From assembly GCA_027489375.1 (NCBI GenBank), contig JAIXZW010000012.1, positions 62,001-126,000 on the forward strand: a DNA stretch of 64,000 nt, read 5' to 3'. Positions within the stretch are counted from its first letter, which is position 1, and each line of letters starts with the position of its first letter. Under the pieces are notes generated by a model. The model had not been told where the DNA came from and searched no databases. It worked only from the letters and a program-made list of their open reading frames with translations. This DNA is from Paracoccaceae bacterium (lineage in GTDB: Bacteria > Pseudomonadota > Alphaproteobacteria > Rhodobacterales > Rhodobacteraceae). This document shows, in pieces, positions 1 through 64,000 of this stretch. A program made the translations under genes and the position numbers.

Positions 1-1940
1 GTCTTGTGCGGAATGGCGTTGGCCGCGACGAAATGTTCCTGAAAGCGCGGCTCGATCGCGGTTTCCACCTTGTGGATGTTGTGGACCGTCTCCTCGATCT
101 GGTCGCGCAACCCGATGTTGCACAGCGCCATGCGCGCGCCCGTGCCCGCGGCGTTGCCCGCGCTTTGCACCTTGTCCAGCGGCACATCGGGGATCATGCC
201 CAGCACCATCGCGTGTTTCGGGCTGATATGCGCGCCGAACGCCCCCGCAAGGGTGACGCGGTCGACGTGATCGACGCCCATCTCGTCCATCAACAGCCGC
301 GCACCGGCATAGAGGGCCGATTTCGCAAGCTGGATGGCGCGGATGTCGCCTTGTGTCACCATGATCCGCGCGCCACCCGTGGCGCTGGCGTCATGCAGGA
401 CGTAGCTGTGCGTGCGCCCCTCGGGCGTGCAGCGCCATGTGCCGGTCTGTTCGGGGCTGCCGATCAGCCCGCCCTCGTCCAGCAGCCCCGCCGTGCGCAG
501 TTCGGCCACGGCTTCGATGATGCCCGAGCCGCAGATGCCGGTGATGCCGCTTTGCTTCGTCGCCTCGTCGAAGCCCGGATCGGTGGACCAGAGGTCCGAA
601 CCGATCACCTTGAAGCGCGGCTCCTTCGTCACGGGGTCGATCTCCACCCGTTCGATGGCCCCCGGTGCGGCGCGCTGGCCCGAGCTGATCTGCGCGCCCT
701 CGAAGGCGGGGCCGGTGGGCGAGGAGCAGGCAAGCACGCGGCTTTCGTTGCCAAGCAGGATTTCCGCGTTGGTGCCCACGTCGACGATCAGCACCATGTC
801 CTTGGATTTGTTGGGTTCTTCCGACAGCGCCACGGCGGCGGCATCGGCCCCCACGTGGCCCGCGATGCAGGGCAGGACATAGACGCGGGCGGCGGCGTTG
901 ATCTTCGACAGGTCCAGTTCTTTCGCATCGAGCGAAAGCGAGCCGGAGGTCGCAAGCGCAAAGGGCGCCTGACCGAGTTCGACGGGATCAATGCCCAGAA
1001 GCAGGTGGTGCATCACGGGGTTGCAGACGAAGACCACCTCGTAGATCAACGAAGGCTCGATCTGCGCCTCGGCCGCGATGGAGGCCGCAAGGTCGTTGAT
1101 CGACGACCGCACGGCCGAGGTCATCTCCACATCCCCGCCGGGGTTCATCATCGCGTAAGACACGCGCGACATGAGGTCTTCGCCGAAGCGGATCTGCGGG
1201 TTCATCAGGCCGGATGAGGCAAGCACCGATCCATCCCGCAAATCGCAAAGATGGGCGGCGATGGTGGTGGAACCAAGGTCGATGGCAAGCCCGTAAAGCC
1301 CGCCGTCGTAGAAACCGGGGAAGATGTCGAGGATGCGCGGGCGGGCATCGTGGTTGCCCTTGTGCAGCGCGACCGTCACCTTCCAGTCGCCCTTGCGCAG
1401 CACGGGTTGCAGGCGGCGCATCAGGGCAAGGCCCGCCGTGACATTCTCCACCTGCCACTGGTCGCGCAGCGCGTTGGCAAGGCGCTCGAAATCGCCCGTG
1501 GGTTCGTGCATGTCGGGTTCGGCAACCTCGACGTAAAGCAGGCGGGTGGCGGGGTCCATCACGATGTCGCGCTGGGTCGCCGACTTGCGGATCACCTGCT
1601 TGTGGACCTGTGATTCCGGCGGCACGTCGATGACCACATCGCCCATCACCTGCGCCTGACAGCCAAGGCGGCGACCGGGGGCCATGCCGCGCTTCGACTT
1701 GTAGCGCTCCTCCACCGAGTTCCATTCGGTCAGCGCGTCGGATTCGACCGTGACGCCATGCTTGGGGAAATCGCCGTAGGACGGGGTGATCTGGCACTTG
1801 GAACAGATGCCCCGCCCGCCGCAGACGGAATCGAGGTCGACCCCCAATTGGCGGGCCGCCGTCAGCACGGGCGTGCCGAGCGGGAAGCGCCCGCGCTTGC
1901 CCGAAGGGGTGAAGATCACAAGGGCATCTTGGTTAGACAT
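1..1940 (-). CDS. ASKHA-domain [2Fe-2S] corrinoid-protein reactivase (RACo/DUF4445 family), 3' end cut off by window
   Basis: Members of this family (COG3894; RACo, RamA-like) use ATP and a low-potential Fe-S centre to re-reduce inactive Co(II) corrinoid proteins in methyl-transfer pathways. The N-terminus is a plant-type 2Fe-2S ferredoxin domain with C40-x5-C46-x2-C49 and a distal C94, the expected ligands. A linker is followed by an ASKHA ATPase domain with an AIDLGSTTIAAHL phosphate-binding strand near the middle. The last readable codons give HFVAANAIPHK, typical of the extreme C-terminus, so probably only a few tens of residues are missing. The ATG at 1940 fits the family start MSNQ-ALVIF-PSGKRG. 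No stop codon lies in the window. The expected corrinoid protein and methyltransferase would be beyond the left edge. Family assignment is firm; the substrate pathway is not visible. Confidence 0.88.
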   Translation of the reverse strand, partial: MSNQDALVIFTPSGKRGRFPLGTPVLTAARQLGVDLDSVCGGRGICSKCQITPSYGDFPKHGVTVESDALTEWNSVEERYKSKRGMAPGRRLGCQAQVMGDVVIDVPPESQVHKQVIRKSATQRDIVMDPATRLLYVEVAEPDMHEPTGDFERLANALRDQWQVENVTAGLALMRRLQPVLRKGDWKVTVALHKGNHDARPRILDIFPGFYDGGLYGLAIDLGSTTIAAHLCDLRDGSVLASSGLMNPQIRFGEDLMSRVSYAMMNPGGDVEMTSAVRSSINDLAASIAAEAQIEPSLIYEVVFVCNPVMHHLLLGIDPVELGQAPFALATSGSLSLDAKELDLSKINAAARVYVLPCIAGHVGADAAAVALSEEPNKSKDMVLIVDVGTNAEILLGNESRVLACSSPTGPAFEGAQISSGQRAAPGAIERVEIDPVTKEPRFKVIGSDLWSTDPGFDEATKQSGITGICGSGIIEAVAELRTAGLLDEGGLIGSPEQTGTWRCTPEGRTHSYVLHDASATGGARIMVTQGDIRAIQLAKSALYAGARLLMDEMGVDHVDRVTLAGAFGAHISPKHAMVLGMIPDVPLDKVQSAGNAAGTGARMALCNIGLRDQIEETVHNIHKVETAIEPRFQEHFVAANAIPHK

Positions 1941-2030
1941 GTATCACCGGTTCATGTTCGCGCATGTCCTTCTTAAGCCGCAGACGGGCAAGGGCAATGT
2001 CTGTTCGCGGCAGAAAAGACCCAAAGCGCG

Positions 2031-3179
2031 TCAAGCAGGGCGCGAGAGCCAGTCGAGGATGGCCTGTCGGTCGCCATCCAGCCTCGGGGCAGGGGGGCGA
2101 TTGCCGATCTCGGGCAGGGTGGACATCTTGACCGGATTGCCCGCCGCGGTAAAGGCGGGGCCGCCTGCGCGCGGCGTGACCGGCAACACCATGTTGCGGG
2201 CGCGGATTTGCGGGTCGGCCAAGGCCTCGGTCATGTTTTGTACGCGCCCCGTGGGGATGCCTGCGGCGTCGAGCGTGGCGATCCAATGGGAAACGGGGTG
2301 TTCCAGCGTCACCGTCTCGATCAGGCGCTTGAGCATGTGGACGTTCTCGCAGCGCAGGGCGTTGGTCGCAAAGCGCGGGTCGGCAGGGTCGAGGCCGAGC
2401 GTGGCGCAAAGCTTGGCGAAGAGCGCGTCGTTCCCTGCGGCGATGACGAAGAAGCCGTCACTGGCGCGAAAGGTGGAAAAGGGCGTGATTGTCGGATGCC
2501 GCGCACCCGTCGGACCGGGGGCGTGGCCCGTGGCCGTGGCGATGGCGATGGCGTGTTCCTGAATCGGAATCTGCGCATCCAGCATGGCGACGTCGATCTT
2601 CGCCCCTTCTCCGCTCCTTTCACGGGCATAAAGCGCCGCAAGCACGCCTTGCGCCAGATACATCCCCGCCACGATGTCGCCGATGGAGGCACCGACGCGG
2701 ACGGGTGGCCCGCCTTCCTCGCCCGTGATCGACATGACCCCGCCACGGGCCTGCACGACCATGTCATAGGCGGGTTTTGCCGCATCGGGTCCGCTATGGC
2801 CAAAGCCCGACACCGCACCGTAGATCAGGCGGGGGTGGCGGGCGCGGAGGGTGTCATAGCCATAGCCAAGCCGCTCCATCACGCCGGGGCGGTAGTTTTC
2901 CAAAAGGACATCGGCACGGGCAAGCAGGGCGTCAAAGGTCGCACGGTCCGCGGGGGATTTGAGGTCGAGCGCGATGGATTGCTTGCCCGCGTTGAGCGCG
3001 GCGAAATAGGCGGATTCGCCTTGGACAAAGGGCGGAAAGGCACGCGTGTCGTCCCCCGTCACGGGACGCTCCACCTTGATCACCCGCGCGCCGAGGTCTT
3101 GCAAGGTGCTCGAACAGAACGGTCCGGCGAGGACATGCGTCAGGTCGAGGATCGTGATGCCGGTGAGGGGCGCGGACAT
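2031..3179 (-). CDS. CaiB/BaiF family (family III) CoA-transferase
   Basis: 382 aa, usual length for a family III CoA-transferase, which moves CoA between carboxylates through an aspartyl-CoA thioester intermediate. The N-terminus PLTGITILDLTHVLAGPF is the CoA-binding start of the family, and the segment GASIGDIVAGMYLAQG near residue 165 carries the predicted catalytic Asp. The C-terminal part holds the family motif GIPTGRVQNMTEAL before a terminal LPEIGNRPPAPRLDGD tail. It is on the same strand as the corrinoid reactivase, separated by 90 bases, but the order shows no clear operon. Substrates cannot be named: carnitine, formyl-CoA, succinyl-CoA:mesaconate and many other specificities share this fold. 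Confidence 0.9.
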   Translation of the reverse strand: MSAPLTGITILDLTHVLAGPFCSSTLQDLGARVIKVERPVTGDDTRAFPPFVQGESAYFAALNAGKQSIALDLKSPADRATFDALLARADVLLENYRPGVMERLGYGYDTLRARHPRLIYGAVSGFGHSGPDAAKPAYDMVVQARGGVMSITGEEGGPPVRVGASIGDIVAGMYLAQGVLAALYARERSGEGAKIDVAMLDAQIPIQEHAIAIATATGHAPGPTGARHPTITPFSTFRASDGFFVIAAGNDALFAKLCATLGLDPADPRFATNALRCENVHMLKRLIETVTLEHPVSHWIATLDAAGIPTGRVQNMTEALADPQIRARNMVLPVTPRAGGPAFTAAGNPVKMSTLPEIGNRPPAPRLDGDRQAILDWLSRPA

Positions 3180-3352
3180 GGCGGGACTTTCGGCTTGGGC
3201 GTCCCACGCAGGAAAGCGTCAACACGGTTTCATTGCAATGATCCGCCTCAACGATTTTTCCGCGAGGGGTCCTGAGCCGCAGGGCGGGTTTTCGCGGCGG
3301 TTCCGATCCGTGTCAAAGCGGAACGATGCGCGCAGCGACCGGTCGCCATTGC

Positions 3353-3390
3353 GGCCCCATCACAGGCCCCGTCACAGGCCCCATCACAGG
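3353..3390. repeat. Three tandem 12-bp repeats
   Basis: The unit GGCCCCATCACA occurs three times head to tail (the middle copy has G for A at position 7) and ends with a partial GG. It lies between the CoA-transferase and the transglycosylase lipoprotein, just before a GATATTTG box. No reading frame uses it. Confidence 0.8.
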
Positions 3391-3400
3391 ATCGTGCCAG

Positions 3401-3422
3401 TCAAGATATTTGCCAGAAAATG
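3401..3422 (+). repeat. GATATTTG box at the 3' end of the transglycosylase gene
   Basis: AGATATTTGCCAGAAAATG resembles the box of the recurrent intergenic element found at about 7.75, 27.29, 36.16, 36.21 and 45.97 kb, here without the G6C/GC6 hairpin. It ends 7 bases from the stop codon of the minus-strand lipoprotein gene. This is the weakest of the six copies. Confidence 0.5.
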
Positions 3423-3428
3423 CGCGGG

Positions 3429-4031
3429 TCAGATCGCGCAATAGGGCTGGGCGCTGGTCCATGCCGACATGGCGGCGCGTTTGCCCGCGTCGCGGATCGG
3501 CATCCAGTCGCGGCCCGCACCCTGACGGCCCGACCCTGCGACCACCCCGTCGCTCTCCACCGCATTGGCGACGATCTTCGCCGCACAGGCAAGGTTGCCC
3601 GCCCCGTCCTTCAACTCGGCCGTGGTATCCGCTTCGCAGCCATGCAGGTCCGCGGTGCGCGGGGAAATCTGCATCACGCCGATGTATCGCCCGCCACCGC
3701 CCGCCGCCTGCGGGTTCCACGAGGATTCGTAGCGCGCAACCGCCGACATCAGCCCCGCCCAGAAGGCGCGGCGTTCCTGAAGGCTGGCATTCTCGTATCC
3801 CGGGCACCACTGGTCGATATCGGCGGGAACTGAGCCTGCAAGCGCATCGTCCTCATGCGCCAATGCCACCAGCGTCTTGCCTGTCCACGTTTTGGCTTCG
3901 GGGCGCACATCCCATTGCATCGGGGGTGTCATGCCGCTTGTGGACAACTGCGCCGTTCCCGTCTCCATGCAGCCCGAAAGCGAAAGGGCAGCAAGAAGCG
4001 ATGCGGCAAGCAGGGGGCGTTTGGCAGTCAT
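3429..4031 (-). CDS. Lytic transglycosylase-like lipoprotein (SLT domain)
   Basis: 200 aa. The N-terminus is a lipoprotein signal: basic residues, a hydrophobic run, and the lipobox LSLSGC with Cys21 as the predicted lipidated residue, so the protein should be membrane-anchored in the envelope. The SLT fold is recognised by ARYESSWNP, whose Glu matches the catalytic acid of soluble lytic transglycosylases, followed by the GVMQIS motif about 20 residues later. It would cleave peptidoglycan glycan strands. The lack of other catalytic or cell-wall-binding modules makes it a small stand-alone enzyme. A gene-poor stretch on each side holds short repeats downstream (3353-3422) and no clear promoter upstream. 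Confidence 0.85.
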   Translation of the reverse strand: MTAKRPLLAASLLAALSLSGCMETGTAQLSTSGMTPPMQWDVRPEAKTWTGKTLVALAHEDDALAGSVPADIDQWCPGYENASLQERRAFWAGLMSAVARYESSWNPQAAGGGGRYIGVMQISPRTADLHGCEADTTAELKDGAGNLACAAKIVANAVESDGVVAGSGRQGAGRDWMPIRDAGKRAAMSAWTSAQPYCAI

Positions 4032-4244
4032 TGACCCGTCACAGGTGGCGATGCGTCCTTGCGCAACCCGGGCCTGATGCCAAGCGCGGGACGGGTCTGT
4101 CCAGCTTTGCGACCGCCCGTCCCGCCGTTTCGGCGCGTTTCCGCCACCCGCCGCTTTCCCGCCCCCGCCGTGTCTGCGCCGTTCTTCTGCCCGATTCCGC
4201 GGCTAGAGCCTTTGTTTCCTTGGTGTCGAAGTCACGAGTCCCTC

Positions 4245-4439
4245 ATGTCGCGCAAAAACCGCCCTGCCAGGCTGCTGCCGCGTCTCCGCGCCCTGATCGG
4301 GGCGGGGGTGGATGCGGTCCTGTTCCTCCTCCTTGCCCCCGTGGTGCTGATTCTGGCCAGCAGCGGCCGGCAGGAGGCGCGTCTTCCACAGCACTCTTTG
4401 CCCCAAACCCCGCTTGAAGGCGGGCGGCATCGGCCCTAG
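4245..4439 (+). CDS. Possible small membrane protein upstream of gatB
   Basis: A 64-aa frame with a basic N-terminus (MSRKNRPARLLPRLRAL), one strongly hydrophobic segment (AVLFLLLAPVVLILAS, residues 24-39) and a polar tail. It ends 33 bases before gatB on the same strand. No family is recognised and no good ribosome binding site precedes the ATG, so it may be chance. The charge-then-hydrophobic pattern is the only support. Confidence 0.25.
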   Translation: MSRKNRPARLLPRLRALIGAGVDAVLFLLLAPVVLILASSGRQEARLPQHSLPQTPLEGGRHRP

Positions 4440-4472
4440 ACAGTCGGGCAAAGGACCGAAAGGACGGCACCG

Positions 4473-5984
4473 ATGCTCGACCGCGTTTTTGAAAACCCCA
4501 AACCCAAGGTGATCGCGGGCGCGACCGGCGATTGGGAACTTGTGATCGGCATGGAAATCCATGCGCAGGTCGCCTCGAACGCCAAGCTGTTCTCGGGTGC
4601 GTCCACGCAGGTGGGGGCGGAGCCGAATTCCAACGTGGCCTTCGTCGATGCCGCCATGCCGGGCATGCTGCCCGTCATCAACGACTTCTGCGTCGAACAG
4701 GCGGTGCGCTCGGGCCTCGGCCTCAAGGCGCAGATCAACCTGACCTCGGCCTTCGACCGCAAGAATTACTTCTACCCCGACTTGCCGCAGGGCTACCAGA
4801 TCAGCCAGCTTTACCACCCCATCGTGGGCGAGGGCGAAGTGCTGGTCGAAATGTCCCCCGGCGTGGCGCGCTTGGTGCGGATCGAACGCATCCACCTGGA
4901 ACAGGACGCCGGCAAGTCGATCCATGACATGGACCCGACCATGTCCTTCGTCGATTTCAACCGCACCGGCGTCGCGCTGATGGAGATCGTCAGCCGCCCC
5001 GACATCCGCGGACCCGAGGAAGCGGCGGCCTATGTCGCCAAACTCCGCCAGATCCTGCGCTATCTCGGCACTTGCGACGGCAACATGCAGAACGGCAACC
5101 TGCGGGCGGACGTCAACGTCTCGGTCTGCCGTCCGGGCGATTACGAACGCTATCAGGCGACGCAGGACTTCGGCCACCTCGGCACGCGCTGCGAGATCAA
5201 GAACATGAACTCGCTCCGCTTCATCCAGGCCGCCATCGAATACGAAGCCCGCCGCCAGATCGCCATCCTCGAGGACGGCGGCAAGGTCGATCAGGAAACC
5301 CGCCTCTACGACCCCGACAAGGGCGAGACGCGGTCGATGCGCTCCAAGGAAGAGGCGCATGACTACCGCTACTTCCCGTGCCCCGACCTTTTGCCGCTCG
5401 AGATCGAACAGGCTTGGGTCGATGACATCGCCGCCCGCATGCCGGAACTGCCCGACGCCAAGAAGGCCCGTTTCATGGCCGACTTCGGCCTGACCGATTA
5501 CGACGCCAACGTCCTGACCGCCGAACTGGAAGCCGCAAGCTTCTTCGAAGAGGTGGCGCGGGGCCGCGACGGCAAGCAGGCCGCGAACTGGATCATCAAC
5601 GAACTCTTCGGCCGCCTGAACAAGGAAGGCCGCTCCATCGCCGACACGCCGGTTTCGGCAAGCCAGCTTGGCGGGATGCTCGACCTTCTGGCCAAGGGCG
5701 AGATCACGGGCAAGATGGCGAAAGACCTCTTCGAAATCCTCTGGACGACAGGCGGCGATCCGGCCGAAGTGGCGGCAAGCCGTGGCATGAAGGCCGTGAC
5801 CGATACGGGGGCCATCGAAAAGGCGCTCGACGATCTGATCGCGGCCAACCCCGCGCAGGTGGAAAAGGCCAAGGTCAATGCCAAGCTTGCGGGCTGGTTC
5901 ACGGGTCAGGTGCTCAAAGCCACGGGCGGCACGGCGGACCCTTCGGTCGTCAATGCGATGGTGGCAAGCAAGCTCGGTCTCTGA
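4473..5984 (+). CDS. gatB: Asp-tRNA(Asn)/Glu-tRNA(Gln) amidotransferase subunit B
   Basis: 503 aa, full length. GatB is the kinase/tRNA-binding subunit of GatCAB, which converts misacylated Glu-tRNA(Gln) and Asp-tRNA(Asn) to the amidated forms. The sequence shows the family start [13 protein letters not shown], the signature [16 protein letters not shown], and a C-terminal YqeY-like tRNA-binding tail ending in [12 protein letters not shown]. The ATG at 4473 follows AAAGGACGG. gatA and gatC are not in the window, as is common when gatB is unlinked. The long open frame on the opposite strand is a shadow of this gene. Confidence 0.98.
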
Positions 5985-6086
5985 CGGGGCAGGGCCGGTC
6001 ACGCCTGCGTGTCCGGCCCGCCGCAGACTTCACAGCCCCGCCGCTTGCCGCTAGGCTCCGCCGCGGGTGAAACAGGGTGTGTTCCG

Positions 6087-6428
6087 ATGCAGGCTTATGA
6101 ATACAAGGTGGTTCCGGCCCCGCGCCGCGCCGAGAAATCGCGCGATGCCAAGACCACGGGCGAGCGTTTCGCCCTGACGCTGACGCAGTTCATGAACACG
6201 CTTGGCCGCGAAGGCTGGGACTATGTCCGCGCCGACACTCTGGCCTGCGACGAACGCAGCGGGCTGACCGGCACCAAGACCACGCAGCAGACCGTGCTCG
6301 TCTTCCGCCGTCCGCTGGGCGAAGCGGCAGCCTCTGCCGCCGAACCCGCCGCCGCCCCGCCGCGCCTTGGCCCCGCCACGGACGCGCCGCTGGGTGCCGC
6401 ACCTGCGGTCAAGCTCGACAAACCCTAA
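6087..6428 (+). CDS. DUF4177 domain-containing protein
   Basis: 113 aa. The first 70 residues match the small DUF4177 fold: YEYKVVPAP at the start, then LTQFMNTLGREGWDYV, the family's conserved helix and 'EGW' turn, and a final strand QQTVLVFRR. The rest is an Ala/Pro-rich low-complexity tail. The ATG at 6087 begins the YEYKVV strand directly; an upstream in-frame start would add a non-conserved extension. The 3' end overlaps the convergent aminotransferase by 4 bases. Function of the family is unknown. Confidence 0.75.
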   Translation: MQAYEYKVVPAPRRAEKSRDAKTTGERFALTLTQFMNTLGREGWDYVRADTLACDERSGLTGTKTTQQTVLVFRRPLGEAAASAAEPAAAPPRLGPATDAPLGAAPAVKLDKP

Positions 6429-7546
6429 GCCCGCGCTGCGGCAAGCGCCTGCGGCAACACCTCGGCCAAAACGGCAATGTCTTCGTCCCGCCCGACCGAG
6501 ATGCGGATGCAACGGTCAAGCGGGGCCACCCCCGGCATCCGCACAAAGACGCCGCGCTCCACCAGTGCCGCCAGAACCGCACGGGCGAAATCGCCACCCT
6601 GCCCGCAATCCACCGTGACGAAATTGGTGGCCGAGGGCAGGGGGACCAGCCCGTTCTCCCGCGCGATCCGCGCGATGGCGTCCCGCGAATCTGCCACCTT
6701 GCGCTTCACACTGTCCAGCCACGCCTGATCGTCCAGCGCCGCCATCGCCCCCGCCTGCGCCACGCGGCCAAGGCCGAAATGGTTGCGCACCTTGTCGAAC
6801 CCTTGGATCAACGGCGCTGCCCCGATCGCATAGCCCACGCGCAATCCCGCAAGGCCGTAGCCCTTGGAAAAGGTGCGCATGCGGATGACGCGGGGATCAT
6901 CCGCCGATATCTCCGGCACCGTGCCTGCGGGGGCAAGGTCTGCATAAGCCTCGTCCAGCAGCAGGACCGTTCCTTCGGGCATGGCCTCCACCAGACGCGC
7001 CACCGTGGCGGCATCGTGCCATGTTCCCATCGGATTGTCGGGATTGGCGAAATAGACGAGCTTCGCCCCCACCTCTGCCGCTTTCGCAGCCAGTGCCACG
7101 GGGTCTTCGCGGTCGTCCCTGTAGGGCACGCGGTGCAGCATGCCCCCATAACCCGCGACATGGAAGTTGAAGGTCGGATATGCCCCCGCCGAGGTCACGA
7201 CCGCATCCCCCGCACCGACCAGCAGCCGGACGAGATAGCCGAGCAACCCGTCGATCCCTTCGCCCACCACCACATTGGCGGGCGTCACCCCGTGATGCGC
7301 GGCGATGGCCGCGCGAAGGTCATGCACCTCGGGGTCGCCATACATCCACGCCTCGGCTGCGGCCCGTGCCATCGCCTCGATGGCGCGGGGCGTGGGGCCG
7401 AAGAGCGATTCATTCGCCCCCAGCCGCGCACGGAAGGCGCGGCCAAGGGCGCGCTCCTGCGCCTCGGGTCCGACGAAGGGGACGGTGGCGGGAAGCGAGG
7501 CGGCAAGCGGGGTGAAACGGGGCGGGGTGAAACGGGGTCCGGTCAT
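6425..7546 (-). CDS. HisC-like PLP-dependent aminotransferase
   Basis: 373 aa, fold type I class I/II aminotransferase closest in feel to histidinol-phosphate aminotransferase. Visible family marks are LGANESLFGPTPRAIEAM (substrate-binding strand), YFANPDNPMGTW, the DEAYADL loop, and TFSKGYGLAGLRVGY with the PLP-binding Lys, then a C-terminal VFVRMPG...RISVGRDED segment. The chosen start at 7546 (MTGPRFTPP) follows from homology, since the frame upstream continues as non-conserved sequence. No other his genes are near, so it could instead act on other aromatic or amino acids. It converges on the DUF4177 gene with a 4-base overlap. Confidence 0.85.
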   Translation of the reverse strand: MTGPRFTPPRFTPLAASLPATVPFVGPEAQERALGRAFRARLGANESLFGPTPRAIEAMARAAAEAWMYGDPEVHDLRAAIAAHHGVTPANVVVGEGIDGLLGYLVRLLVGAGDAVVTSAGAYPTFNFHVAGYGGMLHRVPYRDDREDPVALAAKAAEVGAKLVYFANPDNPMGTWHDAATVARLVEAMPEGTVLLLDEAYADLAPAGTVPEISADDPRVIRMRTFSKGYGLAGLRVGYAIGAAPLIQGFDKVRNHFGLGRVAQAGAMAALDDQAWLDSVKRKVADSRDAIARIARENGLVPLPSATNFVTVDCGQGGDFARAVLAALVERGVFVRMPGVAPLDRCIRISVGRDEDIAVLAEVLPQALAAARA

Positions 7547-7700
7547 GCCAACAAGGAAACGCGGGTAGCGCAAAAGCGCAAGGGGGGCGAGGGGGTCTGC
7601 CAAGACTTCGGGGAGCGATCCTTCTGCGAGTGGGCAGGGATCCAGCCATGACCGAGGCTCTCTCCCTTGAGCAGCGCCGCCCTGTTGCATGGCCGAAAAG

Positions 7701-7771
7701 AAAAGGGGGGCTGCGCGCCCCCCTCGACCCTGCGGGTCTCACCCCTGCGGGATATTTGGGAACAGATGAAG
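7701..7771 (+). repeat. Composite intergenic element, copy 1 (hairpins plus GGATATTTG box)
   Basis: Module order in plus orientation: hairpin GGGGGGC/GCCCCCC (7705-7711/7717-7723), small hairpin GACCC/GGGTC (7726-7738), then CACCCC and the box GGGATATTTGGGAACAG ending in ATGAAG. The box abuts the valS stop codon. The G6C stem followed by C/T is a plausible transcription terminator for valS or the reverse strand. Confidence 0.7.
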
Positions 7772-10648
7772 TCAGCCGATCTCGGCCAGTCGTTTCAGCG
7801 CCGCGTTCAGCTTTGCCGCCTCGTCCTCGCGCGCCTCAAGGTTGCCGCGCGCTTCATCCACCACCTCTTCGGGGGCCGAGGCGACGAAGGCGGGGTTGTT
7901 CAGCCGCCCCTTCAGGCCGCCGATCTCCTTGGCCAGCTTGTCGAGCGTCTTTTGCAGCCGCGCCTTTTCCTCGGCAATGTCGATCACCCCTTCAAGCGGG
8001 ATGGCAAAGGTCGCCCCCTCCACCGCCAGCGTGATCGCGCCCTTGGGGGCTGCGCTGGCCTCGGACAGGCTTTCGATACGGGCAAGGCGCTTGATCAGCG
8101 TCTCGTTCCGCGTCCAGGCACCGCGTGCGGCATCGTCCATGACGGTGGCGACCATGTCGAGTTTCAGGCCCACAGGCACATGCATCTGCGCGCGCGCCGA
8201 GCGGATTTCCTCGATCAGCCCCGTGACCCAGTTCATCTCGCGGTCGGACGCCGCATCGACCAGTTCCACGCCAAAGGTCGGCCAGTCGGTATGGACAAGC
8301 ATCTTGGCGCGGGTGCCGGTGGTGGCCCAAAGCTCTTCAGTGATGAAGGGCATGAAGGGGTGCAGCAGGATCATCGACTGGTCCAGCACCCATGCCATCG
8401 TCGCCCGCGTCTCGGCCGCCAGATCGCCGTCGAAAAGCGGCTTGGCGAATTCGACATACCAGTCGCAGACCTTGCCCCAGACGAATTTGTACAGCGCATC
8501 CGCCGCCTGATCGAAGCGGTAATCGGCCATCGCCGCGTCCACCTCGGCCCGCACCTTGGCGGTTTCGCCGATGATCCAGCGGTTCACCGTGGCGGTGGCC
8601 GCAGGCGCGGAGGCTTGCGTGGCGTGGCCCTCCCACACCCCGTTCATCTCGGCAAAGCGGCAGGCGTTCCAGATCTTGGTGCCAAAGTTGCGATAACCCG
8701 CGATGCGCTGCGTATCGAGCTTCAGCACCCCGCCAAGGCTCGCCATCGCCGCATTGGCGAACCGCAGCGCATCGGCACCGTATTCGTCGATGATCTCCAA
8801 GGGGTCGATCACGTTGCCCAGCGATTTGGACATCTTCTTGCCCTTGGCATCGCGCACGAGGCCATGCAGGTAGACCGTGTGGAACGGCACCTGATCGACC
8901 ACGGCCAATTGCATCATCATCATACGGGCGACCCAGAAGAACAGGATATCCGCCCCCGTGACGAGCACGCTGGTCGGGAAATAGCGCGCCAGGGCATCGG
9001 TCTTTTCCGGCCAGCCCAGCGTCCCGATGGGCCAGAGACCCGAGGAGAACCACGTATCCAGCACATCGGGGTCGCGCGTCAGCGCCTTGCCGCCCGCCTT
9101 GGCGACAGCCTCCGCCTCGGTCCCCGCGCAATAATGGTTGCCCTCGGCGTCATACCACACCGGAATCTGGTGCCCCCACCAAAGCTGGCGCGAGATGCAC
9201 CACGGTTCGATATTCTCGAGCCAATGGTAATAGGTCTTTTCCCCGCTTTCTGGGATGATCCTGACCTTGCCCGACTTCACCGCCTCCAGCGCGGGGCCGA
9301 CGATCTTGGACGTATCGACGAACCACTGGTCGGTCAGCATCGGCTCGATCACCACCTTGGACCGGTCGCCGAAGGGCTGCATGATCTTCTTGGCCTCGAC
9401 CACCGGCTCGCGGGTCAGGTGTTCGGACCCCGTCTCGGGATCGGTCGATTTCACCAGCACGGTCACGGCAAGCCCCGCCGCGTTGATGTCGGCCACCACC
9501 GCCTTGCGCGCCTCGAACCGGTCCAGCCCGCGGTATTTCTCGGGGACGAGGTTCAGGCTGTCCACCTCCGCTTCGGTCGTCGCCGACCCCGCCGCGATCT
9601 CGCGGGCGCGGGCCACGGCCACCTCGTAGGGCGCGCCGTCCGCCCGCATCGCGCCCCGCGTGTCCATCAGGCGGTAGCAGGGCAGGTTGTGCCGCTTGGC
9701 GACCTGATAGTCGTTGAAGTCATGCGCCCCGGTGATCTTCACCGCGCCCGAGCCGAAATCCGGATCGGGGTATTCGTCGGTCACGATCGGGATCAGACGG
9801 TCGCAGAGCGGCAGATGCACCATCTTGCCCACGATGGGCGCGTAGCGCGTGTCGCCGGGATGCACCGCAACCGCGCCATCGCCCAGCATGGTTTCGGGCC
9901 GCGTCGTGGCGATCGAGATGTAATCCCGCGTCTCGCGGAAGGTCACGTTCCCCTCTGCGTCCTTTTCCACGTATTCATAGGTCTCGCCGCCCGCCAGCCG
10001 GTATTTGAAATGCCACATATGGCCCGCGACTTCGGTATTCTCGACCTCGAGGTCCGAAATCGCCGTCTCGAAATGCGGGTCCCAGTTCACCAGCCGCTTG
10101 CCGCGATAGATCAGGCCCTTTTCGTACATGTCGACGAAAACCTTGATCACCGCATCGTGGAAGTTGCCTTCCTCGCCCGCAGGGGCCTGCGGTGCGCCCG
10201 ACATGGTGAAGGCCTCGCGGTCCCAGTCGCAGCTTGCGCCGAGGCGCTGCAACTGCCCGATGATCGTGCCACGCGACTTGCGCTTCTGCTCCCAGACGCG
10301 GGCAAGAAACGCCTCGCGCCCCATCTCGCGGCGCGAGGGCTCGCCGTTCTTGGCCATCTCGCGTTCTGTCACCATCTGCGTGGCGATGCCGGCATGGTCG
10401 GTGCCGGGTTGCCAGAGCGTGTCGTCGCCCTGCATCCGGTGCCAGCGGGTCAGGATGTCCTGCAACGTGTTGTTGAAGGCGTGCCCCATATGAAGGCTGC
10501 CCGTCACGTTCGGCGGCGGGATCATGACGGAAAACGAAGGACGCCCCGGTTTCGCATTGGCGCCCGCGCGAAAGGCCTTATCCGAAATCCACTTGGCGGA
10601 AATCCGGGCTTCGGCCTCGGCTGCGTTGAAATTCTTTTCCATCGGCAT
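7772..10648 (-). CDS. valS: Valyl-tRNA synthetase
   Basis: 958 aa from the ATG at 10648 (MPMEKNF); a second ATG two codons on is equally possible. Class Ia synthetase that charges tRNA(Val) and edits threonine. The class signature is present as [20 protein letters not shown], the catalytic lysine loop as [14 protein letters not shown], and the editing-domain/CP1 segment as [17 protein letters not shown]. The C-terminal 60 residues form the family's coiled-coil arm ([24 protein letters not shown]). A perfect 11-bp inverted repeat sits directly against the start codon, and no Shine-Dalgarno is obvious there. Confidence 0.97.
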
Positions 10649-10682
10649 CGCTAGAACCCTCGTGTTTGCGGGGGTTCTAGCG
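10649..10682 (-). promoter_or_regulatory. Perfect inverted repeat touching the valS start codon
   Basis: CGCTAGAACCC (10649-10659) and GGGTTCTAGCG (10672-10682) form an 11-bp stem with a 12-base loop. In the valS transcript this hairpin ends immediately before the ATG and leaves no room for a normal ribosome binding site. It could be the 5' leader structure of valS or the terminator of the upstream minus-strand genes, although no T-run follows. Confidence 0.6.
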
Positions 10683-10706
10683 TGCAGCGGGGCCAAGGGA
10701 AAGCGG

Positions 10707-11498
10707 TCAGATCAGCGGATCGCCTGCAAGCGCCTGCACATAGGTCGCAGCCACCAGCGCGGTATAGGCCACCGCAGCCAGACCGACCACCAACCGCCCG
10801 CTTGCCCGCCCGCGCATCAGCCAGCCCACGGGGGGCAGGGCGTGCAGCGCATGGGTGGCAAGGAAATGCGCGACCCGCATGTCCCCCACCTCGCGCGACC
10901 AGCCCATGACGGGCAGGCGCGCGCCTGTGACGGGCGTGCCGATGTAATGGCCCGGATGCTGCGCCATCGTCATCGCGGCAATGACCGTCAGCACAAAGGT
11001 CAACACCAGCCCCAGCACCAGCGACAGCCGCAGCGCGGGGTCGAGCGCCCCGTTCCTGCGGATCACAAGACCCATCCAGAGCGAGGCGGCGGTCAGCGTG
11101 ATCGCAAGCACCCCCATCACCGGATAGACCGCCTTCCACAGCCCCACTGTATTGAAGTGCGAGGCCACGCCCAAAGCCGCCGCCCCGTCGATCCAGAGGA
11201 GTTCCGCCACCACCGCCGCGCAAACGATCCATGTGAACCGCCGCCATTCACGGCCCTCGCGGGCGGCGGCGGGCATGAAACGGGCATAAAGCGCCAGCGT
11301 GGCCAGATAGATCACCAGCGCCGCATGGAATTTCAGCGGCTTCAGCCAGATCGCCTCCCCCCCGAACGCGCGGGGGTCCAGCGGCAGAGCCACCACCAAG
11401 GGCAGTGCGGTCAGCGCGACGAAAAGCGCCAGCCCCGCAAAGGCGGGCGCATCGCGCCAGAAGCGGGCAGGGGCGGCGGCAGGGGCAAGCGTCGTCAT
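10707..11498 (-). CDS. Polytopic membrane protein of unknown function
   Basis: 263 aa with about seven hydrophobic segments (for example [19 protein letters not shown] near 20-38, [17 protein letters not shown] near 60-75, [14 protein letters not shown] near 90, and later [34 protein letters not shown] and [16 protein letters not shown]). No family is recognised. Short conserved-looking polar motifs in loops ([30 protein letters not shown]) suggest buried histidines. The next gene upstream, an ABA4-like protein, ends 4 bases before this start, so the two form an operon divergent from a TetR regulator. Confidence 0.8.
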
Positions 11499-11502
11499 GG
11501 GA

Positions 11503-11925
11503 TCAGCCTTTCGTGCGGGCCGCGCTCAGGCGCAGGGCGGAGAAGACGAAGAAACCGGCAGGACCGAACAGGAAGGTCAGGGCAAGGCAGGGGACCACCT
11601 GCCAATGCGGGATGCCCTCGGCCCGCGCCGTCCGCACCTCCCACGCGCCCACGAACAGATCGAAGGCAAGGTAATGCAGCCATCCCGCCAGCAGCAGCCA
11701 CGGGTTGGCGAAAAGGCTCGCCACATCCGACAGCGACCCGAAGCCCCCCTCGGCCCCCGCCCAATGCATCAGGATCAGCGCGGCATAGGCCACGGCAAGC
11801 ACCAGCGGCACCACCTGCGCCGCCACGACCTGCGCCAGACGCGGGGCAAGCGGGGCCGCCAGAAGCGCCAGCCAGCCCAGCATGGCAAGCGGGCCGGAAA
11901 GTTGGAACAGGCTGTCAGGGGTCAT
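11503..11925 (-). CDS. ABA4-like membrane protein (DUF4281)
   Basis: 140 aa, four hydrophobic segments. The C-terminal half (LLAGWLHYLAFDLFVGAWEVRTARAEGIPHW, then LTFLFGPAGFFVF) is the characteristic ABA4-like pattern, related to the plant protein needed for neoxanthin formation; bacterial members have no settled role. Two starts are in frame. I chose 11925 because GGAGG lies 5 bases upstream, while the earlier ATG at 11937 falls inside palindrome 11936-11954. It is first in an operon with the 263-aa membrane protein and is probably controlled by the divergent TetR protein. Confidence 0.75.
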   Translation of the reverse strand: MTPDSLFQLSGPLAMLGWLALLAAPLAPRLAQVVAAQVVPLVLAVAYAALILMHWAGAEGGFGSLSDVASLFANPWLLLAGWLHYLAFDLFVGAWEVRTARAEGIPHWQVVPCLALTFLFGPAGFFVFSALRLSAARTKG

Positions 11926-11935
11926 CGCCGCCTCC

Positions 11936-11954
11936 ATCTTGACGTTGGCAAGAT
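11936..11954. promoter_or_regulatory. Candidate TetR operator O1
   Basis: ATCTTGACGTTGGCAAGAT is a 19-bp palindrome (ATCTTGAC-N3-GGCAAGAT, one mismatch). It lies between the divergent ABA4-like gene and the TetR gene, next to the start of the former, where a bound repressor would block its expression. Confidence 0.6.
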
Positions 11955-11983
11955 GTGGCGGCGGGGCGAGTCGGTCAAGAAAA

Positions 11984-12002
11984 ATCTTTACAGCGTCAAG
12001 AT
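11984..12002. promoter_or_regulatory. Candidate TetR operator O2
   Basis: ATCTTTACAGCGTCAAGAT has the same design as O1 (consensus ATCTTGAC-N3-GTCAAGAT) and is centred 48 bp from it, 21 bp before the TetR start codon. Two matched palindromes in an 85-bp divergent spacer fit autoregulation plus control of the membrane-protein operon. Confidence 0.6.
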
Positions 12003-12022
12003 GGGGCCGTTACCCTTGGCGC

Positions 12023-12607
12023 ATGACCGGAAAGAAGTATCACCACGGCGACCTCCGCGCCGCCCTCCTTGCCGCGGCCGAAGCGGAACTTGCCGAACGC
12101 GGGGTCGAAGGCTTCTCGCTGCGCTCCGTCGCCAAGCGGGCAGGGGTCAGCCACGCCGCCCCCGCGCATCACTTCACCGATGCGGGCGGCTTGCTCACGG
12201 CGCTGGCCGCCGAAGGCTTCCGCCGTTTCCTCGACACCCAAGGCGCACGCGAAGCGCAGGCTGCACCCGACCCGCGTGCGCAGCTTCTCGCGGCGGGTCT
12301 GGGCTACGTCGATTTCGCCTTGGCCCGCCCCGCGCTCTTCCGGCTGATGTTCGGATCGGATCGGGCAGAATTCGCCGACCCCGAACTGTCGGCGGCGTCC
12401 GAGGCGGCTTACTTCCACCTCGTCGGACAGGTCCGTGCCCTTGGCGGCAACGACACCGACGCCGCCGCCGTCTGGTCGGTCGCGCACGGCCTCGCCGACC
12501 TCATGGCCGCGGGTCGCCTGAAACCGCTTCAAGCGCTGCCACCCGAAGCGCGGGATGCGGCAGTGGCCGGAATCCTGCTGCGGAGTTTTCCCCCGAAAAA
12601 CGGGTGA
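12023..12607 (+). CDS. TetR/AcrR family transcriptional regulator
   Basis: 194 aa. The N-terminal HTH is clear: HHGDLRAALLAAAEAELAERG, then FSLRSVAKRAGVSHAAPAHHF with the recognition helix. The C-terminal domain (LGYVDFALARPALFRLMF ... AAYFHLV) fits the WHG-type ligand-binding domain of one TetR branch. The ATG at 12023 starts MTGKKYHHGDL; earlier in-frame starts would run through the operators. It is divergent from the ABA4-like/membrane-protein operon and separated from it by two near-identical palindromes, so it most likely represses that operon and itself. The inducer is unknown. Confidence 0.9.
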   Translation: MTGKKYHHGDLRAALLAAAEAELAERGVEGFSLRSVAKRAGVSHAAPAHHFTDAGGLLTALAAEGFRRFLDTQGAREAQAAPDPRAQLLAAGLGYVDFALARPALFRLMFGSDRAEFADPELSAASEAAYFHLVGQVRALGGNDTDAAAVWSVAHGLADLMAAGRLKPLQALPPEARDAAVAGILLRSFPPKNG

Positions 12608-12626
12608 CGGCATTGGTTTCCCGGTT

Positions 12627-12767
12627 CCTCCCCCACCCCATCCCTCCCCCACAAAGGGGGAAGGGAAGCGCCCGCCGTCCGGCGCTGATCCCGCTGTGGC
12701 GCTTCCAACGACTTGGAAACCCGCACGCTCCCCCTCCCCCTCGTGGGGAGGGGATAGGGGAGGGGGG
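12627..12767. repeat. C-rich/G-rich palindromic intergenic repeats
   Basis: Two related hairpins fill most of the gap between the TetR gene and the next small frame. The first pairs TCCCTCCCCC (12641-12650) with GGGGGAAGGGA (12656-12666). The second pairs CCCCTCCCC (12731-12739) with GGGGAGGGG (12745-12753) and is followed by further G-runs. A third C-run (12831-12856) has no partner. They look like a REP-type dispersed repeat; the first may also end the TetR transcript. Confidence 0.6.
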
Positions 12768-12892
12768 GCGGGACGGGAGGGGGTGGAGCGCAAGCGCAAT
12801 TGGTGAGCGGTTCGAAGTAGCGGGCCTTGCCACCCCCCCGCCCCCTCCCCATATCCCCATCAGCCAACCGTGCCGCGTAACGAGGAACTCCG

Positions 12893-13087
12893 ATGGCCAT
12901 AGACCTGCCCCCGATGCCCGATGTCGCGGCGATCCTCGCCCCGCAGGAGGTCGAGAAGAAAAAGCGCAGCCGCGCCCGCACTGCGGCCATCGTCGTGGGT
13001 TCTGTGCTCATCCTGTCTGACGGGTCGGAATGCGTGGTGGCGGGCTTCGATGCGCAGGGCAACCCGCTCTGCTATCCGCAGAACTGA
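12893..13087 (+). CDS. Small hypothetical protein
   Basis: 64 aa, unrecognised. It has an acidic start (MAIDLPPMPDVAAIL), a basic middle (EKKKRSRARTAAIVVG) and a tail SDGSECVVAGFDAQGNPLCYPQN with two cysteines. Codon use is like the neighbours and the frame is fully bounded. GAGGAACTCCG precedes the ATG, a usable ribosome binding site. Plausible but unproven. Confidence 0.4.
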   Translation: MAIDLPPMPDVAAILAPQEVEKKKRSRARTAAIVVGSVLILSDGSECVVAGFDAQGNPLCYPQN

Positions 13088-13193
13088 GCGGGACGCAGAG
13101 CTTAAGGAACCGTCAAGGCGGCGATTCAAACGTCTGCATGCCCTGTGCATCCGCGCCGGACGCGACTTGCCGCCAAATTCCGGCAGCACCCCG

Positions 13194-13625
13194 TCACACC
13201 GCGCGGTCGATCCGCGTCGACAGGTGGATCAGGCTTTCGGACGATTTCACCCCCGTCATCTGCCCGATCTGGTCAAGCACCTGATCCAGCACCTGCGTAT
13301 TGGCGCAAGCGATCTGCATCAGAAGATCGAAGCGCCCGCTGGTGGTAAAGACCTTCTCCACCTCGGAAATCGACTTCAGCCGTTGCAGGATTCCCGCCTG
13401 CGCCCGCGGCTCGATCGACAGCAGGACCGACGCCCGAAGCCGCCCCTGTTTCGCCCCTTCGCCCAGTTTCAGCGTGTATCCGGCGATGATTCCGCTTGTC
13501 TCCAGCCGTTCCAGCCGCGCCTGTATGGTCGAACGCGCAACCTTTAGTCGCCGCGCAAGCGTCGCCACCGACATACGGGCATCGGCCCCCAGAAGCCCCA
13601 GAATGTTGCGATCAAGTTCGTCCAT
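13194..13625 (-). CDS. Lrp/AsnC family transcriptional regulator
   Basis: 143 aa, standard single-protein length. The N-terminal winged HTH reads MDELDRNILGLLGADARMSV ... LARRLKVARSTIQARLERLE; the C-terminal RAM/AsnC effector domain contains VLLSIEPRAQAGILQRLKSI and ends with SSESLIHLSTRID. It is divergent from the ornithine decarboxylase gene 217 bases away, so regulation of polyamine or amino-acid genes in response to an amino acid is a natural guess, though not shown. Confidence 0.92.
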   Translation of the reverse strand: MDELDRNILGLLGADARMSVATLARRLKVARSTIQARLERLETSGIIAGYTLKLGEGAKQGRLRASVLLSIEPRAQAGILQRLKSISEVEKVFTTSGRFDLLMQIACANTQVLDQVLDQIGQMTGVKSSESLIHLSTRIDRAV

Positions 13626-13724
13626 ACATTTTGCCCGCTTTTTTCGTCATTATGCCGACGTTTCGATACATTTATACAGTTTTGTCCGGTGAAGTTGTAG
13701 CTCATATGCGGCATCCTACGTTGC

Positions 13725-13815
13725 AGGAAAAGGGCGGCTCATACGCACCTGGCCTGGTTGGAAAAAACCACGCAGGTGCTGCTGTCCCGTCACAGGCAAC
13801 GGGGGAGGGCTTGCG
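13725..13815 (+). ncRNA. Candidate speF-type 5' leader of ornithine decarboxylase
   Basis: Upstream of the decarboxylase are two clear hairpins: GCACCTG (13745-13751) pairing CAGGTGC (13773-13779), then CCCGT (13786-13790) pairing ACGGG (13799-13803). The 'speF' structured leader is known from comparative work in alphaproteobacteria in front of ornithine decarboxylase genes, and position and gene match. I could not run the covariance model, so the family name is inferred from context and structure. Confidence 0.5.
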
Positions 13816-13841
13816 TCTTGTTGGCAGAAAGGATCACGCCG

Positions 13842-14987
13842 ATGGGACTGTCCAAAACGATCTGGACCAATCCGACCGAATTCCTCCGTAACCAGCAGCC
13901 GGAGAACCCCGTGCTGTTCTTCAGCCCTTCGGCGCTGCAAGCCGCCGCCCGCCGTTTCATCGACGGTTTCCCGGGCATGGTGACATATGCGGTCAAGTCG
14001 AATCCGGGCGAAGAGGTGATCGAGAACCTCGCCGCCGCCGGTGTGCGCGGCTACGACTGCGCTTCGGCCTTCGAGATCGACCTGATCCGTCGCTTGGCCC
14101 CCGATGCGGCGATCCATTACAACAACCCCGTCCGCGCGCGTGCCGAAATCCTGCATGCGGTGGAAAAGGGCGTGAAGTCCTATTCGGTCGATTCGAAATC
14201 CGAACTCGCCAAGCTGATCGAACTCGTCCCCACCGTCGATACCGAAATCTCTGTGCGCTTCAAGCTGCCGGTTTCGGGTGCCGCCTATAACTTCGGCGCG
14301 AAATTCGGCGCGACCGTCGAACTGGCGACCGAGTTGCTGAAAACCGTGGCCGAGGCGGGCTTCATCCCCTCGATCACCTTCCACCCCGGCACGCAATGCA
14401 CCGATCCGGCGGCATGGGAAGCCTATATCCGCACCGCGGCCGAGATTGCCGCTGGCGCGGGCTGCACCATCGCACGGCTCAACGTGGGCGGGGGCTTCCC
14501 CTCGCACCGTCTGAATGGCGTGACCCCGCAGCTTGAAGCCACCTTCCAGCTCATCGACCGCGTGGCGACCGAAGCTTTCGGCGACCAGCGCCCGCTTCTC
14601 GTCTGCGAACCGGGCCGCGCGCTTTGCGGCGATGCCTTCACCCTTGCCGCCCGCGTCAAGGCCGTGCGCGACGATACCCATGTCTTCCTCAATGACGGGG
14701 TCTACGGCTCGCTCACCGAATTGCCGCTGATCGGCATGATCGACCGGATCGAGGTTCTCTCGCCCGAGGGCGAGCGTCGCCAAGGCCCGGCGCAGCCGCG
14801 CATCGTCTTTGGCCCCACCTGCGACTCGGTCGACCGTCTGCCCGGTGACATCCCGCTTCCGGCGGACATCACCGAAGGCGACTATGTGATTGTGCAGGGC
14901 ATGGGTGCCTATTCGGTCGTGACCAACAGCCGCTTCAACGGCTTTGGCGAATTGCAGATGGCAACGGTGCTGTCGCTGCGCGTCTGA
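13842..14987 (+). CDS. Ornithine (lysine/diaminopimelate-type) decarboxylase, fold type III
   Basis: 381 aa. Alanine-racemase-fold PLP enzyme that decarboxylates ornithine to putrescine. The PLP lysine is K52 in TYAVKSNPGEEVI; SITFHPGTQC and LNVGGGFPSHRL supply phosphate and substrate contacts; EPGRALCGDA is the family motif; and FGPTCDSVDRL near residue 327 carries the active-site Cys of ODCs. Its length, shorter than eukaryotic ODC, is typical of alphaproteobacterial enzymes, some of which also accept lysine. The ATG at 13842 follows AGAAAGGA. It is preceded by a structured leader and ends in a strong intrinsic terminator. Confidence 0.92.
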   Translation: MGLSKTIWTNPTEFLRNQQPENPVLFFSPSALQAAARRFIDGFPGMVTYAVKSNPGEEVIENLAAAGVRGYDCASAFEIDLIRRLAPDAAIHYNNPVRARAEILHAVEKGVKSYSVDSKSELAKLIELVPTVDTEISVRFKLPVSGAAYNFGAKFGATVELATELLKTVAEAGFIPSITFHPGTQCTDPAAWEAYIRTAAEIAAGAGCTIARLNVGGGFPSHRLNGVTPQLEATFQLIDRVATEAFGDQRPLLVCEPGRALCGDAFTLAARVKAVRDDTHVFLNDGVYGSLTELPLIGMIDRIEVLSPEGERRQGPAQPRIVFGPTCDSVDRLPGDIPLPADITEGDYVIVQGMGAYSVVTNSRFNGFGELQMATVLSLRV

Positions 14988-15011
14988 CCGCAGTTCGCAA
15001 TAAGACCTTGG

Positions 15012-15042
15012 CCCCCGACCCCTCGGTCGGGGGTTTTCTTTT
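15012..15042 (+). terminator. Rho-independent terminator of the decarboxylase gene
   Basis: CCCCCGACC (15012-15020) pairs perfectly with GGTCGGGGG (15025-15033) around CCTC; TTTTCTTTT follows. Confidence 0.9.
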
Positions 15043-15140
15043 GAACGGAATGCAGAACCTGTCGGGCTAAGGCTTGACGCAAGGGGGCGGGTGCGGCGCA
15101 TGATCGCCGCGCAATCTGCCGCCCCAAGGAGCCGTCCACC

Positions 15141-16019
<879 letters not shown>

Positions 16020-16020
16020 G

Positions 16021-16048
16021 AAAACGGCGGCCCCTTGGGCCGCCGTTT
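16021..16048. terminator. Bidirectional terminator between aguB and gltA
   Basis: AAACGGCGGCC (16022-16032) pairs with GGCCGCCGTTT (16038-16048). The A-run before and T-run after the stem suit termination from both convergent genes. Confidence 0.85.
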
Positions 16049-16066
16049 CAATTCCTGACCGAACCC

Positions 16067-17362
16067 TCAGCGGTGGCGGATATCGACGTAGTCGCGCTGC
16101 TTGGCGCCGATGTAAAGCTGGCGCGGGCGGCCGATCTTCTGGTTCGCCTCGCCGATCATTTCCTTCCACTGCGAAATCCAGCCCACCGTGCGCGAAATCG
16201 CAAAGATCGGCGTGAACATCGAGGTGGGGAAGCCCATCGCTTCAAGGATGATGCCCGAATAGAAATCGACGTTGGGATACAGCTTCTTCGAGATGAAGTA
16301 GTCATCCGACAGCGCGATGCGTTCCAGCTCCTTGGCCACCTGCAACAGCGGGTTGTTGTGGACACCCAGAAGTTCGAGCACCTCGTCGGCGCTTTCCTTC
16401 ATCACGGTCGCGCGCGGGTCGAAGTTCTTGTAGACGCGGTGGCCGAAGCCCATCAGGCGGAAGCCCGAATTCTTGTCCTTCGCTTTGGCCACGAATTCCG
16501 GAATACGCTCGACCGTGCCGATTTCCTTCAGCATTTCAAGACAGGCCTGGTTCGCCCCGCCATGCGCCGGACCCCACAGGCAGGCAATCCCCGCCGCGAT
16601 GCAGGCAAACGGGTTCGCGCCCGAAGACCCCGCCAGACGCACCGTCGAAGTCGAGGCGTTCTGTTCATGGTCGGCATGGAGCATCATGATGCGATCCATC
16701 GCCTTTTCCAGCACCGGATTGACGACATAATCCTCGGCCGGAACCGCAAAGCACATATGCAAGAAGTTGCCTGCATAGCTGAGCGCGTTCTTGGGGTAAA
16801 CGAAGGGCTGGCCGACCGAATACTTGTAGGCCATCGCCGCGATGGTCGGGAGTTTGGCGACCATGCGGATCGCCGCAACCTCGCGCTGCCACGGGTCGTT
16901 GATGTCGAGGCTGTCGTGGTAAAAGGCCGACATGGCACCCACCACGCCCACCATCGTCGCCATCGGGTGGCTGTCACGGCGGAAGCCGCGGAAGAAGTTG
17001 TGCATCTGTTCATGCACCATCGTGTGACGGGTCACGCGGCTTTTGAAATCGGCGAGTTGCGCGGCGTTCGGCAGTTCGCCGTAAAGCAGCAGGTAGCACA
17101 GTTCGAGATAGGTCGACTGCTTGGCAAGCTGCTCGATCGGATAACCGCGGTGCAGCAGTTCGCCCTTGTCGCCGTCGATATAGGTGATCGCGCTTTCGCA
17201 GGCAGCGGTCGAGGTGAAGCCGGGGTCGAATGTGAACACATCGGCTTCGGCATAGAGCTTGCGGATATCCAGCACATCGGGGCCGAGCGTGGGGGAATAG
17301 ACCGGCAGGTCATAGGACTTGCCATCCAGCGTCAGTGTCGCGTTTTTCTTGGCTTCGGCCAT
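16067..17362 (-). CDS. gltA: Citrate synthase
   Basis: 431 aa, the length of the hexameric (type II) bacterial enzyme that condenses acetyl-CoA and oxaloacetate. The active-site strings are intact: [35 protein letters not shown] with one catalytic His, and [14 protein letters not shown] with another, plus the catalytic Asp region DVDFYSGI-like ([14 protein letters not shown]). It is downstream of gltX on the same strand with a 79-base gap, and ends convergently with aguB at a bidirectional terminator. Confidence 0.98.
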
Positions 17363-17441
17363 CTCTCAACTTCCCCTTGGTTCCGCCAGCGGGGCAGCCC
17401 GTGGCAGCGTTGGCAGCGTTACGGCGGGGACGTGTCGGCCT

Positions 17442-18854
17442 TTAGCCGGCGGCATCCTCCAGCCGCGCAATCGTTTCGTCCCGACCGATGACGAGCATCA
17501 TGTCATAGACGCTTGGTGTGGCGGTCCGCCCCGCAAGGGCGGCCCGCAAAGGTGCGGCGAGCTTGCCGAATCCGATGCCGTGGGCCGCGGCAATTTCGGT
17601 CAGGACCGGCTCCAGAGCCTCTTTCGTCCAGCTAACAGTTTGCAGGCGCGGCGTCAATGATTTCAGTATACCACGGGATACCGTATCCAATGCCGCGGCC
17701 GCTGCCTCATCCGCCTGAACGGGGCGGGAAACCAGCGCGAAACGTGCCTTATCAAGCAGTTCGGGGAAGGTTTTGGCCCGATCCTTCACGCAATACAGCG
17801 CACGGGACAGAAGGTCGCGCTGTGCATCGGTCAGCAGGTCCTTGTGCGCGGCGACAAGAAAAGCCTCCAGCTCATGCAGCAGCGCAGCATCTTCCATCGC
17901 GGCGATATGCTGGCCGCAAAGGTTTTCCAGTTTCTTGAAATCCAGCCGCGCGGGCGAGCGACCGATTCCCCCCAGATCGAACCATTCCATCGCCTGCGCG
18001 CTGGTGAAGAACTCGTCGTTCCCATGCGCCCAGCCAAGCCGCGTCAGATAGTTCCGCATCCCCGCCGCAGGGTAGCCCTGCACCTGATAATCGCCCACCG
18101 CCGTCGCCCCGTGGCGCTTGGACAGCTTCTTCCCGTCGGGGCCGTGAATCAGCGGGATATGCGCCCAGACCGGAATGTCCCAGCCCATCGCATCGTAAAC
18201 CATCTGCTGGCGTGCGGCATTGTTCAGGTGGTCGTCGCCACGGATCACGTGCGTGACGCCCATGTCATGGTCATCCACCACCACCGCAAGCATATAGGTC
18301 GGCGTCCCGTCCGAGCGCAGCACGATCATGTCGTCGAGCGTGGCGTTCTGGATCACCACGCGGCCCTGCACCTGATCGTCGATCACCGTCTCGCCCTCGC
18401 GGGGGGCTTTCATGCGGATGACGTAAGGAGCGTCGGGATGCGTCGCGGGATCGGCATCGCGCCACGGGCTTTGGAACACGGCATAGCTTGCGCCCGCCGC
18501 TTCCTGTCCGGCGCGGTAGGCCGCGATTTCTTCCTGCGTAGAGAAACACTTATAGGCCGTTCCACGCGCCAGCATCTGATGCGCCACCTCGGCATGGCGG
18601 TCCTTGCGTTCGAACTGGCTGACGGCCTCGCCATCCCAGTCGAGGCCGAGCCAACGCAGCCCTTGCAGGATCGCCTCGGTCGCTTCGGGGGTGGACCGTT
18701 CGCGGTCGGTATCTTCGATCCGCAACAGGAACTTGCCACCACGGCCACGGGCATAAAGCCAGTTGAACAGCGCGGTCCGCCCGCCGCCGATGTGCAGGTA
18801 TCCCGTGGGCGAGGGCGCAAAACGGGTGACGACGGGTTTTGCGGCGGCGCTCAT
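17442..18854 (-). CDS. gltX: Glutamyl-tRNA synthetase
   Basis: 470 aa, full-length class Ib synthetase. The HIGH motif appears as [20 protein letters not shown] and the KMSKS loop as [15 protein letters not shown]. The C-terminal anticodon-binding part ends in [20 protein letters not shown]. With gatB present, this enzyme probably also supplies Glu-tRNA(Gln) in a non-discriminating manner; that is inferred from pathway logic, not read from specificity residues. It is divergent from comEC, 76 bases apart. Confidence 0.97.
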
Positions 18855-18930
18855 CGGGGATTAACCTTTCGGAAACCATCAGGGGAATAGGGTCGGCGCA
18901 TCTCTAGGCAATCGCGGGGCGCAAAACAAG

Positions 18931-20949
18931 GTGGGCGGGATCGTGCGGCCGTTCCTCTGGCTTGCGGCGGCGCGGGGGCATCTGTTCCCCTTTGCGCCCG
19001 TGGGCGTGGGGATCGGGATCGGCCTGTGGTTCGCGCTGCCCTTCGAGCCTGCGCTTGGGCTTTACGCACTTTGCCTCGCAGCCTCCCTCCCGCTTCTCGC
19101 CCTCTCGCGGCGCGACCTGTTCCACGCCCCCGCCATCTTCGCCCTCTGCCTGATCGCGGGCTTCCTCGCCGCCGGTCTCCGCGCCCATCGGGTCGCCGCC
19201 CCGATGATGGAGGGGCGCTATTACGGCTCTGTCACGGGGCGGGTGGTCGATGTGGACCGTTCGCAATCCGACGCGCCCCGCATCACGCTGGACCGCGTCT
19301 TCCTCGACGGCATCCCGCCCGACCGGACGCCGCAGCGGGTCCGAATCTCGCTCCACGGCGACCAGCGCGTCTTCACCCCCGCGCATGGCCAGACCGTGAT
19401 CGTCACCGCCAGCCTCGCCGCCCCCGAAGGGCCGGTCGAGCCGGGGAGTTTCGATTTCCGCCAGATGGCCTTTTTCGAAGGGCTGGGCGCGGTCGGCTAC
19501 ACCCGCAGCCCGATGCTCTTGTGGGAAGATGCCGCCCCGCGCGACCAATGGATCGGCCAGTTGCGGATGCGGCTTTCGGCGGGGATTCAGGCGCAGATCG
19601 GCGGCGATGCGGGGGCTTTCGCGGCGGGGGCCATGACGGGCGACCGGTCGGGCCTGTCGCTGCAAGCGGTGCAGGATTTGCGCGATTCGAGCCTTGCGCA
19701 TCTTCTGGCGATTTCGGGGATGAACCTTGCCTTCCTGATCGGCTTCGTCTTTTCGCTGCTCCGCTACGGTCTGGCGCTGGTCCCTTTCGTCGCGCTCCGG
19801 ATCGACACGCGCAAGTTGGCCGCCCTCTTCTCGCTTTTCATCGCAAGCTTCTACCTGCTCCTGTCGGGGGCCAATGTCGCCACCGAACGCGCCTACATCA
19901 TGGTGCTCGTCATGCTCGGCGCGGTGCTTCTCGACCGCCGCGCCATAACCCTGCGCTCGGTCGCCATCGCGGCGCTGATCCTGCTGCTCTGGCAACCCGA
20001 AGCCCTGCTCGCCCCCGGTTTCCAGATGAGCTTTGCCGCCACCATCGCCCTGATCGCGGGGTTCGAGGCGATCAACGCCCGCCTGCCCGAAAAACTGGGC
20101 CGCCTGAAGCGCGAGGCGCTGGTTCTGGTCGCCTCCTCCCTCATCGGCGGGCTTGCGACCGCGCCCTATGCGGCGGCGCATTTCAACCGCTTTGCGGAAT
20201 ACGGCTTTCTGGCCAACCTGCTGACCGTTCCCGTCATGGGCGCGGTCGTCATGCCCGCAGGAGCCATCGCCGCCCTTCTTGCCCCCTTCGGGCTTGAGGG
20301 GGCGGCGCTTTGGGTGATGGGGCAGGGGTCGGCATGGATCCTCCATGTCGCGCATATGGTGGCTGCGGTCGAAGGGTCCGTGACGGCGATCCCCACGCCC
20401 CGGCCTGCGGTGCTGCCGCTGGTGACGCTGGGGTTCCTCTGGCTCATGCTCTGGCGCGGATGGGGCAGGGTGGCGGGGCTGGTCCCTGCCGCCGTTGCTC
20501 TGGCGCTCTGGGTCCAGACCGAACGCCCCGCGCTACTGGTCGCATCCGACGGGCGGCTTGCAGGCGTGCTCGGCCCCGAAGGCCGCGCCTTGTCGAAACC
20601 CAAGGGCGGTGGCTTCGCCGCCCGCACATGGCTCGAAAATGACGGCGACCTCGCCCCGCAAGAGGTGGCGGCGAACCGTTCTGGCTTCCGGCGCGATCCC
20701 TTGGGACAACGCTTCACCGTGGCGGGAGAGGAGGGGCTGATCGTCTCGGCCAAGGCAAATATCGACGGCCTCGACCTCTGCTCGCTCGCACGGATCGTGG
20801 TTCTGCCCACGGATGCCCCCGCCGCAGGACAGCGCAAGGGCTGCCTGATCATCGACCGCGCCCTGCTTGCAAAAAGCGGGGCCATCGCGCTTTACGATGA
20901 CCTCACGCTTGTTCCGACCCATGCCGCAAAGCGGCTCTGGTCGCCCTAG
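18931..20949 (+). CDS. comEC: ComEC/Rec2 family competence protein
   Basis: 672 aa polytopic inner-membrane protein of the ComEC family, the proposed channel for single-stranded DNA uptake in natural transformation. An N-terminal DUF4131-type segment with two hydrophobic helices and an OB-like part ([16 protein letters not shown]) is followed by the Competence core: [33 protein letters not shown] is split across its signature, then about eight membrane segments. The C-terminus is short and lacks the HxHxDH metal site of the beta-lactamase-like domain found in Bacillus ComEC. The start is uncertain: GTG at 18931 or GTG at 18943. Its 3' end overlaps lexA by 4 bases. Confidence 0.9.
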
Positions 20950-21632
20950 TAGGTGCGGATCAGCCCGACAAGGCGGCCTTGCACGCGCACCGCGTGGTCG
21001 GGGAACACCCGTGTCTCGTAGGCTGGGTTGGCGGCTTCCAGCGCGATCATGCTGCCCTTGCGGCGGAAGCGTTTCAGCGTGGCTTCCTGCTCTTCGACCA
21101 GCGCCACGACGATATCGCCATTGTCGGCGGTCGACTGTTCGCGGATCACGACGATGTCGCCATCGTTGATTCCCGCTTCGATCATCGAATCCCCCTTCAC
21201 CTCCAGCGCGTAATGATGCCCGCGCCCCGACAGCATGGACCCCGGCACCGCGACGTGATGCGAGATTTCTGCAATCGCCTCGATCGGCACACCGGCGGCG
21301 ATCCGGCCCATGACGGGCAGTTCCAGCGCATCGACCGACTGCACGGGCAAGGCTGCTTTCGGCGTTTCCGGTTTCGATCCCGCGATCACGCGGGGGGTGA
21401 AGGCGGCTTTCTCCATCACCTCGGGCAGTTTGACGATTTCCAGCGCCCGCGCCCGATGCGCCAGACGGCGGATGAACCCGCGTTCCTCCAGCGCCGTGAT
21501 CAGACGGTGGATGCCGGATTTGGAGCGCAGGTCGAGCGCATCCTTCATCTCGTCGAACGAGGGGGGATAACCGTCACGGTCCGTCCGCGCCTTGATGAAT
21601 TCCAGCAGTTCAAGCTGTTTCTTCGTCAACAT
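20946..21632 (-). CDS. lexA: LexA repressor
   Basis: 228 aa SOS repressor. The N-terminal winged HTH begins [20 protein letters not shown] and includes [20 protein letters not shown]. The C-terminal S24 peptidase domain has the Ala-Gly cleavage site in [13 protein letters not shown], catalytic Ser in [12 protein letters not shown] and the Lys in [12 protein letters not shown]. The ATG at 21632 gives the canonical start; the frame upstream is non-conserved. Its own operator, three GTTC-type half-sites at 11-bp spacing, lies 24-49 bases upstream, so autoregulation is nearly certain. It follows moeA on the same strand but has its own regulated promoter. Confidence 0.97.
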
Positions 21633-21655
21633 ATGCCCGACCCCTGACGATGAAT

Positions 21656-21681
21656 GTTGACACAATGTTCTGTCAGCGTTC
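21656..21681. promoter_or_regulatory. LexA operator (alphaproteobacterial SOS box), doubled
   Basis: GTTCTGTCAGCGTTC (21667-21681) is an exact GTTC-N7-GTTC box. A third half-site, GTTG at 21656, sits 11 bp before the first GTTC, so two overlapping boxes share the middle half-site. It lies just upstream of lexA. Confidence 0.85.
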
Positions 21682-21704
21682 CCCTTTTGTGTCAAGCGAA
21701 ACGA

Positions 21705-22874
21705 TCAAAGGGCGATGTAATCCACCCGATCCCCCGCCCTGCGCGGCGCTTCGGCGACGGGTCGCACCAGCAGTGCATCCGCCTCGGTCAGAATGGTGAT
21801 CAGCGCCGAATCCTGCCGTTCGAACGGGGTGATGACGCCACCGGAATGCCGCGAGCGCATGTAATGCGCGCGGGGTCCATTGGCGGGCAGGTCGACGCCA
21901 AGCGTGGCCTGCTGCACCGCCGGACCATTCCGCCCCAACCCGATCATCGCCCGCAGCATGGGCAGCAGGAAAAGATGCCCGCAGACGATGGCCGAAACCG
22001 GATTTCCCGGCAGGCCGAGCATCGGCACCCCGCGCAAACGTCCCGCCATCAGCGGCTTTCCGGGGCGCATGGCGATCTTGTAGAAGGCCCGCTCCATCCC
22101 CATGCTTTCCGCCACGCGACCGACAAGGTCATGGTCGCCCACCGATGCGCCCCCGATGGTGACGATCATATCCGCGCCTTGGGCCATTCCCAGCACACAC
22201 TCAAGCTCGGCCACATTGTCCCGTGCGATGGGCAGCATCCGCGCCTCGCCCCCCGCCGCTTCGACCATCGCGGCCAGCGCGAAAGAGTTCGAGGCGATGA
22301 TCTGGTCGGGCGAGGGTGTCTCGCCCGGCATGACCAGTTCGTCCCCCGTGGCGATGATGGCGACGACGGGGCGGCGCGTGGCGCGCACCTCGGCCACGTT
22401 CATCGCGGCAAGCAGCGCAAGGTCGTTGGGCCGCAACACGCGCGGCGCAAGGCTTGATCCTGCGCGGAAATCCTGACCCAAGGGGCGGATGTTGGTGCCG
22501 CTGTCGGCACCTTGTCTGACGGTGATGCGGTCGCCCTCGCGGGTGACGTCTTCCTGAATGACGACCCGCGTGGCACCCCGCGGCACCGGCGCGCCGGTAA
22601 AGATGCGCACCGCTTGGCCTTCGCCGACCGCGCCCGCAAAACCGTGGCCCGCGCCCGCCTCGCCGGTCACGGCAAAGCTGTCACCCGCCTTCGGGTCGCC
22701 CGCCACGGCATAGCCATCCATCGCGCTGGCATCGAAGGGCGGCTGGTCGCGCCGCGCCACGGCGGGTTCGGCCATGAACCGCCCTGCGGCATGGCGCAAC
22801 GGCACGGTCTCGACCGGCAAGACCGTCACGAGGTCGAAGCAGCGGGTCAGGGCCTCTTCGACAGAAATCATCAT
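21705..22874 (-). CDS. moeA: Molybdopterin molybdotransferase MoeA
   Basis: 389 aa. Inserts molybdate into adenylylated molybdopterin in Mo-cofactor synthesis. Family motifs: [15 protein letters not shown] near residue 50, [28 protein letters not shown], and [13 protein letters not shown] near residue 235, ending in [18 protein letters not shown]. It overlaps moaC by 4 bases (ATGA), so the two are translationally coupled and probably part of the trpG-trpD-trpC-moaC-moeA transcription unit. Confidence 0.96.
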
Positions 22875-23344
22875 TCCGCCTCGTAACGCCCTGATTTTCC
22901 GCCATCTTTCAGGATCAGGCGGATGCCTTCGATGCGCATGGATTTCTCGACCGCCTTGACCATGTCATAGATCGTCAGGCAGGCGACCGACACGGCGGTC
23001 AATGCCTCCATCTCGACCCCCGTCTGCCCCCCTGTCTTGACCGTGGCTTCCACCACGATCCCGGGAAGCGCGGGGTCGGGCGTCAGCTCCAGCGCGACCT
23101 TGGTGATCGGCAGCGGGTGGCACAGCGGGATCAGGTCGGCGGTCTTTTTCGCCCCCATGATCCCCGCCAGCCGTGCCACGCCCAGCACGTCACCCTTCTT
23201 GGCGCGGCCCTCGGTGATCATGGCCAGCGTCTCGGCCCCCATCACCACCGTCCCCCGCGCCACGGCGATGCGGTCGGTCACGGGCTTGGCCGAGACATCG
23301 ACCATATGCGCATGACCCTTGTCGTCGAAATGCGTCAGGCTCAT
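22871..23344 (-). CDS. moaC: Cyclic pyranopterin monophosphate synthase MoaC
   Basis: 157 aa. With MoaA it converts GTP to cyclic pyranopterin monophosphate, the first committed Mo-cofactor intermediate. The family signature [20 protein letters not shown] and the catalytic lysine region [11 protein letters not shown] are intact, as is [15 protein letters not shown]. It overlaps trpC upstream and moeA downstream by 4 bases each, a tight coupling that links tryptophan and molybdenum-cofactor genes. Confidence 0.97.
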
Positions 23345-24153
23345 ATCCCGCCCTGCGATTTGAGCGGCGAGGACAGGATCGCCCGCGTTGCCGCTTCCAC
23401 ATCCTTTTGCCGCATCAGGCTTTCCCCGATCAGGAAGCAGCGTGCGCCATAGCGGGCCATGTCGGCAAGGTCGTCGGGCGTGTAAAGCCCGCTTTCCGAT
23501 ACGATCAGCCGGTCCTCGGGCACCAGCCGCGCAAGGTCACGCGTGGTTTGCAGCGTCACCTCGAAGGTGTGCAGGTTGCGGTTGTTGATCCCGATAAGAT
23601 CGCTTTTCAGCTTGGCCGCACGCTCCAACTCGGCGCGGTCATGCACTTCGATCAGCACATCCATGCCCAGCCCGAAAGCCACCGCTTCCAGCTCGGCCGC
23701 CTGACTGTCCGACAGCGAGGCCATGATCAGCAGGATGCAATCGGCGTGCAGCCCCCGCGCCTCGACGATCTGGTAGGGATCATAGATGAAATCCTTGCGC
23801 AGACAGGGCAGGTCGGTCGCCTCGTGGCACTGGGTCAGGAATTCGTCGGCCCCCTGGAACGAAGGCCCGTCGGTCAGCACGGAAAGACAGGTCGCTCCGC
23901 CCGCCTCATAGGCCTTTGCAAGCGCCGGAGGGTCGAAGTCGGGACGGATCAACCCTTTGGAGGGCGAGGCTTTCTTCACCTCGGCAATCAGCCCGTAGCC
24001 CGTGGCCGCAGCCTCGTGCAGCGCACGGGAAAAGCCGCGCGGGGCAGGGGCGGCGTTGGCGGCCTCTTCCAGATCGCCCAGCGAATGCTTGGCCTTGCGG
24101 GCGGCGACTTCTTCCAGCTTGTAGGTCTTGATGCGGTCTAGGATCGTGCTCAT
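23341..24153 (-). CDS. trpC: Indole-3-glycerol-phosphate synthase
   Basis: 270 aa, monofunctional (no TrpF fusion). TIM barrel that closes CdRP to indole-3-glycerol phosphate. Visible marks: [20 protein letters not shown] with the catalytic Lys, [40 protein letters not shown] and [12 protein letters not shown]. It begins 29 bases after trpD and overlaps moaC by 4 bases, consistent with one operon. Confidence 0.98.
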
Positions 24154-24182
24154 GGGTCTTTTCCGGCCAATGGCCTGTTGTT

Positions 24183-25199
24183 TCAGGCCGCCGAGGTGAT
24201 GCGGGCCACCGCCGCCACCTTGGCTTGCGCCGCTTTGGAATCGATGGCGTTGCGGGCAAGGTCCACGCCTTCGGTCAGGGTCTTGACCTTTTCCGCCACC
24301 ACGAGCGCCGCTGCCGCGTTCAGCAGCACCGCATCGCGGTAAGCCCCCGTCGCCCCGTCAAGCAGCGCGCGGAAAGCCACCGCATTCTCGGCCGGTGTCC
24401 CGCCAAGGATCGATTCGAACGGGTGATAGGGCAGGCCCGCATCTTCGGGTCCGATCTCGAATTCCTTGATGAACCCGCCCTCGAGCGCGCAAACCTTGGT
24501 CTTGGCGGCGATGGAGATTTCGTCGGTCCCGTCCCCGCCATGCACCAGCCACGCCTTTTCCGAACCAAGCTTCAGCAGCGTCTCCGCCATCGGGCGGATC
24601 AGCCGGTCGGTAAAGGTGCCGGTCAACTGCCGCTTCGCCCCCGCAGGGTTGGTCAGCGGCCCAAGGATGTTGAAGATCGTCCGCGTCCCCAGCTCGGCCC
24701 GCACGGGGCCGACATGGCGCATCGCGGGATGGTGCATCGGCGCCATCATGAAACCGATCCCCGCCTCGGCCAGACAGCGCTCCACCACATCGGGGCCGAC
24801 CATCACGTTCAGCCCCATTTCCGTCAGCGCATCCGCCGAGCCGGACTTGGACGACAGGTTCCGGTTGCCATGCTTGGCCACCGCCACCCCGCAGGCCGCA
24901 ACGACAAAGGCCGTGGCGGTCGAGATGTTCAGCGTGCCCTTGCCATCGCCGCCGGTGCCCACGATGTCCATCGCCCCCGCAGGGGCCGTGACCTTGTGGC
25001 ACTTCGACCGCATCACGGTTGCGGCCGCGGTGTATTCATCCACCGTCTCGCCCCGCGTGCGCAGCGCCATCAGGAACCCGCCCATCTGCGCGGGCGTGCC
25101 CTCCCCGTTGAACAATGCCTCGAACGCGGTCTCCGCCTCGGCGCGGGTCAACGGGCGTTCGGCGGCGAGGCCGATCAGCGGGCGCAGGATATCGCTCAT
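24183..25199 (-). CDS. trpD: Anthranilate phosphoribosyltransferase
   Basis: 338 aa, monofunctional. Transfers phosphoribosyl from PRPP to anthranilate. The PRPP loop [18 protein letters not shown], the anthranilate-site [15 protein letters not shown] and the acidic metal site [12 protein letters not shown] are all present. Its start overlaps the trpG stop by 4 bases (ATGA), indicating translational coupling. Confidence 0.98.
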
Positions 25200-25789
25200 G
25201 CCGACACCTTGGCGGCGGCATCTGCCTCTTCAAGGAAATTGCGCAACAACTGGTGCCCGTGCTCCGACGCGATGCTCTCGGGGTGGAACTGCACCCCCTC
25301 GATCAGCGCCGATTTGTGCCGCAGCCCCATGATCGTGCCATCTTCAAGCCATGCGGTGACTTCCAGACAGTCGGGCAGGGTGGCGCGGTCCACGATCAGC
25401 GAATGGTAGCGCGTCGCTTGAAAGGGCGAGGGCAGGCCACGGAACACGCCCTTGCCCGCGTGATGCATCGTCCCCATCTTGCCATGCACGATCTCATGGC
25501 AGCGCACTACATTGCCGCCAAAGGCCTGCCCGATGGTCTGATGCCCCAGACAGACACCCAGAAGGGGGATTCGCGCCTCATAAGCCGCAAGCGTCAGCGG
25601 CAGGCAAATCCCCGCCGCCGCAGGGTCGCAAGGGCCGGGCGAAAGCACGATGGACGAAGGTTTCATCGCCATCACAGCCTGCACATCCAGCGCATCATTG
25701 CGTTTCACGACGATATCGGCCCCCAACTCGCCCAGATAATGGACGAGGTTGTAGGTAAAGCTGTCGTAGTTATCGATCAGAAGCAGCAT
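25196..25789 (-). CDS. trpG: Anthranilate/aminodeoxychorismate synthase glutamine amidotransferase component
   Basis: 197 aa class I glutamine amidotransferase that feeds ammonia to TrpE. The nucleophile is the Cys in [17 protein letters not shown], and the His-Glu pair is in [13 protein letters not shown]. The start at 25789 ([14 protein letters not shown]) is the family start; an upstream frame extension is not conserved. trpE is not adjacent: it lies about 1.5 kb away, past a plus-strand deacetylase gene. TrpG may also serve folate synthesis (PabA role), which cannot be decided here. Confidence 0.95.
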
Positions 25790-25926
25790 CTTGCGTGGCC
25801 TTGCCGAAGGGGGGTGAAGCCGGAAACGGGTCGGGCTATACATGGGCAGAGCGTGGGCGCAAGGTCAAGGTGACGTTGGCAGCGAACGGGGCCGCGAAAT
25901 GGCCGCGAAGGAATGGGGGCAGGCGC

Positions 25927-27258
25927 GTGATCCGTGGCTTTGTGACTGGTTTGGTCTGGGGTGGCATCGTGGCTGGCGCGGGGTTGGCCGTCGTCTCGCA
26001 ACTGGCACCCTTGCCGCAACGCGGCACGCCCGGGGCCGCGCCCGTTGCGACACCCGCCCCCGCGGCGACCGCAGAACCCGTCACCGCGCCCGAACCCGCG
26101 CTGACGCCCGAAGCCACGCCCCTGCCCGAAGCGCCTGCCGAGCCGACAAGCGAGCCGACAACCGAGCCTGCGCCCGAACCTGCGCCAGTAATTGACGGGC
26201 AGACCCCGCCCGACAGCCCCGCACAGCCCGAGGCGGGGGGCGAACCGGCAACGCTGCCCGCGACCGATCCCGTCGCCCCGCCCGCGACCGGACCTGCCGA
26301 CACGCCCTCGCCCGCCGCGCCCGGGGATGCGCCCGCCGCGACCGAACCCCTTCCGTCTCCGGTGGAAGAACCGCTGCTCGAACCCGTCATCCCCGAACCC
26401 GCCGAACCGGCGCCGAGCGGCCCGAAGTTTCTGAAACCCGAATCCGAGGGTCTGCCCGGCGATACTTCGCGCCTGATCACGCCTGACAGCGAACCGCTGA
26501 CCGATGCACCCGCCGCATCCTCGGACAGCTTGCCACGGATCGGCGATTCCGCCGCGACCGCCCCCGCGCCCACACCTGCGACGCCGCTCGACCTGTTCTC
26601 GCGTCCCTTTGACAACATCGAGGCAAAACCGCTTTTCGCCATCCTTCTGGTGGACGATGGCAGCAAAGGGATCGACCGCGAGACCCTTGCCGCGCTGCCC
26701 TTCCCCGTGACCTTCGTCATCGACCCGCTTGCCCCCGCGGCGGCTGAGGCGGCGGCGCTCTATCGCGCTGGTGGGCAAGAGGTGGTCATGCTTGCCAATG
26801 CCATTCCCACGGGCGCCACGGCTGCGGATCTGGAGCAAAGCCTGCAGGCGCTCGACCTTGCGCTGCCCGATGCGGTGGCGGTGATGGGGGGAGAGACGTT
26901 GGCGCAGGACAACCAGACGCTCGCCTCGGCCCTTGTCCCGATCATTGCGGCGCAGGGGCGGGGCGTGGTGACGATGGAAACGGGCCTGAACGCGCTGGAA
27001 CAGGTGGCGCGGCGCGAAAGCGTGCCCACGGCTTCCGTCTTCCGCAAGCTCGACGCGCAGGGCGAGACTGTGCCGGTGATCCGCCGCTACCTCGACCGTG
27101 CGGCCTTCCGTGCCGCACAGGAAGGGTCGGTCGTGGTGATGGGGACGACGAAGCCCGACACCATCGCCGCCATCCTGCAATGGAATGTCGAAGGCCGCGC
27201 GGCATCGGTCGCTTTGGCCCCCATCTCGGCGGTTTTGCGACAGGCGGAAACGGAATAG
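25927..27258 (+). CDS. Divergent polysaccharide deacetylase family protein with long Pro/Ala-rich linker
   Basis: 443 aa from GTG at 25927, preceded by GGGGGCAG. One N-terminal membrane helix (residues 5-25) is followed by about 180 residues rich in Pro, Ala, Glu and Thr, predicted disordered, then a globular domain from about residue 235: FAILLVDDGSKGIDRETL, LPFPVTFVIDPLAP, YRAGGQEVVMLANAIPTGA. This is the divergent polysaccharide deacetylase pattern (DUF610/YibQ type) with degenerate metal residues. It is likely a periplasmic envelope protein; catalysis is doubtful. It sits on the opposite strand between trpG and trpE, splitting the trp genes. Confidence 0.8.
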   Translation: MIRGFVTGLVWGGIVAGAGLAVVSQLAPLPQRGTPGAAPVATPAPAATAEPVTAPEPALTPEATPLPEAPAEPTSEPTTEPAPEPAPVIDGQTPPDSPAQPEAGGEPATLPATDPVAPPATGPADTPSPAAPGDAPAATEPLPSPVEEPLLEPVIPEPAEPAPSGPKFLKPESEGLPGDTSRLITPDSEPLTDAPAASSDSLPRIGDSAATAPAPTPATPLDLFSRPFDNIEAKPLFAILLVDDGSKGIDRETLAALPFPVTFVIDPLAPAAAEAAALYRAGGQEVVMLANAIPTGATAADLEQSLQALDLALPDAVAVMGGETLAQDNQTLASALVPIIAAQGRGVVTMETGLNALEQVARRESVPTASVFRKLDAQGETVPVIRRYLDRAAFRAAQEGSVVVMGTTKPDTIAAILQWNVEGRAASVALAPISAVLRQAETE

Positions 27259-27286
27259 GGAGGCATTCTGCCCCCCGCTTCGCCCC

Positions 27287-27317
27287 CCCCCCGAGGATAT
27301 TTGGGGCAAGAGGAAGG
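27287..27317 (+). repeat. Composite intergenic element, copy 2 (box only)
   Basis: A C-run followed by CGAGGATATTTGGGGCAAG and AGGAAGG fills the gap between the deacetylase stop and the trpE stop. The G6C hairpin of other copies is absent; only C-runs remain. Confidence 0.7.
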
Positions 27318-27318
27318 G

Positions 27319-28827
27319 TTAGCTGTTCCCGCGACGGGCGAACATGCCCGCATCCTCGGCAGCACGGCGCAGGGCGCGGGATTTGTTCACCGTTTCCTGA
27401 TATTCCGCCTCGGGGTCGCTGTCATAGACCACGCCGCCGCCTGCCTGAATGTAGAGCGTTTCATCCTTGAGCACGGCAGTGCGCAGCGCGATGCAAAAGT
27501 CCATCTCGCCATTGGCGGCGAAATAGCCCACGCCACCGCCATAGACGCCGCGCTTTTCCGGCTCCAGCTCGTCGATGATCTCCATCGCCCTGACCTTTGG
27601 CGCACCCGAAACCGTGCCAGCGGGCAGGCCCGCCAGCAGGGCCGACAGCGCATCCTCGCCCTCGGCAATCTCGCCCACCACGTTCGAGACGATGTGCATG
27701 ACGTGGCTGTAGCGTTCGATGATGAACTGCTCGGTCGGGCGCACCGTGCCAAGCTTGGCCACGCGCCCCACATCGTTGCGGCCAAGGTCGAGAAGCATCA
27801 GGTGCTCGGCCAGTTCCTTCTTGTCGGCCAACAGGTCCAGCTCCAGCGCCTTGTCCTCTTCCGGCGTGGCTCCACGCTTGCGGGTTCCGGCGATGGGACG
27901 CACCGTCACCTCGCCCTCGCGCAGGCGGACAAGGATCTCGGGGCTGGCCCCGATGACCTGAAACCCGCCGAAGTTGAAGAAGAACATGAAGGGCGACGGG
28001 TTCGTCCGGCGGAGCGAGCGGTAGAGCGCAAAGGGCGGCAGCTCGAACCGCTGCGCCCAACGCTGGCTGGGGACGACCTGAAAGATGTCGCCCGCGCGGA
28101 TGTAATCCTTGGCCTTCTCGACCGCGGCCTTGTAGCCCTCGTGCGTGAAGTTCGACTGCGCCTCGCCCACGGGCAGCACTTCGCCCAGATCGCGCTGTGC
28201 GGGCGGCGCGCGGTCCAGATCGCGCAGTGCGTCCATCACCCGCTCGGCCGCTTGGGCATAGGCGGCACGGGCCGTCAGGCCGGATGCCGCAAAGGCAGGG
28301 GCGACGATCGTCACCTCGCCCTTCACCCCGTCAAGCACCGCGACGACCGAAGGGCGCATCAGCACCGCATCGGGCAGGCCGAGCGGGTCGGGGTTCACAT
28401 CGGGCAGATGTTCCACCAAACGGATCATGTCATAGCCAAGGTATCCGAACAGCCCCGCCGCAATCGCGGGCAGGCCATCGGGCAGGTCGATCCTGCTTTC
28501 GGCGATCAGCGCCCGCAGGGTGGACAGCGGATCGCCCGACTGTTCGACAAAGGCGGCGGGGTCGAAACGCGCCTCGCGGTTGATGCGCGACGTGGTGCCG
28601 TGGCATTTCCAGATCAGGTCGGGCTTCATGCCGACGACCGAATACCGCCCGCGCACCTCGCCCCCGGTCACGCTTTCCAGCATGAAGGTATCGGTCCGCG
28701 CCTCGCCCAGTTTCAGCATCAGCGACACAGGCGTATCAAGGTCCGCGGCCAGCCGCGCATAGACCACCTGATTGCGCCCCGCGGTCCAGCCGCGCTCGAA
28801 TTCCTCGAAAGTCGGGCTGAGCGTCAT
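27319..28827 (-). CDS. trpE: Anthranilate synthase component I
   Basis: 502 aa chorismate-utilising enzyme that with TrpG makes anthranilate. Signature segments: SPEILVRLREGEVTVRPIAG, LGRNDVGRVAKLGTV, VMHIVSNVVGEI, and the C-terminal GGVGYFAANGEMDFCIALRT with AGGGVVYDSDPEAEY. The ATG at 28827 overlaps the stop of the upstream foldase gene (TGATG), so translation is coupled; a GTG one codon earlier is an alternative. The N-terminal Trp-feedback region contains the LLES-like FMLESV motif. No leader-peptide attenuator is seen because trpE has no leader here. Confidence 0.97.
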   Translation of the reverse strand: MTLSPTFEEFERGWTAGRNQVVYARLAADLDTPVSLMLKLGEARTDTFMLESVTGGEVRGRYSVVGMKPDLIWKCHGTTSRINREARFDPAAFVEQSGDPLSTLRALIAESRIDLPDGLPAIAAGLFGYLGYDMIRLVEHLPDVNPDPLGLPDAVLMRPSVVAVLDGVKGEVTIVAPAFAASGLTARAAYAQAAERVMDALRDLDRAPPAQRDLGEVLPVGEAQSNFTHEGYKAAVEKAKDYIRAGDIFQVVPSQRWAQRFELPPFALYRSLRRTNPSPFMFFFNFGGFQVIGASPEILVRLREGEVTVRPIAGTRKRGATPEEDKALELDLLADKKELAEHLMLLDLGRNDVGRVAKLGTVRPTEQFIIERYSHVMHIVSNVVGEIAEGEDALSALLAGLPAGTVSGAPKVRAMEIIDELEPEKRGVYGGGVGYFAANGEMDFCIALRTAVLKDETLYIQAGGGVVYDSDPEAEYQETVNKSRALRRAAEDAGMFARRGNS

Positions 28828-30695
28828 CACTGCATCCGTGCGTTGACCGCGTTGATCGCGGTCTGGTCGAGCACGATGCCCGCTTCCGCGCCAAGTCCGT
28901 CGGCGAAAAGCGAGAAGGCGTCTTGCGCGATGTCGCGCTTGGCGCGGATGGCGATGGACTCGCGCAGGCTCTCGGCATCCTCGCCCGTGGTCGCTGCGGG
29001 TGTCACCGCATCAAGCCGGATCAGTCCGGCAAAGGCCGGAACCGCAAGTGCCCGCACTTCGCCCTCTTTCATCTGGAAGGCGCTCTTGATCACATCCGGT
29101 GGCAAACCTTCGAGAGCGGCGTCCCGCGTCAGGTTCCGGCTGGCCGAGACGATGCCGAAGCCGCCAAGCGCCTTGCCGCCGTCCACTTCGGTCTTGATGG
29201 CTTCGGCGCGGGCGGCGAGTGCGGCTGCCAGCGCCTCCTTGCGCCACGCCTCCGTCACCTGCGCCTTCGCCTCGGCAAAGGGGATGGGGGTGGCGGGGAT
29301 CACCTCGTCAAGGCGCAGCGCGACGATGGTGCCATCGACAAGCTGGATCGCTTCGGGGAAGTCGCCTTCCTGCACGGCATCGGCGGCCTCGCGAAAGGCC
29401 GGATCGGCGGCGACGCCTTCGGTGGTGGCTGCGGAATAGTCGAGCGTGGCAAGCTCCATCCCCGCTTCCTTGGCCGCATCCTCAAGCTCGGCACCCGAGG
29501 CGAGAAGATCGCTGATCTGCTCCATCTTGCCGGAAATCTCGCCCTTGGCCTTTTCAAGCTGCAGGTCTTTCTTCAAGGCATCCTTGGCCTGATCGAAGGT
29601 TGTGTTCTGCGCCGCGATCACCGCATTCATGCGGAACAGCGCAGGGCCGAAATCTGTCACCACAGGACCGACCACACCGGGTTCGGCCAGAGCGAAGACC
29701 GCATCACCCGCAGCGCCAAGGTCTTCCTTGGACACATCGCCAAGGTCGATGTCGGTCAGGGCAAGCTTGCGCTCCTCGACCAGTTGTTCAAAGGTCGCCT
29801 CGCCCGCGTCCAGCTTGGCCTTGGCGGCCTTCGCCTCGTCCTCGGACGGATAGACCAGACGTTCCACGAGCCGCTTTTCCGGCACGACATAGTCCGACAC
29901 CTTGGCCTCATAGGCGGCCTTTACCGCCGCGTCGTCCACTGCCATGTCGGGGGCCAGCGCTTCGGGGCGCAGGGAGACATAGGTGATACGCTTGGCTTCC
30001 GGCTTGGTGAAGGCGTCGATCTGCGCGTCATAGACGGCTTTCAACTCTGCCTCGGTCGGGGCGGGCAACGGCGAGGCGAGATCGGCCTCGGACAGGGCAA
30101 GGACCGAGAAAGACCGCTTTTCGTCCTGCCAGGCGGCGATCGTGTCCACATAGGCTTTCGGTGCCGCGAAGCCGCCAACGATGGCGCCTTGCAGCACGGA
30201 ACGGGCGATGTCGGACCGCATGTCGGATTCGAACTTCGATTCCGACAGGTTGTTGCGGTCGAGTGCGAATTTATACGTCTCGCGGTCAAAGGTGCCGGCC
30301 GCGCCCTTGAAGGCGTCCATCTTCTGGATTTCCGCGGCCAGAGTGGCATCGCCCGCCGAAATCCCGATCCGGCGGGTTTCGTTGTCGAGCGCGGTCTTGG
30401 CGACAAGGCTGCGCAGAACCTGCTGGTCGATGCCGAAGGCGCGGGCCTGTTCGAGCGTCAACTGCATGCCGAACTGGCGCGACATCTGGTCGACCTGCTG
30501 GCGCAGGGCGCGGGCGTAGTCGTCCACCTCGATCTCGCTGTCGCCGACACGGCCGATGCTCTGCACGCCGCCGCCGAAATTCGTCACGCCAAACCCGCCA
30601 AGGCCAAGCATGATCAGCACCAGCAACCCCCAGACAAGGGTCGATCCGACCTTGCGCTTCTTCTTCGGGGTCTCGTCGTCTTCGTGCTTTGCCAT
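28827..30695 (-). CDS. PpiD-like peptidylprolyl isomerase/foldase (SurA N-terminal domain)
   Basis: 622 aa. A cytoplasmic tail with KKKRK is followed by a single membrane helix (TLVWGLLVLIMLGLGGFGV, about 18-36), then a long periplasmic part. The SurA_N-like region (QVDQMSRQFGMQLTLEQARAFGIDQQVLRSLV) and a degenerate parvulin-like domain in the middle (EATFEQLVEERKLALTDIDLGDVSKEDLG) identify PpiD, an envelope chaperone acting near the Sec translocon. It is the first gene of the pair with trpE (TGATG overlap), an arrangement often seen in Rhodobacteraceae and with no obvious functional link. Confidence 0.88.
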   Translation of the reverse strand: MAKHEDDETPKKKRKVGSTLVWGLLVLIMLGLGGFGVTNFGGGVQSIGRVGDSEIEVDDYARALRQQVDQMSRQFGMQLTLEQARAFGIDQQVLRSLVAKTALDNETRRIGISAGDATLAAEIQKMDAFKGAAGTFDRETYKFALDRNNLSESKFESDMRSDIARSVLQGAIVGGFAAPKAYVDTIAAWQDEKRSFSVLALSEADLASPLPAPTEAELKAVYDAQIDAFTKPEAKRITYVSLRPEALAPDMAVDDAAVKAAYEAKVSDYVVPEKRLVERLVYPSEDEAKAAKAKLDAGEATFEQLVEERKLALTDIDLGDVSKEDLGAAGDAVFALAEPGVVGPVVTDFGPALFRMNAVIAAQNTTFDQAKDALKKDLQLEKAKGEISGKMEQISDLLASGAELEDAAKEAGMELATLDYSAATTEGVAADPAFREAADAVQEGDFPEAIQLVDGTIVALRLDEVIPATPIPFAEAKAQVTEAWRKEALAAALAARAEAIKTEVDGGKALGGFGIVSASRNLTRDAALEGLPPDVIKSAFQMKEGEVRALAVPAFAGLIRLDAVTPAATTGEDAESLRESIAIRAKRDIAQDAFSLFADGLGAEAGIVLDQTAINAVNARMQ

Positions 30696-30764
30696 CGTCT
30701 CGCCTTACGGGCTGAAAAACCATCCGCGCCTGTCTATGCGGTCACGCCGCAGGGGGCAAGCGGG

Positions 30765-31943
30765 CTAGAGGCGCAGCGCGGCGAGACGGCGGAACATCTC
30801 GGCGATCCCGCCCGCATCGACATTGGCAAAGGCGATGCGAAGCTGCCGCTTGCCCGCCTCCGACCCCGCAGGCTGGAACATCGTGCCGGGCAGCATGAGG
30901 AGCGAGGCCTCCTGCACCAGCCGCTTGGCAAGCTCGTTCGAGGCAAGCGGGTAAGGGTGCTCGACATAGGCGAAATACGCCCCGCAGCCCAGCAGCTTCC
31001 ACTCGGGCAGGGCGGCAAAGCCCCCCACCATCGCCGCGCGGCGGGCAAGGATTTCGGCCCGCTCCCCCGCCACCCATTGCGACAGGTTCCGCATCCCCCA
31101 CAGCGCACCGATCTGTCCCAACTGGCCGGGGCAGATGGCCACGCAGTCGAGGAATTTCTCCACCTCCGCCAACCGCGCCACGCTGGCGACGATGGCCCCC
31201 ACGCGATGGCCGGTCAGGCGATAGGCCTTCGAGAAGGAATATAGGTGGATGAACGTCTCGTCCCAGTCGGGGTCGGTGAACAACGCGTGCGGTCGCCCCG
31301 TCCGGCTGTCGAAATCGCGGTAGGTCTCGTCCACGATCAGCGCGATGCCCCGCGCACGCGCAAGGTCGCGGAATGCGGCGAGGGTTTCGGCAGGATACTC
31401 GCTCCCCCCCGGATTGTTCGGCGAGACAAGGACGATGGCCTTCGTCCGCGGCGTGATCAGCTTCGCCGCATCCTCGGCCAGCGGGATCAGCCCTTCGCCG
31501 GTCGCCAGCGGCACGGTGCTGACGCCCGCCATATCAAGCCACATCTTGTGGTTGAAATACCAAGGCGTGGGCAGGATCACCTCGTCCCCATGCCCCGCAA
31601 GGGTGGACAGGATCGCGGTAAAGGCCTGATTGCAGCCTTGGGTGATCGCCACCTGTTCGGGCGCGATCCTGCCGCCATAGGCCGCCGACCATTGCGCGGC
31701 AATCTCGGCCCGCAACTCGGGCAGGCCAAGGACGGGGCCGTAAAGATGCGCCGCATCGTCATGCAGCGCCGCATCCGCCAAGGCCTGCCGCAGACCGAGC
31801 GGCGGCGGATCGACGGGGGCTGCTTGGCTGACGTTGATCAGCGGACGGTCGGCGGGAAAGACCACGCCATTCAGCCAGCGCCGCGCCTCCATCACCGGCG
31901 GCGGATCGGTTGCAGCCATCGCGGGGTTGAGCGGCAGGGTCAT
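30765..31943 (-). CDS. Class I/II aminotransferase (aspartate aminotransferase-like)
   Basis: 392 aa PLP-dependent fold type I enzyme. Marks include VSQAAPVDPPPLGLRQALAD, the cofactor-binding YGPVLGLPELRAEIA and ITQGCNQAF, the PNNPGG loop, VDETYRDF, and HLYSFSKAYRLTGHRVG with the PLP Lys. The C-terminal Arg region reads RQLRIAFANVD. The exact substrate is not determinable; families with this pattern include aspartate, alanine and aromatic transaminases. It stands alone: 69 bases separate it from the foldase gene, and no partner gene is visible. Confidence 0.88.
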   Translation of the reverse strand: MTLPLNPAMAATDPPPVMEARRWLNGVVFPADRPLINVSQAAPVDPPPLGLRQALADAALHDDAAHLYGPVLGLPELRAEIAAQWSAAYGGRIAPEQVAITQGCNQAFTAILSTLAGHGDEVILPTPWYFNHKMWLDMAGVSTVPLATGEGLIPLAEDAAKLITPRTKAIVLVSPNNPGGSEYPAETLAAFRDLARARGIALIVDETYRDFDSRTGRPHALFTDPDWDETFIHLYSFSKAYRLTGHRVGAIVASVARLAEVEKFLDCVAICPGQLGQIGALWGMRNLSQWVAGERAEILARRAAMVGGFAALPEWKLLGCGAYFAYVEHPYPLASNELAKRLVQEASLLMLPGTMFQPAGSEAGKRQLRIAFANVDAGGIAEMFRRLAALRL

Positions 31944-32085
31944 GGAAGCGGTCCTTCGGTCAAAGTGCTTGACCGATATGATCCGCTCGGAGCGCGGACT
32001 TCAAGCGGCGACGGCCACGATTTTTAAGCGAAAAAGCAGCCGCAGCCCGCTCTTGCCAGTCACCTCGCACCCGCCCGACCAGCGT

Positions 32086-32104
32086 GGTTTTTCGCAGAAA
32101 AACC
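32086..32104 (-). terminator. Probable terminator of gpt
   Basis: GGTTTTTC (32086-32093) pairs perfectly with GAAAAACC (32097-32104) around a 3-base loop, 22 bases past the gpt stop. The A/T-type palindrome resembles the first module of the composite element at 45903. Confidence 0.55.
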
Positions 32105-32126
32105 GCAGGCCCGGACGGACCGCGCC

Positions 32127-32633
32127 TCAATCCGTCCCGCGGAAGGGCTGCACATATTGCAGCGCCATGTCCCACGGAAAGAAGATCCATGTATCCTGGC
32201 TCACCTCGGTCACATAGGTGTCGACCTGCGGCTTGCCGTGGGGCTTGGCATAGACGGTGGCGAATTGCGCCTTGGGGTAAAGCTTGCGCACGAGTTCCAG
32301 CGTCTTGCCGGAATCGACCAGATCGTCGACGACCAGAATCCCCGTCCCGTCGCCCATCAGCTCTTCCTGCGGGGCCTTGGTCACGCGGGCTTCGGTCTGG
32401 TTCTGGTGATTATAGGATTTCACGCTGATCGTATCGACCACGCGGATGTCCAGCTCGCGGCTCACGATCATCGCAGGCACCAGCCCGCCACGGGTGATCC
32501 CCACCACAGCCTTCCACGCGCCATTCTCGCCCGGACCCCTGCCATCCAGCCGCCACGCCAGCGCCCGCGCATCGCGGTGGATCTGGTCCCAGCTTACATG
32601 GAAGCCCTTTTCATGCGGCAGACGGTCGTTCAT
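32127..32633 (-). CDS. gpt: Xanthine(-guanine) phosphoribosyltransferase
   Basis: 168 aa, the length of bacterial Gpt, which salvages xanthine and guanine with PRPP. Recognised by [24 protein letters not shown], with the family hydrophobic strand, and the PRPP-binding motif [19 protein letters not shown]. The C-terminal [17 protein letters not shown] fits Gpt rather than Hpt. It lies 9 bases downstream of the LysE-type gene on the same strand, so co-transcription is likely. Confidence 0.95.
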
Positions 32634-32642
32634 GGCATCCCC

Positions 32643-33257
32643 TCAGGTGGCAACGATCTTGAGGCCGAGCAGGCCGAGCATGGCCCCGAAGCTGCGGTCG
32701 ATCACGGTTTTCAGGCTGATATAACGCGCGCGCGTCCGGTCAAGCGAGAAGATGCGCGCAACAAGCGTATTCCACGTGGTTTCGGCGGCGAAGATAACGC
32801 AAAGCAGCAGGCCAAGCACCCAAAATGGCGTATGGCCATCCAGCGTGCCAAGGAAAATCGACGAAAACATCACCGCCGCCTTGGGGTTGGACAGATTGGT
32901 CCAAAGCCCCAGCCGATAGGCGGCAAAGGCCGAACGGGGCAGGGGGCGGGCATCGTCGGTCACGAAGGGCAACTTGGCATCGCGCCACAGGTTGAACGCC
33001 ATCCAGCCAAGGTAACAGGCCCCGCCGATCTTCAGCGCCCAGAGCAGTGCGGGGGCGGCGGCAAAGACGAAGCTCAACCCGAAGATCGCCGCCGTGGCCC
33101 AGATCACCGCGCCCGATGCGATGCCCAAGGCCAGCATCGCCCCCGTCCTGAATCCTTCGGTCAGACCCGTCCGCGCCGCCATCAGCACCGCCGGACCGGG
33201 GCTGATGGCCGCAAAGACCACAAGCCCCGCGAAAGTGGCGAAAGCGGCGGGGGTCAT
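32643..33257 (-). CDS. LysE/RhtB family amino-acid exporter
   Basis: 204 aa with about six membrane segments, the normal size of LysE-superfamily translocators. The N-terminal signature AGLVVFAAISPGPAVLMAART and the following GFRTGAMLALGIASGAVIW are diagnostic, as is FSNPKA-like LSNPKAAVMFSSIFLG in the middle. The start at 33257 is taken from the family; a longer frame would run into fabI. It begins 1 base after fabI ends and runs into gpt, suggesting a fabI-lysE-gpt unit. Exported substrate unknown. Confidence 0.9.
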   Translation of the reverse strand: MTPAAFATFAGLVVFAAISPGPAVLMAARTGLTEGFRTGAMLALGIASGAVIWATAAIFGLSFVFAAAPALLWALKIGGACYLGWMAFNLWRDAKLPFVTDDARPLPRSAFAAYRLGLWTNLSNPKAAVMFSSIFLGTLDGHTPFWVLGLLLCVIFAAETTWNTLVARIFSLDRTRARYISLKTVIDRSFGAMLGLLGLKIVAT

Positions 33258-33258
33258 T

Positions 33259-34086
33259 TCACTCCTTGGCCCCGCGGCCCGTGACCACGTCGATATCGGG
33301 CGCATCCACCGCCTTCATGCCGACGACATGATAGCCCGCATCCACATGCAGATTCTCGCCCGTGGTCCCCGAACCGAGGTCCGACAGCAGGTAAAGCGCG
33401 GCCTTGCCCACTTCTTCCTGCGTCACGTTGCGGCGCAGCGGCGAGTTCAGCTCGTTCCACTTCATGATGTAGCGGAAATCGCCGATGCCCGAAGCCGCCA
33501 GCGTCTTGATCGGACCGGCCGAGATCGCGTTGACGCGGATGCCGTCCTTGCCCAGATCCTCGGCAATGTACTTGACCGAAGCCTCCAGCGCCGCCTTGGC
33601 CAGCCCCATCACGTTGTAATGCGGCATGACCTTTTCCGCGCCGTAATAGGTCAGCGTCAGCAGGCTCCCCCCTTCGGGCATCATCGCTGCCGCACGCTGG
33701 CAGACGGCGGTGAAGGAATAGACCGAGATATCCATCGTCATCAGGAAATTGGCGCGCCCCGTGTCGACGTAACGCCCGCGCAGCTCGTTCTTGTCCGAGA
33801 AGCCGATGGCATGGACGACGAAGTCGATGCTGCCCCAAGCCTCTTTCAGACCGGCGAACAGCGCGTCCATCGACTCTTCGTTCGTCACGTCGCATTCGAA
33901 CAGCAGCGGCGTGCCGATGCTGGCGGCCAAAGGCTCCACCCGCTTTTTCAGCGCCTCGCCCTGATACGAAAAGGCCATTTCCGCGCCTTGGTCGGCCAAG
34001 GCCTTCGCAATCCCCCAGGCGATGGATTTGTCGTTGGCAAGCCCCATGATGAGCCCGCGTTTTCCTGCCATAAGTCCGGTTGACAT
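33259..34086 (-). CDS. fabI: Enoyl-[acyl-carrier-protein] reductase (NADH)
   Basis: 275 aa short-chain-dehydrogenase-type FabI, last step of each fatty-acid elongation cycle. The start region GKRGLIMGLANDKSIAWGIA is the FabI variant of the nucleotide fold, the catalytic Tyr-x6-Lys is YNVMGLAK preceded by YYGAEKVMPH, and the substrate loop reads ISAGPIKTLAASGIGDF. The ATG at 34086 (MSTGLMAGKRG) was preferred; MAGKRG five codons on is also possible. Divergent from pdxH. Confidence 0.96.
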   Translation of the reverse strand: MSTGLMAGKRGLIMGLANDKSIAWGIAKALADQGAEMAFSYQGEALKKRVEPLAASIGTPLLFECDVTNEESMDALFAGLKEAWGSIDFVVHAIGFSDKNELRGRYVDTGRANFLMTMDISVYSFTAVCQRAAAMMPEGGSLLTLTYYGAEKVMPHYNVMGLAKAALEASVKYIAEDLGKDGIRVNAISAGPIKTLAASGIGDFRYIMKWNELNSPLRRNVTQEEVGKAALYLLSDLGSGTTGENLHVDAGYHVVGMKAVDAPDIDVVTGRGAKE

Positions 34087-34201
34087 TACCTGTCCCTCGC
34101 CCACCCTTTGTGTTGTCGCACGGGTTTAGGCGATCCCTTCGCTTGCATCAAGGGCAGGGCAGGGCAGACGGATGGCCATCTGTGGCCATCGACACGAGGG
34201 A

Positions 34202-34807
34202 ATGATGGACAGAAACGGAATTTTCGAGGGCGACGACCCCTTTGCCATCGCACGGCGCTGGCTGGCCGAGGCGGAACCACAGGAACTGAACGATCCCAAC
34301 GCCATCGCTTTGGCCACGGTGGACGAAAGCGGCATGCCCAACGCCCGCATGGTTCTTCTGAAAGAAATCGAGACGGATGCCTTCGTCTTCTATACCAATT
34401 ACACCAGCAAGAAGGCGCAGGAGATCGAAGCCACCGGCAAGGCGGCCTTCGTCATGCATTGGAAATCGCTCCGCCGCCAGGTTCGCGTCCGCGGTCTCAC
34501 CGAACGCGAAGAGGGACCGCAAGCCGACGCCTATTACGCAAGCCGCAGCCTGAAAAGCCGACTCGGGGCTTGGGCATCGGCACAATCGCAGCCCCTCTCC
34601 TCGCGCACGGCACTCATGGCCGAGGTTGCGAAAATTACCGCGATCAAGGGAACCAATCCCGACCGGCCGCCGTTCTGGGGCGGGATACGCATCCGTCCGG
34701 TGGAAATAGAGTTCTGGGCCGATGGCGCATTCCGCCTGCACGACCGTTTCCGATGGACACGAAAGGTTAACGATGAACCTTGGGAAATTCAGAGACTTAA
34801 CCCCTGA
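34202..34807 (+). CDS. pdxH: Pyridoxamine 5'-phosphate oxidase
   Basis: 201 aa FMN enzyme that oxidises PNP/PMP to PLP. Family motifs: [50 protein letters not shown] (FMN contacts), and the C-terminal dimer/active-site block [17 protein letters not shown] ending in RLNP. A double ATG gives starts at 34202 and 34205. It is divergent from fabI, 115 bases away. Many PLP enzymes occur in the window, but nothing links its regulation to them. Confidence 0.96.
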
Positions 34808-34912
34808 TCTCCTTGTTTTGGCAGGATTTGTCTTAGGAGGTATTAACGATTTGCCCTTGATATCCGGCCGGAATTCGCGTCATGCTTTTCTCGATGGGGC
34901 TGGCTCTGGGGA

Positions 34913-35458
34913 ATGGCTCTCGACATGACAGATGAAGAAAAGACCATGCATGTTGTGCATGGTCGGGTGAAATGGTTTGATCCGGGCAAGGGTTTCGGGT
35001 TCATAGTGGCCGACGAGGGCGGTGCGGATATTCTTCTGCATGCCAACGTGCTTCGGAACTATGGCCAGAATTCGGTGGCCGATGGTGCTGGTATTTCGGT
35101 GAATGTGCAAATGACGCAACGTGGCGTTCAAGCGGTGGAAGTTCTTTCGATCGAGCCTCCCCAAGGTGCGGCCTTTCCTCTCGGGGATGAAGCGGCGCCT
35201 GCATCACTCGAAGAAATCGCCGCCCTGCCGATGGAACCCGCACGGGTGAAATGGTTCGACAAGGCCAAAGGCTTCGGCTTTGCCAACGTGTTCGGCCGCC
35301 CCGAGGATGTGTTCATCCACATCGAGGTGCTGCGCATTTCCGGCTTTGCCGACCTGCAGGCGGGCGAGGCGATCTGCCTCCGCATCGTCGAGGGCAAGCG
35401 TGGCCGCATGGCGATGCAGGTCCTTTCGTGGGAAGCCGCAACCCGTCATACCGGATGA
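34913..35458 (+). CDS. Cold-shock protein with two CSD domains
   Basis: 181 aa. Two cold-shock OB folds in tandem: the first (about 15-80) has VKWFDPGKGFGFIV (RNP1) and DILLHANVL in place of RNP2; the second (about 108-175) has VKWFDKAKGFGFANV and DVFIHIEVLR. An acidic/Ala-rich linker joins them. Such two-domain proteins bind single-stranded nucleic acid and are common in Rhodobacterales. The ATG at 34913 follows CTGGGGA; ATG at 34925 is in frame and coincides with the stop of a short upstream frame that has a strong TAGGAGGT site. The stop overlaps the next gene (ATGA). Confidence 0.92.
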   Translation: MALDMTDEEKTMHVVHGRVKWFDPGKGFGFIVADEGGADILLHANVLRNYGQNSVADGAGISVNVQMTQRGVQAVEVLSIEPPQGAAFPLGDEAAPASLEEIAALPMEPARVKWFDKAKGFGFANVFGRPEDVFIHIEVLRISGFADLQAGEAICLRIVEGKRGRMAMQVLSWEAATRHTG

Positions 35459-35943
35459 TGCCGCCCGTGCTGCGTCGGCTGTCGCTCGGCCTGATCACCG
35501 CATTGGCGCTGGGTCAGGCCGGCGCTGCATTTGCGCACTGCACGCCCAACGCGCTTGACCTGCGGACGGCGGGCGGTGTCGTGCGTTTCAGCGTCGAGGT
35601 CGCCGACACCGGCGCGGAGCGGTCCAAGGGGCTGATGTTCCGCAAGTCGATGGCCACCAGCGCCGGAATGCTCTTCGTCTACGAGACGCCGCGCGCGGTG
35701 TCCTTCTGGATGAAGAACACGCTCATCCCGCTCGACATGATTTTTGCCGATGCGACGGGCACCGTCACCCGCGTGCACGAGAACGCGGTTCCGGGCAATC
35801 TGAAACCCGTCGATGGCGGGGCAGGGGTGAAATATGTGCTCGAGATCAATGGCGGTGTCGCACGGCGGCTCGGCATAGGCGAAGGCACCGTCCTGCGCCA
35901 CGGCACCATAGATCCGTCCCGCGCCGCATGGCCCTGCGATTGA
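35455..35943 (+). CDS. Secreted DUF192 family protein
   Basis: 162 aa. A classic signal peptide (RRLSLGLITALALGQAGAAFA) predicts export to the periplasm. The DUF192 domain follows: FSVEVADTGAERSKGLMFRK, MLFVYETPRAVSFWMKNTLIPLDMIF and VLEINGGVARRLGIGEG, the characteristic FWMKNT motif being intact. Function of the family is unknown. The start ATG overlaps the cold-shock stop, so the two are probably co-translated. Confidence 0.9.
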   Translation: MMPPVLRRLSLGLITALALGQAGAAFAHCTPNALDLRTAGGVVRFSVEVADTGAERSKGLMFRKSMATSAGMLFVYETPRAVSFWMKNTLIPLDMIFADATGTVTRVHENAVPGNLKPVDGGAGVKYVLEINGGVARRLGIGEGTVLRHGTIDPSRAAWPCD

Positions 35944-36009
35944 CCGCTTGCCCCGCAACTTGGCGCTTGTGGAAAGCCGGCGTGGCGATTATGTCCAACC
36001 CATCCCGGT

Positions 36010-36086
36010 CGGGGTGTAGCGCAGTCTGGTAGCGCATCTGCTTTGGGTGCAGAGGGTCGTGAGTTCGAATCCCACCGCCCCGACCA
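36010..36086 (+). tRNA. tRNA-Pro (anticodon TGG)
   Basis: 77 bases including an encoded CCA. Acceptor CGGGGTG pairs with CGCCCCG (one G-T), the anticodon loop is TTTGGGT with TGG in the middle, and the T loop is GTTCGAAT. A composite 3' element follows at 36107. Confidence 0.95.
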
Positions 36087-36106
36087 ATTTTCCCGTTTGA
36101 ACCGCC

Positions 36107-36185
36107 GAAAGCGGGGGGCTTTCCGCCCCCCACAGGCCGCGTGCCGCGACCCTCCCCCCGAGGATATTTGTCCGAGTATGAAAGG
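36107..36185 (+). repeat. Composite intergenic element, copy 3 (downstream of tRNA-Pro)
   Basis: Hairpin GGGGGGC/GCCCCCC (36113-36119/36125-36131), a GC-rich spacer, then CCCCCCGAGGATATTTG (ends 36170) and TATGAAAGG. It points away from the tRNA gene and faces copy 4. Confidence 0.7.
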
Positions 36186-36194
36186 CACGTTTGT

Positions 36195-36292
36195 CCCTTT
36201 CACGCTCGCTCAAATATCCTCGGGGGGATGAATGCCGAAAGGCAGAAGGGGGGCTGACAGCCCCCCTTTGCAGAATCTTCGCAGAAAATTCG
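36195..36292 (-). repeat. Composite intergenic element, copy 4 (downstream of gmaS)
   Basis: On the minus strand, leaving gmaS: A/T palindrome GAATTTTC/GAAGATTC, hairpin GGGGGGC/GCCCCCC (36248-36254/36260-36266), small hairpin TGCC/GGCA (36233-36244), then CCCCCCGAGGATATTTG. All four modules occur in the same order as in copy 5. Confidence 0.75.
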
Positions 36293-36297
36293 CCCGC

Positions 36298-37605
36298 TCA
36301 GATGTCGAGCGTGTTCTCATGCTCCCAGCGCGAGAAATGCGACACGAAGCTGTCCCATTCCTTGTGCTTGAGCTTGAGGAAGGCGCTCGAGAACTCCTCG
36401 CCCATCATCGCCTTCAGCGTCTTGTCCTTGTCATATTCCCGCAGCGCATCAAGCAGGTTGAGCGGCAGCTTCGGCGCGCCCTTCACCGTATGGCCCTGCT
36501 GGTACATGTCGATGTCGTAGCGGCGGCCCGGATCGGCCTTGGTGCGCACGCCATCGAGACCCGCCGCGATGATCACGGCCTGCATCAGGTAAGGGTTCGC
36601 CGCCCCGTCGGGCAGGCGCAGCTCGAACCGGCCCGGACCGGGGACACGGACCATATGGGTGCGGTTGTTGCCCGTCCACGTCACCGTGTTCGGCGCCCAT
36701 GTCGCCCCCGACGAGGTGCGCGGCGCGTTGATGCGCTTGTAGCTGTTCACCGTCGGGTTGCAGATCGCGGCCAGCGCCGAGGCGTGCTTCATGATCCCGC
36801 CAAGGAAGTTGCGCCCCTGATCCGACAGCGACAGCTCCTTCGTCGGGTCCGAGAAGGCGTTCTTCTTGCCATCCAGCGACCAGACCGAGATATGCGCATG
36901 GCACCCCGACCCCGTCAGCCCCTTGAAGGGCTTGGGCATGAAGGTGGCGCGGAAGCCGTGCTTTTCGGCCACCGATTTGACCATGAACTTGAAGAAGCTG
37001 TGCTTGTCGGCGGTTTGCAGCGCGTCGTCGTATTTCCAGTTCATCTCGAACTGGCCGATCGCGTCCTCGTGGTCGTTCTGATAGGCTTCCCAGCCCATCT
37101 CGAGCATGTAATCGCAGATTTCGCTGATCACGTCATAGCGGCGCATGATCGCCTGCTGGTCGTAGCAGGGCTTTTCCGCCGTGTCGTAGATGTCCGAACA
37201 GGCATTGCCCTCGGCGTTCAGGATGAAGAATTCCGGCTCCACCCCCGTCTTGACGCGCAGCCCTTCCTTCGCGGCCTCGTCCACCAGCCGTTCCAGCACG
37301 TTGCGCGGCGCTTGCGCCAAGAGCTTGCCGTCCATCACGCAGCGGGCCGCGACCCATGCCACATCCTTCTTCCACGGCAACTGGATGACCGAGGTCGGGT
37401 CCGGCACGGCCATCATGTCGGGATGGGCGGGCGTCAGGTCGAGCCAGGTGGCAAAGCCCGCAAAACCCGCGCCATCCTCGGCCATGTCGTTGATCGCCTG
37501 CGAAGGCACCAGCTTGGCCCGCTGGCCACCGAACAGGTCGGTGTAGGAAATCATGAAGTATTTCACGCCCCGTTCGGCGGCCCAAGCGGCAAGATCGATT
37601 GCCAT
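36298..37605 (-). CDS. gmaS: Gamma-glutamylmethylamide synthetase (glutamine-synthetase family)
   Basis: 435 aa glutamine-synthetase-fold enzyme. It lacks the extra domains of GlnA I and fits the GlnT/GMAS branch that ligates methylamine to glutamate with ATP. Metal and glutamate-binding motifs are present: GVEPEFFILN, GQFEMNWKYDDAL, GSGCHAHISVWS and NRTHMVRVPGPGRFELR. The N-terminus MAIDLAAWAAERGVKYFMIS and the ending SRWEHENTLDI also fit that branch. The decisive context is mgsC, mgsB and mgsA immediately upstream on the same strand and mgdABCD nearby, the complete N-methylglutamate pathway. Without that context it could be read as a type III glutamine synthetase. Confidence 0.88.
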   Translation of the reverse strand: MAIDLAAWAAERGVKYFMISYTDLFGGQRAKLVPSQAINDMAEDGAGFAGFATWLDLTPAHPDMMAVPDPTSVIQLPWKKDVAWVAARCVMDGKLLAQAPRNVLERLVDEAAKEGLRVKTGVEPEFFILNAEGNACSDIYDTAEKPCYDQQAIMRRYDVISEICDYMLEMGWEAYQNDHEDAIGQFEMNWKYDDALQTADKHSFFKFMVKSVAEKHGFRATFMPKPFKGLTGSGCHAHISVWSLDGKKNAFSDPTKELSLSDQGRNFLGGIMKHASALAAICNPTVNSYKRINAPRTSSGATWAPNTVTWTGNNRTHMVRVPGPGRFELRLPDGAANPYLMQAVIIAAGLDGVRTKADPGRRYDIDMYQQGHTVKGAPKLPLNLLDALREYDKDKTLKAMMGEEFSSAFLKLKHKEWDSFVSHFSRWEHENTLDI

Positions 37606-37666
37606 AGTGTAACTCCCTGTCCTGTCTTTTGCCCGGCTTTCTGCCGGTAATTTGTAACGGTGCGGA

Positions 37667-38992
37667 TCAGAAGCCGTTGCGGCCCGGGATCCAGTTTGTG
37701 CCAGCCAGCGGAACCCCCGCCATTGCCGCGCCCTCGATCGTCAGCGCGCAAAGGTCTTCGGGTTCGAGGTTGTGCAGGTGGTTCTTGCCGCAAGCCCGCG
37801 CAATGGTCTGCGCCTCCAGCGTCATCACCTTGAGGAAGTTCTTCAGCCGCCGACCGCCAAGGATCGGATCGAAGCGCTTGTAAAGCTCGGGGTCCTGCGT
37901 GGTGATGCCCGCGGGGTCGCGGCCTTCGTGCCAGTCGTCATAGGCGCCCGCCGTGGTGCCAAGCTTGTTGTATTCGGCCTCGAGTGCCGGATCGTTGTCG
38001 CCCAGCGCCACCAGCGCCGCCGTGCCGATGGCAACCGCATCCGCGCCCAAGGCCATCGCCTTGGCCACATCCGCGCCCGACCGGATCCCGCCCGACACGA
38101 TCAGCTGCACCTTGCGATGCATGCCGAGGTCTTGCAGCGCCTTAACCGCCAGCGGGATACAGGCCAGGATCGGCATGCCGACGTTTTCGATGAACACGTC
38201 CTGCGTCGCCGCCGTGCCGCCCTGCATCCCGTCCAGAACCACGACGTCGGCACCTGCCTTCACGGCCAGCGCGGTGTCGTAATAGGGACGCGCGCCGCCG
38301 ACCTTGACGTAGATCGGCTTTTCCCAATCCGTGATCTCGCGGATTTCAAGGATCTTGATTTCCAGATCATCGGGCCCGGTCCAGTCGGGGTGACGGCAGG
38401 CCGAGCGCTGGTCGATCCCCTTGGGCAGGTTGCGCATCATGGCGACGCGGTCGGAGATCTTCTGCCCCAGCAGCATCCCGCCGCCGCCCGGCTTTGCACC
38501 CTGACCAACCACCACTTCGATGGCATCGGCGCGGCGCAGGTCGTCGGGGTTCATGCCGTAACGGCTGGGCAGGTATTGGTAGACCAGCGTCTTGGAATGC
38601 CCGCGCTCTTCTTCCGTCATCCCCCCGTCACCCGTGGTGGTCGAGGTTCCGGCGGCCGATGCGCCACGGCCAAGCGCCTCTTTCGCGGGGCCGGACAGAG
38701 CGCCGAAGGACATGCCCGCGATGGTCACGGGAATATCCAGATGGATCGGCTTCTTCGCATAGCGCGTGCCAAGCCAGACGTCCGTCGCGCATTTCTCGCG
38801 GTAGCCTTCCAGCGGGTAACGGCTGATCGACGCGCCAAGGAACAGCAGGTCGTCGAAATGCGGCAGCTTGCGCTTCGACCCGCCGCCGCGGATGTCGTAG
38901 ATGCCCGTGGCGGCAGCGCGCCGGATTTCGGCGTTGATGTCGTTGGAAAAGGTCCACGACTGTTTCGGCGGCGTATGGGGAAAATCGGTCAT
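37667..38992 (-). CDS. mgsC: N-methylglutamate synthase subunit C (FMN-binding glutamate-synthase family)
   Basis: 441 aa, homologous to the FMN-binding core of the large glutamate synthase subunit (also called GlxD). Flavin-site segments are visible: MSFGALSGPAKEALGRGASAAG, GGGGMLLGQKISDRVA, VVLDGMQGGTAATQDVFIENVG and [25 protein letters not shown]. In the synthase it catalyses exchange of methylamine/ammonia onto glutamate. It sits 13 bases after mgsB and 61 before gmaS, so mgsA-mgsB-mgsC-gmaS is one transcription unit. Confidence 0.9.
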   Translation of the reverse strand: MTDFPHTPPKQSWTFSNDINAEIRRAAATGIYDIRGGGSKRKLPHFDDLLFLGASISRYPLEGYREKCATDVWLGTRYAKKPIHLDIPVTIAGMSFGALSGPAKEALGRGASAAGTSTTTGDGGMTEEERGHSKTLVYQYLPSRYGMNPDDLRRADAIEVVVGQGAKPGGGGMLLGQKISDRVAMMRNLPKGIDQRSACRHPDWTGPDDLEIKILEIREITDWEKPIYVKVGGARPYYDTALAVKAGADVVVLDGMQGGTAATQDVFIENVGMPILACIPLAVKALQDLGMHRKVQLIVSGGIRSGADVAKAMALGADAVAIGTAALVALGDNDPALEAEYNKLGTTAGAYDDWHEGRDPAGITTQDPELYKRFDPILGGRRLKNFLKVMTLEAQTIARACGKNHLHNLEPEDLCALTIEGAAMAGVPLAGTNWIPGRNGF

Positions 38993-39005
38993 GTGAAGGT
39001 GGACC

Positions 39006-39695
39006 TCAGTAAGACGACGCGTTGTCGATATTGAAGGTGTAAAGCTTGCGGGCCGAACCGTAGCGCTTGAACTCTTCCGGCTTGGCCAGATGGTCCGCCT
39101 CGCCCCGCTTCAGCAGGTCGGCAAGGATGGCGATATGCTCGGGGCGCATCTCTTTCTCGATGCAGTCGGCCCCCAGCGATTTCACCGAACCGCGCACGAA
39201 CAGCCGCGCTTCGTAAAGGGAATCACCCAGCGCCTCGCCCGCATCGCCCAGCACGACCATGTTGCCCGACTGCGCCATGAAGGCCGACATGTGCCCGATG
39301 TTGCCATGCACGACGATGTCGATGCCTTTCATCGAAATCCCGCAGCGGCTCGAGGCATTGCCCTTGATCACCAGAAGCCCGCCGCGCCCCGTGGCACCTG
39401 CATACTGGCTTGCGTCACCGTCGATGATGACCGTGCCGGACATCATGTTTTCCGCAACCCCCGGACCGGCCGAGCCTTTGACGCGGACGGTCGCCTGCTT
39501 GTTCATGCCGGCGCAGTAGTAGCCCGTGGACCCGCGCACCGTCACATCGACGGGGGCATCCAGACCCACGGCGATGGCATGCGCGCCCTTCGGGTTCACG
39601 ATCTCCCACGCGGTTTCGTTGGTCTGGCCCTTCAGCGCGTGAAGCTTTTCGTTCAATTGGCGCAGGCCCTGCGCCTCGAGGTCGAATGTCTGCAT
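39006..39695 (-). CDS. mgsB: N-methylglutamate synthase subunit B (GXGXG-domain protein)
   Basis: 229 aa made almost only of the right-handed beta-helix GXGXG domain that forms the C-terminal part of glutamate synthase GltB (also called GlxC). The helix repeats are easy to see: VTVRGSTGYYCAGMN, VRVKGSAGPGVAENM, VIIDGDASQYAGATGRGG, VIKGNASSRCGISMKG, VVHGNIGHMSAFMAQSG. It is a structural subunit between the amidotransferase-like MgsA and FMN-binding MgsC. Only 3 bases separate it from mgsA. Confidence 0.9.
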   Translation of the reverse strand: MQTFDLEAQGLRQLNEKLHALKGQTNETAWEIVNPKGAHAIAVGLDAPVDVTVRGSTGYYCAGMNKQATVRVKGSAGPGVAENMMSGTVIIDGDASQYAGATGRGGLLVIKGNASSRCGISMKGIDIVVHGNIGHMSAFMAQSGNMVVLGDAGEALGDSLYEARLFVRGSVKSLGADCIEKEMRPEHIAILADLLKRGEADHLAKPEEFKRYGSARKLYTFNIDNASSY

Positions 39696-39698
39696 GAC

Positions 39699-40595
39699 TC
39701 AGCGTTCCCAGAAGTAAACAGTGGCGGGCTCCGGCTCCCAGACGCGGGCAGCATCGATGCCCGGCAGGTTGACCATCGCGCGGTATTCGGACCCGAAGGC
39801 GACATATTGGTCGGTTTCGGCCATCACGGCGGGCTTGCAGGCGATCGGGTCGCGCACCACGCCGAAGCCGTTCTTGGTGCCCACGACAAAGGTGAAGAAC
39901 CCGTCGAGGTCGGTGAGCGTGGCTTCCATCGCCTCGCCCAGTTTCGCGCCCTCCTGCAGCTTGTGGCTGATGAAGGCGGCGGCGACCTCGGTGTCGTTCT
40001 CTGTCTCGAAGCTCATGCCCGCCTGACGCAGTACGCGCCGCACCGAATTGTGGTTCGACAGCGACCCGTTATGCACAAGGCACTGGTCCGATCCGGTCGA
40101 GAAGGGGTGCGCCCCCATCGTGGTGACAGCCGATTCCGTCGCCATGCGGGTGTGGCCGATGCCGTGCGTGCCGGACATGCGCGCCACTTCGAAGCGCGCG
40201 GCCACATCCTTGGGCAAGCCCACTTCCTTATAGATTTCAATGCCTTCTCCGGCGCTCATCACCTTGGCGGCGGGGCGCAGGGTTTTCAGCGCATGGCGCG
40301 CGGCCTCAAGCCGGTCCTCCGGCACCTCAAGCACCATATGGGTGTCCTTGACCGTGCCCGTCACCTTGCCGGCGACCGCCTTGCCAAGGTCGTCGGCCAG
40401 CGAGGCAAAGTCGGCGTCGGGGTTGGCCGATTGCACCGTCAGCTTCGCCTTGCCCTTTTCGGGGCGGCCATAGATCGCGATTCCCGCCGAATCGGGGCCG
40501 CGGTCGGTCATGGTGATCAGCATGTCAGTAAGCATCTCGCCGAGCTTCGGCTCGAGCTTTGGGTCCTTCAGGAACAGACCGACGATTCCGCACAT
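39699..40595 (-). CDS. mgsA: N-methylglutamate synthase subunit A (class II glutamine amidotransferase-like)
   Basis: 298 aa Ntn-hydrolase domain, also called GlxB. The N-terminus MCGIVGLFLKD exposes Cys2 as the nucleophile after Met removal; TDRGPDSAGIAIYG, GHTRMATESAVTTMGAHPF and VHNGSLSNHNSVR complete the GATase II site. In this pathway the substrate is probably gamma-glutamylmethylamide rather than glutamine. It is the first gene of mgsABC-gmaS; a 260-base divergent spacer separates it from the small-membrane-protein operon. That spacer contains GTTTTACCG and a GTTTC-N9-GAAAC inverted repeat, candidate control sites. Confidence 0.9.
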   Translation of the reverse strand: MCGIVGLFLKDPKLEPKLGEMLTDMLITMTDRGPDSAGIAIYGRPEKGKAKLTVQSANPDADFASLADDLGKAVAGKVTGTVKDTHMVLEVPEDRLEAARHALKTLRPAAKVMSAGEGIEIYKEVGLPKDVAARFEVARMSGTHGIGHTRMATESAVTTMGAHPFSTGSDQCLVHNGSLSNHNSVRRVLRQAGMSFETENDTEVAAAFISHKLQEGAKLGEAMEATLTDLDGFFTFVVGTKNGFGVVRDPIACKPAVMAETDQYVAFGSEYRAMVNLPGIDAARVWEPEPATVYFWER

Positions 40596-40855
40596 GGCGT
40601 CGACTCCTTTGTTCGTCTCTCGTCGTCACGCTAGCAAACCTGTTTTACCGTTTCAACTGACAAGAAACATTTTTTACTAGGGGGTAAGGCGGCCCCGTTT
40701 TGTGGCGAAGTTTTCAAACGGCAAGATTTTTAGGCAAAGGTTTTGACAGACGGTTGGGCCTGTGTTTCCCTCGGGCAAAATAAGTTCACGCATAGCGAAC
40801 TCCGGCGCGCATCGGCCCGACGCGCAGGGGATAAAAAGGGCCAAGGGAGGAAACT

Positions 40856-41146
40856 GTGAACGACCTGAATGCAAGGATCACATCCATGCACCGGCGCGAT
40901 GTCACCGTCGCCTGGGGCTTCATCATCGGTTTGTGGGTTGCCATGTTCTTCGTCGCCATCGCCACATGGGACCTCGCGCCCAACGGCACGGCGCGTATCC
41001 TGCTCCTGATCGGAGGAGTGATCGTCCTGACATTCAACACCGCCGCGATCATGGCGATGTTGGCGCATTACCGCGAAGACCGCGACTTCATGTACGGGCT
41101 GGACATCAAGTTCCTTGATGAAGCCCGCGCGGCGAAAAGGGGCTGA
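40856..41146 (+). CDS. Small two-helix membrane protein, first gene of a permease operon
   Basis: 96 aa from GTG at 40856 behind GGGAGG. Two membrane segments (GFIIGLWVAMFFVAIATW, about 21-38, and ILLLIGGVIVLTFNTAAIMAM, about 48-68) with basic flanks predict both ends in the cytoplasm (tail: DEARAAKRG). The second helix carries a buried Asn-Thr pair. No family is recognised. It leads an operon of four genes ending in an APC permease, divergent from mgsABC-gmaS, so a role as transporter accessory subunit for amine uptake is the leading guess. Confidence 0.8.
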   Translation: MNDLNARITSMHRRDVTVAWGFIIGLWVAMFFVAIATWDLAPNGTARILLLIGGVIVLTFNTAAIMAMLAHYREDRDFMYGLDIKFLDEARAAKRG

Positions 41147-41149
41147 GAC

Positions 41150-41530
41150 ATGGCACGCTATACCCCACCCCCGCAAAGCAAGATCGGCCAGATGATCGAC
41201 GTGATCGTGCTGCTGATCCTGTCCATCGGCGCGCTTTACATCCCGCTCTGGCTCGGCCTTGCCGGATCGGCAAAGACGCCGCTCACCGCCGACAATCCGA
41301 CCTGGGAAAGCCTCGGCCAGAACCCGACGATGGTGGAGCGCTGGAACCAGCTCGGCTTTGCCGATCCGGCCTCGGCGCATGACATGATCACCGCCCGCTT
41401 CGACTATTCCTTCACCTGGGGCGCGATGGCGCTGATGGTCGTGGTCATCGCGGGCTACTTCGCCCTCATGCTGCGGCTTTCCGAAAAGGAATACCGCGAA
41501 GTGATCGACGAAAAGTTCGAGCGGCGCTGA
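41150..41530 (+). CDS. Small two-helix membrane protein, second gene of the permease operon
   Basis: 126 aa, starting 3 bases after the previous stop, with AAAAGGGG as ribosome binding site. Helix 1 is MIDVIVLLILSIGALYIPLWLGLAG (about 15-39), helix 2 GAMALMVVVIAGYFALMLRL (about 91-110). Between them lies a roughly 50-residue probably periplasmic loop (DNPTWESLGQNPTMVERWNQLGF is its core, quoted only in part). The charged tail EKEYREVIDEKFERR would be cytoplasmic. Unrecognised. The sizeable exposed loop is unusual for so small a protein and could contact a substrate or a binding partner. Confidence 0.8.
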   Translation: MARYTPPPQSKIGQMIDVIVLLILSIGALYIPLWLGLAGSAKTPLTADNPTWESLGQNPTMVERWNQLGFADPASAHDMITARFDYSFTWGAMALMVVVIAGYFALMLRLSEKEYREVIDEKFERR

Positions 41531-41548
41531 AAGCGAAGGATCAGGGAC

Positions 41549-41710
41549 ATGTGGACATTCCTCGAATACGCAGCCTGGGCCGCTTCGGCCGCCTTCGCGC
41601 TGCATATGATCTATGACTGGTACAAGACCGACACGACCTATTCCGAAGACGTCCTCACCTCATCCCGCGAAGGCGAGATCGAGGCGATGACCGAACAGCA
41701 CAAGATGTAA
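41549..41710 (+). CDS. 53-aa single-helix membrane protein, third gene of the permease operon
   Basis: Short gene with a good ribosome binding site (GAAGGATCAGGG before ATG at 41549). Residues 3-23 (TFLEYAAWAASAAFALHMIY) form one membrane helix; the rest (DWYKTDTTYSEDVLTSS and an acidic, polar tail) is soluble. It ends 10 bases before the permease start. No family is recognised, but the tight spacing in a four-gene run supports it being real. Such one-helix proteins often stabilise or regulate a partner transporter. Confidence 0.7.
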   Translation: MWTFLEYAAWAASAAFALHMIYDWYKTDTTYSEDVLTSSREGEIEAMTEQHKM

Positions 41711-41720
41711 GGGGGCGAAA

Positions 41721-43160
41721 ATGGCAGATTTCGACATCACTTCGCCCACAATGGACGGCATTGCCTCTCATGGCACCAAGGTGGGCCTTGCCCGCGTTCT
41801 CGGCCCCGCGCACGTCTGGGCGCTTGGCGTGGGGATCGTGCTCGTGGGCGAATACATGGGCTGGAACTTCGCCGTGGGCAAAGGCGGGGCTTACGCCGCG
41901 CTGATCGCCTGCTGGTTCGCGGGCATCCTCTATTCCTGCGTCGCCATGATCGACTCCGAGGTCACATCGACCGTCGCAGCGGCAGGCGGGCAATACACCC
42001 AGGCCAAACACATCGTCGGCCCGCTCATGGCCTTCAACGTCGGCCTCTACCTCGTCTTCGCCTACACGATGCTCGAGGCGGGCAACGCCATCACCCTCGG
42101 CTACCTCATCTCCGAGGCGGCACGGATGACGGCGGGGGTGACAGACCTCGACCAGCGGCCCTTCATCATCCTGTCGATCATGTTCCTTGCATGGTTGAAC
42201 TTCCGCGGGGTGCTGGCGACGCTGACCTTCAACCTCGTCATCACGGCCTTCGCCTTCTGCGCCATCCTCGTGCTCTTCTTCGCCTCGGCCCCGTGGAGCG
42301 CGGACAGCCCGCTCGCCCATGCCGAGCTGATGTCGGGGCAGGCGGCGCTTCCCTATGGCTGGATCGGCGTTCTGGCGGCGATGCACTTCGGGCTGTGGTT
42401 CTACCTCGGCATCGAGGGCACCACCCAAGCGGCGGAAGAGGTGCGCTCGCCCGCGCGTTCGCTCCCCTTCGGCACGCTGGCGGGCATCATGACGCTGCTC
42501 ATCGCGGCGACGCTGACGTGGTATATCTGCGTGGGCTTCCTGCCTTGGGAATATCTCGGTGACGGCGTGAACGGGGCGGTGGCACCGCTCTTCAGCGCGG
42601 CGCAGATGACGGGGTCCAATTTCCTCATCATCGTGCTGGGGGTCGGGACGCTCTTTGCCACGCTGGCCTCGGCCAACGGCTGCATCAACGATGCGTCGCG
42701 GGCGTGGTTCTCGATGGGGCGCGACCATTACCTGCCGCAATGGTTCGGGGCCGTGCATCCGAAATACCGCACGCCCTACCGGTCGATCATCTTCCTCGTG
42801 CCGATCGCGCTGATCTTCGCGCTTGGCGCACCGCTGGATCAGGTGATCACCTTCTCGATCCTGTCGGGGTTGCTCGGCTATACCTTCATGCCGATCAACA
42901 TCATCCTGTTCCGCCGCAAATGGCCGCTCGACACGATCAAGCGCGGCTATGTCCACCCGTTCCACCCGATCCCGGCCATCGTGCTGCTGGCGCTCTGCTC
43001 GCTCACCTATTTTGCCGTGTTCCTTGGCTACGGGACGCAGCTCATCGCGATGGTCAGCTTCTACATCGTGGTGTCGCTGTGGTTCCACTTCTGGCGCTAC
43101 CGCTTCGTGAAGCGGGCGGACCAGTTCACCATGCCTTGGCCGAAACCCAAGGGCTACTGA
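41721..43160 (+). CDS. APC-superfamily amino-acid/amine permease
   Basis: 479 aa, about 12 membrane segments. The first helix region ALGVGIVLVGEYMGWNFAVGKGG and the long EGTTQAAEEVRSPARSLPFG loop match the ethanolamine-permease branch of the APC family (2.A.3.5), including the GIEGTTQAAEE-like motif. Later segments LGVGTLFATLASANGCINDASRAWFSMGRDHYLP fit the same family. Set between mgs and mgd gene sets and behind three small membrane proteins, it probably imports methylamine or a related small amine, or N-methylated glutamate compounds. Specificity is inferred from context only. Confidence 0.85.
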   Translation: MADFDITSPTMDGIASHGTKVGLARVLGPAHVWALGVGIVLVGEYMGWNFAVGKGGAYAALIACWFAGILYSCVAMIDSEVTSTVAAAGGQYTQAKHIVGPLMAFNVGLYLVFAYTMLEAGNAITLGYLISEAARMTAGVTDLDQRPFIILSIMFLAWLNFRGVLATLTFNLVITAFAFCAILVLFFASAPWSADSPLAHAELMSGQAALPYGWIGVLAAMHFGLWFYLGIEGTTQAAEEVRSPARSLPFGTLAGIMTLLIAATLTWYICVGFLPWEYLGDGVNGAVAPLFSAAQMTGSNFLIIVLGVGTLFATLASANGCINDASRAWFSMGRDHYLPQWFGAVHPKYRTPYRSIIFLVPIALIFALGAPLDQVITFSILSGLLGYTFMPINIILFRRKWPLDTIKRGYVHPFHPIPAIVLLALCSLTYFAVFLGYGTQLIAMVSFYIVVSLWFHFWRYRFVKRADQFTMPWPKPKGY

Positions 43161-43223
43161 ACCCCTCCGGCCCGCCCGCAACGGCGGGCCGGATCATTTG
43201 CAGGTCCTTTTGCAGGTCATCGC

Positions 43224-43904
43224 ATGTTCCTTGCCGAAAGCCTCCTCCTTTCCGCCCTTGCCGCGCTGCTCGTCGCGGTCGTCGTGCTGTCAAAGCGGCG
43301 CGAGGGCAGGGTGATGGTCCGCCGTGCTGCCCTGCTCGACCCTTGCCGCCCGCTCTTTGCCGATACAGTGCTGCGCCCCGATCCGATGGGCTTTCCGCGC
43401 ATGGCAGGCACAGCCCACGGTCTGCGCTGGGATGTGCAGGTGGTGCCTGACGCGCTGGCGGTGCGCAAACTGCCCGCGCTCTGGCTGCTGGTCAGCCTGC
43501 CGGACCCGATGCCGGTCCCCGCCACGCTGCACCTGATGCTGCGCCCCACGGGGGCCGAGGGTTTCACCCGCTTCCGCAGCCTGCCGCTGCAACTCGACCT
43601 GCCCGAGGGTTTCCCGACCGATGCCGCCCTGCGCTGCGACCATCCCGCCGCTCTGGCATATGCCGACCTGATGCGCCCGCTCTTGCCGCTGTGGGGCGAC
43701 AGGCTCAAGGAAATCATCCTCTCCCCCAAAGGCCTGCGCGTCACGCTTTTGATGGAGGAAGCGGACCGCAAGAATTACCTGATCCTGCGCCAGACCGATC
43801 TTGGCCAATCCCCCGCCGATCCCGCCGCCCTGTCCCGCGCGCTTCTGGCGCTGTCGGACCTGCGCGCACGCCTTGCAGACCCGAAGGAAAGAACCGCCGC
43901 ATGA
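43224..43904 (+). CDS. Membrane-anchored protein of unknown function
   Basis: 226 aa. One N-terminal helix (LLLSALAALLVAVVVLSK, about 7-24) is followed by a soluble domain with alternating hydrophobic strands (LWLLVSLPDPMPVPATLHLML, RFRSLPLQLDLPEGF). Unrecognised. It overlaps the next gene by 4 bases (ATGA), so they form a two-gene unit on the plus strand, 63 bases after the permease. Whether it belongs to the amine-uptake operon is unclear. Confidence 0.7.
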   Translation: MFLAESLLLSALAALLVAVVVLSKRREGRVMVRRAALLDPCRPLFADTVLRPDPMGFPRMAGTAHGLRWDVQVVPDALAVRKLPALWLLVSLPDPMPVPATLHLMLRPTGAEGFTRFRSLPLQLDLPEGFPTDAALRCDHPAALAYADLMRPLLPLWGDRLKEIILSPKGLRVTLLMEEADRKNYLILRQTDLGQSPADPAALSRALLALSDLRARLADPKERTAA

Positions 43905-44173
43905 AAGCCCCGATGCACCCCTATGCCGTGGCCGCCCTTGCCATCCTGCTTCCCGGCATGGGACAGGTCGCCAACGGCCAACCGAAACGCGGGCTGGTGT
44001 TCGTGTTCTTCATCCTGCTTCTGGGCGCGCTGACGGCAAAGACCGCATCGCCCGACGTGTCGATCATCGGCCGCTACGCGGGCGGCATCTTCATCTACGC
44101 GCTCTCGCTCTACGATGCCTACCGCCTCGCACGGCTGCGATTCGAGATCTGGCGCCGCGCCGCTCAGGCCTGA
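43901..44173 (+). CDS. Small TM2-like membrane protein
   Basis: 90 aa. Two hydrophobic segments (YAVAALAILLPGMGQVANGQ and LVFVFFILLLGALTA) around PGMGQVANGQPKRG, a motif resembling the 'PGxGQxYxGQ' turn of TM2-domain proteins, plus a third weaker helix (GGIFIYALSLYDAYRLA). Coupled to the 226-aa gene by an ATGA overlap and convergent (10-base overlap) with the XRE regulator. Function unknown. Confidence 0.7.
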   Translation: MKAPMHPYAVAALAILLPGMGQVANGQPKRGLVFVFFILLLGALTAKTASPDVSIIGRYAGGIFIYALSLYDAYRLARLRFEIWRRAAQA

Positions 44174-44820
44174 GGGTAGGAGATGATCGACAGATACCGC
44201 GCGGGTAGCTTGATCAGCACCTCCGGCCCGTGCTGCGCATCGGCGTCGAACAGCAGGCTGTCCCCCGGTTCGAGGTGAAAGAGCTTGTCACCATGCCGGT
44301 ACTGAACCTCGCCCTCCAGCATGAACAGAAGCTCGATCCCATCATGCTGGAAGGTGGGGAAAACGTCCGAATCCTTGGTCAGGGTGATGACATAGGGTTC
44401 CACCACCACCCCCGAATTGTTCGACCCGATATGGCCGAGCAGGTGATACTGGTGCCCCGCCCGCGTCCCGCGCCGTTCGATTTCAACATGTTGCCCCGCC
44501 TTCACATGCTGCACCTCGCGCCGCTCCTCGAAGCCGCGGAAGAAGCTGGTGATGGGGGTCGAGAAAGCGTGCGACAGGATTTGCAGCGTGGTGAGCGAGG
44601 GCGAGGTGATCCCGTTCTCGATCTTCGACAGCATCCCGATCGACAGCCCCGTGGCCGAAGCAAGGTCCGCAACCGTCATCCCCTGCTGGCGGCGAAAGGC
44701 GCGGACCGACCGGCCGATGGCCAGTTCCAGATTGCGTTCCGACAATTCCCGCACACGGTGCGGGTCTTGGTCGAAAGCCGGTTTCGAACGGGGCAGGGAG
44801 GTGTCGTCGAAATCTTCCAT
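44164..44820 (-). CDS. XRE-family regulator with C-terminal cupin domain
   Basis: 218 aa. The HTH_3 domain is clear (RAFRRQQGMTVADLASATGLSIGMLSKIENGITSPSLTTL is its core, quoted only in part), followed by a cupin barrel (FQHDGIELLFMLEGEVQYRHGD ... HLEPGDSLLFDADAQHGPEVL). This is a common architecture for regulators of amine and amino-acid metabolism. The ATG at 44820 (MEDFDD) was chosen; an upstream in-frame extension crosses the promoter. It is divergent from a GlxA-type activator, with three ACCA repeats at exact 12-bp steps between them, the likely operator. It may control mgs/mgd genes. Confidence 0.88.
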   Translation of the reverse strand: MEDFDDTSLPRSKPAFDQDPHRVRELSERNLELAIGRSVRAFRRQQGMTVADLASATGLSIGMLSKIENGITSPSLTTLQILSHAFSTPITSFFRGFEERREVQHVKAGQHVEIERRGTRAGHQYHLLGHIGSNNSGVVVEPYVITLTKDSDVFPTFQHDGIELLFMLEGEVQYRHGDKLFHLEPGDSLLFDADAQHGPEVLIKLPARYLSIISYPQA

Positions 44821-44840
44821 GGCGCATTTCTTCGTTGCTT

Positions 44841-44872
44841 TCACCAATAGGATTACCAATTATTTTACCACG
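44841..44872. promoter_or_regulatory. Three ACCA direct repeats at 12-bp spacing
   Basis: ACCA begins at 44843, 44855 and 44867, each preceded by pyrimidine or T-rich sequence (TTTCACCA, GATTACCA, TTTTACCA). The array lies in the 72-bp divergent spacer between the XRE-cupin and GlxA-type regulators. A related TTTTACC occurs in the mgsA spacer (about 40643-40649). Confidence 0.5.
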
Positions 44873-44892
44873 AGGAAAGAAGGGATAGGCAA

Positions 44893-45903
44893 ATGGCCGA
44901 GTCGCAGTCTCCCGAGATGGTTTTGGGGTTCCTGCTCTTTCCGGGCTTCCCGATGGCCTGCCTCACCTCGGCCATCGAACCCCTGCGCGCCGCGAACGAG
45001 ATCACGGGCCGCCGCGTCTTCGCGTGGAAACTGATCGGCGAGGAGAAAGCCCCGATCCAGTCCAGCGCCGAAGTGCGCTTCGACCCCGACATGGCGCTGG
45101 CCGATGCTTCCGGCCTCGACTGCCTGTTCCTTCTGTCCATGCCGCAATCGCAATTCGCCAAACCCCGCGCCTCGATGGCGCAGATCCGCTGGATGGACCG
45201 CTGCGGCGTGACGCTCGGCGGCTTCTCCGGCGGGGTGTTTCCGCTGGTCAGGGCAGGGGTGATGACGGGACGCTCCTGTTCGGTCCACTGGTGCTACGAG
45301 GCCGCCTTCCGCTCCGAATTCCCGAACGTCGAGGCGAGCCAGGCCGTGATCCTGCGCGAACGCCGCCGCGCCACGGCTTCGGGGGCGGGGGCGGTCTTCG
45401 ACATGATGCTGCACCTGATCGAGGAAAAACTAGGCCGCGAAACCATGACCGAGGTCGCCTGCTGGTTCCAGCACCCCTTCGTGCGCTCGGACGACACGAA
45501 CCAGAAAGTGCCGGCGCAAAAGGTCGGCGGCACCAACGACATGCTCCCCGAACCCGTGCGGCAAGCGGTGCAGGTCTTTGCCGACCACATCGAAGACCCC
45601 GTCCGCATCGCCGATGTGGCCGATGCCGTGGGCATGTCGGAACGGCATCTGGAACGGGTGTTCAAACTGGCGACAGGCCAAAGCCCGCTGCAATACTACC
45701 GCCTGATGCGGCTGAAAAAGGCGCGTCAAAAGGTGCTCTATTCGACCCAGAGCATCACCCAGATCGCCCTGTCGGTCGGCTATGCCTCATCCACCCCCAT
45801 GACGCGGCACTATGCCGAAGCCTTCGGCGTCTACCCCGCGGACGAGCGGCGCAAACTGGTGGGGATGCGCGGCTTGGGCGGGGCGCTGCCGCCCTCGGAA
45901 TAA
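44893..45903 (+). CDS. glxA: GlxA family transcriptional regulator (DJ-1/PfpI-like domain plus AraC HTH)
   Basis: 336 aa. Residues 10-190 form the DJ-1/PfpI-like domain (VLGFLLFPGFPMACLTSAIEPLRAA is its start, quoted in part). The AraC double HTH occupies about 225-325: PVRIADVADAVGMSERHLERVF, then SITQIALSVGYASSTPMTRHY. In Sinorhizobium, glxA is linked to glxBCD, homologues of mgsABC here, so regulation of this cluster fits both family and position. It is divergent from the XRE-cupin gene. Start ATG 44893 is 10 bases after GAAGGGAT. Confidence 0.9.
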   Translation: MAESQSPEMVLGFLLFPGFPMACLTSAIEPLRAANEITGRRVFAWKLIGEEKAPIQSSAEVRFDPDMALADASGLDCLFLLSMPQSQFAKPRASMAQIRWMDRCGVTLGGFSGGVFPLVRAGVMTGRSCSVHWCYEAAFRSEFPNVEASQAVILRERRRATASGAGAVFDMMLHLIEEKLGRETMTEVACWFQHPFVRSDDTNQKVPAQKVGGTNDMLPEPVRQAVQVFADHIEDPVRIADVADAVGMSERHLERVFKLATGQSPLQYYRLMRLKKARQKVLYSTQSITQIALSVGYASSTPMTRHYAEAFGVYPADERRKLVGMRGLGGALPPSE

Positions 45904-45992
45904 GAATTTTCGGCGAAAATTCTTGGGGGGGCCGTCAGCCCCCCTCGCGGCCTTGCCGCTCACCCCCCGAGAGTATTTGGGCAAAGGTGAAG
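45903..45992 (+). repeat. Composite intergenic element, copy 5 (all four modules)
   Basis: Leaving glxA: palindrome AGAATTTTC/GAAAATTCT (45903-45923), hairpin GGGGGGC/GCCCCCC (45926-45932/45938-45944), small hairpin GCGG/CCGC (45947-45959), then CACCCCCCGAGAGTATTTG and AGGTGAAG up to 2 bases from the mgdD stop. It serves two convergent genes and is a likely bidirectional terminator. Confidence 0.75.
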
Positions 45993-45993
45993 A

Positions 45994-46554
45994 TCAAAAG
46001 GCCGAATGGGCCGCCGTTTCCAGCGCATGGAACAGGCTTTGCGCCGAAGAGCGCGGGCCGAGGACCGAAATGTGGGTCGCAGACCGTATCACCACATAAC
46101 AGCCAAGATGCTCCAGCATCGTCCGGCTGGCCGATCCCGCGCCGTGGCGGGCGATGTCATAGTTGCACAGCCGCTCGAAAAGCGCGGGCAGCCGCTCTCC
46201 CGTCACATCGAAGCGCGCCCATGCGTCGGTCTGTTCGGTGACGCTCGCCGTCTCGCCGAACACGGGTTTCAGATGGGCCACGATATCCTCGTGGCTGGCG
46301 AAGGGCGCTTCGACCATCCAGCTGTCTGGGCCAAGCCAGAAGGCGCCATAGGTCGCCCCCTGTTCCACCTTGCCCGCTGCGGGCAGCGGGATGCCCGCAC
46401 CCTTGGCCACAGCCGCGATGTCCTGACCCATGCGCCGGGTAAGCGAGGCGAAGGCGCTGTCCACCACCTCGGCAATCGTGACGGGTCCGATGGTGACGCG
46501 GACGGGCGCGTCATTGCCCAAGGGCGTGATCGGTTTGAGCGAAAGGTCAGCCAC
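45994..46554 (-). CDS. mgdD: N-methylglutamate dehydrogenase gamma-type subunit (SoxG-like)
   Basis: 186 aa, sarcosine-oxidase gamma family: WLGPDSWMVEAP, SVTEQTDAWARFDVTGERLPALFERLCN (in part) and GHISVLGPRSSAQSL-like (THISVLGPRSSA). GTG at 46554 was chosen because AAGGAG lies 9 bases upstream, inside the mgdC end; the genes overlap by 8 bases. It is the last gene of mgdABCD. It supports the heterotetrameric flavoenzyme; the catalytic sites are in the other subunits. Confidence 0.85.
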   Translation of the reverse strand: MADLSLKPITPLGNDAPVRVTIGPVTIAEVVDSAFASLTRRMGQDIAAVAKGAGIPLPAAGKVEQGATYGAFWLGPDSWMVEAPFASHEDIVAHLKPVFGETASVTEQTDAWARFDVTGERLPALFERLCNYDIARHGAGSASRTMLEHLGCYVVIRSATHISVLGPRSSAQSLFHALETAAHSAF

Positions 46555-49492
46555 GCAGACGCACTCCTTCGGGATCGACGAAATGGGCCGAGACGATTTC
46601 GACCTCGACCTCCGTCTTGGCAAGCAGGTTCACCGCACGCAGGCGCTGGCCTTTGCGCGCCTCGCCGTTCTTGAGATAGCCGAGCGCGATGCTCGACCCG
46701 ACATGGGGCGAATAGACGACCGATGTCAGCCAGCCAAGGTCATTCGCCGCCACCGCCGCCGCCCCCGTTTCAAGGAAGTGCGACCCGGCGGTCAACGGCT
46801 TTGCCGGATCGACCGGCTTCACGCCCACGATGCGGTAGCCACCTTCGGCCACCAGCCCCTCGCGCTGCGACAGCACCATGCCGATGGCGTCCTTCTTCTT
46901 CGACACCATCTTGCCAAGGCCCATGTTCAGCGCCGTCGAGGTGCCGTTCAGCTCGTTCCCCGCCACGTGGCCCTTTTCGACCCGCATGACGCCAAGCGAT
47001 TCCGTGCCATAGGCCACCGAGTCGAATTCCGCCCCCGCTTCCATCAGCGCGCGGATCATCGCATCGCCATAGCGCGTCGGAACCGCGATTTCATAGGCCA
47101 GCTCGCCCGAGAATGAGATGCGGAACAGCCGCCCGCGGATGCCCTTCACCGTGATCGCGCCGCAGGCCATATAGGGGAAGGCCGCGTCGGAAATGTCCTG
47201 ATCCACCAGCTTTTGCAGCAGCTTGCGGGCATTCGGACCTGCCACGGAATACTGCGCCCAAGCCTCGGTCGTCGAGATGAGCTGCACATCCATGTCGGGA
47301 CACAGGCATTGCCGCACGAATTCCAGATGCCGGAACACCGGCACGGCATTGGCGGTGGTCGTGGTCATGACCCATTCGTTTTCACCCATCCGCGCGGTGG
47401 TGCCGTCATCCATGACGATCCCGTCCTCGCGCAGCATAAGCCCGTAGCGCACCTTGCCCACGGGCAGGGTCGAGAAGGTGTTGGCATAGACCTTGTCGAG
47501 GAAAGCCCCCGCATCCGTCCCCTGTATGTCGATCTTGCCGAGCGTGGTCACGTCACAAATCCCGACCGAGGCGCGGGTGGCAAGCACCTCGCGGTCGACC
47601 GATTGCCGCCACGTCGTCTCGCCCGTTTTCGGGAACCACTGGGCGCGCAGCCACATGCCCACCTCGACGAAGACGGCACCCTGTTCGGTCGCCCATTTGT
47701 GGCTCGGCGTCAGGCGGGTCGGCTTGAATTCATGCCCCCGCGACCGCCCGCCAAGCGCGCCCATCGCCACGGGCGTATAGGGCGGGCGATAGATCGTGGT
47801 GCCGGTTTCGGGGATCGAGCGTCCGGTCAATTCGGCCATGACCGCAAGGCCAAGGATATTGCCGGTCTTGCCCTGATCGGTCGCCATGCCAAGCGTGGTG
47901 TAGCGCTTCAGATGCTCGACCGAGACGAAGTTTTCCTGATGCGCCAGCTTCACATCCTTGACCGTCACATCGTTCTGCTGGTCCACCCAGGCGCGGCCCT
48001 TGCCTGCCACATACCATTTCGGCGTGATGGCAACGGGCGCATCCTCGGCACGCGGCAGGTCGGGCAGGGCGGCTTTCAGGCCCAGATCTTCCAACGCCGC
48101 AACTGCGGCCTCGGCCCCCGAACGTAGTGCTGCATGGGTCGAGAACAGCCCCGCCGCAGCCCCCGCCGCCGACAGGCCCGCAGGCCCGTCCTTGGGCGGC
48201 ACGAAAGCGGCGATGCTCTCCTCCCACACCGGACGCCCGCGATGGTGGCTTGCGATGTTGAGGTTCGGGTTCCACCCGCCCGACACGCCAAGCGCCGTGA
48301 CGGGCAGCGTTTCGGTCTTGCCATTGGCATGGCGGATGGTGATCGCCGAAAGGCCCAAGCGGCCCGAACTGCCGATCACCTCGGCCCCCTGCAGATGCCG
48401 GATGCCGGGCAACAGCGGCCCGCCCGTCCGCGTGTCGATCACGGCGGCCACATCTACGCCCTTGGCCGCAAGGTCGGTCGCGGTGCGCAGCCCGTCATCG
48501 TTGTTGGTAAAGACCGCGACACGCTCGCCCACCGCCACGCCCCAGCGGTTGGCATAGGCGCGCAGCGCGCCCGCCAGCATGATGCCCGGACGGTCGTTGT
48601 TTTCAAAGGCGATCGGGCGCTCGGTCGCCCCGCCTGCAAGGATCGCGCGGCCCGAATAGATGCGCCACAGGATCTGGCGCGGCTTGCCGGGCGCAGGGAC
48701 GGGCAGGTGGTCGCTCACCCGTTCCACGGCGGCATAGATGCCGTGGTCCATCGCCCCGATGGTCGTGGTGCGCGGCATCAGCCGCACGTTGGGCAGGGCG
48801 GAAAGCTCGGCCACGACCGCAGCGGCCCAATCGGCCCCGCTCTGGTCGCCCACCGCATGGGTTTCGGCATTCAGCCGCCCGCCCAGACGGAAATCCTCGT
48901 CCGTCACGATGACCCTTGCGCCTGCACGACCCGCGGTCAGCGCGGCCGCAAGCCCCGCCGGACCCGCCCCGATGACCAGAAGGTCGCAATGCAGGAAGCC
49001 CTTGTCATACTGGTCGGGATCATCCTGCTTCGACAGCGCGCCAAGCCCTGCGGCGCGGCGGATGATCGGCTCGTAGACGCTTTCCCAGAATTTCGCGGGC
49101 CACATGAAGGTCTTGTAATAGAACCCCGCCGCAAAGAAGGGCGACAACAGGTCGTTGACCCCCATCACGTCGAAGGAGAGCGAGGGGAAGCGGTTCTGGC
49201 TCGTCGCCTCAAGCCCGTCGAACAGCTCGGCCACCGTGGCGCGTGTGTTGGGTTCCTGCCGTGCGCCGCTGCGCAACTGCACGATGGCGTTCGGTTCTTC
49301 CGACCCCGCCGAAAGCGGCCCCCTCGGGCGGTGGTATTTGAAGCTGCGCCCCATCAGCCGCACGCCATTGGCCAGCAAGGCCGAGGCGAGCGTATCGCCT
49401 GCAAAACCCTGATAGCTCTTGCCGTCGAAACGGAAGCTCAGGCTGCGGCTACGGTCGATCTGGCCGCCCTCGATCCGGTTCTTCTGGCTCAT
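46547..49492 (-). CDS. mgdC: N-methylglutamate dehydrogenase alpha-type subunit (SoxA-like)
   Basis: 981 aa heterotetrameric-sarcosine-oxidase alpha homologue. An N-terminal 2Fe-2S-like fold (YQGFAGDTLASALLANGVRL) leads into a dinucleotide-binding domain (LLVIGAGPAGLAAALTAGRAG), a second binding stretch, and from about residue 600 an aminomethyltransferase (GcvT)-like domain: DREVLATRASVGICDVTTLGKIDIQG (in part), FSGELAYEIAVP and GTESLGVMRVEKGHV. The latter would pass the C1 unit to tetrahydrofolate. Start at 49492 (MSQKNRIEGGQIDRS) overlaps mgdB by 4 bases. Sarcosine oxidase proper is the alternative; the missing Zn cysteines in mgdB and the gmaS/mgs neighbours favour NMGDH. Confidence 0.9.
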   Translation of the reverse strand: MSQKNRIEGGQIDRSRSLSFRFDGKSYQGFAGDTLASALLANGVRLMGRSFKYHRPRGPLSAGSEEPNAIVQLRSGARQEPNTRATVAELFDGLEATSQNRFPSLSFDVMGVNDLLSPFFAAGFYYKTFMWPAKFWESVYEPIIRRAAGLGALSKQDDPDQYDKGFLHCDLLVIGAGPAGLAAALTAGRAGARVIVTDEDFRLGGRLNAETHAVGDQSGADWAAAVVAELSALPNVRLMPRTTTIGAMDHGIYAAVERVSDHLPVPAPGKPRQILWRIYSGRAILAGGATERPIAFENNDRPGIMLAGALRAYANRWGVAVGERVAVFTNNDDGLRTATDLAAKGVDVAAVIDTRTGGPLLPGIRHLQGAEVIGSSGRLGLSAITIRHANGKTETLPVTALGVSGGWNPNLNIASHHRGRPVWEESIAAFVPPKDGPAGLSAAGAAAGLFSTHAALRSGAEAAVAALEDLGLKAALPDLPRAEDAPVAITPKWYVAGKGRAWVDQQNDVTVKDVKLAHQENFVSVEHLKRYTTLGMATDQGKTGNILGLAVMAELTGRSIPETGTTIYRPPYTPVAMGALGGRSRGHEFKPTRLTPSHKWATEQGAVFVEVGMWLRAQWFPKTGETTWRQSVDREVLATRASVGICDVTTLGKIDIQGTDAGAFLDKVYANTFSTLPVGKVRYGLMLREDGIVMDDGTTARMGENEWVMTTTTANAVPVFRHLEFVRQCLCPDMDVQLISTTEAWAQYSVAGPNARKLLQKLVDQDISDAAFPYMACGAITVKGIRGRLFRISFSGELAYEIAVPTRYGDAMIRALMEAGAEFDSVAYGTESLGVMRVEKGHVAGNELNGTSTALNMGLGKMVSKKKDAIGMVLSQREGLVAEGGYRIVGVKPVDPAKPLTAGSHFLETGAAAVAANDLGWLTSVVYSPHVGSSIALGYLKNGEARKGQRLRAVNLLAKTEVEVEIVSAHFVDPEGVRLRG

Positions 49493-49788
49493 TTGCTGCG
49501 CCCCCTCATGCGTGCCACATCGCGGGCGAGTTCGACGCGCGTGATCTCGTGCGTCACGGTATTGCGCGTCACCACCAGCCAAGAGCGGTCGCCCTGTTCG
49601 TGATACCACAACTCGCGATGTTCCCCCGCAGGGTTGCTGCGCTGGTAAAGATAGTCGTGCATCGCATCCATCGCGGCATCGGGCGTCGGATAGGACAGCC
49701 CGTCCGGACGGTCGATCAAGGCGGCATCGCCGAGATAGGTGAACTCCTGCGCATCGCGCGGGCCGAGGAGCGGGTGGTTGATGATCAT
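49489..49788 (-). CDS. mgdB: N-methylglutamate dehydrogenase delta-type subunit (SoxD-like), without Zn cysteines
   Basis: 99 aa, recognised as the delta subunit by size, position and sequence: MIINHPLLGPRDAQEFTYLGD at the start, LIDRPDGLSYPTPDAA, SNPAGEHRELWYHEQGDRSW. In sarcosine oxidase the N-terminus holds a CPxCG zinc-binding pair; here it is HPLLG and no cysteine exists anywhere in the protein. The loss is a clean marker of divergence from SoxD. It overlaps mgdC by 4 bases and lies 10 bases after mgdA. Confidence 0.85.
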   Translation of the reverse strand: MIINHPLLGPRDAQEFTYLGDAALIDRPDGLSYPTPDAAMDAMHDYLYQRSNPAGEHRELWYHEQGDRSWLVVTRNTVTHEITRVELARDVARMRGRSK

Positions 49789-49798
49789 CTCTCGTCCC

Positions 49799-51049
49799 TC
49801 AATGCAGGTTCGGCTGGGCGCCCTGGCCCTTTTCGTCGATCATCAGCCCCTTGCGGAACCGGTCGAAGCGATAGGCCGTCGCGGTCGGATGCGGGTTTCC
49901 GGTAGCCAGAAGGTGCGCGAAGCACCAGCCGGAGGCAGGCGTCGCCTTGAAGCCGCCATAGCACCAGCCGCCGTTGAAATAGAGCCCGTCGATGTCGGTC
50001 TTGTCGATGATGGGGCTGCCATCCATCGACATGTCCATGATCCCGCCCCATGACCGCAACAGCCGCGCCCGACCGATCATCGGCATCAGGCTCATGCCAC
50101 CCTCTGCCACATCCTCGACCACCGGCATGTTGCCGCGTTGGGCATAGGAGTTGTAGCCGTCGATATCCCCGCCAAAGACCAGACCGCCCTTGTCGGACTG
50201 GCTGACGTAGAAATGCCCCGCGCCATAGGTCATCACCCCGTCGATCACGGGCTTCAACCCCTCGGACACGAAAGCCTGCAACACATGGCTTTCCATCGGC
50301 AAACGCATATCCGCCGCCGCCATCACCTTCGACGACGACCCCGCCACCGCCACGCCGATCTTCTTCGCACCGATGAACCCGCGCGAGGTTTCTATCCCCG
50401 TGACGCGCCCGCCCTCGCGGCGGAAGCCCGTCACCTCGCAGTTCTGGATGATATCGACGCCACGGTCCGAAGCGCCGCGCGCATAGCCCCATGCCACCGC
50501 GTCATGCCGCACCGTGCCGCCGCGCCGCTGCATCAGGGCACCCTTGATCGGGAAACGCGCATTGTCGAAGTTCAGGAAGGGATACATCGCCCGCACCTGA
50601 TCGCGGTTCAGCAATTCCGCATCCGCCCCGTGCAGGATCATCGCATTTCCGCGCCGCGTATAGGCGTCGCGCTGCGCGTCGGTGTGGAACAGGTTGATGA
50701 TCCCGCGCTGGCTGACCATGGCGTTATAGTTGAAGTCCTGCTCCAACCCCTCCCACAGCTTCAGCGAGAATTCGTAGAACGGTTCGTTCCCGTCGAGCAG
50801 ATAGTTCGACCGGATGATCGTGGTGTTCCGCCCCACGTTCCCGCCGCCGATCCAGCCCTTTTCGACCACGGCGATGCGGGCCTGCTTGAATTCCTTGGCC
50901 AGATAATAGGCCGTGGCAAGCCCGTGCCCGCCGCCGCCCACGATGATGTAATCATAGCTCGCCTGCGGCGTGGCATCCCGCCATGCCGGACCCCAGCCCT
51001 TGTGGCCGGTCAATGCCTCGCGGATCACGCGGAAGCCGGAATATCGCAT
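49799..51049 (-). CDS. mgdA: N-methylglutamate dehydrogenase beta-type subunit (SoxB-like flavoprotein)
   Basis: 416 aa. Contains the FAD-binding YDYIIVGGGGHGLATAYYLA and the region GGTVRHDAVAWGYARGA, whose His aligns with the covalent-FMN histidine of sarcosine oxidase beta. C-terminal GGWCYGGFKATPASGWCFAHLL is the FAD-domain closing motif. It is the oxidising subunit that releases formaldehyde-level carbon and glutamate from N-methylglutamate. I prefer the ATG at 51049 (MRYSGFRVIREAL) by family start; an ATG at 51088 is in frame. It opens the mgdA-B-C-D operon. Confidence 0.9.
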   Translation of the reverse strand: MRYSGFRVIREALTGHKGWGPAWRDATPQASYDYIIVGGGGHGLATAYYLAKEFKQARIAVVEKGWIGGGNVGRNTTIIRSNYLLDGNEPFYEFSLKLWEGLEQDFNYNAMVSQRGIINLFHTDAQRDAYTRRGNAMILHGADAELLNRDQVRAMYPFLNFDNARFPIKGALMQRRGGTVRHDAVAWGYARGASDRGVDIIQNCEVTGFRREGGRVTGIETSRGFIGAKKIGVAVAGSSSKVMAAADMRLPMESHVLQAFVSEGLKPVIDGVMTYGAGHFYVSQSDKGGLVFGGDIDGYNSYAQRGNMPVVEDVAEGGMSLMPMIGRARLLRSWGGIMDMSMDGSPIIDKTDIDGLYFNGGWCYGGFKATPASGWCFAHLLATGNPHPTATAYRFDRFRKGLMIDEKGQGAQPNLH

Positions 51050-51154
51050 CTGGAACCTGCTTGCCCAAGCGCCGCCATGGCGCGTCATTGCCTGACAATA
51101 TGGCCCATTGCGGTTTCCGCCATGCCTTCCGTTTCCGACAGGGACCCTTCCGTT

Positions 51155-52045
51155 TCAGCCATGCCCGCCATGACCCGACAGGCCAAGCGCCACGATGCCC
51201 GAAAACACCAGAAGACAGCCGAACCATTGCACCGGACCAAGCCGTTCCCCCAGAAAACGCCACGCCAGAAGGATCGTCACCATTCCGAAGACCGACGCCG
51301 CGACCGAGGCATATTCCGCGTTCGGCATCCCCCCCGCCAGCGTCACCGATGTCAGCGCGCCGACATCGAGCAACCCCAGCAGCAGCATCGGCTTCCATGC
51401 CCGCAGCGTCGGTGCAAGGGCAGGGCGCAGGGCAAGGATCAGGACAAGCGTAAAGGCCGAAGCCGCGACACGGGCTACCAGCGCAACGGGCAGATGCGCC
51501 CCGCTTTCCGAAGCCCATTGCGACAGCGCGAAGGTGAAGGCGAAGCCGAAACAGGCGAGCACCGACCACAGCACCGCCCGCATCGGGCCTCGCCCCGACG
51601 CGCCCTCCGCCCCGCTTTCCCCCCCGCCCGCATCATGCCCCGCGCTGCGGGCCACCAATGCGATGCCTGCCAGAACGACCACCGCCCCGATCCATGCGAC
51701 GGCTTCGGTCGCTCCGCCGCGCAGGGCTGCAATTGCCACCGAAATCATCGGAAACGCTCCGCAGATCGGCGCGACGAGGTAGACCGGCCCGATGGTAAAG
51801 GCCCGATACAGCCCGTAACCCGCCCCCGTATAGGTAACACCCCCGAGCAGGGCGAGCAGCACATCCCCCCGCGCCAGCGCCCCCAAGTCCCCCCCGATCG
51901 CCAAGGGGACCAGCATCACCGTTCCCGTCAGGAACACCCCCGCCAGCAGCACGAGCGGATCGACCCGTGGGCCGACGATCCTGACGGTAAAGTCGTGCAA
52001 TCCCCAAAGCAGGGCCGCGCCAAGGCCCAAGAGCAGTGCATCCAT
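51155..52045 (-). CDS. EamA/DMT superfamily transporter
   Basis: 296 aa, ten predicted membrane segments in two EamA repeats: LLGLGAALLWGLHDFTVRIVG at the N-terminus, LLALLGGVTYTGAGYGLYRAF, then after a short polar linker SVLACFGFAFTFALSQWAS, LLGLLDVGALTSVTLAGGMP and ILLAWRFLGERLGPVQW in the second repeat, which is the usual EamA ending. The ATG at 52045 (MDALLLG) is the natural start. It is 105 bases past mgdA on the same strand and could be tail of that region by chance. Substrate unknown. Confidence 0.88.
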   Translation of the reverse strand: MDALLLGLGAALLWGLHDFTVRIVGPRVDPLVLLAGVFLTGTVMLVPLAIGGDLGALARGDVLLALLGGVTYTGAGYGLYRAFTIGPVYLVAPICGAFPMISVAIAALRGGATEAVAWIGAVVVLAGIALVARSAGHDAGGGESGAEGASGRGPMRAVLWSVLACFGFAFTFALSQWASESGAHLPVALVARVAASAFTLVLILALRPALAPTLRAWKPMLLLGLLDVGALTSVTLAGGMPNAEYASVAASVFGMVTILLAWRFLGERLGPVQWFGCLLVFSGIVALGLSGHGGHG

Positions 52046-52263
52046 CTTGCCGATCCCCTCCGATATGCGCTGACCGTATCGCCTTTGCCGATTGCCGCAA
52101 GGGGCCGGGGCCGGCGACTGCCTCGGCGCCGGATAAACTTGATTAGTAAAGGTGAACGTGAAACACTCTTCCAGCCGGAGATCCGGTGTCCGCTCCGGCA
52201 TTGGGCTGGGTGGCCGCCCCAAGGCAGAGCGCGTCTGTCGACGCCGAAAAGGACGCCCCCGCA

Positions 52264-52659
52264 ATGCCGGTTCCGCAAAAGCTCTTGCATGTGGAAGATG
52301 ACGACGACATCCGCATGATCGCCCGCATGGTTCTGGTTGATCTGGGCGGACACGACCTTCTGCAATGCGCCTCGGGCGCGGAAGCGGTGGAAAAGGCGGC
52401 GGCCTTCGGGCCGGAGATGCTGATCCTCGATTACATGATGCCCGGCATGAACGGGCTTGCCACGTTGCAGGCGCTGCGTGGCCTGCCCGGTCTGGCCGAT
52501 GCGCCCGCGGTGTTCATGACGGCAAAGCAGCTCGACATCCCGCAGCCCGACCTGGCGGCGCTTGGCGTGGTGGGGGTCATCTCGAAACCCTTCGATCCCG
52601 TCACCCTGCCGCAGCAGGTCGCACGCTACTGGGGGGCGGCAAAGGGGCAGGCGGGTTAG
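52264..52659 (+). CDS. Single-domain response regulator
   Basis: 131 aa CheY-like receiver with no output domain. Acidic pair E11-D12-D13, phosphoacceptor D56 in LILDYMMPG, the conserved Thr in VFMTAKQ and the Lys in VISKPFD are all intact. The ATG at 52264 starts MPVPQKLLHVEDD. It converges with the Hpt gene (4-base gap) and lies in a phosphorelay cluster, so it may shuttle phosphate to or from the Hpt. Confidence 0.93.
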   Translation: MPVPQKLLHVEDDDDIRMIARMVLVDLGGHDLLQCASGAEAVEKAAAFGPEMLILDYMMPGMNGLATLQALRGLPGLADAPAVFMTAKQLDIPQPDLAALGVVGVISKPFDPVTLPQQVARYWGAAKGQAG

Positions 52660-52663
52660 GCCG

Positions 52664-53017
52664 CTATCCCATCGCCTCGCGCATCGCGGCATGCAGCGCG
52701 GACAGGCAAGCGTGCAGATCGTCCGGCATGCGGACCATTTCCGCCTCGTCCTCCATCCCCGCAGGGCGGATCGTGGCGGCGGCAAGCCACGGCTCCAGCC
52801 GATCCTCGGCATCTGCGGCGAGCGCGCCAAGCTGGCCCAACCCGAGCATCGGCGCCACGCCCCTGATCTTGTGGATATCGTCGCGAAGCTGGTCGGGCTG
52901 GGGCGGCCGGGCCAAGGCCAGCACCTCCCTGATCCGCGCCTCGCGGGCACGGAGTGCATCGATAAACCTCGCACGGATGGGGGCGAGGGACTCTGCGGGA
53001 AGACTGGTCAACTGCAT
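52664..53017 (-). CDS. Hpt (histidine phosphotransfer) domain protein
   Basis: 117 aa helical protein. H49 in DDIHKIRGVAPMLGLGQL is the predicted phospho-histidine, with the Hx3G spacing and the following Gly-rich helix of Hpt bundles. It is 32 bases after the kinase on the same strand. The order HK-Hpt, with receivers at both ends of the cluster, suggests a multi-step phosphorelay. Confidence 0.82.
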   Translation of the reverse strand: MQLTSLPAESLAPIRARFIDALRAREARIREVLALARPPQPDQLRDDIHKIRGVAPMLGLGQLGALAADAEDRLEPWLAAATIRPAGMEDEAEMVRMPDDLHACLSALHAAMREAMG

Positions 53018-53049
53018 CTCTGAATTCTCGTGTCTTGAAAAAGGTAAGG

Positions 53050-54468
53050 TCAGCTAGGGGGAAACTGGATGGTGAATGTCGTGCCTTCCCCCGGACGGCT
53101 GGCGTAATCTATGCTGCCGCCGTGCGCCTGCATGATCTCTTGTGCGATGGCAAGGCCAAGCCCGGTGCCGCCGTGGGCGCGGCGGTCGGAACTGTCCACC
53201 TGCGTGAATTTGCCGAAGACCTTTTCCCGCGAGCCTTCCGGAATTCCGGTGCCATAGTCACGCACATGCACCGCAACTCCCCCCAAGCCCGTGTCCACCG
53301 ACACATCCACCCGTCCGCCGCGATGCGAGAATTTCACCGCGTTGGACAAAAGGTTGTCCATCACCTGCTGGATGCGCGCGTGATCGGCGCTTACCAGCGC
53401 CTCGGCCTTGGGCGGGGTGAAATGCAGCGTCACGCCATAGGTTTCGGCAAAGCCCGCGATCCCTTCGAGCGAATCCCCGATCAGACCCGCCAGATCGACC
53501 TGTTCGAAGGCATAGGACATCTGCCCCGCCTCAAGCTTCTGCAGGTCGAGCAAATCGTTGATCAGCGCCGAAAGCCGCATCGAATTCTTGTGCGCCACTT
53601 CAAGGATCGTGCGCGCCTTTTCGGGGTCGTTCGCATAGGCTCCCGTCCGCAGCAGCCCCAAAGCCCCGTTGATCGAGGTGAGCGGCGTGCGCAACTCGTG
53701 GCTGACGACCGACACGAACTGCGACTTCACCTCGTATGCGGCCTGAACGCGGTCCCTCTCGCGGCGCAGCTCGTCAAGCTGGTCAAGCCCGCTGCGGTAA
53801 AGGCCAAGATAGATGATCGCGCATTCCACCACGAAGTAGAGCACGAAAAGACAGGTGAAAAGCTGTAGCCAAAGCACCGACGAAAGCGGCGGCCAGACCA
53901 CCCACAGGTCCTTGATCGGGATGTAGAGAAAGATCACCACATACATCGCCAGCCGCAAGAACAGGATTTGCGGAATCTGGTGGTTGTTGATCGCCGCGAA
54001 CAGCCCCGCCGAAAACAGGAAGAACAACGGCATGAAATGGTTGCCCACCCCCTCCATCCGCGCGACGAGCGAGATGAAGACGCAGATCGTCACCGAAGAC
54101 AGGATCGAACTGACGAGCAGCATGTTGCGGTAATACCGCGCCTCGCGCAGGCTGCCGCCCTTCCACGCACGGATGCGCAGCGCCAGCGTGTTCTCGAAGG
54201 TTTCGGCGAACTGGATGAAAAGATAGCACATCACCGAAATCTGCCAGCTGTAATAGCAACTGGTCAGAAAGGCCGCGCCCGCATAGATGCCCTGCCGCTT
54301 CCAGAACAGCGCAAGGCCGCCGCCGGAATAGTCGCGTATCTGTTTTTCCAGCCGCAGCGCCCCGCCCTCGAAGCGCAGGGTCTGACGCCCGACGCGGCGC
54401 AGCCACAGGCCCAGCGCCATGCGCGCGGCGCGTGCCGACCCGATGTCGCTGCCTGATGCCATCGTCAT
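53050..54468 (-). CDS. Membrane sensor histidine kinase
   Basis: 472 aa. Six to seven hydrophobic segments in the first 225 residues (for example SWQISVMCYLFIQF, MPLFFLFSAGLFAAI, LAMYVVIFLYIPI, LFTCLFVLYFVVECAIIYLGL) form an integral-membrane sensor without a large periplasmic domain. HisKA has H257 in SVVSHELRTPLTSINGALG; the ATPase shows N-box VMDNLLSNAVKF, G1 VRDYGTGIPEG and G2 HGGTGLGLAIAQEIM. No receiver is attached. The lack of an extracellular domain suits sensing of a lipophilic signal such as an acyl-homoserine lactone made by the nearby LuxI, an inference. Confidence 0.93.
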   Translation of the reverse strand: MTMASGSDIGSARAARMALGLWLRRVGRQTLRFEGGALRLEKQIRDYSGGGLALFWKRQGIYAGAAFLTSCYYSWQISVMCYLFIQFAETFENTLALRIRAWKGGSLREARYYRNMLLVSSILSSVTICVFISLVARMEGVGNHFMPLFFLFSAGLFAAINNHQIPQILFLRLAMYVVIFLYIPIKDLWVVWPPLSSVLWLQLFTCLFVLYFVVECAIIYLGLYRSGLDQLDELRRERDRVQAAYEVKSQFVSVVSHELRTPLTSINGALGLLRTGAYANDPEKARTILEVAHKNSMRLSALINDLLDLQKLEAGQMSYAFEQVDLAGLIGDSLEGIAGFAETYGVTLHFTPPKAEALVSADHARIQQVMDNLLSNAVKFSHRGGRVDVSVDTGLGGVAVHVRDYGTGIPEGSREKVFGKFTQVDSSDRRAHGGTGLGLAIAQEIMQAHGGSIDYASRPGEGTTFTIQFPPS

Positions 54469-54495
54469 GCCGCCTTGCCCCCGGTCCCGTCCGCC

Positions 54496-54918
54496 CTAGT
54501 GCAACAGCACGGCCGCCGCCGGCCGCAACGCCGGCAACGTATCCGCCGCTCCGTTTGCCGCCGCTCCGTTTGCGGCCGCGCGCGGAACCTTCGGCGCGCG
54601 GGCGGGCCGTGCGATGCGGCGGAAATCCTGCATCGTGAAGATCGTGTCGATGCAGCTCGTGCGATGCGGCGTGTAATCCCCCTGCCGGAAGGCACCCTCG
54701 GCCTCGGCCACGTCGCCCAGTGACATTTCGGCCATGAAGCGGCGGATCAGTTCGGGATCGGTGATGGTGAAGCTGGCCCGTTCGGTGTGGCGGCGCAGTC
54801 CCTTGTCGTCGAACACCGGCTCGACCGACAGATCGACCAGCAACCGCGGCTCCGGCCCGCCCAGAAGCAGCATCTCGGCGACTTCGCCACGGGCACGGAA
54901 GGTCAGGAAATAGCTCAT
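54496..54918 (-). CDS. Protein of unknown function upstream of the histidine kinase
   Basis: 140 aa, unrecognised. A compact N-terminal domain (MSYFLTFRARGEVAEMLLLGG, then RHTERASFTITDPELIRRFMAEMSLGD) and a tail rich in Ala, Arg and Pro. It starts the gene run 54918 to 52664 with the kinase (27-base gap) and Hpt. The SD-like region before the ATG is weak. It could be a signalling partner of the kinase; nothing in the sequence names its function. Confidence 0.65.
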   Translation of the reverse strand: MSYFLTFRARGEVAEMLLLGGPEPRLLVDLSVEPVFDDKGLRRHTERASFTITDPELIRRFMAEMSLGDVAEAEGAFRQGDYTPHRTSCIDTIFTMQDFRRIARPARAPKVPRAAANGAAANGAADTLPALRPAAAVLLH

Positions 54919-55498
54919 CGGCGGTCCCTCTTTGCGTTCCGCGCCGCGCCGGTGCGGACCGGCGGACTGCGGATTGGTTCACCTTTCTTAATGGCGCGCC
55001 ACTTGGGCTGTTCTGTGACCCGTCCGCGGTGTTTTGCTGCCAACTGCGGCGGGCTTGGGGCATCCTTTTGGCAGGGGCCGGGGCGAGCACGGCACAACGG
55101 GGCCGGGCTGCATGCCCTGCGGAATTCCCCGCCCGACCTGCCAATCGCTTCCCCTGTTGCGCCAATCGGCGGTGCGTCCGGCCCTGCTGTCCCACAAGAT
55201 ATTGTAGGTTAAGGGAAATCCCGTGCGGTTTTGCCACAGTATGGCCGCAATTGCGCGCTGCGCCCCCGAATTCCGGTGGATTTTTGGACGGTTTGGTTCA
55301 TCTTCGGCCTTGTTAACAAATATTAATAATGAACACCGAGGCAGGACAGAGAATGCGGAATGAACCGTCGGGGGGGACGGAATGTGGCGGCTGCTCCGAA
55401 AGCCGGGGCCAAGCCGTCAAAGCGCGCTGCCTGTGCACAGACCAAGGGCTGTCGTCCGCTTCAGGGCCAGCCGCCCATCCGCACACGCGAGCAGGAAC
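54919..55498. other. 580-base promoter region with no convincing gene
   Basis: No frame here looks coding. It is moderately GC-rich with one A/T-rich patch at 55310-55335, directly upstream of the luxI-type gene. That patch contains TTAA-N6-TTAA (55313-55326), similar to a CtrA half-site pair though with N6 instead of N7, and TATTAATAAT as a possible -10. Nothing else notable was found apart from short GC-rich inverted repeats. Confidence 0.6.
55313..55326. promoter_or_regulatory. TTAA-N6-TTAA site, possible CtrA-type operator
   Basis: TTAACAAATATTAA lies 173 bases before the luxI-type start. CtrA sites are TTAA-N7-TTAA; this one is one base short, so it is only suggestive. It is the only strongly A/T-rich stretch in the spacer. 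Confidence 0.35.
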
Positions 55499-56086
55499 AT
55501 GCTGACCACCACGCTGTCTTTCCAGAACATCCACCACCACGGCGACCTTTTCGTAAATCTGCTCAAGGCCCGCCGCGAATGCTTCATCCTGCGTCACAAC
55601 TGGAACCTGCCGCAGGCCGAGGGGATGGAGTTCGACCAATACGACACCCCCGCCAGCCGCTGGATCGCCGTGCACGAAGGCGGCGAGGTTCTGGCCGGCG
55701 TCCGGCTGACCCCGACGACGGCGCGGGTGGGCATGTATACCTACATGATCCGCGACGCCCAGCGCGGGATGCTGGATTCGATCCCGTCGAACCTTCTCGA
55801 CTTCGAAGCCCCGGTCGATCCGGACATCTGGGAGGGGAGCCGCGTCTTCGTCTCGCAACGGGTGCCCGCACATCTGCGCACCAAGGTCCAGACCGACCTG
55901 ATGTACGAGATGATCCGCGCCGCACGCGACCTCGGTGCCAAGACGCTGCTCGGGCTGGTGCCGTCGATCTGGCCGCGCTGGATTTCGCGGCTGCATCTGG
56001 TGGCGAACCCGGCCGGTCCCGTCATGGTCATCGACGGCATGTCGGTGCAGGTCGCCATGATGGACCTGACGCGGGGCCTGCACTGA
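55499..56086 (+). CDS. LuxI-type acyl-homoserine-lactone synthase
   Basis: 195 aa. All LuxI hallmark residues are present: R25, F29 and W35 in the N-terminal helix-turn, E44, D46 and D49 in MEFDQYDTPASRW, R69 in LAGVRLTPT, and E112 and R115 in WEGSRVFVSQRV. An insert of about 15 residues sits between the core and that last motif. The enzyme would make a homoserine-lactone signal from SAM and an acyl donor. ATG 55499 follows GCAGGAAC. No luxR-type gene lies in this window; instead it sits between a histidine-kinase phosphorelay and a receiver-GGDEF-like protein. An alternative is an N-acyl amino acid synthase, but the full LuxI residue set argues against it. Confidence 0.88.
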   Translation: MLTTTLSFQNIHHHGDLFVNLLKARRECFILRHNWNLPQAEGMEFDQYDTPASRWIAVHEGGEVLAGVRLTPTTARVGMYTYMIRDAQRGMLDSIPSNLLDFEAPVDPDIWEGSRVFVSQRVPAHLRTKVQTDLMYEMIRAARDLGAKTLLGLVPSIWPRWISRLHLVANPAGPVMVIDGMSVQVAMMDLTRGLH

Positions 56087-56090
56087 CGGG

Positions 56091-57146
56091 CTAGTGGCGC
56101 AGATAGGCGACTTCCTCGGTCAGCACGTCGCGCAGCATCGCCTCATAGGGGTTGCGGTCCGGCTCGACCGAGGAGCGGTGGAACAGCCGCCGCACGGTCG
56201 AGGGCGTGTTCAGCGCCTTTTCCGCCCGCTTCAACCCCGCCGCATCGCCCGCCGAGACGACGGCGCGGTGCACCGCCTGAATGGCACCGAAGCGGGTAAA
56301 GGCACCAAGCGAATGCCGCTGCCCCGCCGCGACCCGCAGGATCATGCCCTGATCCGTCAGGTCGGGCAGGTTCCCGTTCACCAGCGCCTCCACCTCTTCG
56401 GGGGTCTGGTTCGCACGGCCCTGCGACAGCATCAGGAACGTGCCGTTGCCGCGATAGGACAGGATCGGCGCATCCTGCGCCGTGGCCGCCGAAAGCGCCT
56501 CGGCCACCAGCCCGAGCCGCGAGACGAAATCGGCAGGGCGGGACTTTTCGAACAGGCGGTTCACCTCTTGCAACTGGAATGCCGTCACCGACGAGGTGAA
56601 CATCTTCCCGCGCCCCAGCGAAAGCACGAAGTTTTCAAAGGCGATATAGCCGATCATCCGCTCCAGCCCCGAAATCTCGACCGGATCGGGAAGTTTCAGG
56701 CGTGGCGCGGTCTTGATCGTGCGTTGCAGCCCCGCGATCGTCGCCTTGCTTTCGGCCACAAGGCACTGTTCCTCGACCAGCCGCTTCGCGACCGACAACC
56801 GCGTGCCGAGTTCGAGGAAGTCGAAAGGCTTCGTTATGTAATCCGTGGCCCCCGCCTGAAAGGCCCGCTCGATATAGTCGCGCTGCGACATGGCGGTCAG
56901 CATCAGGATCGGTGCCCGGGCATAGGCAGGCATCGACCGGATCGTCTGGCAAAGCGTGATCCCGTCGATCCCCGGCATCTGGATGTCGAGCAGCACGCAA
57001 TCGAAGGGTTCGGTCGCATTGGCGATGATATCCAGCGCCTTCCGTCCCGAAGCGGCCTTGGTCATGCCGCCATGCCCGCCGACCCGCAGCGATTCCGCCA
57101 GCAGGTCGAGAATGGTCTCGTCGTCGTCAACAGCCAGAATGCGCAT
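56091..57146 (-). CDS. Response regulator with degenerate GGDEF-like output domain
   Basis: 351 aa. The receiver (1-120) is intact: D7, D8, D54 in VLLDIQMPG, T84 and K106 in YITKPFDF. After a helical linker, the output domain keeps the GGDEF outline (SVTAFQLQEVNRLFEKSRPA, VAEALSAATAQDAPILSY) but at the GGDEF position reads YRGNGTFLMLSQG, so it has no GG(D/E)EF active site. It probably binds a partner or nucleotide rather than making c-di-GMP. The ATG at 57146 (MRILAVDDDE) is the natural start. It converges on the luxI gene, 4 bases apart. Confidence 0.8.
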   Translation of the reverse strand: MRILAVDDDETILDLLAESLRVGGHGGMTKAASGRKALDIIANATEPFDCVLLDIQMPGIDGITLCQTIRSMPAYARAPILMLTAMSQRDYIERAFQAGATDYITKPFDFLELGTRLSVAKRLVEEQCLVAESKATIAGLQRTIKTAPRLKLPDPVEISGLERMIGYIAFENFVLSLGRGKMFTSSVTAFQLQEVNRLFEKSRPADFVSRLGLVAEALSAATAQDAPILSYRGNGTFLMLSQGRANQTPEEVEALVNGNLPDLTDQGMILRVAAGQRHSLGAFTRFGAIQAVHRAVVSAGDAAGLKRAEKALNTPSTVRRLFHRSSVEPDRNPYEAMLRDVLTEEVAYLRH

Positions 57147-57444
57147 TCTGCCGCCCCTTGTTGCGATGCTTCCCCGTTCAGTCGCACTCGGTACGGTCAC
57201 TGGCAGAGGGCGTCCTGTGGCAAGCGGAACGCGCCTCTGTCTTTCGTCAGTCATGTCGGGAATTTGCGGGCAATTTTGGTCCGGTATGGGGCTAATTTCG
57301 GGCCGATTGTCCGCGCCATGTCGTGCAATGGGGCAGGGCGGGCCGCCATTGTTTCCGCTCCCCCGCGCCGTTGCACCGCCCAAGCTGTGCGGGAGGCGCC
57401 GACTCGCCGCCGCCGCGAACGGCTCCTTTGCGAAAGACCGACAA

Positions 57445-57469
57445 GCCCCGCTCGCGTGGCGGGCCTTTT
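57445..57469 (+). terminator. Orphan terminator-like hairpin
   Basis: GCCCCGC and GGCGGGC pair with one bulge and are followed by CCTTTT. It lies 64 bases before the proX-like start, between that gene and the divergent response regulator, with no coding frame upstream of it on the plus strand. The rest of this 386-base gap shows nothing convincing. Confidence 0.4.
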
Positions 57470-57532
57470 GCATTACGGCTTGATCCCGTCCCGCCATCGG
57501 TGTTTCTGGCCGCCGACACAACGGAGCCGATC

Positions 57533-58054
57533 ATGGACGCCTCTTCCGCCTTTCAGGACAGTCTGCCCACCACCTCGGACGCGCTGATCGCGCGGATGGA
57601 TGCCCTGGGCATCGCCTATACCCGCTACGATCATGTGCCGCTGCGGACGGTGGCGGATTCGAAACTGGTGCAGGGAGAGATGGAGGCGGGTGTCCACGTC
57701 AAAAACCTCTACCTCCGCGACCGCAAGAAACGGAACCTTCTGGTCACGCTGGAACAGGACCGCGAGGTCGACCTCAAGTCCTTGGGCGAGCGTCTGGGGG
57801 CGGCAGGGCTGTCCTTCGGGTCCGAAGAGCGGCTGATGGAAAACCTCGGCATCCGGCCCGGCGCGGTGTCGCCGCTGGCGATGGTAAACGGGGTGAAACA
57901 AAATGTGCGATTGGTGATCGACGCTGCAGTAAAGCGTGCATCGCTTGTGCATGTCCACCCGCTGGTGAATGACCGCACCCTCGCCATGACGCCCGCAGAC
58001 CTGATCCGCTGGTTCGACGCGATCGGCTGCGCACCCGAATGGATCGAACTGTAA
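57533..58054 (+). CDS. Prolyl-tRNA deacylase (ProX/YbaK-type)
   Basis: 173 aa, single-domain YbaK/EbsC fold that clears mischarged Ala-tRNA(Pro) or related tRNAs. Matching segments are LGIAYTRYDHVPLRTVADS, AGVHVKNLYLRDRKKRNLLV with the catalytic-region Lys, LGERLGAAGLSFGSEERLM, and LGIRPGAVSPLAMVNG with the GxxPG-type loop. The ATG at 57533 follows CGGAG. It is followed by tRNA-Glu on the other strand. Function by family; the mis-acylated substrate is not certain. Confidence 0.9.
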   Translation: MDASSAFQDSLPTTSDALIARMDALGIAYTRYDHVPLRTVADSKLVQGEMEAGVHVKNLYLRDRKKRNLLVTLEQDREVDLKSLGERLGAAGLSFGSEERLMENLGIRPGAVSPLAMVNGVKQNVRLVIDAAVKRASLVHVHPLVNDRTLAMTPADLIRWFDAIGCAPEWIEL

Positions 58055-58107
58055 CCCGCCGGCACTTGAACAAAGCACGGCAAACAGTTGCGATATAAGG
58101 GTAAAAG

Positions 58108-58182
58108 TGGCAGCCCGTAGGGGAGTCGAACCCCTCTTACCTGGTTGAAAACCAGGTGTCCTAACCGATAGACGAACGGGCC
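58108..58182 (-). tRNA. tRNA-Glu (anticodon TTC)
   Basis: On the minus strand: acceptor GGCCCGT/ACGGGCT (first pair G-T), anticodon stem CCTGG/CCAGG around loop TTTTCAA with TTC, T arm GAGGGGTTCGACTCCCCT and an encoded CCA. Confidence 0.95.
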
Positions 58183-58251
58183 ACGCTGTCGGTGACGGGC
58201 AGATAGCCCGCCCGCTTCGGGGGCGCAAGAGGGGAAATCGAGAAAATTCCC

Positions 58252-59124
58252 TTAACGCTCCGCCCGCAGCAATTCTGCGACCAGAGGGTTCGGAAAACGG
58301 CGTGTCAGGGTGACGGCGTGAAAGCTTTCCACCACCCCCTCCAGCCGCGCATGTTCGACCAGCGTGCCCGCCGCCAACTCGTCCGTCACGGCGATGGGCG
58401 GCAACAGCGCAAGCCCTACACCTTCGCGTGCCAGAAGGCGCATCATGGCGATGTCGTCCACCTCTGCCGCGATCTGGGGAACGGCGGGATAGGTAGAGGC
58501 GAGGCCGTCGAAAGCCGCGCGCAACCCGCTTTCCGCCGTGGGCAGGATCAACGGTTCCCGCGCCAGCAGCGCCGCAAGATCATCTCCCGCCCTCGCCCGC
58601 TCCGGCCTGCCGATCAGGCTGACGGGCTGCCCCGCGATCCGGCGTGACAGGAAGGGAGTCGCCGCGTCCCGCGGCACGGCTTCGTTGGTCAGAACCACAT
58701 CCAGCGCAAGGCTTTCCAGCCCGCGCAGCAATTCCGCCATCCCCGCCGAGCGCAGAACGATTTCCACATCCGCGCGGCCCAGCAAGGGGCGCAGGAAGGC
58801 AAGCTGGAAGTTCCGCGACAGCGTGGCCAGCGCCCCCACGCGGATTGCCTGCCGCGCCCGTCCGGTCTGGCGCAGCGTTGCCAGCAGTTCGTCACCCGAC
58901 CGGAAGATCGCCTCGGCATGGTCAAGCGCGATACGCCCCGCCTCGGTCAGTTCAAGCCGCCGCCCGACACGGTCGAACAGCGCATGGCCCAGCCGCTCTT
59001 CAAGAGCCTTGATCTGCACCGAAAGCGCCGATTGCGACAGGTTCAGATGCGCCGCCGCGCGGGTCAGGTTCCCCTCGAGAGCGACGGCACGGAAGTAGCG
59101 CAGGTGGTTGTAGTTCAATTCCAT
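58252..59124 (-). CDS. LysR family transcriptional regulator, probable regulator of dabBA
   Basis: 290 aa. The N-terminal winged HTH (HLRYFRAVALEGNLTRAAAH and LNLSQSALSVQIKALEERLG) and long linker helix are typical. Effector domain segments LALDVVLTNEAVP and LLAREGVGLALLPPIAVTDE follow. It is divergent from dabB with only 99 bases between starts. The spacer contains an A/T-rich patch (TTTTAATAGAACGTTATAAG, 59132-59151) with an AACGTT core, a likely LysR site. LysR genes commonly accompany DAB operons; the ligand is unknown. Confidence 0.92.
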   Translation of the reverse strand: MELNYNHLRYFRAVALEGNLTRAAAHLNLSQSALSVQIKALEERLGHALFDRVGRRLELTEAGRIALDHAEAIFRSGDELLATLRQTGRARQAIRVGALATLSRNFQLAFLRPLLGRADVEIVLRSAGMAELLRGLESLALDVVLTNEAVPRDAATPFLSRRIAGQPVSLIGRPERARAGDDLAALLAREPLILPTAESGLRAAFDGLASTYPAVPQIAAEVDDIAMMRLLAREGVGLALLPPIAVTDELAAGTLVEHARLEGVVESFHAVTLTRRFPNPLVAELLRAER

Positions 59125-59223
59125 CCGTTCGTTTTAATAGAACGTTATAAGCGGAACAATGTATTTTTTAATCAACATCTTCCGCGCTAACTGGTCGGTC
59201 GTCCCAAGACAGGAGCCTGCCCC

Positions 59224-60756
59224 ATGTCGCCTCTCATGCTTTATCTTGCCCCGCTGGCGCTGACCCTTGCCGCAGCCGCCGCTTTCGCCGGACCCGGTTT
59301 CCGACCGCGCCGCACGCTTGTCCTCGTTGAAATTGCAGCCCTTTCTACCCTTTGCCTGGCCCTTTCCGCCATCGGTTGGCTGGCGCTGAACGGGCCTTCC
59401 ACTTCGGCTTTGGCGGGGTTCGGCGGGGTCGGTTTCTCTGTCCGGCTCGATGCGGTCAGCGTAACGATGTTCTCCCTCGTCGCTTTCATCGGCTGGGTCG
59501 TGCTGCGCTATTCCGCCACCTATCTGGACGGCGAGGCGCGGCAGGGTGCCTTCATGGGCTGGATGGCGTTGTCCCTTGCTGCGGTGATGCTGCTCGTCAC
59601 TGCGGGCAACCTCGGGCAGCTCGTCGCCGCGTGGGTCGGCGTGGCGCTTGGCCTGCACAAGCTTTTGCTCTTCTACCCCGACCGGAGTCAGGCCCGCCGC
59701 GCTGCGCGCAAAAAGGCGATCACCGCGCGTATGGGTGACGCCGCCGTGATCGCGGCGGGGGTTACGCTGGTGGCAGCCTTTGGCACGGGCGACATCGCCA
59801 CGCTGAACGCCACCGCCGCCGGACCCTATGCCATGCTTGCGGCCGGTTTCCTTGCGCTTGCCGCGATCCTGAAGTCCGCGCTCTTCCCGCTGAACGGCTG
59901 GCTGGTCGAGATGATGGAGACGCCCACGCCGGTTTCCGCGCTGCTGCATGCGGGGGTGGTCAATGCGGGGGGCTTCCTGCTGATCCGTCTGGCAGATGTG
60001 ATGCTGGCCGCCCCCGGCGTTCTGGCGCTCTTGGTGGCGATCGGTGGCTTCTCGGCGCTGGTGGCGGGGCTGGTGATGCTGACGCAGCCGGCGGTCAAGA
60101 CCGCGCTGGCATGGTCCACCGTGGCGCAGATGGGCTTCATGATCCTGCAATGCGGGCTGGCGCTCTTTCCGCTGGCGCTGCTGCATATCGTGGCCCATTC
60201 GCTTTACAAGGCGCATGCCTTCCTCGCCTCGGGCAATGCCGTGGCCGAGGTGCGATCCACCCGTCGCCCCGGACCCGTGGCGATCCCTTCGGCCCGCGCC
60301 GTGTTCCGCGCCTTTGCGCTTGCACTTGCGGTCTATGCCGGTGTCGCGCTGGTCTTCGGCGTCGCGGAAAAGACCCCGCAGGCGCTGGCGCTCGGTGCCA
60401 TGTTGATCTTCGGTGTTGCCTATCTCATCGCACAGGGGCTGGCCGATGCGGCACCCCGTGCCCTGATGTGGCGGGTCATCCTTGCCTCCTGCGCTGCCGC
60501 GATCAGCTACTTTGCCCTGCAGATCGGGGCCGAGGCGCTGACCCGTGGCACACTGCCCGAAACCCCCGCGCCCGGCCCGCTGGAATGGGCGCTGATCCTG
60601 CTGGCGCTGGCAAGCTTTGGCGGGGTGGCGCTGGCGCAGGCCATGTTCCCGCTCTGGTCGCAGCACCCCGCCGCCCGCGGATTGCGCGTCCACCTCGCCA
60701 ACGGACTTTACGCCAACGCCCTGTTCGACCGCCTGACCGGCGGCTTCGCACGGTGA
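59224..60756 (+). CDS. dabB: DabB, NuoL-like cation-translocating subunit of an inorganic-carbon accumulator
   Basis: 510 aa, 12 or more membrane segments, homologous to proton-translocating NADH dehydrogenase subunit 5. The core TVAQMGFMILQCGLALFPLALLHIVAHSLYKAHAFLASG (in part) carries the conserved His/Lys transport residues. It couples a cation gradient to bicarbonate production by DabA. The partner gene follows 16 bases downstream, and the ATG at 59224 sits behind AGGAG. On its own it could be mistaken for complex I NuoL; the adjacent DUF2309 gene decides the assignment. Confidence 0.93.
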   Translation: MSPLMLYLAPLALTLAAAAAFAGPGFRPRRTLVLVEIAALSTLCLALSAIGWLALNGPSTSALAGFGGVGFSVRLDAVSVTMFSLVAFIGWVVLRYSATYLDGEARQGAFMGWMALSLAAVMLLVTAGNLGQLVAAWVGVALGLHKLLLFYPDRSQARRAARKKAITARMGDAAVIAAGVTLVAAFGTGDIATLNATAAGPYAMLAAGFLALAAILKSALFPLNGWLVEMMETPTPVSALLHAGVVNAGGFLLIRLADVMLAAPGVLALLVAIGGFSALVAGLVMLTQPAVKTALAWSTVAQMGFMILQCGLALFPLALLHIVAHSLYKAHAFLASGNAVAEVRSTRRPGPVAIPSARAVFRAFALALAVYAGVALVFGVAEKTPQALALGAMLIFGVAYLIAQGLADAAPRALMWRVILASCAAAISYFALQIGAEALTRGTLPETPAPGPLEWALILLALASFGGVALAQAMFPLWSQHPAARGLRVHLANGLYANALFDRLTGGFAR

Positions 60757-60772
60757 ACCCTTGGAGACCGAA

Positions 60773-63133
60773 ATGCTCGTAAAACACCGCGACAACTTCA
60801 CCGGACCCTTTCTTGAAATCATCAGCGCCGCACGCTCCGCGATGGGGGCGATCCCGCCGGCCTTTCCGCTGTCGGCAACGGTTGCCGTGAACCCCTTCCT
60901 TGGCCTGTCGGGCATGGGGCTGGAACAGGCAGCCGACCGGCTTGGCCGGGTGGGGGGGCTGCGCCTGACCCTGCCGCGCAGCCATTTCGCGGCGAAGCTG
61001 CGCGCGGGAGAGATCACCGATGCCGACCTTGCCGCCGCCGCCGCCGATGCGGGGCTGACGCTGTCGGACCTGACCGCTGCGCTGGACGGTCCCGAAACGG
61101 AAGCGGTGCCGCTGGCAACCATCGCGGACCTGGCGGCCGAGGTGTCGGGCATCGACTGGCCTGCCATCCTGCTCGACCGGATCGGCAGCTTTTGTGCTGC
61201 GCGCTTCGATCAGGGACAGGCGCTGTGGCCGCTTGCGGGGGCGGGCGGGCTTTATTCCGCATGGCGGGCCCATGCCACGCATGACCTGACACCCGAAATC
61301 GCGGGTCTCGCAGGCTTTGCCGATCATGTCGCGGCCAGCCCCGATGACGCGTGGTCCGCCGTGGCCCGTGCGGTCGGCACGGTCGGGATCGGATCGGCCG
61401 AGGCGAACCTTTACTTCCATGCCTTGCTCCACCGCCTTGGCGGCTGGGCGCAGGCTGCCCGCTGGCAGGTCTGGCAGGCGGAACTGTCAGGAGAGACATC
61501 CGACGCGCTCACCGACCTTCTTGCCATCCGGCTGGTCTGGGACGACGCGCTCTTTTCGCACTACGCTGCGCGGATTTCCGAACGCTGGGCCGGGGCGCGG
61601 CAGGAATTTGCCAAGGAACGGTCGGATCTGCATGGGTTGTGCATCGACGCGGCGCTGCAATCCGCCGCGGAACGTGCGACACAGCGCGATCTGGCGGGCA
61701 GGCTTGCCGCGCCCGCGCCCCGCGCCGCGGTCGCGCCCGAACTGCAGGCCGCCTTTTGCATCGACGTGCGCTCCGAGGTGTTCCGCCGTGCGCTGGAATC
61801 GCTCGATCCCGCCATCGAAACCATTGGTTTTGCGGGCTTCTTCGGCCTCCCGCTCGCCCATCGGCCGTTTGGCGCGGTCGAGGCGGAACCGCATCTTCCC
61901 GTCCTCCTTCGCCCCGCACTGAAAAGCGCGCCCGACGCCCCCGCGGCCGTGGAAGAGGCTGCCCGCATCACGGCCCGCGCCACCCGCGCTTGGGGTCGGT
62001 TCCGGCAGGCGGCTGTCTCCTCCTTCGCCTTTGTCGAGGCGGTCGGGCCGCTCTATGGCGCGAAACTCCTGCGCGACTCGATCGGTTTGCGCGGCAAACC
62101 CGCACCTTGTGAGCCCGCGCCGGCCATCGAAGGACTGGGGGCAGGGGCAAGGATCGCCACGGCCGCAAAGGTGCTGGGGGCGATGTCGCTGCGGTCGGGG
62201 TTCGCCCCCGTCGTGCTGCTGGTCGGCCACGGTGCGCATGTGGTGAATAACGCCCACCATTCCGCCCTGAACTGCGGCGCATGCGGCGGACGGACGGGCG
62301 AGGTGAGCGCCCGTGCACTTGCCGCGCTGCTGAACGACCCAGAAACGCGCAAGGGACTGGAAGGGCAGGGGATTTTCGTTCCGGCGACCACCCGTTTCAT
62401 AGCGGCGCTGCATGACACCGTGACCGATGCCGTGACGCTGTTCGACGCACCCGAGGGCATGGAAAAGCTGTCGGCATGGCTTGCCGCAGCGGGCAGGATC
62501 GCCCGCGCCGAACGCGCAAAGCGGCTTCCGCGTTCGGGCAAATCGGGACACGCCCTTTTGAAGCGCGGGTCCGACTGGGCCGAAACCCGCCCCGAATGGG
62601 GTCTGTCGGGCTGTGCAAGCTTCATCGCGGCCCCCCGCCACCGCAGCGCGGGGCGCGACCTTGGCGGTCGTGCCTTCCTGCACAGCTACGACTGGCGGCA
62701 GGACGAAGGCTTTGCCACGCTGGAGTTGATCCTGACCGCGCCCGTGGTCGTGGCAAGCTGGATCAGCCTGCAATACTATGGCTCCACCGTTGCCCCGCAG
62801 GCTTTTGGCGGGGGGAACAAGCTTTTGCACAATGTCGTCGGCGGCTTCGGCGTGCTTGAAGGTCACGGAGGCGCGCCGCGCGTCGGCCTGCCTTGGCAAT
62901 CGGTGCATGATGGCGCGGGGTTGCAGCACGATCCGCTGCGGTTGAGCGTGGTGGTCGAGGCTCCTGCCGACGCGATCACGGCGATCATCGCCCGCCATAC
63001 GGGTCTGCGCGATCTGTTCGACAATGGCTGGCTGCATCTGCTGCGGATGGACGAGGCAGGGCAACTTGCCGACCGCTACCTGCGCGGGCTGCGCTGGGAG
63101 CCGGTCGTGGCGGCGGGGGCCATGCCCGCCTGA
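60773..63133 (+). CDS. dabA: DabA, beta-carbonic-anhydrase-like subunit (DUF2309)
   Basis: 786 aa. DabA proteins are cytoplasmic, membrane-bound and hydrate CO2 unidirectionally when energised by DabB. The zinc-ligand set fits: C329 and D331 in AFCIDVRSEVFRR, H486 in LLVGHGAHVVNNAHHS, and C501 in NCGACGG, with the 15-residue H-C spacing of characterised DabA. GNKLLHNVVGGFGVLEG and AVNPFLG-like (VAVNPFLGLSG) segments are family marks. ATG at 60773 follows TTGGAG; an upstream TTG is possible. The gene ends at a strong terminator. Confidence 0.95.
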   Translation: MLVKHRDNFTGPFLEIISAARSAMGAIPPAFPLSATVAVNPFLGLSGMGLEQAADRLGRVGGLRLTLPRSHFAAKLRAGEITDADLAAAAADAGLTLSDLTAALDGPETEAVPLATIADLAAEVSGIDWPAILLDRIGSFCAARFDQGQALWPLAGAGGLYSAWRAHATHDLTPEIAGLAGFADHVAASPDDAWSAVARAVGTVGIGSAEANLYFHALLHRLGGWAQAARWQVWQAELSGETSDALTDLLAIRLVWDDALFSHYAARISERWAGARQEFAKERSDLHGLCIDAALQSAAERATQRDLAGRLAAPAPRAAVAPELQAAFCIDVRSEVFRRALESLDPAIETIGFAGFFGLPLAHRPFGAVEAEPHLPVLLRPALKSAPDAPAAVEEAARITARATRAWGRFRQAAVSSFAFVEAVGPLYGAKLLRDSIGLRGKPAPCEPAPAIEGLGAGARIATAAKVLGAMSLRSGFAPVVLLVGHGAHVVNNAHHSALNCGACGGRTGEVSARALAALLNDPETRKGLEGQGIFVPATTRFIAALHDTVTDAVTLFDAPEGMEKLSAWLAAAGRIARAERAKRLPRSGKSGHALLKRGSDWAETRPEWGLSGCASFIAAPRHRSAGRDLGGRAFLHSYDWRQDEGFATLELILTAPVVVASWISLQYYGSTVAPQAFGGGNKLLHNVVGGFGVLEGHGGAPRVGLPWQSVHDGAGLQHDPLRLSVVVEAPADAITAIIARHTGLRDLFDNGWLHLLRMDEAGQLADRYLRGLRWEPVVAAGAMPA

Positions 63134-63147
63134 CCCGCATATCGGTA

Positions 63148-63181
63148 GCCCGACCCGGGCATTCGGGTCGGGCATGGTTTT
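63148..63181 (+). terminator. Rho-independent terminator of dabBA
   Basis: GCCCGACCCG (63148-63157) pairs perfectly with CGGGTCGGGC (63164-63173) around a 6-base loop; ATGGTTTT follows. Confidence 0.85.
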
Positions 63182-63227
63182 CCTGCGGAATCGGCTGGTC
63201 AACCGCGACCGCAGCGTTTAGCAGTCA

Positions 63228-63310
63228 TCGCGTGACAGGGGCGTCCGGGTATCCGGGCTGAGAAGCACCCTTTGAACCTGAACCAGATCATGCTGGCGGA
63301 GGAAGTCGCG
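63228..63310 (+). ncRNA. TPP (thiamine pyrophosphate) riboswitch
   Basis: The two conserved blocks are clear: GGCTGAGAAGCACCC followed by TTTGAACCTGAACCAG, and ATGCTGGCGGAGGAAG, the THI-box pyrimidine and pyrophosphate sensor cores. It sits 65 bases before thiM. Confidence 0.95.
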
Positions 63311-63340
63311 CGTGCCCCCCTTTTCGGGGCGGGCCACACG

Positions 63341-63378
63341 TCATTCCGATGCCCCCAAAGGAAAGAGGACCGGAATGA
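63341..63378 (+). promoter_or_regulatory. Start-codon-masking hairpin of the thiM riboswitch
   Basis: TCATTCCG (63341-63348) is exactly complementary to CGGAATGA (63371-63378), which contains the thiM ATG (63375). The loop holds AAAGGAAAGAGG with the ribosome binding site. A second stem, GCCCC/GGGGC (63314-63330), lies between it and the aptamer and could be the switch helix. Confidence 0.75.
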
Positions 63379-64000
63379 CCGATTGGGGCCAGAATCTCGC
63401 ACAGATGCGCGCAACCGCACCCTTGGTGCAGAACATCGCCAATTATGTTTCGATGAACGTCATGGCCAATGTGCTGCTGGCGGCAGGTGCTTCGCCCGCG
63501 ATGGTGCATGCCGAAGAAGAAGCCGCCGAATTCGCGGGCTTCACGCAGGCGTTGACAGTCAATATCGGCACGCTTTCCGCGCCTTGGGTGCGGTCGATGC
63601 TTGCCGCGGCGGGAGCGGCTTCGGCCAAGGGTACGCCTTGGGTGCTCGATCCCGTCGCCGCAGGCGCGACCGCGTTCCGGCGCGAGACGGCTGCGGCGCT
63701 GGTTGCGCTGCGGCCCACGGTCATTCGGGGCAATGCGTCCGAAATCCTTGCGCTTTCGGGTGCGGATGCGGCGGGCAAGGGGGTTGATGCCGCCGATGGC
63801 GTGCAGGCGGCAGAGACGGGGGCCAGCGCCCTGGCGCGGCGGGTCGGCGCGGTCGTGGCCGTGACCGGTCCCGTCGATTTCGTGACCGACGGCACGCGGG
63901 CCTTTCGCATTTCCAACGGCCACCCGACCATGCCGCAGGTCACGGCGCTTGGCTGTTCGCTGACGGGTGTGGTCGGGGCGTTCCTCGTGGGTCAGCCGGC
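63375..64000 (+). CDS. thiM: Hydroxyethylthiazole kinase, 3' end cut off by window
   Basis: 208 readable codons. ThiM phosphorylates 4-methyl-5-(2-hydroxyethyl)thiazole for thiamine salvage. Matching segments: PLVQNIANYVSMNVMANVLLAAGASPAM near the start (in part), LTVNIGTLS, GTPWVLDPVAAGAT, VIRGNASEILAL, VVAVTGPVDFVTDG and, at the edge, VTALGCSLTGVVGAFL with the catalytic Cys. The ATG at 63375 is covered by the leader hairpin, so expression is probably off when TPP is bound. Other thi genes would lie to the right. Confidence 0.95.
   Translation, partial: MTDWGQNLAQMRATAPLVQNIANYVSMNVMANVLLAAGASPAMVHAEEEAAEFAGFTQALTVNIGTLSAPWVRSMLAAAGAASAKGTPWVLDPVAAGATAFRRETAAALVALRPTVIRGNASEILALSGADAAGKGVDAADGVQAAETGASALARRVGAVVAVTGPVDFVTDGTRAFRISNGHPTMPQVTALGCSLTGVVGAFLVGQP

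What the first reader, a model, noticed from the sequence alone, without database searches (positions are those of the whole stretch)
40856..43160. Three tiny membrane proteins fused by operon to an amine-type APC permease inside a methylamine locus
Genes of 96, 126 and 53 aa, each with one or two membrane helices and no recognisable family, are spaced 3, 18 and 10 bases from each other and from an ethanolamine-branch APC permease. The unit is divergent from mgsABC-gmaS and near mgdABCD. APC permeases normally work as single subunits, so a four-component permease for methylamine or a related amine would be a new arrangement. The 126-aa protein has a roughly 50-residue exposed loop.
Basis: partly seen in the sequence, partly recalled or inferred. 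Interest (0 to 1): 0.72.

Follow-up and report, generated by a model that had tools for sequence, protein, structure and literature searches.

The report
Six-gene methylamine permease unit
Some methylamine-degrading bacteria carry a transporter gene that travels with five small partner genes of unknown type, which looks like a new kind of multi-part uptake system for methylamine or a closely related amine.

Summary
The three small membrane proteins (96, 126, 53 aa) and the APC permease lie as described, but the unit has six genes: a 226-aa membrane-anchored protein and a 90-aa membrane protein follow (43224-44173). Of the 80 best related loci, 78 carry all six in order; two are cut by contig ends. 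In samples of 198 and 289 genomes, a small-protein query and the permease hit the same 8 and the same 5 genomes. The unit keeps to genomes with the N-methylglutamate pathway (7 of 8 in the family sample; 16 of 17 where no mgs lay in the DNA held). In 15 of 43 mgs loci without the unit an Amt-type (ammonium/methylammonium) gene sits beside mgsA; in 66 distinct unit loci none does and 62 have the unit there. I infer a methylammonium importer. The 226-aa protein is predicted to share the fold of CCDC47 and TtfA, partners of multipass membrane proteins. Physical assembly is not shown: only the 126-aa protein clearly co-varies with the permease beyond a phylogenetic null, largely through one clade-wide switch.

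The parts
40856..41146 (+). S96: 96-aa protein, two predicted membrane helices (18-36, 48-66), conserved C-terminal tail HYREDRDFMYGLDIKFLD; first gene
   Evidence: GGGAGG before the GTG start
41150..41530 (+). S126: 126-aa protein, two predicted membrane helices around a loop of about 50 residues (taken as periplasmic); the small protein that co-varies with the permease
41549..41710 (+). S53: 53-aa protein, probable N-terminal membrane helix, conserved tail TYSEDVLTSSREGE
41721..43160 (+). APC permease, 479 aa; V42-G43-E44 in helix 1 about where GkApcT has the carboxylate-binding T43-G44
   Evidence: 174 of 479 positions invariant in 100 loci
43224..43904 (+). P226: 226-aa protein, N-terminal membrane helix plus a domain (taken as cytoplasmic) of predicted CCDC47/TtfA-like fold
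43901..44173 (+). S90: 90-aa membrane protein, start overlaps the stop of P226 (ATGA)
40596..40855 (.). divergent promoter region between mgsA and S96, with words conserved in 64 related regions (CTGTCAA in 62; TTTC-N9-GAAA dyad in 40, window included)
39699..40595 (-). mgsA (N-methylglutamate synthase, glutamine amidotransferase-like subunit)
   Evidence: gene names from PMC4543880 (passages)
39006..39695 (-). mgsB
37667..38992 (-). mgsC (FMN-binding glutamate synthase-like subunit)
36298..37605 (-). gmaS (type III glutamate-ammonia ligase family, TIGR03105)
44164..44859 (-). HTH-cupin regulator, a recurrent neighbour of mgs loci with and without the unit
44893..45903 (+). GlxA/AraC-type regulator (HTH_18, weak DJ-1/PfpI match)

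Best explanation
A six-gene unit for uptake of methylammonium (monomethylamine, perhaps also dimethylamine) in bacteria that use the N-methylglutamate pathway. The APC permease moves the amine. The three small proteins before it are membrane partners: S126 spans the membrane twice and holds its periplasmic loop against the outer loops of the permease, while S96 and S53 present conserved cytoplasmic tails. P226 is anchored by one helix and puts a CCDC47/TtfA-like domain in the cytoplasm, where with S90 it helps to assemble, hold or gate the permease complex. Shown: the six genes, their order, their co-occurrence, their tie to the N-methylglutamate pathway, and an Amt-type gene in the same slot elsewhere. 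Predicted: the fold of P226 and the topologies. Inferred: substrate, direction, physical subunit status, and the assembly role of P226/S90.
Against: No transport, binding or expression data. Most mgs genomes do without the unit (51 of 58 in the family sample), and 28 of 43 non-unit mgs loci have no Amt beside mgsA either, so the slot need not hold a transporter. Five of 99 unit loci also carry an Amt-type gene elsewhere in the locus, in L036 just behind the unit. The co-variation of S126 and permease comes mostly from one branch leading to 49 of 94 sequences (15 of the top 25 pairs), plus one sequence, L081, in which both revert together (9 of 25), which block recombination could explain; the mean of its ten best pairs is only at the simulated maximum (6.23 against 6.22). 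S96 shows no co-variation above the null; S53 exceeds it only on one of two scalings (16.7 against a maximum of 14.3). The S126 model has pTM 0.39 and matches no solved structure. 12 of 80 loci have no methylated-amine gene in the DNA held, and one genome (that of L093) has no mgsC. Only the best 80 of 369 relatives were returned, nearly all Rhodobacterales.
Confidence: 0.57

Rival explanations
1. The permease works alone; the small proteins and P226/S90 are regulators or stabilisers that tune its amount or activity with nitrogen or methylamine status, like small single-helix proteins known for other transporters.
For: GkApcT, the nearest solved relative by sequence, bound MgtS in crystals, yet its melting temperature was about the same without MgtS (PMC5803215). 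The conserved charged tails of S96 and S53 would suit regulation. S96 shows no co-variation above the null and S53 hardly any.
Against: Retention of all five partners in 78 of 80 loci, with two cut by contig ends, and in more distant groups with other contexts is more than I would expect of dispensable tuning.
Confidence: 0.25
2. The unit moves something else in or near the same pathway: dimethylamine or trimethylamine, N-methylglutamate or gamma-glutamylmethylamide, another amine, or it exports ammonium released by methylamine breakdown.
For: Some units sit with tmm, tdm, dmm and the TMAO permease rather than with mgs, one beside a glutamine-synthetase-like gene and an aminotransferase (L095), and 12 of 80 loci have none of the methylated-amine genes. 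Substrates of the TIGR00908 branch were not established here.
Against: The carboxylate-binding T-G of GkApcT helix 1 falls on V-G followed by E44, invariant in 100 loci, which does not suit amino-acid substrates; an Amt-type gene in the same slot elsewhere favours (methyl)ammonium; mgsC in 16 of 17 genomes even when not in the DNA held.
Confidence: 0.3
3. The six genes are neighbours only by shared inheritance of a metabolic island; the downstream pair P226/S90, or the small proteins, serve other membrane functions.
For: The loci come from related bacteria and share ancestry; P226-permease and S90-permease co-variation is at the null.
Against: The six genes stay together when the rest of the island changes: with mgs, with tmm/dmm, beside serine-cycle genes, or alone, and on plasmids; median gaps of the tight pairs are 2, 9, 4 and -4 bases.
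Confidence: 0.07

Closest known systems
GkApcT-MgtS (bacterial CAT-type APC transporter with a single-helix protein; 5oqt/6f34)
   Same: nearest solved relative of the permease by sequence; a small one-helix protein packs on helix 5 of an APC transporter (PMC5803215, passages)
   Different: MgtS is an E. coli protein picked up by a Geobacillus transporter (host recalled), not encoded with it; one protein instead of five; substrate is an amino acid
LAT-SLC3 heteromeric amino acid transporters (animals)
   Same: an APC-fold transporter with an obligate single-helix partner (PMC5803215)
   Different: one glycoprotein partner; no small-protein trio, no P226
ActP-YjcH and similar SSS symporters with a small two-helix protein (DUF485, DUF4212; recalled)
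   Same: small two-helix protein encoded with a LeuT-fold transporter
   Different: other transporter family; no Pfam match of S96 or S126 to those families
TtfA-MmpL3 (mycobacteria)
   Same: P226 has an N-terminal helix and a predicted fold like TtfA, which is membrane anchored with a cytoplasmic C-terminus, binds a transporter and is needed for its function
   Different: no sequence match; transporter of another family and substrate
CCDC47 of the PAT complex (eukaryotic multipass translocon)
   Different: P226 has nothing beyond the globular domain, where CCDC47 has latch helices; bacterial, and found only in this operon in the 240 genomes searched
TMAO permease (NF053774) and Amt ammonium transporters
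   Same: transporters encoded in methylated-amine loci
   Different: the window permease matches neither family

Membership tests
APC amino acid permease family (Pfam PF00324/PF13520) | profile match above gathering score | tested here: met
   107.1 and 102.5 bits against 24.6 and 27
Ethanolamine permease (TIGR00908) | score above curated cut-off | tested here: not met
   177.2 against 381.75 bits
TMAO permease (NF053774) | score above curated cut-off | tested here: not met
   window permease not matched at E<=1; the neighbouring second permease in L026 is a member, 821.3 against 690 bits
Amt ammonium transporter (PF00909) | profile match | tested here: not met
   only AA_permease families matched at E<=1
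Heteromeric APC transporter | partner encoded with and restricted to the transporter | tested here: met
   within the genomes and loci searched
Heteromeric APC transporter | physical complex | not testable with these tools
   co-variation of S126 with the permease is suggestive only
Heteromeric APC transporter | partner required for transport | not testable with these tools
   needs deletion and uptake assays
TtfA-like transporter partner (P226) | fold of the soluble domain | tested here: met
TtfA-like transporter partner (P226) | N-terminal membrane helix with cytoplasmic C-terminus | tested here: inconclusive
   helix 3-21 followed by a positively charged stretch; orientation by the positive-inside rule only
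TtfA-like transporter partner (P226) | sequence similarity | tested here: not met
   no PDB chain up to E 10 with the profile of 68 sequences
CCDC47 family (P226) | membrane helix plus globular cytosolic domain fold | tested here: met
CCDC47 family (P226) | C-terminal latch helices after the globular domain | tested here: inconclusive
   P226 ends with the globular domain and aligns only to 76-369 of 9i78 chain 4; its last short helix was not judged against them
SSS small-subunit families (DUF485, DUF4212) | Pfam match of S96 or S126 | tested here: not met
   no such match in any of 13 S96 and 15 S126 members at E<=0.5

The most novel reading that the evidence does not exclude
The first bacterial APC-fold transporter built as an obligate multi-part complex: a methylammonium permease with three dedicated small membrane subunits, and with its own membrane-anchored assembly factor (P226, with S90) that has the fold of the eukaryotic multipass-protein chaperone CCDC47 and of mycobacterial TtfA. 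It would be a portable uptake module, interchangeable with Amt in methylamine loci.
Probability: 0.35. Interest if true: 0.82.

Novelty: new variant of a known kind. Interest (0 to 1): 0.66.

Why it matters
Methylated amines are common nitrogen and carbon sources, and their breakdown enzymes are known. In the search listings and passages I saw I met no characterised methylamine importer of the N-methylglutamate pathway, only Amt-type genes in clusters and, in Methyloversatilis, urea/ammonium-transporter and amino-acid-permease homologues that respond to methylamine (PMC5023235, abstract passage). A unit that takes the place of Amt makes the uptake step testable. An APC permease with five dedicated partners would also be a handle on how LeuT-fold transporters gain subunits, and P226 would tie a transporter-specific bacterial factor to a fold known from eukaryotic membrane-protein biogenesis.

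Tried and rejected
Ethanolamine permease: rejected, score under half the cut-off. Chance ORFs: rejected by conservation. A module only of the mgs locus: rejected, the unit also sits beside tmm/tdm/dmm genes, serine-cycle genes or none of these. Methylamine dehydrogenase as the usual partner where mgs was not seen: PF06433 in only 2 of 17 genomes, mgsC in 16 of 17. P226 as a general family: two extra hits in 240 genomes (E 0.002 and 0.008) were a stretch full of stops and a 32-residue piece, taken as noise. S126 fold search: no match at E<=10. Pfam hits of single members of the small-protein alignments (best E 0.001, scattered names) were taken as noise. A linked-chain structure prediction of several subunits was considered and not run, because the tool returns no coordinates or inter-chain error to judge it by.

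Rows dropped and limits: of 102 loci offered to the co-variation test, 94 had all six proteins within length limits, 90 of them distinct (sequence weights allow for duplicates); of 98 in the test with mgs genes, 56 had all ten proteins. Of the 51 mgs genomes without the unit in the family sample I fetched 46; 45 had mgsA and 43 enough flank. Four pairs of loci are the same or identical units (L026/L114, L031/L115, L032/L056, L067/L070); without them the slot counts are 66 and 62 instead of 69 and 65. One of the 15 Amt hits (L205) is only a 79-aa piece. Of 17 named loci without mgs genes, 13 were followed into their genomes.
Full report
CHECK. No family reaches its cut-off for the three small proteins. 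The permease is a true APC member, closest in NCBIfam to ethanolamine permease but far below that family's cut-off. Both recur behind the permease in relatives. I call the six S96, S126, S53, APC, P226, S90.

CONSERVATION. A scan of a collection of 84,980 species genomes with an S96 profile found 369 stretches that encode relatives, of which the best 80 were returned; apart from five records titled only by class or phylum, all are titled as Rhodobacterales or members of it, so the other 289 were not seen. Of these 80, 78 have all six genes in the same order and strand; the other two are cut by contig ends. So do the five plasmids looked at (Paracoccus aminophilus pAMI6, two Aminobacter, two Paraburkholderia) of 22 plasmid records that hold S126. 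Where annotated, the genes are 'hypothetical protein' three times, 'amino acid permease', and 'hypothetical protein' twice. Median gaps are 2, 9, 4, 52 and -4 bases over 92 to 96 loci (a few starts or matches were misplaced by the script, which gives outliers such as -383).

CO-OCCURRENCE. In 198 genomes of the family, S126 and the permease hit the same 8. In 289 genomes of the class, S96 and the permease hit the same 5. The window's own genome is one of each. P226 at E<=1e-13 hit 4 of 240 genomes, all among those five. In these samples no small protein was found away from the permease. In a phylum sample S126 hit 11 of 299 genomes, all of the same class; all have the permease behind S126. The Paraburkholderia plasmids show that the unit also occurs in Betaproteobacteria.

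WHICH AMINE. Of the 80 loci, 63 hold mgs or gmaS genes, 5 more only other methylated-amine genes (tmm, tdm, dmm, TMAO permease, mgd), and 12 none within the DNA held. The miss is the Paracoccus genome of L093, and one hit (G268) is weak at 51% identity. In 5 of the 17 (L080, L082, L097, L105, G268) the contig ends within 0.9 kb before S96, so mgs may be adjacent and unseen; in G607 and G658 mgsC lies on the same contig, about 8 and 18 kb away. In the family sample 58 of 198 genomes have mgsC at E<=1e-210 by my count of the listing; 7 of the 8 unit genomes are among them, the eighth being 79% complete. So the unit nearly implies the N-methylglutamate pathway, but the pathway does not imply the unit.

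THE SLOT. The most telling comparison came from mgs loci without the unit. G104, of the window's own genus, has mgsC 96% identical but, in the place of the unit, one gene of the ammonium transporter family. Over 43 non-unit mgs loci with enough flank, 15 have an Amt-type gene next to mgsA (9 divergent, 6 co-directional; 14 over 300 aa, one a 79-aa piece), and 28 have none; over 69 unit loci with mgsA and flank (66 distinct) none has one, and 65 (62 distinct) have the unit there, divergent. Two of the 15 were confirmed as PF00909; the others rest on tblastn at 39-67% identity. All 15 falling on the non-unit side has hypergeometric probability 9.7e-8 for the 112 loci if they were independent, which related genomes are not, and duplicates are included. 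Five of 99 unit loci carry an Amt-type gene elsewhere, in L036 shortly behind S90. A figure legend on the dmm regions of R. pomeroyi and Methylocella lists amtB too (PMC5520151). That Amt proteins pass methylammonium is general knowledge (PMC3647058 seen only as a listing). I read this as replacement of one methylammonium importer by another. TMAO is an unlikely substrate because a separate TMAO permease lies beside some units (NCBIfam match for L026; others by tblastn).

THE PERMEASE. Its nearest solved relatives by sequence are GkApcT (5oqt, 6f34). Aligned to GkApcT, the helix-1 residues T43-G44 that bind the substrate carboxylate (PMC5803215) fall on V42-G43, followed by E44, which is invariant in 100 loci together with E119 and E232. 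The alignment has a gap there, so the register is approximate. An acidic residue by the carboxylate cradle suits an amine without a carboxylate; this is inference.

PARTNERSHIP. Mutual information with average-product correction was run on 56 loci holding all ten proteins of unit and mgs/gmaS. S126-APC gave 71.8 pairs above z 4 per 10,000, S96-APC 28.8, S96-S126 20.3 and S53-APC 11.1. Pairs among mgsA, mgsB and mgsC, used as a control for a multi-subunit enzyme, gave 12.1 to 39.6; S126 against mgsC, mgsA, gmaS and mgsB gave 0, 6.1, 1.0 and 20.2. On 94 loci with the six unit proteins S126-APC gave 68.1 and the other inter-protein pairs 0 to 16.7. In 25 simulations that keep the tree, roughly the number of changes, and the composition of each column, S126-APC averaged 22.2 with a maximum of 32.5 when each simulation is put on its own scale; the nine other pairs tested lay within their simulated ranges. 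On the scale of the real data the S126-APC maximum was 8.1, and S53-APC also exceeded its own (16.7 against 14.3). The mean of the ten best S126-APC pairs (6.23) only equals the simulated maximum (6.22). The top pairs join the S126 loop (61-81) to outer loops of the permease: loop-to-outer 180.5 per 10,000 against loop-to-inner 45.2 and tail-to-inner 0 (topology classes set by me from hydropathy and the APC fold; pairs with the inner residue H336 do not fit). Against this, 15 of the top 25 pairs change together on one branch, to 49 of 94 sequences, and 9 on the branch of one sequence, L081, where both proteins revert together. Block recombination of neighbouring genes could do that. I hold the S126 contact as likely and the S96 and S53 contacts as open.

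REGULATION. In 64 divergent mgsA-S96 regions the word CTGTCAA is in 62 and a TTTC-N6-GAAA dyad in 50 (TTTC-N9-GAAA in 40, including the window), against 1.5 or fewer in shuffled sequence; shared descent and a few duplicate loci inflate such counts. It suggests joint control of pathway and uptake.

PRIOR WORK. Eight full-text searches of an open-access library gave no listing that describes this unit; I read only passages or one section of eight papers. [quoted passage not shown] I could not tell whether such a unit is meant. The P. aminophilus paper (PMC4543880) describes the mgsABC-gmaS operon on pAMI6; the passages I saw name a TMAO permease but not this unit.

VERDICT. Real, larger than reported, and not described in what I could search. 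A six-gene unit is secure as a genomic fact; a methylated-amine importer is likely; a physical complex is plausible and testable.

Noticed in passing
window 43224-43904: Bacterial protein with a predicted CCDC47/TtfA-like fold, found only in this operon in the genomes searched; possible link between a eukaryotic membrane-protein chaperone fold and transporter partners in bacteria.
   Followed up: partly
L165 12166-13632; L167 13249-14787: Amt-family gene divergent from mgsA in mgs loci that lack the six-gene unit, including a genome of the window's own genus.
   Followed up: yes
L034 6586-7065, L035 6034-6513, L036 6615-7097: S126 of one Alphaproteobacteria genus carries about 33 extra residues in its loop (159-160 aa instead of 126).
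   Followed up: no
window 40596-40855: Divergent mgsA-S96 region with conserved TTGACA-like words and a TTTC-N-GAAA dyad in 64 relatives; candidate site for the HTH-cupin or GlxA-type regulator.
   Followed up: partly
L081: A lineage in which S126 and the permease both changed back to the other sequence type within a clade, as if exchanged as one block.
   Followed up: partly
L095 4774-7549: Unit close to a glutamine-synthetase-like gene and a class III aminotransferase instead of mgs, hinting at use with another gamma-glutamylated amine.
   Followed up: no
L172 13193-16071, L174 11181-14059: In Paraburkholderia plasmids the unit is followed by a GcvT-like (DmmD-like by eye) gene and a second permease that resembles the TMAO permease by eye, with no mgs recognised by eye in the stretch.
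   Followed up: partly
L036 10222-11616: An Amt-type gene lies shortly behind S90 of a complete unit, so unit and Amt can occur side by side.
   Followed up: no
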